The translations under genes and the position numbers were made by a program. 47,341 nt of DNA from a bacterium (GTDB taxonomy: Bacteria; Patescibacteriota; Minisyncoccia; UBA6257; GWB1-50-10): NCBI GenBank assembly GCA_021812365.1, contig JAKANQ010000004.1:1-47341 (forward strand), written 5' to 3'. Positions within the stretch are counted from its first letter, which is position 1. Every line of letters starts with the position of its first letter. Positions 1 through 47,341 of the stretch are shown here, piece after piece. Below the pieces are notes generated by a model, which saw only the letters and a list, made by a program, of their open reading frames with translations, had not been told where the DNA came from and did no database searches.

Positions 1-1704
1 AAGAAGCTTTTCCTTTTGAGCGGACTTCTGTCCGTGCTCTTCGCCTGTGGCGGCGGTGGTGGCGGTTCTACGCCCCCGCCTCCTCCTCCGGCCCCCACTC
101 CGCTCTCCGTCTCGTCCGTGAACCCCACGAACAATGCGACGAGCGTCCCCGTGACGACGAAGGTCACCTTCGTCTTCTCGGCCTCGCTCGATCCAGGAAC
201 GGTCACCGCGAGTTCTGTCACGCTTCTCGCAAACAACGTCGTCGTCCCGGCTACGGTCTCGACCTCGAATGCCACAGTCACCCTGACTCCCAGTGCTCCG
301 CTCAACTACTCGAGCGTGTACACGACGAAGGTTCTGACCTCGGTGAAGAACACGAGTGGAACCGCGCTCTCTGCGCAGTTCTCCTCCTCCTTCACCACGG
401 CTTCGTACGTCGATACCACGCCTCCGACCGTTGTTTCCGTGAATCCCACGACGAACGCCACGAACGTGCCCATCTCAACCTCGGTCTCCGTGACCTTCTC
501 TGAGCCTGTGGCAGAGAGCTCCGTGAACGCCACCTCGTGTGAGCTTCTTCTCGGTGCGGTGCAGGTCTCTGCGAGCATCTCGTTCGACACGACTGGCAAG
601 GTGGTCACCCTGACCCCTGCCTCTCCGCTTGCCTACGCGAGCACGTACTCCGTGGTCCTTACGACCTCGGTCACGGATCTCGCGGGCAATGCGCTCGCGT
701 CGCAGTTCTCGTCGTCCTTCGTGACGGCTGCTGCTCCGCCTCCTGCCTTCACGCCCTTCGGGCTCGATACGCAGTATCAGATGGATACCGTCGCGGCTGA
801 TGAGACCGGAAATGTGTTCGTGTCCGGTCACACCACTGCGACACCGACGAATGCGTTCGTCGCGAAGTTTGATTCGACCGGGAAGCTCTTGGTGTTGAAC
901 AGCAACCTAGGTCTCGCTGCGGGTTTCTACCCCTATGGGAACATCTACGTGCATGGCGGCAATGCGTATGTGCCGGTGAAGAATGATGCCCCCAATTCCA
1001 TTATGGTTGCCAAGCTGAATGCTGATACGCTGAATACTCTTGTATTCGCTTCAGTACACGATGGTTCGAAACCCTCCGTGGTTGCGGACAATTCGGGCAA
1101 TCTCTTCATCACGAGCTACGATATGACCATGAAGACGGATCTGTTTTTTGCTCCCGAGGTCAATATTTCCTACGCTGGTGGCACGTCAATCGCTCTCGCG
1201 TTCAATGGAGTCATCGTCGCGGGAAAGACCAACACCGTCACCTCCGTGACGCGGAGAGATTTGAATCTCGCCGTGACATGGAACGAGGTGTCGAGTACTT
1301 CTGGGTGCGATGTGTTCGGTACGTCTTCCTCGGCCGCCGCATCAATGTTCTACGTTTCAGGAACTACGTTCGACGCGACTGTGTCGAATGCTACCCACTA
1401 TCCCTTCGTGAAGGGGTACAAGTACCAGAACGTCGGTGGGGTGGAGACCATCTCGCTTTCGTGGAATACCGCGCTCGCCGGCACCGATATGATGAATGCC
1501 ACCGGCGGTTCGGATGGTTCGCACTACGCCGTTTGCGCGGGACCTGATGTGCTCTACAAGGTCCTTTCGGATGGCACGCTTGCGTGGACCGCGCCTCTCG
1601 CGCGTAAATCGTACGGTGTCGCCGAATACAATGGCACGGTGTTCGTTTCCGATATGACCAATGTGCTCACGGTCATGAATGGGCAGACAGGCGCGCGGCA
1701 ATAA
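1..1704 (+). CDS. Secreted lipoprotein with tandem SbsA/Big_5-like Ig domains; 5' end truncated by window edge
   Basis: Frame is open from base 1 (KKLFLLSGLLSVLFAC-GGGG, a lipobox LFAC). Two repeats of the type VxSVNPTxNATxVPxxTxVxVTFSxxL...FSSSFxT. Confidence 0.8.
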   Translation, partial: KKLFLLSGLLSVLFACGGGGGGSTPPPPPPAPTPLSVSSVNPTNNATSVPVTTKVTFVFSASLDPGTVTASSVTLLANNVVVPATVSTSNATVTLTPSAPLNYSSVYTTKVLTSVKNTSGTALSAQFSSSFTTASYVDTTPPTVVSVNPTTNATNVPISTSVSVTFSEPVAESSVNATSCELLLGAVQVSASISFDTTGKVVTLTPASPLAYASTYSVVLTTSVTDLAGNALASQFSSSFVTAAAPPPAFTPFGLDTQYQMDTVAADETGNVFVSGHTTATPTNAFVAKFDSTGKLLVLNSNLGLAAGFYPYGNIYVHGGNAYVPVKNDAPNSIMVAKLNADTLNTLVFASVHDGSKPSVVADNSGNLFITSYDMTMKTDLFFAPEVNISYAGGTSIALAFNGVIVAGKTNTVTSVTRRDLNLAVTWNEVSSTSGCDVFGTSSSAAASMFYVSGTTFDATVSNATHYPFVKGYKYQNVGGVETISLSWNTALAGTDMMNATGGSDGSHYAVCAGPDVLYKVLSDGTLAWTAPLARKSYGVAEYNGTVFVSDMTNVLTVMNGQTGARQ

Positions 1705-1721
1705 TGCGCGCTTCAACAAAT

Positions 1722-1749
1722 GCCCCCGCTCATCGCGGGGGCCTTTTTA
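1722..1749 (+). terminator. Rho-independent terminator
   Basis: gcccccgc-tcatc-gcgggggc followed by ctttttat. Confidence 0.85.
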
Positions 1750-1854
1750 TTTTCAAATTGATTGTCCAAGAACTTATTCACTGAATATATAATATTAGAA
1801 ATTATCGGTGTGGTATAATAATAATGTCGAAGTAAAAGAATTCAAACAATAACT

Positions 1855-2364
1855 ATGGAATTGAGGAAGGATCTTATAGGGCTTATGATAGGCGTCGTTG
1901 TGGTTGTGGTCGGAATCGCACTCTATGTAGGCGGTGCATTCAAAAAGAGCGTTGAAGCTCCTCTGAGTTCCGATGTAAATGCCGTGCCTCCGGTGACGGT
2001 TTCCGTGGGTTCGCTTTCGGCGAGCGACGCGGGAAAGCAAATGACTCCTCCTCAAGATACCTACAAGGATCCGAGCGGTAAGGGCCCCTCGGTTTTTTCA
2101 TATAATCTTACCGCGCAAGGCGGAGCCTATTCTCCGAATGAACTTATCGTCGCAAAAGGGGAGCGCGTGCAGATCAATTTCAAGGCCGCTGATGCGGATT
2201 ATGATTTGCAGATAGCGCCGCCAATCGGCCTCTATGTGATAGCGAAAAAGGGCGAGGTGGCTTCGTTCGGGTTTGACGCGGCTCAGGCGGGGCGATACCA
2301 ATTTGCCTGCTCAAAGATGTGTCCAAGCGGCAGTGAGATGAAAGGGGCAATCGTTATTAAATAA
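1855..2364 (+). CDS. Membrane-anchored cupredoxin-like (COX2-type fold) protein, degenerate CuA motif
   Basis: N-terminal TM; YSPNELIVAKGERVQINFKAAD...GRYQFACSKMCPSGSEMKG resembles a COX2/CuA C-x3-C loop. Confidence 0.7.
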   Translation: MELRKDLIGLMIGVVVVVVGIALYVGGAFKKSVEAPLSSDVNAVPPVTVSVGSLSASDAGKQMTPPQDTYKDPSGKGPSVFSYNLTAQGGAYSPNELIVAKGERVQINFKAADADYDLQIAPPIGLYVIAKKGEVASFGFDAAQAGRYQFACSKMCPSGSEMKGAIVIK

Positions 2365-2365
2365 T

Positions 2366-3721
2366 ATGAATAACAAAAAAAATCTTTTAAGAATAGGGAT
2401 TGCAATGGGGGTGTTTGTGTTTTTGCTTGTGGGACTTTCTTTTCCGAAGCATGCAAAGGCAATATGTGCGGGTCCTGATCCTTGCGGTAGTGGAACGACG
2501 CCGACAGCTGCACCTACATTAAATGTTGTGCAGGCTCTAGGTGGCTCTTCGGTTTATTTTTCTTGGACGAATAATGATGGCGGAGCGGGTACTTATTATA
2601 TCTATCAATCTACTGATAATGTCACATTTTCTGTGGTGGCATCAACCACCGCTCTTTCTTTTAATCTTCTTCACGTATACCCAGGTTTCCTTCCTGCAAG
2701 TTGTGTTGGTGGATCCAGCTATAAGTATTATTACTACATAAAAGAGGCGGTGTCGGGGCAGCTTGTTTCTCCCGCTTCAGCTACAGCTTCCCCCATTTTT
2801 ATGTGCCCACCTACAATACAATCGGTATCAACCGTTTCACAAACACAACTTACTGTGTCTTGGACTGATAACGCAGATGATGAGGCCGGGTTTTATGTGT
2901 ATAGAGATGGGCTTCTTGTTGCGTCAAGTCAGCCGGGTACCGGTACTGGTTCAACACTTGCGTTTGGAGAAGCAGCATTTACCTGTGGTACAAAACATAC
3001 ATATTATGTGAAAGCTTATAATGGCGCAAATATTTCCGATAATAGTGCCACTCTGACTGGCGTGACTGCGCCATGTGCACCGACTTCTGGATCAATTAGT
3101 GTTGTATCACCAACTCAAATTACTGTATCATGGACTTTAAATGGAACATGGGTTGATGCATATCAGATATATAGGGGCTCATATCTTGCTGCCAGTCAGA
3201 CTTTGAATGCTAACTCAACTGGGGTTTCTCTTCAGGATTCCGGATTGCAGTGTGGAACTACATACTCATATTTGTTGAGATTGTGGGGCGGTGGGGCTTC
3301 TACAAATTCGGCGACAATAACAGGCACAACACCTTCCTGCGTCTCCGCTCCCGCGCCGGTAGCGTCTGCGCTCGCAACTCCGGTTTCTGGAAGTCCATCA
3401 ATCAATTCAAGCTGGGCAGGAACATTTGATGGGGTGCGTGTCTATTTGAAAGGACCAACCGGATATTCATTAGCAGGAGATTTCGCTTCGGCAATTAAAG
3501 CAACCTCATTTGCGGGATTAAAATGTCCATATCCTTATACTGCATATTATTTGGCGTATAATAATGACCCTTCTGTTTCCGGCACTGATGCATCGTGCTC
3601 AAGTGCGCTGAGTAATATGGGTATAAGCGGACCCGCGGCACCTACAGGAGCGAAATGTGCCACTGCCATCTCAGCATCCGTCGATATGCGGTTCTGTACC
3701 CAACAATTCCTTGGTAACTAA
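2366..3721 (+). CDS. Secreted fibronectin type III-like repeat protein
   Basis: Signal/TM segment then repeats such as TQLTVSWTDNADDEAGFYVYRDG...CGTKHTYYVKAYNGANISDNSATLTGVT; C-terminus RFCTQQFLGN. Confidence 0.7.
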   Translation: MNNKKNLLRIGIAMGVFVFLLVGLSFPKHAKAICAGPDPCGSGTTPTAAPTLNVVQALGGSSVYFSWTNNDGGAGTYYIYQSTDNVTFSVVASTTALSFNLLHVYPGFLPASCVGGSSYKYYYYIKEAVSGQLVSPASATASPIFMCPPTIQSVSTVSQTQLTVSWTDNADDEAGFYVYRDGLLVASSQPGTGTGSTLAFGEAAFTCGTKHTYYVKAYNGANISDNSATLTGVTAPCAPTSGSISVVSPTQITVSWTLNGTWVDAYQIYRGSYLAASQTLNANSTGVSLQDSGLQCGTTYSYLLRLWGGGASTNSATITGTTPSCVSAPAPVASALATPVSGSPSINSSWAGTFDGVRVYLKGPTGYSLAGDFASAIKATSFAGLKCPYPYTAYYLAYNNDPSVSGTDASCSSALSNMGISGPAAPTGAKCATAISASVDMRFCTQQFLGN

Positions 3722-3731
3722 ATTAATAACC

Positions 3732-4220
3732 ATGAATAATACAAATAAAATTATCATATCGGTTATGGTTGCTGGAATTATCGGCGCGGCATACTACTTC
3801 TATAAACCAGAGCAGCAGATAAGCGTGGGAAATGGCGCAGCCACTTCTACCGCTCAATCGCCCTATGAACAGCAGGTTTCCGCATTAGCCGGCGCGCCGC
3901 TTACCAAGGCGCAAAAAGAGGAGGCGCTCACCGCAAGCGGACCGGAAAAATTAAAGATATTTGATGTTGCGATAGCAACTGATTCAATCAATCCAAACGC
4001 GATAGTGGTGGAAAAAGGTGATTTGATTCAATTAAATGTGCGTTCTGATAGAGATGTGAAGTTTGAATCGAAGGACCTGCAATTCACCTCAACTATCAAA
4101 GGAGGGGAGCCATATGGAGTGAGTATTCCCGTGGCTAACGTGGGAACATACACGTTCTATTGTCAGGACGGAAACTCGAAGACTATTTTTGGTCACATTG
4201 TAGTGATGCCGCGGGGATGA
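3732..4220 (+). CDS. Membrane-anchored cupredoxin-like protein (paralog 2)
   Basis: Start placed at ATG 3732 (MNNTNKIIISVMVAG). Domain FDVAIATDSINPNAIVVEKGDLIQLNV...GTYTFYCQDGNSKTIFGHIVV. Confidence 0.65.
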   Translation: MNNTNKIIISVMVAGIIGAAYYFYKPEQQISVGNGAATSTAQSPYEQQVSALAGAPLTKAQKEEALTASGPEKLKIFDVAIATDSINPNAIVVEKGDLIQLNVRSDRDVKFESKDLQFTSTIKGGEPYGVSIPVANVGTYTFYCQDGNSKTIFGHIVVMPRG

Positions 4221-5281
4221 ACAACAAACATCTTTTAAGAATCGTATTTGGAATTGGCGTAGTTGTGCTTCTCTTTGTGGCATTCTCAGTTTCACATCAT
4301 GTGAACGCAGTTTGCTCTCCATATCCCGATTGTCTTGGCGGTGGTGCGTTTCCAACCTCCGCGCCCACATTAAATATTGTACAGTGGATGGGTGGTTCGC
4401 AGATAAATTCATCTTGGACGGATAATGACCCCCCAGGAACCTTTTTCATCTATCGTTCGACTGATAATGTAAATTTTTCACTCATCACAACAACGACCGC
4501 AACTTCTTATTCTGATTATGGCGCCACTCCTTGCGGCGATACCTTTTATTATGGAGTTAAATCGATCGGTTCGGGCACGCTTTCCGCGATGTCCAACGTA
4601 TTATCGGCCACTACCGTATGTGCGCCCGCCGCGCCTACATTGAACTCGGTGACTGCGGTCTCACAGACGCAGATAAATGTGACATTTACCGATAACTCAA
4701 CGAATGAATTTGGATTCTATGTGTTTGAAAACGGGAATTATGTTACGAATCTTGTAAGCACCGCGGGAACGGGAACGGTCACCACATGGTCCGCGGCGGG
4801 ACTTACGTGCGGCACAACATATTCATTTTATATACAGGCGGAGAATACGGGAGGCCTCAGCAATTCGGCGACGATGAGTGCGACCACAAACGCGTGCATT
4901 TCTGCGCCCTCAGCCGTGTCATCGATTTTGGTGTCGCCTGTTGCGGGGAATCCGACGATAAATACGACATGGACGAGTGTCTCTGATGGTGTGCGACTTT
5001 ATGCGAAAGGATCTTCGGGATATTCGCTTGTGGGAGATTTTTCTTCCTCAATAAATAAGGACTCAATGGTCAATATGCAGTGCCCGTTTCCCTATACTCT
5101 TGGATATATCGCATATAACAATGATCCTTCAATTGCTGGCATCACTGACTCATCGTGTACGAACGCATTCAATACCGCGGGTATCGTGGGGCCCGTGGTT
5201 CCCACAGGGGTACGATGTTCTTCGGCGACGCTTAGTCCCGCGCCGCTTCGTTTTTGCACTCAACAATTTTTAGGTAATTGA
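4217..5281 (+). CDS. Secreted fibronectin type III-like repeat protein (paralog of 2366..3721)
   Basis: ATGA overlap with the upstream stop. TQINVTFTDNSTNEFGFYVFENG...CGTTYSFYIQAENTGGLSNSATMSATT; C-terminus LRFCTQQFLGN. Confidence 0.7.
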   Translation: MNNKHLLRIVFGIGVVVLLFVAFSVSHHVNAVCSPYPDCLGGGAFPTSAPTLNIVQWMGGSQINSSWTDNDPPGTFFIYRSTDNVNFSLITTTTATSYSDYGATPCGDTFYYGVKSIGSGTLSAMSNVLSATTVCAPAAPTLNSVTAVSQTQINVTFTDNSTNEFGFYVFENGNYVTNLVSTAGTGTVTTWSAAGLTCGTTYSFYIQAENTGGLSNSATMSATTNACISAPSAVSSILVSPVAGNPTINTTWTSVSDGVRLYAKGSSGYSLVGDFSSSINKDSMVNMQCPFPYTLGYIAYNNDPSIAGITDSSCTNAFNTAGIVGPVVPTGVRCSSATLSPAPLRFCTQQFLGN

Positions 5282-5294
5282 TTACTATATAACT

Positions 5295-6251
5295 ATGGAA
5301 ACTTTTATGAGGGGGGTTGCAACGTTTTTAGTCACAGCCGTTCTTGGGGTGGTCCACTTTTTCTACAAGCCTCCCGCACCAGTTGTCTTGCAAAATGGGA
5401 CCGCGCCTATTCCTGCCACAAGTACATTTCCCGAAACCTCATCCGCAGGGAGCGCATCCGTTGCGACCGCAACAAAAAACGAAGCTGGCCCATCTGTAAT
5501 ATCCAATAACATTCCTGTGAATATTCAACCAGCACAGGCCCCCACATCTTCCAAGGTAGGATTGCTTCCTCCCGCTGCTCCTACCGGTGTCCAACTACGG
5601 ACCCCCACATCTTCCATGGCAGAAACGCTTCCCTCCACTATTCCCACTGGAATTCCATCGAGTAGTCCCACTATCTCTTCGCCCATTCAGCCGATTTCCT
5701 ATCCCGCAAGCAGCACAAACCCACTTGATGTCATTGGAAGTTTCTTATTTCCAAATACGACCACACTCGTTCCCACAAGCACCAGTGTTTCTGCTCCCAC
5801 GGCAGTGATTCCTCCTCCTCCGATGCCTGCTTCTACGGGGTCCGCACAGCCGGCTCAAACGAGCAGTGTTTCAACCGTGAGCACTTCAACAGTGCTTGAT
5901 TCGCAGATTGCGGCGCTTTCTGGATTGCCTCTTTCGACGCCGCAAAAACAGGAACCGCTTAATACCACGGGACCCGAGATGTACAAAGTATTTGATTTTG
6001 CGGTATCGGCAAATTCATTCACTCCCAACGCTATCATCGTGCTGCAGGGTGATTTGGCTCAGCTTAATGTCACCTCAAGTATCAATACCACGCTTGAATC
6101 GAAGGACCTTCAATTCAGCGTGCCTGTCACGACAGGAGGTACGTCGGCGGTGAGTATTCCTGCCACAGACGTGGGAACCTTCGTGTTCTATGCCACCGGT
6201 TCAAATTCTCAGCCCATCTTCGGATATTTCGTGGTGCGTTCGCGTACATAA
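5295..6251 (+). CDS. Membrane-anchored cupredoxin-like protein with long Ser/Thr/Pro linker (paralog 3)
   Basis: FDFAVSANSFTPNAIIVLQGDLAQLNVTSS...ESKDLQFS...GTFVFYATGSNSQPIFGYFVV aligns by eye with 3732..4220. Confidence 0.65.
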   Translation: METFMRGVATFLVTAVLGVVHFFYKPPAPVVLQNGTAPIPATSTFPETSSAGSASVATATKNEAGPSVISNNIPVNIQPAQAPTSSKVGLLPPAAPTGVQLRTPTSSMAETLPSTIPTGIPSSSPTISSPIQPISYPASSTNPLDVIGSFLFPNTTTLVPTSTSVSAPTAVIPPPPMPASTGSAQPAQTSSVSTVSTSTVLDSQIAALSGLPLSTPQKQEPLNTTGPEMYKVFDFAVSANSFTPNAIIVLQGDLAQLNVTSSINTTLESKDLQFSVPVTTGGTSAVSIPATDVGTFVFYATGSNSQPIFGYFVVRSRT

Positions 6252-6296
6252 TAAGGATGTAAAGTATAACGAACGGCGTTTGCAATTGAATGAACG

Positions 6297-7463
6297 ATGA
6301 AAATTGTTGCATCTTTTTTGGTTGTGGGGGCAATCAGCGGTCTTATGATATATGCAAGCGGCGGATTCAATGCATTCGTTGAAAATCTGCTTTCTACGCG
6401 CAGTCCGTTCTCCTCAGCTGAGGAAATCAACCTTGATTCGCGTGGAAACAATATTGCTGAAATTAAAGGCTCGCTCGCAGTGAATATGAAGAAGAGCTCC
6501 GAGAAAAAAGACGCAGTACTTCTCAAACAATGTAGTGCAATACCGGGTGTGGCGGAGGCGGGTGATGTGCTCCTTAACGAAGTTGCGTGGATGGGAAGCA
6601 GGGGAGATTCAAAGCGGGAGTGGATAGAGTTGAAAAATAGTTCGTCATCGGCCATTTCTCTGGCGGGTTGGGAATTATTGGATAAAAGCGGAAAGATTGA
6701 TGTGCGTTTCGGTAAGGGCGACGTCATTCCTTCCAACGGTTTTCATATCGTTTCTCGTGGAAGTGATTTTGCGGGCACGATAAATAATAGCGATGAGGCG
6801 CTCTATCTTTTTGATGCCAATTGCGGATTGCGAGATATGGTCGTTGCAAATTCAAAATGGCCCGCGGGGGATGCGAAACAATGGATGACCGCGGAGCGAA
6901 ACTCCGATCTTGGCTGGAACACATCCCAATCGGCCGGAGGCACCCCGGGAAGAGAAAATAGCGCTACGGTGAACACATTCAATAAGAATACTAACGCTGT
7001 GGCCACCAAGCCAGTTGAATCTGCTCCTTCGGCAATTCGTATAAGCGAGGTGATGGCGGGAGGAAAAAATGATTCCGATTTTGAGTTTGTGGAGCTTTAC
7101 AACACATCCGATTCTTCCGTTTTGCTCACAGGAGTATCGCTCAAAAAGAGGAGTTCGGGGGGTACAGAGTCCACGCTTGTTTCGGAAAGCAGATTGAATG
7201 GAAAGACGCTTCCCGCACATTCCTATTTGCTGCTTGCGAATGAGAAAGGGTATACGGGAAGCGCACATGCAGACGTGGTATGGCCCTCATCTTACTCATT
7301 ATCGGAAAATAACAACGGTATTGTGGTGTATGATGCACACAATGTTGCGATTGACTCGGTACGTTGGGAGAGCATTCCCGAGGGTTCGAGCATGACTCGT
7401 GACGGGTGGGAGAACGGTTCATTCCATACCAATGCACTGCCCACTCCACAAAACTCCCACTAG
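6297..7463 (+). CDS. Lamin-tail domain (LTD) protein, two LTD-like repeats
   Basis: VLLNEVAWMGSRGDSKREWIELKNSSSSAISLAGWELLDKSGK and IRISEVMAGGKNDSDFEFVELYNTSDSSVLLTGVSLKK. Confidence 0.75.
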   Translation: MKIVASFLVVGAISGLMIYASGGFNAFVENLLSTRSPFSSAEEINLDSRGNNIAEIKGSLAVNMKKSSEKKDAVLLKQCSAIPGVAEAGDVLLNEVAWMGSRGDSKREWIELKNSSSSAISLAGWELLDKSGKIDVRFGKGDVIPSNGFHIVSRGSDFAGTINNSDEALYLFDANCGLRDMVVANSKWPAGDAKQWMTAERNSDLGWNTSQSAGGTPGRENSATVNTFNKNTNAVATKPVESAPSAIRISEVMAGGKNDSDFEFVELYNTSDSSVLLTGVSLKKRSSGGTESTLVSESRLNGKTLPAHSYLLLANEKGYTGSAHADVVWPSSYSLSENNNGIVVYDAHNVAIDSVRWESIPEGSSMTRDGWENGSFHTNALPTPQNSH

Positions 7464-7563
7464 TCTCGCATTCCAAATCTTTTCTTGTTCCCAAAATTCT
7501 CACTAATCTCACCGCGAAACTAAAAGAAATAATAAGAAGCACTCAAACCTTCCAAAAAAGCCA

Positions 7564-7610
7564 ACGATTGGTAAATATATATACAATACATACATATATT
7601 TACCAATCGT
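7564..7610. repeat. Perfect inverted repeat, 17-bp arms (left hairpin flanking 7633..8364)
   Basis: acgattggtaaatatat - 13 nt - atatatttaccaatcgt. Confidence 0.9.
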
Positions 7611-7632
7611 GTGATATACTGATAATAAATAT

Positions 7633-8364
7633 ATGGGCGGACCTCTACTTCATGATAAAAATAAAATAAGAAAACGTGCAGAGGAGAAAAGGGAACGAGA
7701 AAGACGTACGCATGCAGAAAGTCGATTAAAAGATAGGAAGTCACGAAGATCTTCTGTGGCGGGGCGCATTCCCGAAGACTTTTTACGTAGGTTATATGTT
7801 GTGGAAAAAAAATCAATGAGGGAGATTGCTGAAGTGTGTTCGTGCTCAATACATAAGGTAGCGTATTGGATTGTTGCATACTCGATTCCGGTGAGAAATC
7901 AAGGCGATGCAGTCTATGAAGCAAAACATAAACACGGTATTTCCCTTTCTTTTGATGAAAAACATATAGAAATTAAAAGTCCTATTTTTTTATATGGAAT
8001 TGGTCTCGGAATGTATTGGGGAGCGGGATTGCGAAGCGGTAACGCTATTCGCATTGGAAGCACTAATCCAGAATTTATAAAAAAATTTATTAATTTTCTT
8101 CACTCTGTCTACGGAGTGCCGCCGAACCTTTTGCATTTTGGTCTTACAATTTCTAAGGATATAAGTGTGGACAATGCTATTTCTTTTTGGGCAAACGCTT
8201 TTTCCGTATCCGCAACGCAATTTCAAAAGCCGATTATTGTGAATTCACACAAAAAAACAGGACAGAAAAAAGAATGGAAGTACGGATTTGTTACGTTATA
8301 TTTTTTTAATTCAAAATTAAAAAAAAGATTAATGAGTGATATTAAGCAATATGAATTATCATAG
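7633..8364 (+). CDS. Basic N-terminus plus HTH plus degenerate LAGLIDADG-like domain protein
   Basis: RLYVVEKKSMREIAEVCSCSIHKVAYWIVAYSIPVR (HTH-like) followed by GIGLGMYWGAGLRSGNAIRIGSTNPEFIKKFINFLHSVYGV (LAGLIDADG-like pattern). Confidence 0.5.
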   Translation: MGGPLLHDKNKIRKRAEEKRERERRTHAESRLKDRKSRRSSVAGRIPEDFLRRLYVVEKKSMREIAEVCSCSIHKVAYWIVAYSIPVRNQGDAVYEAKHKHGISLSFDEKHIEIKSPIFLYGIGLGMYWGAGLRSGNAIRIGSTNPEFIKKFINFLHSVYGVPPNLLHFGLTISKDISVDNAISFWANAFSVSATQFQKPIIVNSHKKTGQKKEWKYGFVTLYFFNSKLKKRLMSDIKQYELS

Positions 8365-8365
8365 T

Positions 8366-8406
8366 ATTGGTAAATATATATACAATTTGGATGTATATTT
8401 ACCAAT
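8366..8406. repeat. Inverted repeat, 13-bp perfect arms (right hairpin flanking 7633..8364)
   Basis: attggtaaatata...tatatttaccaat; shares attggtaaatatatatacaat with the left copy. Confidence 0.9.
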
Positions 8407-8424
8407 GATATGATTGGATTATGT

Positions 8425-8470
8425 GGGGTGGGAGTAGGGTGGGAGTAGGGTGGGAGTAGGGTGGGAGTGG
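8425..8470 (+). repeat. G-rich tandem repeat, about 4 x 11 bp (gggtgggagta)
   Basis: ggggtgggagtagggtgggagtagggtgggagtagggtgggagtgg. Confidence 0.9.
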
Positions 8471-8515
8471 TGTGGTGGGTTTGCGGAGGGGTAGGAGATT
8501 GGGTAAACTTAATCA

Positions 8516-8863
8516 ATGATTTCAATTGAAGATTTTGCAAAGATTGAATTAAGAGTTGCAAAGATACTTTCCGCGGAGCGAGTGGATGGTTCTGAAAAAC
8601 TGATGAAACTTGAGGTGGACGCGGGCGATACGGATGAGGCGGGAACTCCGCTTCGACGACAGGTGCTTGCGGGCATTACAAAGGCCTATGAACCGGAGGC
8701 ACTTCTTAATAAGGCCGTTGTCATCGTGGCAAATTTGGAACCAAGGAAATTGATGGGTATGGAAAGCAATGGAATGCTTTTGGCGGCGACCGATTCCTCG
8801 ACGGGAGTATTGGCGCTTCTTACGCCTGACCTCGATGTGGCCCCCGGAAGTAAAATTCGTTAA
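8516..8863 (+). CDS. tRNA-binding (OB-fold) domain protein, methionyl-tRNA synthetase beta-subunit/MetG C-terminal type
   Basis: ISIEDFAKIELRVAKILSAERVDGSEKLMKLEVDAGD...VVIVANLEPRKLMGMESNGMLLAA. Confidence 0.9.
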   Translation: MISIEDFAKIELRVAKILSAERVDGSEKLMKLEVDAGDTDEAGTPLRRQVLAGITKAYEPEALLNKAVVIVANLEPRKLMGMESNGMLLAATDSSTGVLALLTPDLDVAPGSKIR

Positions 8864-8874
8864 TCATATTGCGC

Positions 8875-9660
8875 ATGAACAATAAAAAATTCGGACTTTC
8901 GGTGAGTGCGGTCATTATCTTCATCGGGCTCATGCTCGCGATAAAATTCGGCGGTGCCGGACTTTTGACCAAACTTCAAGGAACGAGTTCGGGCCCCGCG
9001 CTCATTCCGCTCATCACCGTTGCGGCGCTTTTGGACAGTCTTAATCCGTGCGCATTCTCCGTACTGCTTCTTACCATCGCCTTCCTTTTCAATATGGGGG
9101 AATCGCGCAAGAAGATATTGGCCGTAGGGGGTACTTATATATCGGGAATATTCGCGGTGTATGTCCTGATAGGACTCGGCATTTTGAGGACGCTTACATT
9201 TTTCAACATTCCCGGATTCATGCGGAAGGTTGCCGCGTTCATCATAATCATATTCGGTCTTTTGGATCTCATTAATTCATACTTTCCGTCATTTCCCATC
9301 AAACTTAAGATTCCCGCGTTCGCGCGCAAGCCGATTGCGGTCCTCATGAAGAAGGGTTCTTTAATTGCCTCCTTTATGCTCGGCGTATTTGTCGGACTCG
9401 TTCAATTTCCGTGCGTCGGCGGTCCGTATCTTTTGATACTAGGACTCTTGCACGATTCCCATTCGTATATGGACGGATTCGGATTATTGCTTTTCTATAA
9501 TCTCTTATTCCTCGTGCCTCTCATCGTGGTGCTCTTTATTGCCTCTAATCCCGTACTGCTTGAGAAAGTACAAACGCTCAAGAGCTCAAATTCGGGACGA
9601 ATGCGCTTTTTGACCGGTGTTGCAATGGTACTTTTGGGACTTCTTATATTCGTATTGTAG
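8875..9660 (+). CDS. CcdA/DsbD-like membrane protein
   Basis: Polytopic; DSLNPCAFSVLLLTIAFLFNMG and GLVQFPCVGGPYLLILGLL paired-Cys motifs. Confidence 0.75.
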   Translation: MNNKKFGLSVSAVIIFIGLMLAIKFGGAGLLTKLQGTSSGPALIPLITVAALLDSLNPCAFSVLLLTIAFLFNMGESRKKILAVGGTYISGIFAVYVLIGLGILRTLTFFNIPGFMRKVAAFIIIIFGLLDLINSYFPSFPIKLKIPAFARKPIAVLMKKGSLIASFMLGVFVGLVQFPCVGGPYLLILGLLHDSHSYMDGFGLLLFYNLLFLVPLIVVLFIASNPVLLEKVQTLKSSNSGRMRFLTGVAMVLLGLLIFVL

Positions 9661-9702
9661 TGTTGATTGCTCCTCGCGTATCTCGGGTGTAAAATATCCT
9701 TT

Positions 9703-10227
9703 ATGGACGAACACAAAATGGAACAGCTCATTGCGAAGGTAAACGAGCTGAAAAAAAGCGGTACTGTTGACTTGTCAGTGGAAGAAGACCTTTCCATTGC
9801 CATAATGAATTTAGTGAGTTTAGAGGAGCATTTTTTCTTTACGGGCGAAAAGACGAAGAAAGATGAATATTTCGACCTTCTCGCGGAGACTCGCGAGATA
9901 CGAAAGTCGCTTTTGAAGAGAATGATTGATTCTCACGAAGGGGAGACGTGGTGCATCTCGAAGCATCTCCTCGCGGCCTCAATGAGGCTTATGGAGGTTG
10001 GCACGAAGTTCAATGGCGATGGGAAGAAAGAAGAAGCGAAAGATATGTTCGATAAGGCATACCACATCTATTCGATGTTCTGGGCGCTTCGTTTGAAACT
10101 TATCGACCTTAGCAACGTGAAGAAGATTGATGACAATACGCTAAACGTGCGTGACAGCGAGGGGATGAAAAAACCTTGGGCGGTCGAGGATATCGTTGAA
10201 AAATTGGTAAATTGTTGCGATGAATAG
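9703..10227 (+). CDS. Hypothetical alpha-helical protein between redox genes
   Basis: Intact ORF with start at ATG 9703; overlaps the next start by 8 bp. Confidence 0.65.
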   Translation: MDEHKMEQLIAKVNELKKSGTVDLSVEEDLSIAIMNLVSLEEHFFFTGEKTKKDEYFDLLAETREIRKSLLKRMIDSHEGETWCISKHLLAASMRLMEVGTKFNGDGKKEEAKDMFDKAYHIYSMFWALRLKLIDLSNVKKIDDNTLNVRDSEGMKKPWAVEDIVEKLVNCCDE

Positions 10228-10618
10228 AGTAATAAAATATTTTGCATCCATTGTCGGCGTTCTTCTTGTGGGAATCCTTTTGGTTTGGGGATTGTGGAGC
10301 GTGACATGGCAGGAAAAGAAGCCGACTATCAACATTCCCGCGTTCGCGCAGTGTTTGGCGGATAAGAAGGTGACGATGTACGGCGCGTACTGGTGCCAGC
10401 ACTGCCAGAATCAGAAGGCGTTGTTCGGAGATGCCTTCAAGCTCGTGCCGTATGTGGAGTGCACTGAAAATACCAAGTTGTGCACCGAGAAGAGCATAGA
10501 AGGTTTTCCCACGTGGCTCGTGCCTGACGGGAGGGGGGGTATGACAAAATTGGAAGGTGAGCAGACATTCGATGAACTCGCAAGGGCGAGCGGGTGTACG
10601 CTTATTCCCGCAAAGTAA
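10220..10618 (+). CDS. Membrane-anchored thioredoxin-like protein resembling the VKOR-associated Trx domain
   Basis: N-terminal TM; FAQCLADKKVTMYGAYWCQHCQNQKALFGDAFKLVPYVEC...GFPTWLVPDG. Confidence 0.8.
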   Translation: MNRVIKYFASIVGVLLVGILLVWGLWSVTWQEKKPTINIPAFAQCLADKKVTMYGAYWCQHCQNQKALFGDAFKLVPYVECTENTKLCTEKSIEGFPTWLVPDGRGGMTKLEGEQTFDELARASGCTLIPAK

Positions 10619-10621
10619 TGG

Positions 10622-10653
10622 AAAGAATCGCTCCGAGAACGGAGCGATTCTTT
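10622..10653 (+). terminator. Rho-independent terminator
   Basis: aaagaatcgctccgagaacggagcgattcttt. Confidence 0.8.
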
Positions 10654-10680
10654 AATAACATGCTAGAATTAGCATAACGT

Positions 10681-11958
10681 ATGAAAATAAAGAATTTTCA
10701 CGACCTTGCTCAAAGCAAAGAAAGAGAGGTCGCGCTTATGATCGCGGAGACCGCGCTCCAGGCCATAGATACTAAGAGCGTGATGGAGAAAAATCTCGTA
10801 TTTAAGAATGAGGCTCTTTTTGTCGGCGGGAAATACGTGCCATTACAGAACATTGACCGCATATTCGTGGTAGGTGTGGGAAAGTGTTCCGTGGACGCGG
10901 CTTCCGTGGTGGAAAATGTGCTGGGTACCCGCATTACCGATGGCGTGGTGCTCTGCATAGGCGAGAAAAAACTCATCAAAATGAAGACATATTGCGGTAC
11001 GCATCCTTTTCCATCCCTTATCAATGTAGAAGCGACGGGGGAGATAATAAAGATGCTTTCGGGCATGACCGAGCGCGACCTTGTGCTCTTTCTTATTTCG
11101 GGCGGTGGCTCGACCTTGTTATGCCAGCCTCAGGAGATGACGTGCGAGAACGAGAAGGATATATTGCAAATTCTTTTTGAGAAGGGTGCCACTATTGAAG
11201 AGATAAATATCTTGCGCAAGCACATTTCTCTCGCGCGCGGTGGATTTCTCGCAAAGCACGCATTTCCCGCGAAAGTCATCTCGCTCATATTTTCCGATGT
11301 TCCCGGAAATGATTTGGAGTTCATCGCTTCGGGCCCTACGGTAAAAGACAATACTACCATTTCCGACGCAAAGAGAATCTTGGAAAAATATGGTATCGCG
11401 GATAAGGTGGTTGAATCCTCATTGATAGAAACGCCGAAGGAAGACAAGTATTTCAAGAATGTGTGGAATTTGATAGTGGTGTCGAATGAAATCGCGCTTC
11501 ATTCGATGGAAGAGAAGGCGCGAGAGTTGGGATTTACGCCCATCATCAAAACAGCCATGCTCACGGGTGAGGCGCGTGAAGTCGCAAAATCCGTACTCAA
11601 CGAATTGGAACTTGCGCCGCCCCATACCGTACTTCTTTACGGGGGTGAGACAACGGTAACGGTAGAGAAGGAGGGAAAGGGAGGCCGCGGATTGGAATTC
11701 GTGTTGAGCGCGTGTCGGACCATCCGCGCGGGAGAATTGGTGATGTCGGTTGCGTCCGATGGCAGAGATAACACGGAATTTGCCGGCGCACTTTGTGATA
11801 TAATGACTAAGGAAAAAGCGCGAACATTCGGATTGGACATCGAGCAGTACCTAGAGGACAATCTTTCATTCAAATTTTTTGATAATGTAGGAGATTATCT
11901 TATGACGGGACTCACAGGATCAAATGTTTCCGACCTTATTATTTGCATAAAACTTTAA
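10681..11958 (+). CDS. Glycerate 2-kinase (MOFRL/DUF4147 family)
   Basis: VGVGKCSVDAA, FLISGGGSTLLCQP, ASGPTVKDNTT, LYGGETTVTVEKEGKGGRGLEFVLS, SVASDGRDNTEFAGA. Confidence 0.85.
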   Translation: MKIKNFHDLAQSKEREVALMIAETALQAIDTKSVMEKNLVFKNEALFVGGKYVPLQNIDRIFVVGVGKCSVDAASVVENVLGTRITDGVVLCIGEKKLIKMKTYCGTHPFPSLINVEATGEIIKMLSGMTERDLVLFLISGGGSTLLCQPQEMTCENEKDILQILFEKGATIEEINILRKHISLARGGFLAKHAFPAKVISLIFSDVPGNDLEFIASGPTVKDNTTISDAKRILEKYGIADKVVESSLIETPKEDKYFKNVWNLIVVSNEIALHSMEEKARELGFTPIIKTAMLTGEAREVAKSVLNELELAPPHTVLLYGGETTVTVEKEGKGGRGLEFVLSACRTIRAGELVMSVASDGRDNTEFAGALCDIMTKEKARTFGLDIEQYLEDNLSFKFFDNVGDYLMTGLTGSNVSDLIICIKL

Positions 11959-11965
11959 TTTAAAA

Positions 11966-14422
11966 ATGGCCAAAGGAAAAAATACTCAATTCATCAGGTG
12001 GTTCAGCGAAACAAGAATCGAAGATGTTCCTCTCGTGGGGGGTAAGAACGCGGCGCTTGGGGAGATGTATTCTATGCTGGTCCCGCTTGGCGTGAACGTG
12101 CCCGATGGATTCGCGCTTACGGCGGATGCATATCGCTATTTTTTTGAGCAGACGGGTCTTGATAAGGAGATTCGTGAGATACTTTCCGATCTTGATACGC
12201 ACGATATGCATAATTTGCAGGTGCGAGGCGCGAAAGTCCGCGCTGCTGTGGTAAGAGCGGAACTTCCCAAAGACCTGAAAGAGCTTATCGCAAAAGCGTA
12301 TGCGGAATTGGAGAAGAAGTATGGCAAGAATATCGATGTGGCGGTACGTTCATCGGCAACCGCGGAAGACTTGCCGGGAGCTTCATTTGCAGGGCAGCAG
12401 GAAACATATCTCAATGTGCGCGGCGTGGGAGATGTCATCCATTTTACGAGAAAGTGCATTGCTTCTCTCTTCACCAATCGTGCCATTTCCTACCGCGCGG
12501 ATAAAGGATTCTCTCATTTTGATACCGCGCTTTCCGTGGGAATCCAGCGCATGGTCCGCTCCGATCTTGCGGCATCGGGCGTTGCGTTCACCATTGATAC
12601 GGAGACGGGTTTCGATAAGGTGGTGGTCATCAACGGTATTTACGGACTTGGAGAATTTATCGTGCAGGGAAAGGTGATTCCTGACGAATTCGTCATATTC
12701 AAACCAACATTGGAGAAAGGATTTAATCCTATCATTTCGAAAGAACTTGGGAGAAAGAATATAAAGCTCGTGTATTCTTTGTTCGGCACCAAACAAAAGA
12801 GCGTTTCCGCGCGCGATGAAGAAAAATTCTGTTTGACCGATGCGGAGGCGGAAAAGCTCGCAAAGTGGTGTGTTCAGGTTGAAAATCATTTTTCACAAAA
12901 AGCGGGCCATTATCGGCCAATGGATATTGAGTGGGCAAAGGATGGGAAGACCGGCGAACTTTTTATCGTGCAAGCGCGACCCGAAACGATTCATGCGGGC
13001 GAGGATAAGAATGTATCGAGAGAGTATCGCCTTGGCAAGCGGAGCAATGTATTACTGCATGGAATCGCAGTGGGCGCAAAAGTGGGAGCCGGAAAAGTTC
13101 GCATCTTGCACGATGCGAAACATATTGGCTCGTTCAAGAAGGGCGAGGTGCTTGTCACGGAGATAACCGATCCCGATTGGGAGCCTATCATGAAGATAGC
13201 GTCCGCAATCGTTACCGATAAAGGGGGGCGTACGTCGCATGCGGCAATCGTCTCGCGCGAACTCGGTATTCCCTGCATCGTCGGTTCGAAGAACGCAACG
13301 CGTCTTTTGAAGAACGGCGAGGAGGTTACCGTCGATTGTTCATCGGGCGAGGTGGGTAATGTGTATTCGGGCATTTTGCCGTTTGAGGTTGTGGAGCATC
13401 GCTTGGACGAACTTCCAAAGACGAAAACGAAGATAATGGTGAACATCGGCTCTCCCGATGAGGCATTCAAGAATCATTATCTGCCCGTGAAAGGAGTCGG
13501 ATTGGGAAGATTGGAATTCATCATCGCGTCGCATATCCGCATTCATCCGAACGCGCTCATAGATTACAAAAAATTGAAGCATGGCAAGCAGACCCCCGCC
13601 ATACGGAAGATAATCCGCGAAATCGACGCGCTCACGGAAGGGTATGAAAATAAGGAGCATTATTATGTGGACCAATTGGCGCGCGGTATCGCAAAGGTGG
13701 GAGCCGCGTTCTATCCGAATGAGGTCATCATCCGCTTCTCCGATTTCAAGACGAATGAGTACAGTAAGCTCATTGGCGGTGAGCTCTATGAACCGCAGGA
13801 AGAAAACCCGATGCTTGGATGGCGCGGTGCTTCGCGATATTATGACCCCAAATTCAAGAAAGCATTCGGACTCGAGGTAGTGGCACTAAAGCGAGTAAGA
13901 GAAGATATGGGCCTTACGAATGTGGTTCCCATGGTTCCATTCTGTCGAACGCCTGAGGAGGGGCGGAAGGTGCTCGATGCGATGGCGGAACACGGACTTA
14001 GCCGAGCTGACGATAAGAAGCTTAAAACGTATGTGATGTGCGAGATTCCTTCCAATATTCTCCTCGCGGATGAATTTTTGGAGATATTTGATGGAATGTC
14101 CATCGGCTCAAACGATCTGACTCAGCTCACGCTTGGACTCGATAGAGATTCGGGAATTGTCACGCATATTGCGAATGAGAATAATCCCGCGGTCAAAAAA
14201 CTCGTGTCGGAAATCATCCATAAGTGCAAGGAGAAGAAAAAATATATCGGTATTTGCGGACAAGCTCCTTCGGATTATCCCGACTTCGCGCGCTTCCTCG
14301 TGAAAGAGGGTATTGAGAGTATGTCATTGAATCCGGACACGGTGATAAAGATAATCACGGAGCTCGGCAAGAAAGAGCGGAAGCCGCGCGCATCTCGTGC
14401 CGCGAAGAAAGAGAATGAGTAG
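11966..14422 (+). CDS. ppsA: Phosphoenolpyruvate synthase
   Basis: VPLVGGKNAALGEM, AVRSSATAEDLPGASFAGQQETYLNV, TDKGGRTSHAAIVSRELGIPCIVG, SIGSNDLTQLTLGLDRDS. Confidence 0.93.
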   Translation: MAKGKNTQFIRWFSETRIEDVPLVGGKNAALGEMYSMLVPLGVNVPDGFALTADAYRYFFEQTGLDKEIREILSDLDTHDMHNLQVRGAKVRAAVVRAELPKDLKELIAKAYAELEKKYGKNIDVAVRSSATAEDLPGASFAGQQETYLNVRGVGDVIHFTRKCIASLFTNRAISYRADKGFSHFDTALSVGIQRMVRSDLAASGVAFTIDTETGFDKVVVINGIYGLGEFIVQGKVIPDEFVIFKPTLEKGFNPIISKELGRKNIKLVYSLFGTKQKSVSARDEEKFCLTDAEAEKLAKWCVQVENHFSQKAGHYRPMDIEWAKDGKTGELFIVQARPETIHAGEDKNVSREYRLGKRSNVLLHGIAVGAKVGAGKVRILHDAKHIGSFKKGEVLVTEITDPDWEPIMKIASAIVTDKGGRTSHAAIVSRELGIPCIVGSKNATRLLKNGEEVTVDCSSGEVGNVYSGILPFEVVEHRLDELPKTKTKIMVNIGSPDEAFKNHYLPVKGVGLGRLEFIIASHIRIHPNALIDYKKLKHGKQTPAIRKIIREIDALTEGYENKEHYYVDQLARGIAKVGAAFYPNEVIIRFSDFKTNEYSKLIGGELYEPQEENPMLGWRGASRYYDPKFKKAFGLEVVALKRVREDMGLTNVVPMVPFCRTPEEGRKVLDAMAEHGLSRADDKKLKTYVMCEIPSNILLADEFLEIFDGMSIGSNDLTQLTLGLDRDSGIVTHIANENNPAVKKLVSEIIHKCKEKKKYIGICGQAPSDYPDFARFLVKEGIESMSLNPDTVIKIITELGKKERKPRASRAAKKENE

Positions 14423-14425
14423 GTA

Positions 14426-14451
14426 AAAGCGCCCTTCGGGGCGCTTTCCTT
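14426..14451 (+). terminator. Rho-independent terminator
   Basis: aaagcgcccttcggggcgctttcctt. Confidence 0.7.
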
Positions 14452-14508
14452 GAATAATGCCGCGATTTGTGGTATTTTCCTGATTGGCTTTTTAACATAG
14501 GAGAGTCT

Positions 14509-14859
14509 ATGAAATATCGAGAGGTGCGAATGTTTAGGTGTGTGGTGTGCGGTCGTGCTCACATCACAGAGAACAGAGAGGTCATAGCACCAGATTATGT
14601 ACCTGAAGAGAGTTTTAATTGCGACCTGAACAAGTATTCCGACGTGAAGATCGTCGGTGGCGTGCTTTTCAAGAAGAGGGCGGCTCTCGCGTGGGCGCGG
14701 AATGCTCAGCTCGCGTGGGGAAACACTCCTCATGCCGGCATCTGCACCGAGTGCTATTGGGGCGACGCCATTCAGCGCATGCTTCCGTACATCAAGGACG
14801 ATTTGGATGGACGGCCCGCAACGCTTTCCGGCAAGTCCTCAGAAATGATCGCTATTTAG
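14509..14859 (+). CDS. Small hypothetical protein with two CxxC motifs (zinc-ribbon-like)
   Basis: FRCVVCGRAHIT...GICTECYWGDAI; start placed at ATG 14509 behind taggagag. Confidence 0.65.
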   Translation: MKYREVRMFRCVVCGRAHITENREVIAPDYVPEESFNCDLNKYSDVKIVGGVLFKKRAALAWARNAQLAWGNTPHAGICTECYWGDAIQRMLPYIKDDLDGRPATLSGKSSEMIAI

Positions 14860-14867
14860 ATATATAT

Positions 14868-14891
14868 CCCCGCATCCGTGCGGGGTTTTTT
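14868..14891 (+). terminator. Rho-independent terminator
   Basis: ccccgcatccgtgcggggtttttt. Confidence 0.8.
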
Positions 14892-14918
14892 GTTGATTGT
14901 GTGGTAAAATGAGGTGGT

Positions 14919-15923
14919 ATGAAAATAGGATTTTTTGAGCTGGAGGGATGGGAGGAAAAGATCATACGGGAAAAGTTCAAGGAACATGAACTGCGTTTCA
15001 GTAACGAAAAAGTCTCGCCGGAAAGCCTTCCTACTCAGTTTGATTTCGATGTGATCTGCGTGTTCGTGAACTCCCATCTTACCGCGGATGTCATTGCAAG
15101 GTTTCCTAATTTGAAACTTATCGCCACGCGTTCAACGGGGTTCGACCATATTGATGTTCCCACATGCACCGCGAAGGGAATAAAGGTGGCGTATGTGCCG
15201 GGATATGGCGACAATACTGTCGCCGAATTCGCGTTTGGCCATATATTGAATCTCACGCGAAAGCTCTATCAGGCCATCGACCGAACGAAAAATTTCGAGG
15301 AGTTCTCATTCACGGGCCTTCGAGGGTTTGATTTGAAGGGAAAGACCATTGGTGTTATCGGCACGGGCCGCATTGGAAAAGAGACCATAAAGATAGCGAA
15401 AGGATTCGATATGAACGTAGTCGCATATGACCCGTTTCCGAACGCGGAGGCCGCAGCAACTCTTGGATTTACCTATATGTCCCTTGAGAATCTTTTGGGT
15501 CAGTCGGATATAATCACTATCCATACGCCGCTTAACGAAAGCACGAAGCATTTGATAAATAAAAATACCGTAAAGTTCATAAAACGCGGCGCGTATCTTA
15601 TAAATACCGCGCGCGGCGCGATTGTGGAAACAGACGCGCTTGTATTGGCGCTTATGGATGGCACGCTCGGCGGCGCGGGTCTTGATGTGCTTGAGGAAGA
15701 AGAGGATATAAAAGATGAGATGAGGCTTTTAGGCGAGTCGGAGATTCACGCGGAGCGCGTACGCATGATGCTCACGAATCACGCGCTTATGAAGATGTCG
15801 AATGTATTCATCACTCCGCATACCGCGTTCAATACGAAGGAGGCGATGGAGAGAATTTTAAATACTACCATTGAGAATATATCGGGCTTCATCGGCGGTA
15901 CGCTCAAGAATCTGGTTCCATGA
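14919..15923 (+). CDS. D-isomer-specific 2-hydroxyacid dehydrogenase (D-lactate dehydrogenase-like)
   Basis: GKTIGVIGTGRIGKETIKIAKGFDMNVVAYDP; HTPLNESTKHLINKNTVKFIKRGAYLINTARGAIVET. Confidence 0.9.
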   Translation: MKIGFFELEGWEEKIIREKFKEHELRFSNEKVSPESLPTQFDFDVICVFVNSHLTADVIARFPNLKLIATRSTGFDHIDVPTCTAKGIKVAYVPGYGDNTVAEFAFGHILNLTRKLYQAIDRTKNFEEFSFTGLRGFDLKGKTIGVIGTGRIGKETIKIAKGFDMNVVAYDPFPNAEAAATLGFTYMSLENLLGQSDIITIHTPLNESTKHLINKNTVKFIKRGAYLINTARGAIVETDALVLALMDGTLGGAGLDVLEEEEDIKDEMRLLGESEIHAERVRMMLTNHALMKMSNVFITPHTAFNTKEAMERILNTTIENISGFIGGTLKNLVP

Positions 15924-16594
15924 CGCAAGAGATACGATATGTATGGGTGGGAATAGTGCCGAGAATATTTTTCTTGGCGCTCTTTCTTATTGCCGCGATA
16001 CGCTACGCGATGAGGAACCGCGAGCATCAGCCGCTCGTATTCAAGGCCATTACCTATAAACGGCTTATCTGGTCAGCCATCTTTTTCAAAATCGGATTTG
16101 CAGGAGTGCTCACTCTATTGCAGTACGTCCTTTGGAAGGGGGGCGGATTAGGAAAATTATTCCTGCACGAGGGATTGAGCTCCTCTCTTCCGATTCCGCT
16201 TATTCATCTGTTTCCTTGGATATTCAAGTCTTCTCTCGGCTATTTCATATTTTATTCGCTCCAGCGATTTTGGCTCAATACATTTCTTTCGCTTTTTGTC
16301 GCCTGGCTTTTCTATCACTTTCTCATACTTTTAAAGCGATACAAGGAACGCTTTTTCGAGGAAGGGGAGGTGGAACTCGGGTATCTTATGGCGCTTATTG
16401 TCGGGTGGCCGTTCTTCATCTTGTTCGTTCCTATGGGATTTTTGTTTGTGGTATTCGTATCGATATTCCGCCTCATTTTTTTCAAAGAAGCATACACTAC
16501 GCTCGGGTGGCCGTTCATTTTGGGCGCTTTTACGGCATTTTTGTTCGGTGGTATGCTCATGCCCCTTCTTAGGTTATCTGTTTTCTCCATATAG
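15920..16594 (+). CDS. Hypothetical multi-pass membrane protein
   Basis: Several hydrophobic segments; overlaps upstream stop by 4 bp. Confidence 0.65.
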   Translation: MTQEIRYVWVGIVPRIFFLALFLIAAIRYAMRNREHQPLVFKAITYKRLIWSAIFFKIGFAGVLTLLQYVLWKGGGLGKLFLHEGLSSSLPIPLIHLFPWIFKSSLGYFIFYSLQRFWLNTFLSLFVAWLFYHFLILLKRYKERFFEEGEVELGYLMALIVGWPFFILFVPMGFLFVVFVSIFRLIFFKEAYTTLGWPFILGAFTAFLFGGMLMPLLRLSVFSI

Positions 16595-16627
16595 GCATTG
16601 AGAAATGGTTCCGTGTATAATGAACGT

Positions 16628-17116
16628 ATGGAATCAATTCAAGAGAAAAAGAAGGTTTCCCCGAAAGATGTATTCATGCATCTTCTCGCAATCGTCACGC
16701 TCTATGTGAGCGCGGTCACATTGTTAGTATTGCTTTTCCAATTCATAGATATTGCGTTTCCCGACGTTCTTACGGGAGGATATTATGCGTTGCAGGGCGC
16801 TTATTCCACGATTCGATTCTCCATCGCCACGCTCCTCGTGGTCTTTCCTGTCTATCTTTTTACAATGCGCTTTTTGAATAGGAGCTATGAGGCTAATCCC
16901 ACGAAGCGCGACTTGAGGATACGGAAGTGGCTCATCTATTTCACGTTGTTTGTCGTGGCACTTGTCGTGATAGGTGATCTTGTGGCACTCATCAACAGTT
17001 TTTTGGGAGGCGAGATAACCACGCGTTTCTCATTGAAGGCTCTCTCGATTCTTTTTGTCACGGGTTCGATATTCTTCTACTATTTCGCGGACATCAAAAA
17101 GCACAACACCGAATAA
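16628..17116 (+). CDS. Multi-pass membrane protein (DUF5671-like)
   Basis: SPKDVFMHLLAIVTLYVSAVTLLVLLFQFIDIAFPD; start placed at ATG 16628. Confidence 0.7.
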   Translation: MESIQEKKKVSPKDVFMHLLAIVTLYVSAVTLLVLLFQFIDIAFPDVLTGGYYALQGAYSTIRFSIATLLVVFPVYLFTMRFLNRSYEANPTKRDLRIRKWLIYFTLFVVALVVIGDLVALINSFLGGEITTRFSLKALSILFVTGSIFFYYFADIKKHNTE

Positions 17117-17117
17117 T

Positions 17118-17570
17118 ATGAGATATTTCGTATACGGGATAATCGGAGTGGTTGTAGCGGCCATCGTTGCCGGATTTGTGATAGTCGGCTCTCCGAACGA
17201 AGAGCGAATGAGGAGATTCGATGAGCAGCGTGCGAACGATCTCCAAGGGTTGCAGTATGAGATAGTGAACTATTGGCAGGCGAAGGATAAGCTTCCCGAA
17301 ACGCTCACTGCCATACAAGATGACATCCGTGGTATTCGCGTACCGACCGATCCCGAGACGGGGGCGGCATATGAGTATGCGATAAAAGGAAATCTGGAAT
17401 TTGAATTGTGCGCCACCTTCAAAAGAGTGAGCAATGAGACGAATCCTCAGGTGGTGAGGCCTATTGGATTGTACGGAGGCACGAATGAAAATTGGCAACA
17501 TGGCGCGGGGAGGACGTGTTTTACAAGGACCATTGATAAGGATCTCTATCCTCCTTTGAACAAACAATAA
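17118..17570 (+). CDS. Hypothetical single-TM protein (pilin/secretion-like small protein)
   Basis: MRYFVYGIIGVVVAAIVAGFVIVGSPNEERMRRFDEQRANDLQGLQYEIVNYW. Confidence 0.65.
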   Translation: MRYFVYGIIGVVVAAIVAGFVIVGSPNEERMRRFDEQRANDLQGLQYEIVNYWQAKDKLPETLTAIQDDIRGIRVPTDPETGAAYEYAIKGNLEFELCATFKRVSNETNPQVVRPIGLYGGTNENWQHGAGRTCFTRTIDKDLYPPLNKQ

Positions 17571-17583
17571 TTTCGCGGGTTCA

Positions 17584-17805
17584 ATGAAGATACTTGTCAC
17601 CGCAAAACCCGGAGCTAAAACGGAAAAAGTTGAAAAATTAGGCGATAATCATTTCGCGGTGTTCGTGAAGGAAAGAGCGAAAGAGGGGGAGGCGAACAAA
17701 GCGATTGAGAAGGCGCTTGCAAACTATTTTGGCGTAAAGCCATATGAAGTTGAGATAGTATCAGGGCATATGGCGAAAAATAAGCTTGTGGAGATAGTCG
17801 AATAA
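17584..17805 (+). CDS. DUF167/YggU family protein
   Basis: MKILVTAKPGAKTEKVEKLGDNHFAVFVKERAKEGEANKAIEKALANYFGV. Confidence 0.9.
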   Translation: MKILVTAKPGAKTEKVEKLGDNHFAVFVKERAKEGEANKAIEKALANYFGVKPYEVEIVSGHMAKNKLVEIVE

Positions 17806-17867
17806 TCGCGCGTAGTGAAAGCCTTGCGGAACGGAAGTGCTCACTCTATGATGAGGGCCAATACCAT

Positions 17868-19910
17868 ATGAGTCTTTTCAAACTGGTAAGCGACAATAAG
17901 CCCGCAGGAGACCAACCAAAGGCAATCGATGCCTTGGTTTCCGGTATAGAAAAAGGAATGCGGCATCAGACGCTTCTTGGTGTCACGGGATCGGGAAAGA
18001 CGTTCACCATGGCGAATGTGATTCAGCGTATTTCGCGTCCCGCGCTCGTAATAGCGCATAACAAGACCTTGGCGGCGCAGCTTACGAACGAGCTTCGCGA
18101 ATTATTTCCTAAGAATTCAGTGCACTATTTCGTGTCATATTACGATTACTATCAGCCGGAAGCATATATTCCAACCTCCGATACCTACATCGGCAAGGAG
18201 GCGATGATAAACGAGGAGATAGACAAGTTACGCCATGCGGCGACGACCGCGCTTCTTACGCGCCGCGACGTGATAGTGGTCTCATCCGTTTCCTGCATCT
18301 ACGGTCTTGGCGCGCCGCAAGTGTATGCCAAGCACATCTTCCATTTCAAAAAAGGCGACACGATAGATCGCCAGTCATTCGTGAGGAAGCTTGTTGAACT
18401 GCATTTTACGCGCACCAATTCCGATCTTACGCGCGGCACGTTCCGTCTTCGTGGCGACAATTGGGAGATAATGCCTACGGACAGAGAGGTCATCTTCAAC
18501 TTTGAATTGAAGAACGGCATCATAGAGAACATCTATGAGGTTGACCCTGTGGCGGGATATATTCCGGGGAAGACCCCCGCACGCGATGATGTGTTCATTG
18601 CGCCCGCAAAGCACTTCATCACGTTGGCGCCGGAACGCGAACGCGCCATCAAAGAAATTCGAGAAGAGCTGAAGGCGCGCCTCAAGTATTTTGAAAAGCA
18701 TGGAAAATTTTTGGAAGCCGAGCGGCTGGAACGAAGAACGAAGTATGACCTCGCGATGATAAAGGAAGTAGGCTATTGCAACGGCATTGAGAATTATTCT
18801 CAGCATCTTTCGGGAAGGGCTTCCGGTGAGCCGCCGGACACGCTTTTGGATTATTTCCCGAAGGACTTCATGACGTTCATCGATGAATCGCACGTGACCG
18901 TTCCGCAGATCGCGGGCATGTCGGCGGGCGATGCGGCACGCAAAAAGACGCTTGTTGAGTTCGGATTCCGTCTTCCCTCGGCAGCCGATAATCGTCCGCT
19001 CACGTTCGCTGAGTTCAACGCGCGAATAGGACAGGTGGTATTCACTTCCGCGACTCCGGGTCCCTATGAGAATGAAACAAGTTCGGTAGCTAAGGGCGGG
19101 CAGGTGGTAGAGCAAATCATCCGCCCAACCGGCCTTGTGGACCCTGTGGTAACCATTCTTCCCGCGAAAGGACAGGTGCAGGATCTTATTACGCGAATTG
19201 AGTCGCATATCAATGCTCCAAAGGGAAAACGTGAACGTATTCTCGTGACTACGCTTACCAAGAAGATGGCGGAAGACCTTTCCGCATATCTGGAAGAAAA
19301 GAAGATAAAGGTGACGTATTTGCACAGTGATGTAAAAACATTGGACCGCATCAAGATACTCACGAAATTGAGAAGGGGAGAGATAGATGTACTCGTGGGC
19401 GTGAACCTGCTGCGCGAGGGATTGGACTTGCCTGAGGTATCGCTTGTCGCAATTTTGGACGCGGATAAGGAGGGATTTTTAAGGAGTGAGACCGCGCTCG
19501 TACAGACCATCGGCCGCGCCGCGCGTAATGTGAGCGGCGAGGTCTTGATGTACGCGGATAACGTCACCGGTTCGATGGAGCGCGCGATTCGCGAAACAAA
19601 TCGCCGCCGAAAATTACAGCTCGCGTATAACAAGGAGCACAATATCACTCCCAAGACCATCATCAAGGAAATAAAAGATATTTTGCCGATAGAAAAGATA
19701 GAGAAGATAGAACTTGGCGTCGCTCCCAAATCGAAGAAGGCACTCGAGGTCCTTATAAAGGAAAAAGAATATGAGATGCGGGAAGCTGCTGAGGAATTGA
19801 ATTTCGAACTTGCTACTATCTTACGTGAAGAGATAAAAGCGCTCTCGCAAAAACTCGAGGAAGCGAAGAAGGAGCCAAGGGCTGTAAAGGGGAAAAAAAC
19901 CGCCCAATAG
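17868..19910 (+). CDS. uvrB: UvrABC system protein B
   Basis: LLGVTGSGKTFTMANVI, FVSYYDYYQPEAYIPTSDTYI, GVNLLREGLDLPEVSLVAILDADKEGFLRSETALVQTIGRAARN. Confidence 0.97.
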   Translation: MSLFKLVSDNKPAGDQPKAIDALVSGIEKGMRHQTLLGVTGSGKTFTMANVIQRISRPALVIAHNKTLAAQLTNELRELFPKNSVHYFVSYYDYYQPEAYIPTSDTYIGKEAMINEEIDKLRHAATTALLTRRDVIVVSSVSCIYGLGAPQVYAKHIFHFKKGDTIDRQSFVRKLVELHFTRTNSDLTRGTFRLRGDNWEIMPTDREVIFNFELKNGIIENIYEVDPVAGYIPGKTPARDDVFIAPAKHFITLAPERERAIKEIREELKARLKYFEKHGKFLEAERLERRTKYDLAMIKEVGYCNGIENYSQHLSGRASGEPPDTLLDYFPKDFMTFIDESHVTVPQIAGMSAGDAARKKTLVEFGFRLPSAADNRPLTFAEFNARIGQVVFTSATPGPYENETSSVAKGGQVVEQIIRPTGLVDPVVTILPAKGQVQDLITRIESHINAPKGKRERILVTTLTKKMAEDLSAYLEEKKIKVTYLHSDVKTLDRIKILTKLRRGEIDVLVGVNLLREGLDLPEVSLVAILDADKEGFLRSETALVQTIGRAARNVSGEVLMYADNVTGSMERAIRETNRRRKLQLAYNKEHNITPKTIIKEIKDILPIEKIEKIELGVAPKSKKALEVLIKEKEYEMREAAEELNFELATILREEIKALSQKLEEAKKEPRAVKGKKTAQ

Positions 19911-19935
19911 GTTGTTTTTCAGTTCAAGAGGTATA

Positions 19936-19964
19936 TTGACAAAATAATATTATCAAGGTATAAT
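19936..19964 (+). promoter_or_regulatory. Consensus sigma70-type promoter
   Basis: TTGACA - 17 nt - TATAAT. Confidence 0.85.
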
Positions 19965-19970
19965 GTTTTT

Positions 19971-20143
19971 GTTAGATTGGTTCTTTGATAACACGGCAAA
20001 TCTTCATACGGCGCGATTCGCGAGGAGCGCACTCAATGTCAGGTTGGCTGATGTCTAGTGCGCTACTCGTTGAGTGGCGACCGTCGCGCGGGTAACGCGC
20101 GTTCTGTACCCAATTTTCGCGCCATTCGGCGCAAGGGGGCTGT
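19971..20143 (+). promoter_or_regulatory. Long structured 5' leader, candidate cis-regulatory RNA
   Basis: About 170 nt between promoter and ATG 20144 with several stems, including AGCGCACT/AGTGCGCT and alternative CACTCAA/TTGAGTG. Confidence 0.5.
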
Positions 20144-20833
20144 ATGAAAGCAATGCGGATTTACTTCGAGCTCGTCGGTGGAAAGACCATCGCGATGTTC
20201 GCTGACGGGTTCAGGGCCTTCGAGGCCACGACGCAGAAGCCCGTGAAGGACGGTGCACCCAAGCGGTACACCATGCGTCTCGGCGACGCGACCGGCAGGT
20301 TCGTCACCGTCGGCACGAACGATCGGGAGACCCCCGAGGTCATCACGATCAAGCGAGAGGGCAAGCCGCCCATCCACCTCATCCACCGCATGGACTTCAC
20401 CAAGGTGAAGGACATGAAGCGGAGCAAGGAGACCGGAGAGGATGCCTTCTTCTTCACCATGAGCAAGGAGGCGAACCAGAACGACCTGCGCATCGCCCTT
20501 CAAATCAACACGAAGGGAGCGGCGAATGTCGAGGGCAAGCACGGTACTTACTCCGTCTCCACCGAAGCCATCGAGGGTCTGCCCTTCGGCTACGGCATGA
20601 GCGAGGCCGGCTCGACCTTCCTGGTCGGCCTGACCGTGATCGCCCCTGGCGAGACCATCACGATCACGCCCGAGGGCGGTGAACCCGTTCTGCTCCACTA
20701 CGATGGAGTGAAGGGTCTCGTCTTCGAGCAGCCCGGCTCCTTCGCCCCGCTCATCGCGGAGGCCGAGCCCGAGCATGTGCCGCAGCGCACCCGCCGTGCG
20801 AAGAAGCACCAACAGCATACGACCGAAGCCTAG
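20144..20833 (+). CDS. Hypothetical protein, GC-rich codon usage, basic C-terminal tail
   Basis: 229 aa ORF with SD (aaggggg), own promoter and terminator; tail QRTRRAKKHQQHTTEA. Confidence 0.75.
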   Translation: MKAMRIYFELVGGKTIAMFADGFRAFEATTQKPVKDGAPKRYTMRLGDATGRFVTVGTNDRETPEVITIKREGKPPIHLIHRMDFTKVKDMKRSKETGEDAFFFTMSKEANQNDLRIALQINTKGAANVEGKHGTYSVSTEAIEGLPFGYGMSEAGSTFLVGLTVIAPGETITITPEGGEPVLLHYDGVKGLVFEQPGSFAPLIAEAEPEHVPQRTRRAKKHQQHTTEA

Positions 20834-20852
20834 TTCTCGGCCGTCAATCCAT

Positions 20853-20883
20853 CGCCCCGCGCAATTTGCGGGGCGTTTTTTTT
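20853..20883 (+). terminator. Rho-independent terminator
   Basis: cgccccgcgcaatttgcggggcgtttttttt. Confidence 0.9.
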
Positions 20884-20898
20884 ACGCACAAAAAGAGA

Positions 20899-20927
20899 TT
20901 GACTTTTGGTTGGTGGGACACTAAAGT
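20899..20927 (+). promoter_or_regulatory. Putative promoter upstream of uvrA
   Basis: TTGACT - 17 nt - TAAAGT. Confidence 0.5.
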
Positions 20928-21040
20928 TCGTGTGTGGTATCCCTAGCACGCGAAGTGCCGGGCCATTTCGTTATTCACTCATAAAACATACAGGACCCGC
21001 CTTCGCTAAAGCTACGGTGGGCACGTAAAATAAAAATATC

Positions 21041-23554
21041 ATGCAGGACAAGATAATCATAAAAGGAGCGCGGGAACATAATTTGAAGAACATCAATTTA
21101 GAGATTCCTCGCGGAAAAATGACGGTGTTCACGGGACTTTCCGGTTCGGGAAAATCATCGCTTGCGTTCGATACCATCTTTGCGGAAGGACAACGAAGAT
21201 ATATCGAATCGCTTTCGGCATACGCGCGCCAATTTTTGGGCAGGCTCGATAAGCCCGATGTGGATGAGATAGAGGGACTTTCGCCCGCAATCTCAATTGA
21301 CCAGAAAAGCCACTCGGCCAATCCGCGTTCAACGGTCGCGACCATCACGGAAATCTACGATTATATGCGTGTGCTTTTCGCGCGCGCGGGCAAGCCGCAT
21401 TGTCCACGATGCGGAACACCCATCAAAAAGATGACTATCGAGGAGATAGTCGACGTGGCAATCTCCATTTCAAATGAAAACAAGGCGGGGAAGAATGTGG
21501 TCATCTTGGCACCCGTCGTCCGCGGGAGGAAGGGGGAGTATTACCAATTACTCTATGATTTCTTGAATACGGGTTTTTCCGAGATTCGCGTGGATGGAAC
21601 GTATTATTCGTTGCGCGACAAGATAGACTTGAGCCGTTATAAGCAGCATACTATCGACCTTGTGGTCGACAGGATGCCCGCGAAATTGGATTTCAAAGAG
21701 AAGGATAATCGCTTGAGGCTTTCGGAAGCGATTGAGACTGCGCTGAAGTATGGCAACGATGTGGTGACCATCATCACCGATGAGGAGACCTCGCTGTCCG
21801 CGAAATTCACGTGTCCTAATGATGGCTTCTCGTTTCCTGAGATTGAGCCGCGTCTCTTTTCATTCAATAGCCCGTTCGGCGCGTGTCCCGCGTGTAACGG
21901 CCTTGGTACCGAGAGCATCTTCTCCGAGAAGATATGCGAGGTATGCGGAGGAAAACGTTTGAAGGAAGAGGCGCTCAGCGTACTCATCAATGGAAAGAAC
22001 ATCGCGAATGTGACGGGACTTTCCGTCGCGCATGCGCATGAATTTTTTGACAAGGCTGAAAAATCAAAGGACGAACAGTTCAAGGAGATCGCGGAATTGC
22101 CTCTGCGCGAGATAAAGAATCGGCTTAAGTTTTTAGCGGATGTGGGTTTGGAATATCTCACGCTCGACAGGCGCGCGGGCACATTGTCAGGCGGCGAGGC
22201 GCAGCGCATTCGGCTTGCGTCGCAGATAGGTTCAAGGCTTGTGGGTACGCTCTATATACTTGATGAGCCGACCATCGGACTTCACCAGCGAGACAATGCA
22301 AAGCTCATAAAGACATTGCAGGACTTGCGTGATTTGGGAAACACGGTAGTGGTGGTCGAGCATGATGAGGAGACGATTCGCGCTTCGGATTATCTTGTTG
22401 ACGTGGGTCCCGGCGCGGGCATCCATGGCGGAAACATCGTGGCGGCGGGTCCGATACCCGAGGTCATCAATGACACGCGGCATGCGTCACTTACGCTTGA
22501 TTATCTTCGCGGAAAGGAGTTCATCGAGGTTCCCAAGGAACGCCGTGGCGTAAAAACCGGGCATGAATCGATAAAGATGAAGGGCGTCACGGAAAACAAT
22601 CTTAAGAACGTTGATGTGAACATTCCATTACGAAGACTTACCGCGGTTACGGGAGTTTCCGGTTCGGGAAAAAGTTCGCTCATCTATGACGTGCTCTACA
22701 AACATCTCGCGAACAAATTCAACGGCGCGAGCTATAAGGTTGGCGCGAATAAGGGAATCACGGGATTGGAATATGTGAATAGGGTCATCAACATCGACCA
22801 GGGGGCCATCGGACGCACGCCGCGTTCAAATCCCGCAACATACGTGGGGGCGTGGTCATTTATTCGCGACTTGTTCGCGGCGACCGAAGATGCGCGCGTG
22901 CGCGGCTATCGTCCAGGAAGATTCAGCTTCAATGTGAAGGGTGGCCGCTGCGAGAACTGCGAAGGACATGGCGTCATCGCGATTGAGATGCATTTCTTGC
23001 CAACCGTCTATGTGACGTGTGATGTATGCAAGGGAAAACGTTTTGACAGAGAAACGCTTGAAGTGGAGTACAAGGGAAAGAATATCTATGATGTATTGAA
23101 AACGACCATTGAGGAAGCGGTCACATTCTTTGAAGATATTCCTTGGCTCTATGACCGATTGAAGATATTGGATGAGGTGGGTCTCGGCTATTTGGAGCTT
23201 GGACAATCCGCGACAACGCTTTCGGGCGGCGAGGCGCAGCGCATCAAGCTTGCCGCGGAACTTGGAAAACGTGATACGCGAAAGACCATCTATCTTTTGG
23301 ATGAGCCGACCACCGGACTTCACTTCGCGGACGTGCAGAAGCTGCTTGATGTGTTGCAGCGCCTCGTATCACGCGGCAATACCGTAGTGGTCATCGAACA
23401 TAATCTTGATGTCATCAAATCGGCGGATTGGGTCATCGACCTCGGTCCCGAGGGTGGAGAAAAGGGCGGCGCCATCATTGGCGAGGGAACGCCTGAAGAG
23501 ATCGCGGAAAAAGCGCGAAGTTTTACGGGACATTACTTGAAGGCCGTCTTATAA
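21041..23554 (+). CDS. uvrA: UvrABC system protein A
   Basis: [58 protein letters not shown]; two LSGGEAQRI signature motifs. Confidence 0.97.
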
Positions 23555-23560
23555 ATAGTG

Positions 23561-23592
23561 AACAAGGCGCAATGCCAAATTGCGCCTTGTTT
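23561..23592 (+). terminator. Rho-independent terminator
   Basis: aacaaggcgcaatgccaaattgcgccttgttt. Confidence 0.8.
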
Positions 23593-23607
23593 ATCGTTTG
23601 AGGTACA

Positions 23608-24486
23608 ATGAAAATCATGGAAGCGAAGAATATCACAAAAAAGAAGGTTGGATTGGCGCTTGGCGGTGGCGGCGCGAAAGGGCTTGCGCACATCGGCGTC
23701 ATCAAAGAACTTGAGCGCGCGGGCGTGGAGATAAGCTATATTGCGGGTACCAGCATGGGTGCGTTGGTGGGCGCGTGGTACGCGGCCACGAAAGATATCG
23801 CGGCACTCGAAAAATTGTTTATAAGCATTAAGGACGAGGATGTATATTCGATGAGTAAAATAGCGCGCAAACACGATGGCGCGATTTTCAAGGATTCGTC
23901 CATTCCCGATTTTTTGGAAAAGCAATTCAAAAGTGTTGATTTCAACGATCTAAAGATTCCATTCAAGGCAATTGCGACGGATACAAAGAATGGCGAGCAG
24001 GTAGTGCTTGAAAAGGGAAGCCTTTCAGACGCGGTAAGAGCAAGCACCGCGTTGCCTGTGGTATTCAGCCCCGTGGAGATAGATGGGCGAGTGCTTATGG
24101 ATGGGGGGTTTGTGAATCCTGTGCCCGCGGATGTGGTGCGAGAGATGGGTGCTAATCTTGTTATCGCCGTTGACGTGTCAAGCAAGTGGTTTGATTTTTC
24201 TGAGGAAAAGATACGTATTTTCCACATCTATTCTCTTATCGCAAGCGCGTTGGCGGTCATCGAATATCAGATAGCGGCCCGCATATTGGAGGAGAATGCC
24301 GACATTGTGCTGCATCCGCAGGTGCTTACGCACCATTGGCTTGAATTTGGAAACGCGCGAGAGCTCATCGCTCATGGCGAGACCGAGACTCACGAACAGA
24401 TTTCAAAGATATGCGAGCACGCGGGGCATCAGTTACCAGAAAAATCTCCGTTTGAGAAGTTTATGGACTTCATCCTTTACGCATAA
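23608..24486 (+). CDS. Patatin-like phospholipase (RssA-like)
   Basis: GLALGGGGAKGLAHIGVIKELERAG, AGTSMGALVGAWYA (GxSxG), DGGFVNPVPADVVREMGA. Confidence 0.92.
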   Translation: MKIMEAKNITKKKVGLALGGGGAKGLAHIGVIKELERAGVEISYIAGTSMGALVGAWYAATKDIAALEKLFISIKDEDVYSMSKIARKHDGAIFKDSSIPDFLEKQFKSVDFNDLKIPFKAIATDTKNGEQVVLEKGSLSDAVRASTALPVVFSPVEIDGRVLMDGGFVNPVPADVVREMGANLVIAVDVSSKWFDFSEEKIRIFHIYSLIASALAVIEYQIAARILEENADIVLHPQVLTHHWLEFGNARELIAHGETETHEQISKICEHAGHQLPEKSPFEKFMDFILYA

Positions 24487-25839
24487 CTACTTGTCCAATT
24501 GCTGAGAGGTGAGAAGGTCATTGCCCGAAAGAAGGAATAGCGTCTTGTCGTTCAACGCGAATTGCGCCGCATCCGCGGCGAGCGTATAGATATTTCTTGC
24601 CGAGCGCGTGTCAAATTCCTCCGCTTTCAGTTCGTTGCCCGCTTTTATCAAAAAATAATTTTGAGTGAACGGTATCCACTTGAAGGATTGCGCATCCTCG
24701 CCTTCGGTGAGAGTGAAGTTGCTCGCATCTCCCTGTTTGCGAATCACATTTTCCTCATAATCTTTGAGGTAGAGAATCTCCGCGTCGCCATTCGTTCCGA
24801 TGAATATCGCGCGCTTGGAATCGGGGGAAAATGAATAGAATGAGATTTGTGCTCCTACCTTTTTCAGTGCTTGAGTATCAACCTCGTAGTGGAAGAGATG
24901 CTGTTCTTCATCGGTAATAAGAAGATCGGAGCCGTCCGGAGAGGCTTTCAGTCCTGTCGCAAAATTAAGATGTACCGGATATTCTGATTGCGTATGAAGA
25001 AGAAGGTCCGAAATAGTAAGGACTCCTTTTGAATCAATGGCAAAGAAATCGTTATTGCTTGTTGCGTACGCAATAAGTTTATTCGTGGCAAGCAATGGTT
25101 CCAACTCCATCTTCTTTGTATCCAATATATAGACAGACGTATTGGTGGTGATGATGAGTTTCGTTCGTGTGAAGGGGTGGGAGATGACTTCTCGAATTTT
25201 CGCGATACTCGCGAAGCCTAATTGCTTATGGCGCAGAGAAGAAAAGAGAGTATTTATGTTGAGCGTTGAGGATGCGTCATCAAGATTCACGAAGTAGTAT
25301 GTTGCACCGTCTTTTGTGACCACAAATGGCGAATCCAGATTCGAAAGAATGACGTCCTTTCCCGCAATCTTCTCGTTTTTGAATCCAAGTTCTCCCGCCG
25401 TTGTCTTTACGACGGGGCCGTTCTTAGTGAGCCAAAATGCCGCAATGTCGGTACTGCTTGTGTCAGGGGTCAGTGTTTTAGGCCATAGGATGATGTCCTT
25501 TGAAGACGCAACTATTCCCGATGAGAGCGAGAATTCTTTGTTCCAATCATAATAGCCGGGAAGCGAGAGCGAGACCGAGTGGGTGGTGGGGGTAAGGCCC
25601 GGGACGTAGATGTCATTGCTCAAAAATCCCGCGGTTCCCGGATATTTTTTGCCATCAAGATAGAGTGTGGCATCGCGTGGCGTGAATTTCACGTAAATAC
25701 CGCCCGCTTTCACGAGGCGGAGATTTTTCGTGTCTATCACGAATCCAAGCATCTTTATCGTGAGATATGAGCCGAGTATCAAAAAGACGGCGAAAAAAAA
25801 CCAAACCAGTTTTCTTCGAGCGGAATGTCCCAGTGCCAT
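24487..25839 (-). CDS. Single-TM PEGA-domain protein with beta-propeller-like C-terminal region
   Basis: GGIYVKFTPRDATLYLDGKKYPGTAGFLSNDIYVPGLTPTTHSVSLSLPGYYDW; start placed at MALGHSARRK. Confidence 0.75.
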   Translation of the reverse strand: MALGHSARRKLVWFFFAVFLILGSYLTIKMLGFVIDTKNLRLVKAGGIYVKFTPRDATLYLDGKKYPGTAGFLSNDIYVPGLTPTTHSVSLSLPGYYDWNKEFSLSSGIVASSKDIILWPKTLTPDTSSTDIAAFWLTKNGPVVKTTAGELGFKNEKIAGKDVILSNLDSPFVVTKDGATYYFVNLDDASSTLNINTLFSSLRHKQLGFASIAKIREVISHPFTRTKLIITTNTSVYILDTKKMELEPLLATNKLIAYATSNNDFFAIDSKGVLTISDLLLHTQSEYPVHLNFATGLKASPDGSDLLITDEEQHLFHYEVDTQALKKVGAQISFYSFSPDSKRAIFIGTNGDAEILYLKDYEENVIRKQGDASNFTLTEGEDAQSFKWIPFTQNYFLIKAGNELKAEEFDTRSARNIYTLAADAAQFALNDKTLFLLSGNDLLTSQQLDK

Positions 25840-25904
25840 AGTACATTTACGGTAGCGCGAAGGATGGTTTTCCGCAAGGAATCGCCTTCCGCGCGGCACT
25901 ATCC

Positions 25905-25932
25905 TTGACAAAATAAAAATAAAGTATAGAAT
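25905..25932 (+). promoter_or_regulatory. Putative sigma70-type promoter
   Basis: TTGACA - 16 nt - TAGAAT upstream of 25977. Confidence 0.65.
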
Positions 25933-25976
25933 ATGAACTCTGTTGAACCTTAATAACTACACAAAGGAGGAAGATT

Positions 25977-26396
25977 TTGCGTGATCATATTGTAGGAGTA
26001 CTCGTTGGTCTTTTGTTCGTTACTGCGTACGCGTCGTGGGATTCGAAGTCCATCGCGAAGATGCCACGCGCGGTAACGTGCGAGTGCGCGAACGAGGAGA
26101 GCTATACGACCATGCGTGCGTGGGTTACCGCGTACACAAGCAGCGCCGACGAGTGCGGAAATGATTTCGGCATCACCGCATCGGGCGAACGCGCCCGCGA
26201 TGGCGTGGTTGCGTGCAATTTTTTGCCGTTTGGCACCAGGGTGAGGATTCCAGAACTCTTCGGAGAGAGGGAATTTGTCGTCATGGACCGAATGTCCAAG
26301 GGAAAGGAGAACTACGTTGATGTGTGGGTGAAGAGGAAATATACTGCCCGCAGGATAGGAAAATCCTTTGTAGACATAGTCGTGGTCGACAGTTGA
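25977..26396 (+). CDS. Secreted 3D-domain (RlpA/YorM-like beta-barrel) protein
   Basis: TTG start after aaaggagg; RAWVTAYTSSADECGNDFGITASGERARDGVVACNFLPFGTRVRIP...VVMDRM...YVDVWV. Confidence 0.8.
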   Translation: MRDHIVGVLVGLLFVTAYASWDSKSIAKMPRAVTCECANEESYTTMRAWVTAYTSSADECGNDFGITASGERARDGVVACNFLPFGTRVRIPELFGEREFVVMDRMSKGKENYVDVWVKRKYTARRIGKSFVDIVVVDS

Positions 26397-26400
26397 TACA

Positions 26401-26429
26401 AGCCCCGCGCATTTTGCGGGGCTTTTTTT
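26401..26429 (+). terminator. Rho-independent terminator
   Basis: agccccgcgcattttgcggggcttttttt. Confidence 0.9.
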
Positions 26430-26484
26430 GTTGCTGTATGTTTCCTTTATTTTTTGATATACTGAAAAAAAGCCTAATAATCAT

Positions 26485-27042
26485 ATGAAAAATAAAACGT
26501 TATGGATCGTTCTTGGCGTGGCGGTCGTCGCGCTTCTCTATGTATGGACCTCATACAACGGATTTGTAGGAAAGAATGAGGCGGTAGATAACCAGTGGGC
26601 GCAAGTGGAGACGCAGTATCAGCGCAGATTGGACCTTATTCCTAACCTCGTGAATTCGGTGCAGGGCGCGATGAAACAGGAAAAGGATGTCTTTTTGGCG
26701 ATTGCGGACGCGCGCACGAAGTATGGCAGCGCAAAAACGGTAGATGAGAAAGCGGCGGCGGCAACGGGTGTGGAATCAGCGCTCAGCCGATTGCTCGTGG
26801 TGATGGAAAACTATCCTACGCTTAAATCATCGGATGCGGTACAGACGCTTATGGTACAGCTTGAGGGAACCGAGAATCGCGTGAGCGTGGAGCGACAGCG
26901 CTTCAACGATGCGGTGAAGGATCTCAACATGTCCGTGAAGCGTTTCCCCGGCAACATCGTTGCGGGAATGTTCGGATTTAAGGAGCGAACCTATTTTGCG
27001 GCGGCAAGCGGCGCTGAGAATGCTCCGAAAGTAAACTTCTAA
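26485..27042 (+). CDS. lemA: LemA family protein
   Basis: SYNGFVGKNEAVDNQWAQVETQYQRRLDLIPNLVNSVQGAMKQEKDVFLAIADART. Confidence 0.95.
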   Translation: MKNKTLWIVLGVAVVALLYVWTSYNGFVGKNEAVDNQWAQVETQYQRRLDLIPNLVNSVQGAMKQEKDVFLAIADARTKYGSAKTVDEKAAAATGVESALSRLLVVMENYPTLKSSDAVQTLMVQLEGTENRVSVERQRFNDAVKDLNMSVKRFPGNIVAGMFGFKERTYFAAASGAENAPKVNF

Positions 27043-27048
27043 CTTCAC

Positions 27049-27933
27049 ATGAGGAGGGTCGTATTACTCTTTCTCATTGCTATCGTAACAATTCCATTTG
27101 TTGCGCGTGCATACACAAGTCCTGGCAAGCCTGAGGAAGGTTTTTTTGTGAGTGATTTTGCGGGGATGCTACATCCACAAGAAAAAGCACAGCTTGAACA
27201 AAAGCTTGCGGCGTTTGAGGCAAGTTCCACGAATGAGATTGCGGTCGTCACTATTCCAAGTTTGAATGGCGATACGATTGAAAATTATGCCGTGAAATTG
27301 TTCGAGGACTGGAAGATAGGCAAGAAGGGGAAGGATAACGGCATCCTGCTTCTCATCTCGCGTGATGATAGAAAGGTGCGCATTGAGGTCGGATATGGAT
27401 TGGAGGGCGCGCTCACCGACGCGCAGAGTTATTGGATCATCAATAATGTAATCACGCCTAATTTCAAGGCGGGGAATTATTATGCGGGCATTGACGGCGC
27501 GGTCTCTCAGATAATGTCTGCGACGCGGGGTGAGTACGTGCCTTCTGAATCTCAGAATGTCGATAGAACAGTGAATGCGGTGTTCGAGTATTGGTATCTT
27601 ATTCCCATTGGCATTATGTGGCTCGCAAGTATTTTGGGCCGTTCAAAATCATGGTGGGCAGGTGGTGTGCTTGGAGGCATAGGCGGCGTCGTCATCGGAC
27701 TCTTCGATGGATTCTTCTACGCGGGTATTCTCGCTATCGTATTTCTCATTCCTCTCGGGTTGCTCTTCGATTATTTCGTATCTAAATCGTACGATAAGTA
27801 CAAGGCGGGAACGGGCGGCATTCCTTGGTGGATAGGCGGCGGAGGTTTTTGGGGCGGAGGAGGCTCGGGCGGTGGATTCGGAGGATTCGGCGGCGGGCGT
27901 TCGGGCGGAGGAGGCTCAAGCGGTGATTGGTAA
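27049..27933 (+). CDS. TPM-domain (YgcG) protein with Gly-rich C-terminus
   Basis: VSDFAGMLHPQEKAQLEQKLAAFEASSTNEIAVVTIPSLNGDTIENYAVKLFEDWKIGKKGKDNGILLLIS. Confidence 0.93.
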   Translation: MRRVVLLFLIAIVTIPFVARAYTSPGKPEEGFFVSDFAGMLHPQEKAQLEQKLAAFEASSTNEIAVVTIPSLNGDTIENYAVKLFEDWKIGKKGKDNGILLLISRDDRKVRIEVGYGLEGALTDAQSYWIINNVITPNFKAGNYYAGIDGAVSQIMSATRGEYVPSESQNVDRTVNAVFEYWYLIPIGIMWLASILGRSKSWWAGGVLGGIGGVVIGLFDGFFYAGILAIVFLIPLGLLFDYFVSKSYDKYKAGTGGIPWWIGGGGFWGGGGSGGGFGGFGGGRSGGGGSSGDW

Positions 27934-27940
27934 TCTATCT

Positions 27941-28630
27941 ATGAAACACACATTCGGAAATGTAATCGTACTGGGACTTGGAGGTTCCATCATCTTTCAA
28001 AATGAGATAAACGTACCTCTCTTGAAGGAGTGGAAGGCGCTTGTCGACACATACGCAAAGACGCACAAGGTCATCATCGTGATGGGCGGCGGCAAGCTTG
28101 CGCGCTGGTATCAGGAGGCGGCACGTGCGGTTCGTCCTATCTCCACGAAAGAGGGCGATTGGCTCGGTATCTATGCCACGCGTGCGAATGCGAAGCTCAT
28201 TCAGACCGTGTTCGGAAAGATCGCCGACCCGGTTCTTTTTGACGCGCCCCTAAGGATAAAGAAACTTACGAGTCCTGTTACTGTCGCGTGTGGATGGGAG
28301 CCTGGATGGTCAACCGATTTCATCTGTATGTCGCTCGCAAAGCAGTTCGGCGCGAAGGAGGTCGTGATGGCGGGGAAGCCCGCGTTCGTATATGACAAGA
28401 ATCCGGATCAGTTTATCGACGCGAGACCGTTCAAGGAGATGAAGTGGTCCGAATATTGGAAGATAATTCCGCATAAATGGACTCCGGGCGCGAGCACCCC
28501 TGTGGACCCTGTGGCGGCGAAGTTCGGGAAAGCGAATAAGATAGCGGCTATCGTGGTGGATGGCAGAAATATGAGGAATATGGAGGCACTTTTACGCGGG
28601 GAGGAGTTTGATGGAACGCTGATTACGTAG
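27941..28630 (+). CDS. pyrH: Uridylate kinase (amino-acid kinase fold, archaeal-type sequence)
   Basis: VIVLGLGGSIIF, VIIVMGGGKLARWYQEAARA, TDFICMSLAKQFGAKEVVMAGKPAFVYDKNPDQF. Confidence 0.85.
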   Translation: MKHTFGNVIVLGLGGSIIFQNEINVPLLKEWKALVDTYAKTHKVIIVMGGGKLARWYQEAARAVRPISTKEGDWLGIYATRANAKLIQTVFGKIADPVLFDAPLRIKKLTSPVTVACGWEPGWSTDFICMSLAKQFGAKEVVMAGKPAFVYDKNPDQFIDARPFKEMKWSEYWKIIPHKWTPGASTPVDPVAAKFGKANKIAAIVVDGRNMRNMEALLRGEEFDGTLIT

Positions 28631-28664
28631 CGAAAGGTTTTGATATAATAAACGTATTATATAC

Positions 28665-29147
28665 ATGAAGCGCATGGCTAAAAAAACACTCATATTGTTG
28701 GTCATAAGTGCGTTTGGACTCGTCTCACGCGGCGTGGGGCTTGTGGCGCACGCACAGACCGTCGATGCTACCGCGGCGACCGTTCAAACCGATTTTGAGC
28801 GTGAGCTTCAGCAATTGACGCAGCAGATAGCGAGCGACCTTGAGGCACAAAAAGCGGCGAGCGAGATAGATAGTGAGGATACGAAGATCGCAGGCGATGA
28901 TTTCAGCGACAATGTGGTGATTGATGGAGAAAAATCGAGTGAGGAGATTCAGAAGGAGATAGATGATGAGGTGAACATCGAGAATCCGGAGAGCGGTGCG
29001 GATGCTCAAGTTGATGGCGGCGATAATGCCACCTCCACGCTTCAAGATGAGAACACGCCGTCATTTGATTCGAACGGTGATGTGCAAAGCAATGACGCAC
29101 AAAGTACGAGCACCGATGGCACAAGCGGCGGAGATTCCAACCAATAG
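28665..29147 (+). CDS. Hypothetical secreted acidic protein
   Basis: Signal peptide-like N-terminus; Asp/Glu/Ser-rich C-terminus. Confidence 0.6.
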   Translation: MKRMAKKTLILLVISAFGLVSRGVGLVAHAQTVDATAATVQTDFERELQQLTQQIASDLEAQKAASEIDSEDTKIAGDDFSDNVVIDGEKSSEEIQKEIDDEVNIENPESGADAQVDGGDNATSTLQDENTPSFDSNGDVQSNDAQSTSTDGTSGGDSNQ

Positions 29148-29155
29148 CATCCTCA

Positions 29156-29644
29156 ATGAAAAAATCTATTTTCATAATTACCGGAATAGTCATCATCGCC
29201 ATACTGGGAATCATCGCGTACTCGTTTTGGAGTTCCGCGCCGCAACAACAGTCTCTTCCGCAAGCCATCAATAACGAGGCCGCGACCACCACTGTTTCGG
29301 TAACCCCGCTTCCCACGGCCGCCATTGTCGGCGTGAAGCTCGGAACCGTATTGAATGGAGAGGGGCTCATTGATAATCCGACCACCACCTTTGACATGAA
29401 GGACAACATCTACGCCGTGCTCTCGTTGCAGGCGGCACTTGCAAAGACGCAACTTGCCTACATCAGAACCTTCGATGGAAAGTATGTTGATTCAAAAGTG
29501 TCTCATCCTACGCAGGACGGGATGGTCGACTTCCATTTCAGTTGGATATTGAATGCGGGCAAGACGCGCAAAGCGGGAAATTATTCGCTTTCATTCTTTG
29601 TGGATGGAAAGAAAGCGCAAACGGTTGATTATACGGTACGATAA
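29156..29644 (+). CDS. Hypothetical single-TM extracellular protein
   Basis: MKKSIFIITGIVIIAILGIIAYSFW followed by beta-rich domain. Confidence 0.65.
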   Translation: MKKSIFIITGIVIIAILGIIAYSFWSSAPQQQSLPQAINNEAATTTVSVTPLPTAAIVGVKLGTVLNGEGLIDNPTTTFDMKDNIYAVLSLQAALAKTQLAYIRTFDGKYVDSKVSHPTQDGMVDFHFSWILNAGKTRKAGNYSLSFFVDGKKAQTVDYTVR

Positions 29645-29715
29645 GATTCATTAGCTATCGAACGGTTGAAAAAGGGACGAAAGGTCGAGAGTACAAGAAA
29701 ATTAAACAACTATAT

Positions 29716-30276
29716 ATGAAACATTTAAAACTTATTTTGAGCGTTATAGCGATAGTCGGTATCGCGGCATTTTCTGTCGCGAAATACAATGTAGTATCGG
29801 CGGATGATAATCAGGGACAGGGCGAGGGAGAGGCGATAAGCGGTATCGCGTCACTTCATGGAGATTCACAGAGTTCAAGCGAAAGCGAGAACAAGAACGG
29901 TCTCGGACTCGGCGGCACTGAATTCGCAATCGGTTCGGGAGGCGAGACGACATTGAACGGCGGCTTGGTCTCATCCGTAACGGATCAGACGGTTGCGGTT
30001 ACTATTTTCGGATTGCCGATAAAGGCGGTCGTGTCTTCGAATACACAGGTCGTCGGCATGGGCACGAGCACACTCTCCTCGGTAAAGGCGGGAGATGTGG
30101 TCGATATCAAGGGAACGATCGATCCTTCTTCGGGAGTCATCAATGCGTCTACCTTCAGAGACAGGACATTCCAGACTCAGAATGTAGCGAACATCCAGGC
30201 CCAGATACAGCAGCTTTTGGCGCTTATCAGGCAGTTGCAGGCTCAGGTTCAGGGCGGACAGGGAGGAGGTAACTAG
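29716..30276 (+). CDS. Secreted DUF5666-like protein
   Basis: GLVSSVTDQTVAVTIFGLPIKAVVSSNTQVVG...VKAGDVVDIKGTIDPSSGVINASTFRDRT. Confidence 0.65.
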   Translation: MKHLKLILSVIAIVGIAAFSVAKYNVVSADDNQGQGEGEAISGIASLHGDSQSSSESENKNGLGLGGTEFAIGSGGETTLNGGLVSSVTDQTVAVTIFGLPIKAVVSSNTQVVGMGTSTLSSVKAGDVVDIKGTIDPSSGVINASTFRDRTFQTQNVANIQAQIQQLLALIRQLQAQVQGGQGGGN

Positions 30277-30289
30277 TAGTGGAAAGATA

Positions 30290-30316
30290 AAACCCCGAGC
30301 AATCGGGGTTTTATTG
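30290..30316 (+). terminator. Rho-independent terminator
   Basis: aaaccccgagcaatcggggtttta. Confidence 0.75.
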
Positions 30317-30323
30317 TTGTGTA

Positions 30324-30356
30324 AAAAAAGAGCGCCCGTTCAATGAACGAGCGCTT
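30324..30356 (-). terminator. Rho-independent terminator for the minus-strand gene 30365..30757
   Basis: Minus strand: agcgctcgttcattgaacgggcgct followed by ctttttttac. Confidence 0.65.
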
Positions 30357-30364
30357 GGTTTGTA

Positions 30365-30757
30365 TTATTGGCGGGAGTTTGTGATTCCCAGCTCTTCGTA
30401 TGTCTGCCCCACACAGTTCGCGCAATTACCCTTTGCGGGCGGTGCGTTCGGTTTGGCTGGCGCTGGGGCTTTCGCCATGGCGGGAGCCGGAGCGGGGAGC
30501 GGTGCCCGTGGCACAGGGGGAGGGGCTGCCCTTCTTGCGGGCGGCTCCCATCTGGGAGCGGCTCTCGACGGCGCGGGGTCGCGCCTTGTGCTCTTCGTGT
30601 CTTTGGTGGGCGGTTCCGCGGCCTTCTGAGAAGCGGCGCGCGGTTCGCTGCAGTGGCATTTGCACTTCACGCAGCACTCTCCAGGACGGAAGATGAGCCA
30701 GATGATGAAGATACCAAGAGCTGCCGTGAGCACGGTCACGATAATTCGGGTTTTCAT
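30365..30757 (-). CDS. Single-TM protein with juxtamembrane Cys cluster and Pro/Ala-rich linker
   Basis: MKTRIIVTVLTAALGIFIIWLIFRPGECCVKCKCHCSEP...KGNCANCVGQTYEELGITNSRQ; SD aaggagat upstream. Confidence 0.65.
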   Translation of the reverse strand: MKTRIIVTVLTAALGIFIIWLIFRPGECCVKCKCHCSEPRAASQKAAEPPTKDTKSTRRDPAPSRAAPRWEPPARRAAPPPVPRAPLPAPAPAMAKAPAPAKPNAPPAKGNCANCVGQTYEELGITNSRQ

Positions 30758-30855
30758 ACCCATCTCCTTTTCAAGGTGCTTTTTTAAAGTACCATAATTT
30801 TCCTAAGAGTCAAGATAGAAAAAACCGCTTCATTTGATTGAAGCGGCTGGAATTT

Positions 30856-31158
30856 TTACGGGCGATTGTGGTTTGCCATTTCTTCTACGGTGTAGATACC
30901 CGCGGCCCAGAGCACACCCTGAATGAATCCGAGCCATCGGAATACCTTGTCCATTCTGCCTTCTTGAATGAAGGTTTCCATTTGGTCCAGCATTCCGTGG
31001 CAGTGGGCGAGATGGTAGTGGAATTGATTGTTGAAATCAATGCCCGCTTGTCCGCGATTCGGAATCTTGTGGTGTGGAAACGGATAATTCGGAATGCGCA
31101 TATCTTCGAACTTCTTACGGTAGATGGTCAAAACCTCTCTTACCTTGTCTGGGGTCAT
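30856..31158 (-). CDS. Small hypothetical protein
   Basis: MTPDKVREVLTIYRKKFEDMRIPNYPFPHHKIPNRGQAGIDFNNQFHYHLAHCHGMLDQME; SD aaggaggat before ATG 31158. Confidence 0.7.
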   Translation of the reverse strand: MTPDKVREVLTIYRKKFEDMRIPNYPFPHHKIPNRGQAGIDFNNQFHYHLAHCHGMLDQMETFIQEGRMDKVFRWLGFIQGVLWAAGIYTVEEMANHNRP

Positions 31159-31242
31159 GAGATCCTCCTTGTGCGATGTGCTCTTTGCACCATAGCAAAA
31201 GAGAAGGGGGATGTAAATAATTCGTCTTTCTCCCGCACAAAG

Positions 31243-31329
31243 CGGAAGGGGCGAGATTCGAACTCGCGAGAGGATTTCTCCCCTACAGTCTTTCCAGGAC
31301 TGCGCCTTAGACCACTCGGCCACCCTTCC
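31243..31329 (-). tRNA. tRNA-Ser (anticodon GGA), CCA not encoded
   Basis: ggaagggtggccgagtggtctaaggcgcagtcctggaaagactg...gttcgaatctcgccccttccg; anticodon loop ctGGAaa; long variable arm. Confidence 0.95.
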
Positions 31330-31508
31330 GCTTTAAGCGGGATTGCGTTTTGTGACTTCGCTTCGCATCAGACAAAACGGGAACAGCACTTGCGCACGTA
31401 GACCACCATGCGACCCCTCCTTTTATGCCTTGTGATTGTACGATAATACGTGTTTTTTTTCAATTTTCAGATATAAAATTGGGCATTTCATCTTGTCTAG
31501 TTTTGTTT

Positions 31509-31514
31509 TATACT
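31509..31514 (+). promoter_or_regulatory. Putative -10 element (TATACT) upstream of the methylase operon
   Basis: gttttgttttatactaaaag about 30 bp before ATG 31544; -35 weak. Confidence 0.35.
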
Positions 31515-31543
31515 AAAAGAGAATTTTAGTTCTTGTTGAAGCG

Positions 31544-32707
31544 ATGGCAAATAAAAATCTCACAAACGCAAAACGGGCAAAGAACGACGAATTTTATACT
31601 CAGTACAGCGATATTCAAAAAGAGATTGAAGCGTATTTGGAATATAACCCCGACGTATTCCGCAGTAAGGCGGTATATTGCAATTGTGATGATCCATACG
31701 AAAGTAATTTCTTTCGCTATTTTGTGCTCAATTTTAATAAACTTGGATTGAAACAACTTATCACCACAAGCTACAAACCTTCACCTGTAGCAAACACTCA
31801 GTTGGCATTATTTGGTGATGACAAAACTCTTGCAAAATCAAAAGGGCGTCCCAAAGTAACCGCTAACAAATTTATTATCAACGAAGTACGCGACATAGAT
31901 GATGACGGCGAATTTAATTTGAAGGACGTTGCAAAGCAGTTAAAGACGAACAAAAACAACGAATGGTCGCCACTCGAAGGTGATGGTGATTTTCGTAGTA
32001 ATGAATGTGTAAATCTACTCAAGCAATCTGATGTTGTGGTAACAAATCCACCATTCAGTTTGTTCCGCGAATATGTTAAACAACTTTTTGATTACAATAA
32101 AAAGTTTGTAATTATTGGCAATATGAACGCGATTACTTATAAGGAAATCTTCTCTTTAATTAAAGAGAATAAAGTATGGCTTGGAGCTGGCAAAAACGAT
32201 GGAAGAAATGTTTGGTATCAGGTTCCAGATAGTTATGAAAATTTTCACAAAAAAGAGGATGGTAAGAAATACGCATTTGTTGCTGGAACGATTTGGTTTA
32301 CCAATCTTGATCATGGGCGCCGCCACCAACCGTTGCCGTTAATGACTAAAGCAGAGGTAATTAAATTTGGCACGAAAAAACCATTTGAAAAATATAACAA
32401 CTATAATGCAATTGAGGTGCCTTTAGTTAAATATATTCCAAACGACTATGCGGGTGTAATGGGTGTGCCAATTAGCTTCCTTAGTAAGTACTCTCCAGAA
32501 CAGTTTGAAATTGTAGGAATGTGTGAAAATGAAGACTTATATAAAATGAAAACAAAAGTATATACAACCGCAGAATGCAAACAAGCATATTTAAATAAGT
32601 TTGGTAAAAAGGGAACTTACGATTTGAATGCAAGTGGAGTAGTTATTAAGAGTGGTATATTAGAGAAAGTCTATCAAAGAATTCTTATAAAACATAAGAA
32701 AAAATAA
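31544..32707 (+). CDS. EcoRI-family adenine-specific DNA methyltransferase
   Basis: NAKRAKNDEFYTQYSDIQKEIEAYLEYNPDVFRSKAVYCNCDDPYESNFFRYFVLNF; catalytic-type motif VVVTNPPFSLFREYV. Confidence 0.9.
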   Translation: MANKNLTNAKRAKNDEFYTQYSDIQKEIEAYLEYNPDVFRSKAVYCNCDDPYESNFFRYFVLNFNKLGLKQLITTSYKPSPVANTQLALFGDDKTLAKSKGRPKVTANKFIINEVRDIDDDGEFNLKDVAKQLKTNKNNEWSPLEGDGDFRSNECVNLLKQSDVVVTNPPFSLFREYVKQLFDYNKKFVIIGNMNAITYKEIFSLIKENKVWLGAGKNDGRNVWYQVPDSYENFHKKEDGKKYAFVAGTIWFTNLDHGRRHQPLPLMTKAEVIKFGTKKPFEKYNNYNAIEVPLVKYIPNDYAGVMGVPISFLSKYSPEQFEIVGMCENEDLYKMKTKVYTTAECKQAYLNKFGKKGTYDLNASGVVIKSGILEKVYQRILIKHKKK

Positions 32708-32708
32708 T

Positions 32709-33311
32709 ATGAAAGGAATTATTTACGTAATGACAACAGCCGTATCTGGTTTGGTAAAGATAGGCAAGACCGGTATAAACAATTATCAGGAGAGAATGCG
32801 AAACCTTGAGGCAAATGGTTATTATAATGTTGCCGGCCTGAAAAGATTTTTTGCTATTGAACTTGAGGATTATGATGATAAGGAAAATCTACTGAAAGAT
32901 ATTTTTAATAAACATCAGGTTGGAGAAAGTGAACTATTTGCGCTGGATCAAGAATTGTTGCGACAGCTCCTACTCTCGTTTAAGGGGAGGGTTGTTTATC
33001 CTGAAAATATTGATCAAGAGAAAGAGTTTGACATAGTTTCAAACATTAGAAGAGAGAGTAGGCTATTTAGTTTTTATAAGAAGGGGCTCAAAAATGGAGA
33101 CATAATCGTTTTCAAGGACGATGAGGATATAACGGCCAAGGTTGCTGGTGAGCGCGAGGTAGAGTATGAGGGTCAGATTTGGAAATTATCGCCACTTACA
33201 TATAAGCTTTACGAACAGCGAGGTGAACTGAATGAGAGTGGGGCTTATGCGGGTGCGGACTATTTTAAATACAATGGTAAAAGGTTGAGAGATTTGCCCG
33301 ATGTGATTTAA
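32709..33311 (+). CDS. GIY-YIG (T5orf172-like) protein with C-terminal RAMA/DUF4357-like region
   Basis: GIIYVMTTAVSGLVKIGKTGINNYQERMRNLEANGYY; C-terminal GDIIVFKDDEDITAKVAGEREVEYEGQIWKLSPLTYKLYEQRG...GADYFKYNGKRLRDLP. Confidence 0.75.
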   Translation: MKGIIYVMTTAVSGLVKIGKTGINNYQERMRNLEANGYYNVAGLKRFFAIELEDYDDKENLLKDIFNKHQVGESELFALDQELLRQLLLSFKGRVVYPENIDQEKEFDIVSNIRRESRLFSFYKKGLKNGDIIVFKDDEDITAKVAGEREVEYEGQIWKLSPLTYKLYEQRGELNESGAYAGADYFKYNGKRLRDLPDVI

Positions 33312-33320
33312 AAAAATAAT

Positions 33321-34496
33321 ATGGAAATGAAAACATTTTTAAAAACCAACATCACCGTCAAAGATATTTGTGAAGGATTTGTCTATAACGAACTTGAAGG
33401 CAAGGGTTTGTTTGGTTTGTCTGGTAAGCTCACTATTCAGCCCGAGTATCAACGCAACTATATCTATGCATCCGATGGCGGAAAAAGAGAGGCTGCGGTT
33501 ATTGAGTCCCTGCTTAAGGGGTATCCCATTGGGTTGATCTATTTTAATAAGGTTTCTGAAAACAATTTGGAAGTTTTGGACGGACAGCAACGCATCACTA
33601 GCGTGGGACGTTTTGTGACTGATAAGTTTGCTATCAAAGATGAAAATGGTATGGAACAATACTTTGGTGGTATGGCAAAAGATAAGAAAGCAAAGATCTG
33701 GGAAACAAAGCTGCTTATTTATGAATGTGAAGGTACGGAAAGCCAGATAAAAGAGTGGTTTAAGACTATAAATATTGCCGGCGTTCCGCTCAATAATCAG
33801 GAACTACTTAATGCGGTGTATTCTGGTCCGTTTGTAACGCTTGGCAAAGAAGAGTTTAGTAATAGCCAAAACGCCAACATTCAAAAATGGAGTGCGTATG
33901 TGGCGGGTAGTGCTAATAGACAAGATTTTTTGGAACGTGCGCTTGATTGGGTAAGTAGGGGAAATATAGGAGACTACATGAGTGGTCATCGGTTTGATAA
34001 AAATATCACTGAGCTAAAAAAATATTTTAATGGTGTTATTGACTGGGTATCCAGTGTATTTACTGATGTGGAAAGCGAAATGCGTGGATTAGAGTGGGGA
34101 CGGCTGTATGAGACATATCATAAAAAATCATACAATCTGAAAAAAGTTTCGGAAGAAGTACAAAAACTGTATGGAGATCCATATGTCAAAAACCGCAAAG
34201 GCATTTTTGAATTCATATTAGGAGGCTCTACCGATACTAAATTACTTGATGTTAGGGTTTTTGATGATGCAACTAAAAAATCAGTATATAAGAAGCAAAC
34301 AACTAAAGCTGAAAAGAAAAAAATATCAAATTGTTCGCTTTGTGCTCTTGGACATGATGCCAACAAGAAAAAGATTTGGAAGTTAGATGAAATGGAAGCC
34401 GACCACGTGGCGGCATGGAGTAAGGGTGGTAAAACAACAATCAAAAATTGTGAGATGTTGTGTAAAACCCACAACCGAGCAAAAGGAAATAGATAA
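33321..34496 (+). CDS. DUF262 (GmrS/ParB-like) domain fused to C-terminal HNH nuclease
   Basis: [116 protein letters not shown]. Confidence 0.9.
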
Positions 34497-34555
34497 TAAA
34501 ATAGTCAGATGTTGTGCAAGCAAGACAGTCGAATGAAGTTTAGAAAGTAACAGTT

Positions 34556-35053
34556 ATGACCCCCTCTACTTCAATTGCATATATTGATGGTGCAAATCTC
34601 CATAAAGGGGTCGATTCGTTGGCGTGGAGGCTGGATTATAAAAAATTTCGATCGTGGATTCGACAAAAATTTGGCATTACTGAGGCGAGCCTATTTATTG
34701 GTATGATGTCAAAACATGCGAATCTTTACACGTTTCTACAATCTGCCGGTTACACCTTAGTTTTCAAAGAAGTTGTTTTTGATGGGGACGGAAAAGCGAA
34801 GGGTAATTGCGATGCTGACCTTGTGCTTCAGGCAACGAAAGATTATTACAATAAGAAGCCCGTATCTGTTGTTTTGGTATCTAGTGATGGCGACTATGCT
34901 TCACTTGTAAAGTTTTGGGTGGAGAGTGGTGTGCGGTGTACTATTGTTTCTCCCGCGCCAGTTGAAAAATGTTCGGTTCTGCTCAAGCGTACCGAGGCGC
35001 CAATCGTTTACTTGAATGATGTGAGACATAAGCTTGAGTACCATCAGAAATAA
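34556..35053 (+). CDS. NYN/LabA-like (DUF88, PIN-fold) putative ribonuclease
   Basis: SIAYIDGANLHKGVDSLAWRLDYKKFRSWI...GNCDADLVLQATKDYYNKKPVSVVLVSSDGDYASLVKFWVESG. Confidence 0.88.
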   Translation: MTPSTSIAYIDGANLHKGVDSLAWRLDYKKFRSWIRQKFGITEASLFIGMMSKHANLYTFLQSAGYTLVFKEVVFDGDGKAKGNCDADLVLQATKDYYNKKPVSVVLVSSDGDYASLVKFWVESGVRCTIVSPAPVEKCSVLLKRTEAPIVYLNDVRHKLEYHQK

Positions 35054-35056
35054 AAA

Positions 35057-35094
35057 AGCCCCCGGCACGGACGTATCCGTGCAAGGGTCTTTTT
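35057..35094 (+). terminator. Rho-independent terminator
   Basis: agcccccggcacggacgtatccgtgcaagggtcttttt. Confidence 0.7.
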
Positions 35095-35182
35095 CGTGGT
35101 GATGTCCTTATTATATCACACCTGTATTAAAGTCAATGGTTTTGTGGCCGGTCCAATGAGTGTGCCTTTTTAACGAAAATTA

Positions 35183-35485
35183 ATGACTTTTCAAGATAAA
35201 ATCTATAAAATAGCAGCCAAAATACCAAAAGGAAAGGTGGCGACGTATGGGCAGCTTGCGAAGATGGCGGGGAGTTCGGGGGCGGCACGAGCGGTTGGAA
35301 TGTGTATGAAGCACAATCCCGACATGAAAGTGGTGCCATGCCACAGGGTGGTCGCCTCTGATGGGAAGCTTACGGGTTATGCATTCGGCAACGGCATTTC
35401 CACAAAAAAGAAGATGCTCTTGAAGGAAGGCGTGGTATTCAAAGGTGAGCGTGTGAATCTTTCCCGCTCACAATGGAAAGGGTAG
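35183..35485 (+). CDS. O6-alkylguanine-DNA alkyltransferase (DNA-binding/catalytic domain only)
   Basis: KIYKIAAKIPKGKVATYGQLAKMAGSSGAARAVGMCMKHNPDMKVVPCHRVVASDGKLTGYAFG (PCHR motif). Confidence 0.92.
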   Translation: MTFQDKIYKIAAKIPKGKVATYGQLAKMAGSSGAARAVGMCMKHNPDMKVVPCHRVVASDGKLTGYAFGNGISTKKKMLLKEGVVFKGERVNLSRSQWKG

Positions 35486-35517
35486 GAGTGGTTTGATTGG
35501 GGTGGTACAATTAAACT

Positions 35518-35916
35518 ATGAATGAAACGAGTACGTGGTATTCGTCGATAATAAAGCCTTCCTGGGCGCCCCCAAGCTGGCTCTTTGGCCCTGTGTGGTC
35601 TGTGCTCTATACCATCATCGCGGTCTCGTTCGGCGCGGTGTTCTACAAGGTATTTACAAAGCAGCTTCCATTTGCGATAGCCTTGCCCTTCATATTGAAT
35701 CTCGTATTCAACTTTGCATTCTCTCCGATACAGTTCGGACTTAAAAATAATATGCTCGCGGCAATCGATATTTTGCTCGTGCTCGCCACACTTATCTGGT
35801 CGCTTTATACGATCTATCCGCACATGAGGTGGGTGGCACTCGTGAATATTCCGTATCTCTTGTGGGTCTCATTCGCAACCGTACTTCAAATCACCATAAC
35901 CATTTTGAATAAATAA
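35518..35916 (+). CDS. tspO: TspO/MBR family protein
   Basis: WYSSIIKPSWAPPSWLFGPVWSVLYTIIAVSFG...VFNFAFSPIQFGLKN. Confidence 0.92.
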   Translation: MNETSTWYSSIIKPSWAPPSWLFGPVWSVLYTIIAVSFGAVFYKVFTKQLPFAIALPFILNLVFNFAFSPIQFGLKNNMLAAIDILLVLATLIWSLYTIYPHMRWVALVNIPYLLWVSFATVLQITITILNK

Positions 35917-35920
35917 CATC

Positions 35921-36523
35921 ATGAACCTATTACACAATAAAAAGACCGCAATCATCGTGCTTCTTGTCTTGGCGTTCGCCGCGGGTATCTATTTTGAATT
36001 CTTCCGCTCCTCAAAGAACAATTCTGCGCTATGCGCGCCTGATGCGACATTTTGTTCCAACCAATCAGCGAACGGCCTTACTGATTCAAAAGGAAATCCG
36101 TGGAGTACGTTTGTCGATGTTGCTCAAGGGTTTGAATTCAGCTATCCGCCGAAGTTGGAGAAGAAGTATATAAGCACGGCGGTCTGGCCGCCGAAGATGG
36201 TGGCGGAAACGGGAACATTTGAGTGCGCAGTGAGTAAGTCTGAAAACGGACGTCCCGAGACCACAAGCACGCGCGTCATCGGAACGCGCAGCTATTGCGT
36301 GAGTGTGGTGGGTGAAGGTGCTGCAGGTTCGGTATACGACGACTATACCTACACCACGCAAAAGAATGGGAAGATACTCTCGGTGAATTTTTCGCTTCGC
36401 TTCCCGCAATGTCTCAATTATGATGAGCCGAATCAGACGGCGTGCATTGATGAGCAACGTTCATTTAATGTCGACAATCTTGCGAACCGCATGATAGAGA
36501 GTGTTATCTTCCGCGCAGAATAA
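35921..36523 (+). CDS. Hypothetical membrane-anchored extracellular protein
   Basis: N-terminal TM, Cys-containing extracellular domain. Confidence 0.65.
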   Translation: MNLLHNKKTAIIVLLVLAFAAGIYFEFFRSSKNNSALCAPDATFCSNQSANGLTDSKGNPWSTFVDVAQGFEFSYPPKLEKKYISTAVWPPKMVAETGTFECAVSKSENGRPETTSTRVIGTRSYCVSVVGEGAAGSVYDDYTYTTQKNGKILSVNFSLRFPQCLNYDEPNQTACIDEQRSFNVDNLANRMIESVIFRAE

Positions 36524-36567
36524 TATTATTCGAACATTGGTTTGGTATACTAAAATCAACAACTACT

Positions 36568-37305
36568 ATGCAAGAAAAAAAGGGATACATATGGGCGGCT
36601 TCGGTGCTTGGGGTGGCGTTGATCGTAGGGCTTGGAATACTCGGCTATTTCATCGCCTCGAATCGCACCACTAATACGATAACCGTGACGGGGTCTTCAA
36701 AGATGCATGTGACCTCCGACCTCGCGAAGTGGGATGCGAATTTCACCTTGCGCGCGAATCTCACCAATCTGAAAGATATGCTTGAGAAGGCGAGCGCGAA
36801 TACCGACAAAATTCGCCAGTTCATCGTTGCGCGCGGCATTGATGCAAGCGCCATCACATTTCTTCCGATACAGACCGACCCCGTGTATGACATGGGAAAG
36901 GGCTATGGCGGTTCGCAGGACGTGATCGGATATAACGTGCGCCAGGAGGTGCGCGTGGAGAGCGGCGATATCGCGAAGATTGAAGACCTCGCGACGAATG
37001 CAAAGAGTTTGGTGGACCAGGGAATCGTGCCCGAGTATCAGCGCACCGATTATCTTTATACGAAACTTTCCGACCTTAGACCCCAATTATTCGCTGAGGC
37101 GACAAAGGACGCGCTTACGCGCGCAAAGGCGATTGCTGCGGGAACGGGTGTGCGCGTAGGAGCGCTCCGCAGCGCGAGGACGGGCGTGATACAGATTCTT
37201 GCACCGAACTCAACGGACATCGCGGACTACGGTGCATATGACCTTTCAACAAAAGAAAAGGACGCGAGTGCGACAGTGACCGTTTCGTTCGAGCTTCTTC
37301 CGTAA
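36568..37305 (+). CDS. SIMPL (DUF541) domain protein
   Basis: ITVTGSSKMHVTSDLAKWDANFTLRANL...VIGYNVRQEVRVESGDIAKIEDLATNAKSLVDQG. Confidence 0.85.
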   Translation: MQEKKGYIWAASVLGVALIVGLGILGYFIASNRTTNTITVTGSSKMHVTSDLAKWDANFTLRANLTNLKDMLEKASANTDKIRQFIVARGIDASAITFLPIQTDPVYDMGKGYGGSQDVIGYNVRQEVRVESGDIAKIEDLATNAKSLVDQGIVPEYQRTDYLYTKLSDLRPQLFAEATKDALTRAKAIAAGTGVRVGALRSARTGVIQILAPNSTDIADYGAYDLSTKEKDASATVTVSFELLP

Positions 37306-37310
37306 AAAAA

Positions 37311-37337
37311 GCCCCCGCATTGTGCGGGGGTTTTGTG
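37311..37337. terminator. Terminator between converging genes
   Basis: aaaaaaagcccccgcattgtgcgggggttttgtg. Confidence 0.85.
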
Positions 37338-37340
37338 TTT

Positions 37341-37976
37341 CTATTCTTCCGAAATATCCACTTCCGGCTTTCCCGGAAGTTCGTGGCACGTATGGCAGCG
37401 AGCCTGATACGATTCCTTGCCGCCGACCTGCACCTGATCAGCGCTGTAATGCGCGGGCAGACCGTCGATAAGGCGTTGGGGCAGATGCGCGGGCTTGCCG
37501 CACAGTGCGCAGTACGAATGGAGCAGCGTCACGTTGTGCATGCCATCGCAGAGGCCGATGAGCGAGAGTGTTGAGCCGAAAGGCTCGCCACGAAAGTCGA
37601 GGCGTAGACCCGCGCAGATGACGTCGTACCCGAGCTCAAGGAGTCTGTCCACCACGAGGTAGATGCGGGACTTCTGCGAAAAAAACTGAATCTCGTCGAT
37701 GGCAATAATGTCGGGAAGTTCGTCTTCCTTAATTTCATAGTTAACCGCATCAAAAATGCGGCGCGCATTATCTGCCGGCACTTCAATGGCCGGCATTACG
37801 CGCCCGTGAAAATTCTTGAGTTGGCATCTACCACTTCGCGTATCAATGGTGGGCTTCAATACCAGCACATGTTTTCGTCCATGCTTTCGCATGATGTCGA
37901 TTCGGTTCATGAGCTCGGTTGTTTTGCCTGCGAACATATTGCCCATAATAAGATGAAGCGTTCCTCGAGTTGCCAT
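37341..37976 (-). CDS. tdk: Thymidine kinase
   Basis: LHLIMGNMFAGKTTELMNRIDIMRKHGRKHVLVLKPTIDTRSG; DIIAIDEIQFFSQ. Confidence 0.93.
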   Translation of the reverse strand: MATRGTLHLIMGNMFAGKTTELMNRIDIMRKHGRKHVLVLKPTIDTRSGRCQLKNFHGRVMPAIEVPADNARRIFDAVNYEIKEDELPDIIAIDEIQFFSQKSRIYLVVDRLLELGYDVICAGLRLDFRGEPFGSTLSLIGLCDGMHNVTLLHSYCALCGKPAHLPQRLIDGLPAHYSADQVQVGGKESYQARCHTCHELPGKPEVDISEE

Positions 37977-38096
37977 GAATCCTCCTTATGGATCTGTGTT
38001 TGATTCGTTGTTAAAAAACTACCTTCATAAAAGCATAAACGGCATGTTTTGCAAATAACCAATTGGAGATATAGCATTACGGTATCGAGAGAACGT

Positions 38097-39299
38097 ATGA
38101 AAAAGATATATTCGCATATTCCCGAGAACCCGGGCGTCTACTTCATGAAGGATGCCAAAGGAACCATTCTCTATATAGGAAAGGCGGGCAATTTGAAACG
38201 GAGAGTTTCGAGCTATTTTTTGCGCCCGCATGACGCGCGCATTCAGAAACTGGTGAGTCTTATAAAAGCGATTGATTACCGAGAGACCGACAGCGCGCTT
38301 GAGGCGCTTATCTTGGAGTCCGCACTCATCAAGAAATACCAGCCACAATTCAATATTCGAGAAAAAGATGATAAGAGCTTCCTCTATGTGGTCATTACCG
38401 ATGAGGAATATCCGCGCGTCCTTTTGGCTCGCGGAAAGGAGGTGTTGGAAGGGAAGTACAAAAAGACGTTTGGTCCCTTCGTGGTCGCGTCCAATGTGCG
38501 CGAGGCATTGCGTATCTTGCGGAAACTGTTTCCGTGGCACACGCATGACCCCGAGAAGATAGGCACCTATAAGCGCCCCTGCTTCGATTATGAGGTTGGC
38601 ATCTGTCCCGGCGTGTGCGTGGGCGCGATAGGCAAGAAGGAGTATGCGAAGACTATCAAGAATCTCGCACTTTTCTTCGAGGGGAAAAAGGACAAGATTC
38701 TCATCTCACTTAGAAAGGATATGAGTGCTGCGAGCAAAAAACAGGAATACGAAAAAGCGGAATCGATAAAGAGGAAGATATTCGCATTGCAACATATTCA
38801 GGATACCGCGCTCATCAGCGATGATGAGATAGTGTCGCTTACGGGACGCAACGCGCGCGCGATACGCATAGAGGGATATGACATCTCGAACATTTCCGGC
38901 GTTTCCGCGGTGGGGTCCATGGTGGTGTTCGTGAATGGGGTGCCCGATAAGAATGAGTACAGGAAGTTCAAGATTCGAACGGTGGAAGGTCCGAACGATA
39001 TCGCAATGCTGCGCGAGGTGCTTACGCGAAGATTCGACAATAAATGGACCTTGCCTGACCTTCTCTTGATAGATGGTGGAAAGGGACAGGTGAATGTGGC
39101 AAATGAAGTGCTCAATGAACTTGGATTCACAATTCCCGTGGTGGGACTCGCAAAAGGTGCGGAACGAAAGAGAAATGACCTTATAGGAACACTTCCTTCG
39201 GGAATAGAGCTTAGTACTCTCATCAAGGTTCGCGATGAGGCGCACCGATTCGCGGTCGCATATCATAAAAAGGTTCGTAGCGGTGCCTTCTTTAAATAA
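38097..39299 (+). CDS. uvrC: Short UvrC-family excinuclease subunit (GIY-YIG, UVR motif, RNase H-like domain; no C-terminal HhH)
   Basis: IPENPGVYFMKDAKGTILYIGKAGNLKRRVSSYF; EYEKAESIKRKIFAL; IEGYDISNISGVSAVGSMVVFVNG; LLLIDGGKGQVN; RDEAHRFAVAYHKK; ends at 401 aa. Confidence 0.9.
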   Translation: MKKIYSHIPENPGVYFMKDAKGTILYIGKAGNLKRRVSSYFLRPHDARIQKLVSLIKAIDYRETDSALEALILESALIKKYQPQFNIREKDDKSFLYVVITDEEYPRVLLARGKEVLEGKYKKTFGPFVVASNVREALRILRKLFPWHTHDPEKIGTYKRPCFDYEVGICPGVCVGAIGKKEYAKTIKNLALFFEGKKDKILISLRKDMSAASKKQEYEKAESIKRKIFALQHIQDTALISDDEIVSLTGRNARAIRIEGYDISNISGVSAVGSMVVFVNGVPDKNEYRKFKIRTVEGPNDIAMLREVLTRRFDNKWTLPDLLLIDGGKGQVNVANEVLNELGFTIPVVGLAKGAERKRNDLIGTLPSGIELSTLIKVRDEAHRFAVAYHKKVRSGAFFK

Positions 39300-39314
39300 T
39301 CTATAATAAGTCTA

Positions 39315-40163
39315 ATGCCCAAAACGGATGTACTGATAGGAGCTCATGTTTCAGGTGGAATCGCCGATTGTATCGATGGTGCGGAAGCTATTGGCGCACG
39401 AACCATTCAGATCTTCGGCGCGTCTCCGAGAATGTGGCGTACGAAGATGCCGAGCGAGCGTGAGGTTTCAGAATACAAGAAAAAGCTCAATGCGAGCTCC
39501 GTGCAGTCGGTCTACCTGCATGCGGCATATTTGGTGAATCTTGCGAGCTCGTCCGCGGATATCTATGCCTTCTCTGCGCAAAGTCTCGCGGATCATTTGA
39601 AGATTGCGGAGATGCTCGGTGCGGAGGGCGTCATCTTTCACCTCGGTTCCTCAAAAGGAGGTGAGAGAGATGAGGCGTTCACAAAGGAAGTTGCGGCGAT
39701 AAAGAAGATACTTCAATTAGTTCCCGGAAAGGCGAGTCTTATTATGGAAAATGCCGCGGGGGGCGGAGATAAGATAGGCGCTACCATTGCGGACATCGCC
39801 CGTCTTTTTCGCGAAGTGAAGTCGTCACGGTTGAAGGTCTGCTATGATACCGCGCACGGGTTTGAAGCGGGTCTCGTCCAGTCGTACACCAAAGAAAGTG
39901 TGAAGAAGCTTTTTGATGAATTTGATAAGGAAATCGGTCTGAAGCATCTCGTCGCGATACACGCAAATGATTCGAAGACGGAGGCGGGTTCGAATCATGA
40001 TAAGCATGAGAACATCGGCGAGGGATATATCGGCCTTGATGGGTTCAAGGCGCTCGCGGGCGATGTGCGATTGCATGACAAGGCGTGGCTTCTTGAGGTC
40101 CCCGGATTCGATGAGATGGGGCCCGATAAGAAGAACATCGAGATCTTGAAATCTTGTTTTTAA
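39315..40163 (+). CDS. nfo: Endonuclease IV (AP endonuclease)
   Basis: IGAHVSGGIADCIDGAEAIGARTIQIFGASPRMW; LIMENAAGGGDKIGAT; VCYDTAHGFEAG; HANDSKTEAGSNHDKHENIGEGYIG. Confidence 0.95.
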   Translation: MPKTDVLIGAHVSGGIADCIDGAEAIGARTIQIFGASPRMWRTKMPSEREVSEYKKKLNASSVQSVYLHAAYLVNLASSSADIYAFSAQSLADHLKIAEMLGAEGVIFHLGSSKGGERDEAFTKEVAAIKKILQLVPGKASLIMENAAGGGDKIGATIADIARLFREVKSSRLKVCYDTAHGFEAGLVQSYTKESVKKLFDEFDKEIGLKHLVAIHANDSKTEAGSNHDKHENIGEGYIGLDGFKALAGDVRLHDKAWLLEVPGFDEMGPDKKNIEILKSCF

Positions 40164-40498
40164 TGATGAGATTGCTGAATAAGACGAAACATATCGTGCT
40201 TGCGGAAGATATACGCACGGCCGAAACACTCGCGGAAAAAGCGAAGGGACTTTTGGGGAAGGAGCAGCCTGAAGCCCTCTATCTTGAAACGCGGTTTGGG
40301 ATTCATACGTTCGGGATGAAGTTTTCCATTGATTGCGCGGTTCTTGATGATTCGTTCGCGGTAAGGGCTCTGCGAACACGCATGCATCCGAACAGGATGT
40401 TCTTTTGGAATCCTCGATTTTCCCGTGTGGTAGAGTTGCCCGAGGGCACGCTTTCTCACACGGGAACGGCGATTGGCGATATATTGGCGCTTGAATGA
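40163..40498 (+). CDS. DUF192 family protein
   Basis: [50 protein letters not shown]. Confidence 0.88.
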
Positions 40499-40520
40499 GC
40501 GTTATGATATTATTTTTCGC

Positions 40521-41024
40521 ATGGAAATAAATAAGGATGGGAAAGTATTTATTGGGCTCATCGTCGTTCTTATAGTCGCCATTGTCGGTGTGGTGTATAA
40601 GATAACGAAGCCTTCCTCGGGTTCTCCGGTAAGCGTCACGTCGAATAATAATCAACCTATAACTATGAACGTCACAACACAGCCGGTTTCATCAAATGAC
40701 GGTTTGCAGATAACGGATGAGGTGGTAGGAACGGGAGCGGAAGCGGTCGCGGGAAAGAAGGTCACCGTGCACTATGTCGGCACTTTGACCGACGGAAAGA
40801 AGTTCGACAGTTCTTGGGACAGGGGCACTCCGTTCACCTTCGATCTTGGCGCAGGCCAGGTCATCAAGGGATGGGATGAAGGAGTTTCGGGAATGAAGGT
40901 CGGCGGAAAGAGAAAATTGGTGATTCCTCCCGCGCTTGCATACGGCAATCGTGAGGCGGGAAATGGTTTAATTCCCGCGAATTCAACACTCGTCTTCGAG
41001 ATTGAATTGCTCAATGTGCAATAA
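40521..41024 (+). CDS. Membrane-anchored FKBP-type peptidyl-prolyl cis-trans isomerase
   Basis: [62 protein letters not shown]. Confidence 0.95.
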
Positions 41025-41040
41025 TCTTTTTGCATCAATG

Positions 41041-41071
41041 AAAAACACCCGTGCATCACGGGTGTTTTTTT
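41041..41071 (+). terminator. Rho-independent terminator
   Basis: aaaaacacccgtgcatcacgggtgttttttt. Confidence 0.85.
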
Positions 41072-41107
41072 ATGCAAGCTAGTAATGAGGTATACTTAGA
41101 CTATTAT

Positions 41108-42751
41108 ATGGGAGAAGAAGAATTAAAGAAGGTTATACAAGGGGATGTGCTCATTGATGACACAACGCGTGCTCACTATAGCCGTGATGCGAGTATTTTT
41201 GAGGTAACGCCTTCTTTCGTGGTATTTCCCAAAGATGCGGAAGACGTGAAGCATCTGGTGAAGCTTGTGAGTGAGGCGAAGGGGAGGGGCGATGATGTTT
41301 CGCTCACCGCGCGTTCCGCGGGGACCGATATGGGTGGAGGGCCTCTCACCGAGTCCATCGTCATGGACTTCACGAAATATTTTAAGAAGACTTCCGATGT
41401 AAGTGTGAAGAATAATGAGGGATATATTACTTCCGAACCTGGCGTATTCTATCGTGATTTTGAAAAGAAAACGTTGGAAAGCGGATATCTTCTTCCTTCG
41501 TATCCCGCCTCGCGCAGTTTGTGCGCTATAGGCGGCATTGTGGCAAATGATTCGGGGGGTGAGAAGACGCTTAAATACGGGAAGACGCACGATTACGTGG
41601 AACGGTTAAATGTGGTTCTCTCGGATGGCGAGCTTCATGAGATAAAAGCGCTCACTCCTCAAGAATTGGCGGAGAAGGAGCAATTACACACATTTGAGGG
41701 CGAGGTCTATCGCAAAATGCATGCGTTGCTTGAAACGAACTATGATGCGGTCCATGCCGCAAAACCGAACGTGTCGAAAAATTCGGCGGGGTATGACCTA
41801 TGGAATGTGTGGGATAGAAAGCGATTTGATCTTACAAAATTATTCGTGGGATCGCAGGGCACGCTTGGCATCGTTACGGAGGCGGAATTTCGTTTGGTGA
41901 AGACAAAGCCATATTCGGGAATGCTCGTGGTCTTTTTGAAAGATTTCAATTCCATCATACCTGTAGTGAAGGAGGTGTTGCCATTCAAACCTTCAAGCTT
42001 TGAATCATTTGATGACAAGACATTCAAACTTGCGCTCAAATTCTTATGGGGCTTCATAACAATATTGGCAAAGAATCCATTCTCGCTTGCATTCTCATTC
42101 TTGCCTGAGTTTTTCCTTGTGCTTACCAAAGGAATGCCGAAGCTTATCCTTCTTGTTGAATTTGAGGAAGATACCGAGGAGGCGGTCATTGAAAAGATAG
42201 ATGGGCTCAAGAAAAAACTTGAACCGCTCCACCTTACCATGCGCGTCGCGAAGACAAGGGAAGAGTCGGATAAATATTGGGCGATACGCCGCGAGAGCTT
42301 CAATCTGTTACGCCAGCGCGTGAAGGGGATGCAAGCGGCGGCTTTCGTCGATGACATCATCGTGCGTCCCGAATTCATTCCCGAATTCTTGCCGAAGCTC
42401 TATCAGATACTTGATAAGTATGAGTTCTTCTCCACGGTTGCGGGACATATGGGCGATGGAAACTTCCACATCATTCCGCTTCTCAAGCTTGCGAATGAAT
42501 CCGACCGAATGAAGATTCATCCCGCGATGGATGAGGTCTATACGTTGGTCTTAAGCTATGGGGGATCCATCACCGCAGAACATAACGACGGGCTTATTCG
42601 AAGTCCGTATCTCACGCAGATGTTCGGAGAAAAGATTACGAATTTATTTGCAGAGGTGAAGACCATCTTCGATCCCAATGGCATCTTCAACCCGAGAAAG
42701 AAAGTGGGAGCGAGCATCGAGTATGCGATGGCGCATATAAAGAAAAGCTAA
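41108..42751 (+). CDS. FAD-linked oxidase (GlcD/D-lactate dehydrogenase family)
   Basis: LTARSAGTDMGGGPLTESIVMDFTKYFKK; GGIVANDSGGEKTLKYGKTHDYV; GSQGTLGIVTEAEFRLV; HMGDGNFHIIPLL. Confidence 0.9.
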   Translation: MGEEELKKVIQGDVLIDDTTRAHYSRDASIFEVTPSFVVFPKDAEDVKHLVKLVSEAKGRGDDVSLTARSAGTDMGGGPLTESIVMDFTKYFKKTSDVSVKNNEGYITSEPGVFYRDFEKKTLESGYLLPSYPASRSLCAIGGIVANDSGGEKTLKYGKTHDYVERLNVVLSDGELHEIKALTPQELAEKEQLHTFEGEVYRKMHALLETNYDAVHAAKPNVSKNSAGYDLWNVWDRKRFDLTKLFVGSQGTLGIVTEAEFRLVKTKPYSGMLVVFLKDFNSIIPVVKEVLPFKPSSFESFDDKTFKLALKFLWGFITILAKNPFSLAFSFLPEFFLVLTKGMPKLILLVEFEEDTEEAVIEKIDGLKKKLEPLHLTMRVAKTREESDKYWAIRRESFNLLRQRVKGMQAAAFVDDIIVRPEFIPEFLPKLYQILDKYEFFSTVAGHMGDGNFHIIPLLKLANESDRMKIHPAMDEVYTLVLSYGGSITAEHNDGLIRSPYLTQMFGEKITNLFAEVKTIFDPNGIFNPRKKVGASIEYAMAHIKKS

Positions 42752-42760
42752 CGAAAGTAC

Positions 42761-42784
42761 AAAAAGCCCCGCATGTGCGGGGCT
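42761..42784 (-). terminator. Rho-independent terminator (minus orientation)
   Basis: Minus strand: agccccgcacatgcggggctttttg. Confidence 0.7.
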
Positions 42785-42788
42785 TACG

Positions 42789-43082
42789 CTATAAACGCTG
42801 AGGAGGAATGACGTGAAAGTTATTCTGAATGAGTACCGTATTACTTCCTGTGTATCGTTCGCCTTTCCAGATAAGAGTGAGGCCATCGCGAAAGACGTGG
42901 ATGACATCCATTCCAATCTCCGTCTTGAGAAGAAACAGATTCATGCGTCCGCTTTTTTCAAGGATTGCCTCATGCGTGTGGACGAACGTATACAAGCTGT
43001 AAAAATTCATGAAGCAGCACTCCTTCATCTTCTCAGCTGTCGCATTGGCAACACACTCAAATCTGATGGTACCGCCGTTCAT
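42789..43082 (-). CDS. Small hypothetical protein
   Basis: MNGGTIRFECVANATAEKMKECCFMNFYSLYTFVHTHEAILEKSGRMNLFLLKTEIGMDVIHVFRDG; SD ggagg 5 nt before ATG; codon usage matches neighbours; minus-oriented terminator follows. Confidence 0.6.
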   Translation of the reverse strand: MNGGTIRFECVANATAEKMKECCFMNFYSLYTFVHTHEAILEKSGRMNLFLLKTEIGMDVIHVFRDGLTLIWKGERYTGSNTVLIQNNFHVIPPQRL

Positions 43083-43164
43083 CGTTGCCTCCACTATATG
43101 AAGTTCTTTGTGCATAGTGGCACAAAACAAGGGGAGCGTCAAAAGAAAGGAGGTGGAGTATTCG

Positions 43165-43193
43165 TTGACAAACGTCAATTTATGTGATAAAAT
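43165..43193 (+). promoter_or_regulatory. Putative sigma70-type promoter; -35 lies in inverted repeat ttgac-aaac-gtcaa
   Basis: TTGACA - 17 nt - TAAAAT. Confidence 0.7.
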
Positions 43194-43282
43194 ACGTTTG
43201 TTCGTAATGAACATTAACAACTGAGCAATCGTGCTCATTTTCCCACTTTTCACGCGACGTGTTCGCGGTATGGAGGAAGTAC

Positions 43283-43723
43283 ATGGGAAGCATGGTAAGT
43301 GTTGCCGAGCAGTGCGGCATTCATCCCTACAGTGAGGGAGCACTCACTGTCGTGCGCCATAGGCGGAATCCGATTGAGTCTTGGAATCCTCGGCGCGTAC
43401 AGTCCTACTACACGCAATCCCAATCCGACAGCCGACTCGTGAGCGGCCACAAGCTGTGGAAGGAACTCGATGGGATGAACAATCTGAACATCGAGGTCTT
43501 CAACTGGTTCTGGAGCAACAAGTTCTTCTTTCCGCTCGAGTGGTGTGAGCGCAAGAACGGGAAGCCTGTCTTCGTCTTCTTCTGGGGAACGATTCTTCTG
43601 ACCTCGGATGGCAAACCGTGCGTGGCCTGCCTGTGGCGCGAGCCCAATGGTCTCCGGCGCGGCTACCGCCTCCTGGATTCCATGTTCGATGCCAACAGCC
43701 CGGCGGCTCAGTACACGTTCTAA
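43283..43723 (+). CDS. Small hypothetical protein
   Basis: ATG 43283 after ggagg; 146 aa; own promoter and terminator. Confidence 0.75.
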   Translation: MGSMVSVAEQCGIHPYSEGALTVVRHRRNPIESWNPRRVQSYYTQSQSDSRLVSGHKLWKELDGMNNLNIEVFNWFWSNKFFFPLEWCERKNGKPVFVFFWGTILLTSDGKPCVACLWREPNGLRRGYRLLDSMFDANSPAAQYTF

Positions 43724-43728
43724 TCATC

Positions 43729-43769
43729 AGCCCTCTACGAAATACGTTTCGTAGAGGGCTCTTTCTTTA
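43729..43769 (+). terminator. Rho-independent terminator, 14-bp stem
   Basis: agccctctacgaaatacgtttcgtagagggctctttcttt. Confidence 0.9.
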
Positions 43770-43822
43770 CTTAATTGTTTTTTTATTGTACATTAATGCG
43801 ACTCTCACTAGGAGGAGGAATC

Positions 43823-45055
43823 ATGTTTGAAATAGTAAAGAACGATACAAAGACAAGAGCGAGAGTAGGCACTTTAACAGTTCCGCATGGCGGAAAACTT
43901 CTTACTCCCGCGTTCACCATGGTCGGCACTCGCGCGAAAGTGATTTCGCTCGAACCGAACGACCTCGTGCGCACGAATACGGGCATCGTCATTTCCAATA
44001 CGTACCATCTTTGGAGAGGGCTCGGAGAAAGACTTCCCGAGTTCAAAGGGCTCCATACGGTGATGGGATACGATGGAGTGATCGCGACCGATTCGGGCGG
44101 TTTCCAGGTGTTCTCACTTGGATTCGGCCGTGAGCACGAAGTTTCAAAAATAGGATTTTTTCCCGAGGAGGAAAAGACGCCGGGATTTCTTTCGGACCTT
44201 TTCCTTCAGATTCGCATCTGGCTCGGCATCAAGCATTCGCGCAATTCAGTGCGCGTGATGCCTTGGGGCGCGTATTTCAAGGATGAGAATTACGGCGATG
44301 AGCGATCGGTCTTTTTGAACGCAACGAAATCGATAATGCTTCAAGAAAAACTTGGCGCTGATATCATTTTGGCATTCGATGAGTGCACCTCTCCGCGTCA
44401 CGGACGGCATTACACGAAGTGGGCGATGAAGCGCACTCACCGATGGGCGAAGAAGTGCCTTGCGGTGAAATCAAATCCGAATCAGCTCCTGTTCGGCATC
44501 GTGCAGGGCGGCGCGTTCGAAGATCTGCGCAAGGAAAGCGCGCGCACGATAGGCAGCATGCCGTTCGACGGATTCGCGATAGGAGGCTCGCTCGGTAATT
44601 CGAAGGAGGATATGTACCGTGTGCTTGAATGGAGCATGCCGTATCTTCCCGACGAGAAGCCGCGCCATCTTTTAGGCATTGGTCAGATTCGCGATATCTT
44701 TGAAGGTGTCGAACGCGGCATTGATACGTTTGATTGCGTCATCCCAACGCGTGAAGCGCGCCACGGCGCGATTTGGACATACGACGGGCGATACGACGTG
44801 ACCAAGGGCGCGAACAAGAATGCGGATGTTCCGCTCGCTCCCGATTGCGCGTGTCCCGCCTGCGCTTCTGGCATCACTCGCGCGAAACTTCACGAGCTCT
44901 TTAAGAATAAGGACAGGGAAGCGGGCAAGCTTGCCACGCTCCACAACGTCTATTTTTTCAACGACCTCATGAAGAGCATTCGGCAGGCGATCATGGAAGA
45001 CAGGTTTTCGGAATACAAGGAAGCCGCGCTCTCGCGCATCGAAAAGAAGAAGTAA
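43823..45055 (+). CDS. tgt: tRNA-guanine transglycosylase family protein
   Basis: TPAFTMVGTRAKVISLEPNDLVRTNTGIVISNTYHLWRGLG; ATDSGGFQVFSLG; ADIILAFDECTSP; FDCVIPTREARHGAIWT; CACPAC...LHNVYF. Confidence 0.93.
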   Translation: MFEIVKNDTKTRARVGTLTVPHGGKLLTPAFTMVGTRAKVISLEPNDLVRTNTGIVISNTYHLWRGLGERLPEFKGLHTVMGYDGVIATDSGGFQVFSLGFGREHEVSKIGFFPEEEKTPGFLSDLFLQIRIWLGIKHSRNSVRVMPWGAYFKDENYGDERSVFLNATKSIMLQEKLGADIILAFDECTSPRHGRHYTKWAMKRTHRWAKKCLAVKSNPNQLLFGIVQGGAFEDLRKESARTIGSMPFDGFAIGGSLGNSKEDMYRVLEWSMPYLPDEKPRHLLGIGQIRDIFEGVERGIDTFDCVIPTREARHGAIWTYDGRYDVTKGANKNADVPLAPDCACPACASGITRAKLHELFKNKDREAGKLATLHNVYFFNDLMKSIRQAIMEDRFSEYKEAALSRIEKKK

Positions 45056-45060
45056 CATAC

Positions 45061-45086
45061 GCCCCCGCACTCGCGGGGGTTTTTCT
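45061..45086 (+). terminator. Rho-independent terminator
   Basis: gcccccgcactcgcgggggtttttct. Confidence 0.85.
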
Positions 45087-45101
45087 TGTCGTTACGGTAT
45101 A

Positions 45102-45956
45102 ATGAAATCAATGAAACGATTTCTCGCAGCCATCCCCGTGTTGATCTTCGCGTTTGCCGGCACCGCGCATGCGAATGCAACCGTAACCGTCTCCAGTTTT
45201 TCTCCTTACCAAGGCGATACCGTCTTAGTCATGTTCCGCAATAGCGCGCATCCGGTTTCCGGCTCGTTTTTGGGGCGTTCGCTTTCGTTCTTCACCTATC
45301 ACAACGCATCAAGCACCATTCTTCCCATATCCGCACTGCAAAAGGCGGGGAAGTATTCTCTTGTCATACGATTGAGCAACGGCGAGACGTACAAACACAT
45401 CGTAACGGTGCGCACGAAGAAGTTTGTGAAGGTGGTGCTCGGTATTCCGAAGGAATTGGGGCTCACCACAAGCGGACTGCTCACGAAACTCGGCGAACAG
45501 AAAGCAAGCATTGACGATGTGGTGAAACATGTGACTTCACGCGTATATTTTGACAGATCATTCGGGCTGCCGCTCTATGACAATTCAAAGATAAGTACCA
45601 CATTCGGTTCGATTCGTGAGACGGGCAATTCACTCATCCATCATTGGGGCATCGACCTTGCGGGGAAGGAGGGGTCCGCAGTCGGCTCGATGAGCGGGGG
45701 CGTGGTGAAGAGTACCTACACCGATTCGGTATATGGCAACGTGGTCATTGTGGACCATGGTGAGGGAATCTATTCGCTCTATCTCCATCTGCAGAAGATT
45801 TTGGTGAAGGAAGGGGAGAAGGTAGAGCGTGGACACGTGGTCGGTCTTTTGGGACACACGGGGTACGCGACCGGTCCACACCTTCATCTCTCCATGAAAA
45901 TAGATTCCATTCCTGTTGACCCCGTCCAGTTCGTGGCATTGTTCAAAAAATATTGA
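45102..45956 (+). CDS. Secreted M23-family metallopeptidase
   Basis: HHWGIDLAGKEGSAVGSMSGGVVKSTYTDSVYGNVVIVDHGEGIYSLYLHLQKILVKEGEKVERGHVVGLLGHTGYATGPHLHLSMK. Confidence 0.95.
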   Translation: MKSMKRFLAAIPVLIFAFAGTAHANATVTVSSFSPYQGDTVLVMFRNSAHPVSGSFLGRSLSFFTYHNASSTILPISALQKAGKYSLVIRLSNGETYKHIVTVRTKKFVKVVLGIPKELGLTTSGLLTKLGEQKASIDDVVKHVTSRVYFDRSFGLPLYDNSKISTTFGSIRETGNSLIHHWGIDLAGKEGSAVGSMSGGVVKSTYTDSVYGNVVIVDHGEGIYSLYLHLQKILVKEGEKVERGHVVGLLGHTGYATGPHLHLSMKIDSIPVDPVQFVALFKKY

Positions 45957-45981
45957 CGATAGATTGTTTTTATAGTATTTT
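45953..45981 (+). promoter_or_regulatory. Putative promoter
   Basis: TTGACG - 17 nt - TATTTT. Confidence 0.6.
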
Positions 45982-46036
45982 ATTTTCAGCTTTTTAACAG
46001 GTTCAAGTGTGAACCATTGCTGCCTAAGGAGGGCAC

Positions 46037-47143
46037 GTGAACGAAAAGATCGCAAAGCTTTCACCAAACTTGCAAGCGCTCATCGTCGAGAAGAAGACGT
46101 CAGAGGCTTCGCTTGATCACTTTCGCCACACGCTTCAGAATCCCCGCGGCACCATCTCGAGTTTCGCGGAGAGCGCACTGCTTCACTGCAATGGCGGTGC
46201 CGCGCTCGATGCGGCACTCTGGCTGCGGCGCCATCTCAATAATGGCGGGAAGCTTGTCATCACTCTCGCGGGTGCCTTGAGTTCGTTCGAGATCGGCGTG
46301 CTTCTCACTCCGCTCATCAGAGCCGGTAAGGTGCACCTCGTTTCCGCGACGGGTGCGAATCACGAGGAATCGTATTACCGCTACGTCGCGAGCAAGGAGT
46401 ACCGTTATATTCCGCGCTACACCGAACTTACTCCCGAGCAGGAGGCGGAGCTTCGTGACGCCGGCCTTCGGCGCATCACTGATACGTTTCTCCCCGAGGA
46501 TGAGAGTGTGCGTATTTTGGAGCCGCACCTTTTGGATATGTGGCGGAATGCCGAGAAACATGGCGAACGCTTTTTCCCGCATGAGTATTTTCGTCGCTTC
46601 TTTACCGAGGGGCTTATCGCTTCCGATACGCAGCTTGGTGAGGAGGAGTGCTGGGTCCACGCGGCGTGGAAGCATTCGATTCCCATCGTGATCCCAGGAT
46701 TCGAAGATTCGACGATGGGGAACATCTTCGCGAGCTACACCTATCCGCATGGGAAACATAAGAGCAAAGCTCAGGTTTTGCTCAACCCGAATATCATGAA
46801 GACGGGGCTGGATTACTTCCATCTCATGTATGACTGGTATATGGAGGAGAGCGAGGACGCGCCCATCGCGTTCCTGCAGCTCGGTGGCGGCATCTCGGCG
46901 GATTTTCCAATCTGTGTCGTGCCATCCTTAAAGCATGACCTCGGGCTTCATGGCAAGGTGCGCGATTGGGCGGGTTTCATTGAGATCGGCTCATCGCCTA
47001 TGTCCTACGGCTCATATTCAGGTGCCGGCGGCAAGGAGAAGATCACATGGGATAAGCTTTCCACAAAAAGCTATTACCAGATCATTCAGAGCGATGTGAC
47101 CGTAGTCTTTCCCTGGATTGCCGCGATTCTGCTTGGACTGTAA
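46037..47143 (+). CDS. Deoxyhypusine synthase-like protein
   Basis: GTG start after aaggagg; LVITLAGALSSFEIGVLLTPLIRAGKVHLVSATGANHEE; IAFLQLGGGISADFPICVVPS; GSYSGAGGKEKITWDKL (Lys-containing motif). Confidence 0.82.
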   Translation: MNEKIAKLSPNLQALIVEKKTSEASLDHFRHTLQNPRGTISSFAESALLHCNGGAALDAALWLRRHLNNGGKLVITLAGALSSFEIGVLLTPLIRAGKVHLVSATGANHEESYYRYVASKEYRYIPRYTELTPEQEAELRDAGLRRITDTFLPEDESVRILEPHLLDMWRNAEKHGERFFPHEYFRRFFTEGLIASDTQLGEEECWVHAAWKHSIPIVIPGFEDSTMGNIFASYTYPHGKHKSKAQVLLNPNIMKTGLDYFHLMYDWYMEESEDAPIAFLQLGGGISADFPICVVPSLKHDLGLHGKVRDWAGFIEIGSSPMSYGSYSGAGGKEKITWDKLSTKSYYQIIQSDVTVVFPWIAAILLGL

Positions 47144-47152
47144 GCAAATTTT

Positions 47153-47178
47153 CCCCCGCGTTCCGCGGGGGTTTTTAT
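47153..47178 (+). terminator. Rho-independent terminator
   Basis: cccccgcgttccgcgggggttttta. Confidence 0.85.
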
Positions 47179-47222
47179 TATGTTGATTTTGAGGGTGTTC
47201 TATTATAGACTTTATTTTACTA

Positions 47223-47341
47223 TGCACGATAGAAAGAGGATGGTTGCGTTTTTAACGCTGATTGTCGCCGTATCGGTCGTTGCCGGCGTTTTTTCATATG
47301 AGCCCTTGTGGCAGAAGATAAGTTCATTCAGGCCTTGGAGC
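47223..47341 (+). CDS. N-terminus of a membrane/secreted protein, truncated at window end
   Basis: MHDRKRMVAFLTLIVAVSVVAGVFSYEPLWQKISSFRPWS; open to window end. Confidence 0.55.

What the first reader, a model, noticed from the sequence alone, without database searches (positions are those of the whole stretch)
7564..8406. Single gene bracketed by two near-identical palindromes: candidate minimal mobile or homing element
The HTH/LAGLIDADG-like ORF (7633..8364) lies between two hairpins sharing attggtaaatatatatacaat and atatttaccaat. The left copy has perfect 17-bp arms and the right copy perfect 13-bp arms. The segment is AT-rich and sits between unrelated genes. Established knowledge: LAGLIDADG proteins often recognise pseudo-palindromes, and some transposons have subterminal hairpins. 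Inference: an ~840-bp mobile unit, or a nuclease/regulator acting on its own flanking sites.
Basis: partly seen in the sequence, partly recalled or inferred. Interest (0 to 1): 0.68.

Follow-up and report, generated by a model that had tools for sequence, protein, structure and literature searches.

The report
Stranded homing gene between twin palindromes
A bacterial gene flanked by two matching DNA palindromes turns out to be a stray, probably disarmed cousin of a widespread family of 'homing' genes that normally sit directly in front of one tRNA gene, often beside a self-splicing intron, and the palindromes look like switch sites derived from copies of that tRNA target.

Summary
An AT-rich 732-bp gene is bracketed by two palindromes (17-bp and 13-bp perfect arms) that occur nowhere else in the genome. 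A same-genus genome has the same neighbours with about 1,015 bp, including gene and palindromes, missing. The gene belongs to a Patescibacteria family (HTH plus LAGLIDADG-like domain, all profile hits sub-threshold). Of 71 relatives, 69 lie just upstream of a tRNA-Thr gene, nearly always GGU. In 26 the tRNA's own U8-A9-G10 is the stop codon. About half of these tRNAs carry a group I intron after U36 that Rfam misses. Closest relatives have a promoter palindrome that doubles the tRNA target, like the I-TevI operator. Best reading of the relatives: free-standing homing genes cooperating with an intron and autoregulated by target mimicry. The window copy is the exception: no tRNA beside it, palindromes diverged to TTGGTAAATAT, the acidic residue conserved in 62 of 63 proteins is alanine, and its branch is the longest. 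It is probably a catalytically dead palindrome-binding derivative, decaying or becoming a regulator. The '840-bp mobile unit' is not shown: the palindromes are not the insert's ends. The nuclease fold is only weakly supported.

The parts
7464..8478 (.). Segment (about 1,015 bp) present here and absent from the syntenic site of the same-genus genome G005; larger than the palindrome-to-palindrome unit
   Evidence: Empty site in L049 (G005): same flanking genes, lamin-tail stop followed directly by GTTTGCGGAGGGG
7564..7610 (.). Left palindrome, 17-bp perfect arms; proposed operator of the gene
   Evidence: position over the promoter matches relatives L127, L128, L130
7612..7620 (+). Extended -10-like element TGATATACT next to the left palindrome (predicted promoter of the ORF; near-leaderless transcript)
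   Evidence: extended -10 within 60 nt upstream in 18 of 69 relatives, 3.7% of shuffles
7633..8364 (+). ORF, 243 aa: basic N-terminal helix, HTH, LAGLIDADG-like C-terminal domain; relative of tRNA-Thr-linked homing genes
   Evidence: AlphaFold2 pLDDT 86 whole, 91 C-terminal domain
7774..7878 (+). Helix-turn-helix region (residues 48-82; motif S.HKV.YW conserved)
   Evidence: invariant columns; HTH_23 and similar Pfam hits in up to 29 of 63 members, best E 3.9e-6; predicted helices
7990..8028 (+). LAGLIDADG-like motif LYGIGLGMYWGAG; codon 8023-8025 (GCG, Ala131) stands where 62 of 63 aligned proteins have Glu
   Evidence: register supported by sub-threshold LAGLIDADG_3 alignments of relatives
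8366..8406 (.). Right palindrome, 13-bp perfect arms, starting 1 nt after the stop codon, where relatives have the tRNA-Thr gene
   Evidence: relatives:
8406..8414 (+). Extended -10-like element TGATATGAT next to the right palindrome, pointing towards the gene at 8516

Best explanation
The gene descends from a Patescibacteria family of free-standing homing genes that sit immediately upstream of tRNA-Thr(GGU). There, by inference, the protein cuts intron-less tRNA genes around D-arm and anticodon arm, so that repair copies the gene and, where present, the group I intron after U36 (collaborative or intronless homing). The palindrome over the gene's own promoter is two inverted copies of the recognised tRNA half-site, so the protein shuts off its own gene, as I-TevI does. 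The window copy has left the tRNA, lost the acidic residue of its LAGLIDADG-like motif, diverged fast, and is flanked by two palindromes with a changed half-site (ATTGGTAAATAT). It most likely still binds these palindromes without cutting: the left one as its own operator, the right one as a duplicated operator that may influence the downstream gene. Shown: sequence, family, tRNA and intron context, operator-target resemblance in relatives, empty site, loss of the acid. Inferred: binding, repression, absence of cleavage, mode of arrival.
For: 69 of 71 relatives lie directly upstream of a tRNA-Thr gene on the same strand, 26 using U8A9G10 of the tRNA as stop codon. Group I intron with invariant U.G at the splice site and covarying P2, P5, P6, P8 and P9. 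Target ACTCCATGGT in 19 of 37 intron-bearing against 0 of 32 intron-less linked tRNAs. Operator halves match the target (20 of 22 aligned bases in G024 and G021; p about 5e-4 in 11 of 12 relatives' palindromes). D-arm 9-mer TGGTAGAGC upstream of 13 of 68 relatives at 8/9 or better, 0.8 expected. Palindrome and gene co-occur in family f1 (p=0.002). E131A in the window only, 62 of 63 have Glu; longest branch, 2.66 against a median 0.6. All four arms of the window share ATTGGTAAATAT. Empty site in G005.
Against: The window half-site shares only TTGGTA with the tRNA target (p 0.16 left, 0.011 right). The LAGLIDADG fold is not confirmed: PDB fold search and profile comparison with I-CreI (sequence recalled from memory) negative. 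Solo palindromes occur in G022 and G041, which lack the gene. The own tRNA-Thr(GGU) is not in the assembly. Palindrome arms may stay alike by hairpin-templated repair rather than selection.
Confidence: 0.5

Rival explanations
1. A decaying homing gene: it landed here, lost activity and selection, and the palindromes are relics (former operator plus a copy made during insertion).
For: Loss of Glu131, of the DPF motif 103-105, of Asn143 and Lys214; very long branch; no sibling copy in the genus.
Against: The ORF is open over its whole length and keeps HTH and core; AlphaFold2 is confident; all four palindrome arms still share 12 nt and one pair is perfect over 17 bp.
Confidence: 0.27
2. An active minimal mobile unit: the protein cuts a palindrome and the pal-gene-pal cassette is copied into solo palindromes.
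For: Empty site in G005; solo palindromes in five relatives; palindromes as direct repeats could arise by integration of a circle at a solo site.
Against: E131A; single copy, no further palindromes in own genome or genus; the insert extends past both palindromes and the empty site has none; close relatives have palindrome plus tRNA, not two palindromes.
Confidence: 0.12
3. The palindromes act as RNA: terminators or attenuator hairpins around the gene, unrelated to its protein.
For: The left palindrome followed by a T run scores as a terminator on the minus strand.
Against: Stem has 3-4 G-C pairs; the genes on both sides lie on the plus strand, so a minus-strand terminator serves nothing evident; relatives' palindromes copy a DNA target and stand upstream of a -10 element.
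Confidence: 0.05
4. An IS200/IS605-like or MITE-like transposon with subterminal hairpins.
For: Two imperfect palindromes around one gene; solo palindromes elsewhere.
Against: No Y1/HUH transposase match; the protein belongs to a tRNA-linked family; solo copies at most three per genome.
Confidence: 0.02

Closest known systems
Collaborative homing (free-standing HEG plus ORF-less group I intron at the same target; reviewed in PMC3984707)
   Same: In relatives the gene lies outside the intron, next to the gene that hosts it; the intron is ORF-less; intron state changes repeatedly.
   Different: Known cases are in phages and protein genes; here a bacterial tRNA-Thr gene, with the ORF ending inside the tRNA. 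The window copy has neither tRNA nor intron beside it.
I-TevI autorepression (operator resembles homing site; PMC2988022)
   Same: In relatives a copy of the target overlaps the promoter of the gene.
   Different: Here the target half-site is doubled into a palindrome; the protein is HTH plus LAGLIDADG-like, not GIY-YIG. Repression not tested.
LAGLIDADG homing endonucleases of CPR rRNA introns (I-ShaI; PMC11270868)
   Same: Single-domain, presumably homodimeric LAGLIDADG proteins tied to group I introns in the same bacteria.
   Different: Those lie within introns of rRNA genes; these lie outside the intron, upstream of a tRNA gene, with an N-terminal HTH. Sequence relation not established.
WhiA (HTH plus homing-endonuclease-like domain, transcription factor; PMC3781837, PMC11701221)
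   Same: Precedent for a homing-endonuclease-related domain joined to an HTH acting as regulator.
   Different: WhiA is widely conserved; the window copy is an isolated case with no WhiA profile match, and its relatives keep the acidic residue.
Group I introns in bacterial tRNA genes (tRNA-Leu, -fMet and others; PMC3984707); noted in CPR tRNAs in general (PMC8172020)
   Same: Group I fold in a tRNA anticodon loop, splice-site U.G pair.
   Different: In tRNA-Thr(GGU) after U36; not matched by Rfam RF00028.

Membership tests
LAGLIDADG homing endonuclease | LAGLIDADG fold or profile match | tested here: inconclusive
   LAGLIDADG_3 below cut-off in 12 of 63 members, best E 0.0038; several homing endonucleases among weak BFVD matches; no significant PDB match; no match to I-CreI profile comparison
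LAGLIDADG homing endonuclease | Acidic catalytic residue at the end of the motif helix | tested here: not met
   Window has Ala131; 62 of 63 aligned proteins have Glu
LAGLIDADG homing endonuclease | Site-specific DNA cleavage | not testable with these tools
   bench assay needed
Free-standing HEG in collaborative homing | Gene linked to an intron or intron site outside the ORF | tested here: not met
   Met in relatives (69 of 71 next to tRNA-Thr, about half with intron); not met for the window copy (nearest tRNA is tRNA-Ser at 31242)
Free-standing HEG in collaborative homing | Target kept in intron-bearing, changed in intron-less alleles | tested here: met
   ACTCCATGGT 19/37 against 0/32, p=8e-7, relatives only, not corrected for relatedness
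Group I intron (in relatives) | P1 with U.G at 5' splice site, P4-P6, P7, P8, P9, terminal G | tested here: met
   Consensus fold of 29 sequences; alignment. P3 (pseudoknot) only read by eye
Group I intron (in relatives) | Match to Rfam RF00028 | tested here: not met
   No hit at these introns; model sensitivity is limited
I-TevI-type target-mimic operator | Sequence like the homing site upstream of the gene | tested here: inconclusive
   Met in closest relatives and enriched across 68 loci; window shares only TTGGTA
I-TevI-type target-mimic operator | Site overlaps or abuts the promoter | tested here: met
   Extended -10 a few bp beyond the palindrome in window and relatives
I-TevI-type target-mimic operator | Repression by the protein | not testable with these tools
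   bench assay needed
IS200/IS605 transposon | Y1 (HUH) transposase | tested here: not met
   No such Pfam match
WhiA regulator | WhiA family profile match | tested here: not met
   None in Pfam or NCBIfam for the window protein

The most novel reading that the evidence does not exclude
The window protein is a homing endonuclease being turned into a transcription factor: its doubled tRNA-target operator has become a free regulatory palindrome that also controls the tRNA_bind-domain gene downstream, and the solo palindromes of relatives (for example upstream of a zinc-ribbon gene in both G024 and G033) are the beginnings of a regulon.
Probability: 0.2. Interest if true: 0.78.

Novelty: new variant of a known kind. 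Interest (0 to 1): 0.6.

Why it matters
If right, a family of Patescibacteria homing genes that I could not find described uses the tRNA-Thr gene as target, shelter and even stop codon, works with an intron that the standard model misses, and regulates itself through a doubled copy of its target. The window copy would be a natural test of how such a selfish gene, once disarmed and cut off from its tRNA, dies or becomes a regulator. It may also explain why tRNA-Thr(GGU) can seem missing in CPR genomes.

Tried and rejected
Multicopy mobile element: DNA and protein searches of the own genome gave one gene and two palindromes only. Viral origin: no close relative in IMG/VR; the window half-palindrome has two hits in viral contigs that were not followed up, the TTGGTAGAGC palindrome none. 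Transposase: none. Intron elsewhere in the own genome: no RF00028 hit and no core 15-mer, but the tRNA-Thr(GGU) region seems unassembled (contigs end near tRNA-Trp and at tRNA-Tyr). Closer relatives of the window protein: none in 244 order or 384 class genomes, nor in the GTDB pattern scan; the first genome-contig scan with the single protein found nothing. Fold searches against PDB gave no significant hit. NCBIfam, PHROGs and PDB sequence searches gave no informative match.

Full report
1. Observation. The left palindrome has 17-bp and the right 13-bp perfect arms; 300 dinucleotide shuffles of the locus never gave more than 11. They are also direct repeats of each other (49 nt, 82%). The own genome (626 kb, 25 contigs, 98% complete) has these two copies and no others, and one copy of the gene.

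2. Empty site. In the same-genus genome G005 (L049) the flanking genes are in the same order, and the lamin-tail gene is followed at once by GTTTGCGGAGGGG and the tRNA_bind gene. About 1,015 bp of the window (7464-8478) have no counterpart. In G003 (L050) a PaaX-like gene fills the same gap. The three other genomes of the genus searched lack the ORF. So the locus varies, but the extra DNA runs 100 bp left and about 70 bp right of the palindromes. The palindromes are not its ends, and gain versus loss is not resolved.

3. The family. Six full-length homologues, the window included, were aligned and used to search. 73 loci came back from one-genome-per-species GTDB, by their titles nearly all Patescibacteria where named. 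Re-reading 71 of them with ARAGORN allowing introns gave the main result: 69 have a tRNA-Thr gene on the same strand within 350 bp downstream of the ORF. Of the other two, L193 runs off its contig and L164 has the tRNA with intron, missed by ARAGORN. ARAGORN labels some intron-bearing tRNAs Arg, His or Ala, but the aligned sequences place GGU at 34-36; L151 is the one case where only tRNA-Thr(CGU) was found. In 26 loci the ORF's stop codon is nucleotides 8-10 of the tRNA (U8A9G10).

4. The intron. 37 of the tRNAs hold an intron, 158-223 nt by ARAGORN, after U36. The consensus fold of 29 shows the cloverleaf, P1 with an invariant U.G at the splice site, and P2 and P4 to P9; 40 of all 66 predicted pairs covary in at least one sequence, while P4 and P7 are nearly invariant. 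This is a group I intron, yet Rfam RF00028 does not report it. The ORF lies outside it. On the protein tree the intron state changes about 12 times, at least 6 on well-supported branches.

5. Target logic. ACTCCATGGT, just before the insertion site, is in 19 of 37 intron-bearing tRNAs and 0 of 32 intron-less ones next to the gene; GGTAGAGC is in 36 of 37 against 15 of 32. This fits an endonuclease whose target is protected by the intron or escaped by mutation, and co-conversion of flanking exons. Relatedness was not corrected for.

6. Operator logic. The closest relatives carry a 38-39-bp palindrome TTGGTAGAG...CTCTACCAA just upstream of the start, 5-6 bp before an extended -10. Its half is the tRNA target itself: 20 of 22 aligned bases in G024 and G021, across D-arm, anticodon stem and insertion site. 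In those two genomes the operator matches the intron-type target better than their own diverged tRNA. Across 68 relatives the D-arm 9-mer is found upstream at 8/9 or better in 13 (0.8 expected); without the loci that suggested the motif it is still 10; control 9-mers are at or near expectation. The palindrome is almost confined to family f1 (13 sites in 6 genomes; two hits, probably chance, in the other 202 genomes of the order) and is linked there to the gene (p=0.002), with eight solo copies. The I-TevI operator is the precedent (PMC2988022).

7. The window copy. It has no tRNA beside it; a second palindrome stands where the tRNA would be. Of 63 aligned proteins it alone has Ala instead of Glu at the end of the motif GLYWGEG, and it has lost other near-invariant residues. 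Its branch is 2.66 against a median of 0.6. AlphaFold2 still gives confident domains. Its palindromes keep only TTGGTA of the tRNA site, but all four arms share ATTGGTAAATAT, as expected if a changed DNA-binding specificity were followed by its sites, or if hairpin-templated repair kept the arms alike.

8. Mechanism. Relatives: cutting of tRNA-Thr(GGU) genes, repair copying gene and intron, self-repression through the doubled target; all three activities are inferred from sequence. Window: binding without cutting, at its own promoter and at a second copy facing the tRNA_bind gene; inferred. Decay is the main rival.

9. Limits. The LAGLIDADG assignment is sub-threshold. The state of the own tRNA-Thr(GGU) is unknown because it seems to lie in an assembly gap. 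No closer relative of the window protein was found to test selection. The paper library lacks most subscription journals; within it no description of this tRNA-linked family was found. One paper notes group I introns in CPR tRNAs in general (PMC8172020).

Noticed in passing
L127-L199: Family-wide layout: LAGLIDADG-like gene immediately upstream of tRNA-Thr(GGU), in 26 loci ending on the tRNA's U8A9G10, so that RNase P processing would remove the stop codon from the gene's mRNA.
   Followed up: yes
L127:1093-1360 and 35 similar loci (list): A highly conserved group I intron in tRNA-Thr(GGU) after U36 that Rfam RF00028 does not detect; ARAGORN often misnames the tRNA.
   Followed up: yes
L036, L037, L038, L039, L040, L043, L045, L047: Solo TTGGTAGAG-type palindromes without the gene; in G024 and G033 upstream of the same zinc-ribbon gene, in G021 and G022 beside the same DNA glycosylase gene, in G041 three copies without any close homologue of the gene.
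   Followed up: partly
L007:2220-2440 and L010 (reverse strand): Between gene and intact tRNA-Thr lies a broken 5' tRNA copy (GCCAATGTAGC ... GAGCAACTC) split by a hairpin-rich insert, as if the gene had brought its own tRNA 5' half.
   Followed up: no
window 8423-8477: G-rich 11-bp tandem repeat (GGGTGGGAGTA) just right of the second palindrome, absent from the empty site.
   Followed up: no
L050:815-1375: In G003 the same intergenic position carries a PaaX-like gene instead: a variable insertion spot.
   Followed up: partly
window 31242-34496: Beside tRNA-Ser: EcoRI-type adenine methylase, T5orf172 protein and GmrSD_N/HNH protein, a likely restriction-modification or defence island.
   Followed up: partly
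L012-L034: More distant LYWGEG-type proteins are common in the family of genomes and several lie beside RF00028 introns (e.g. G007 C14, G011 C18, G016 C43, G029 C2): probably a wider intron-linked superfamily.
   Followed up: no
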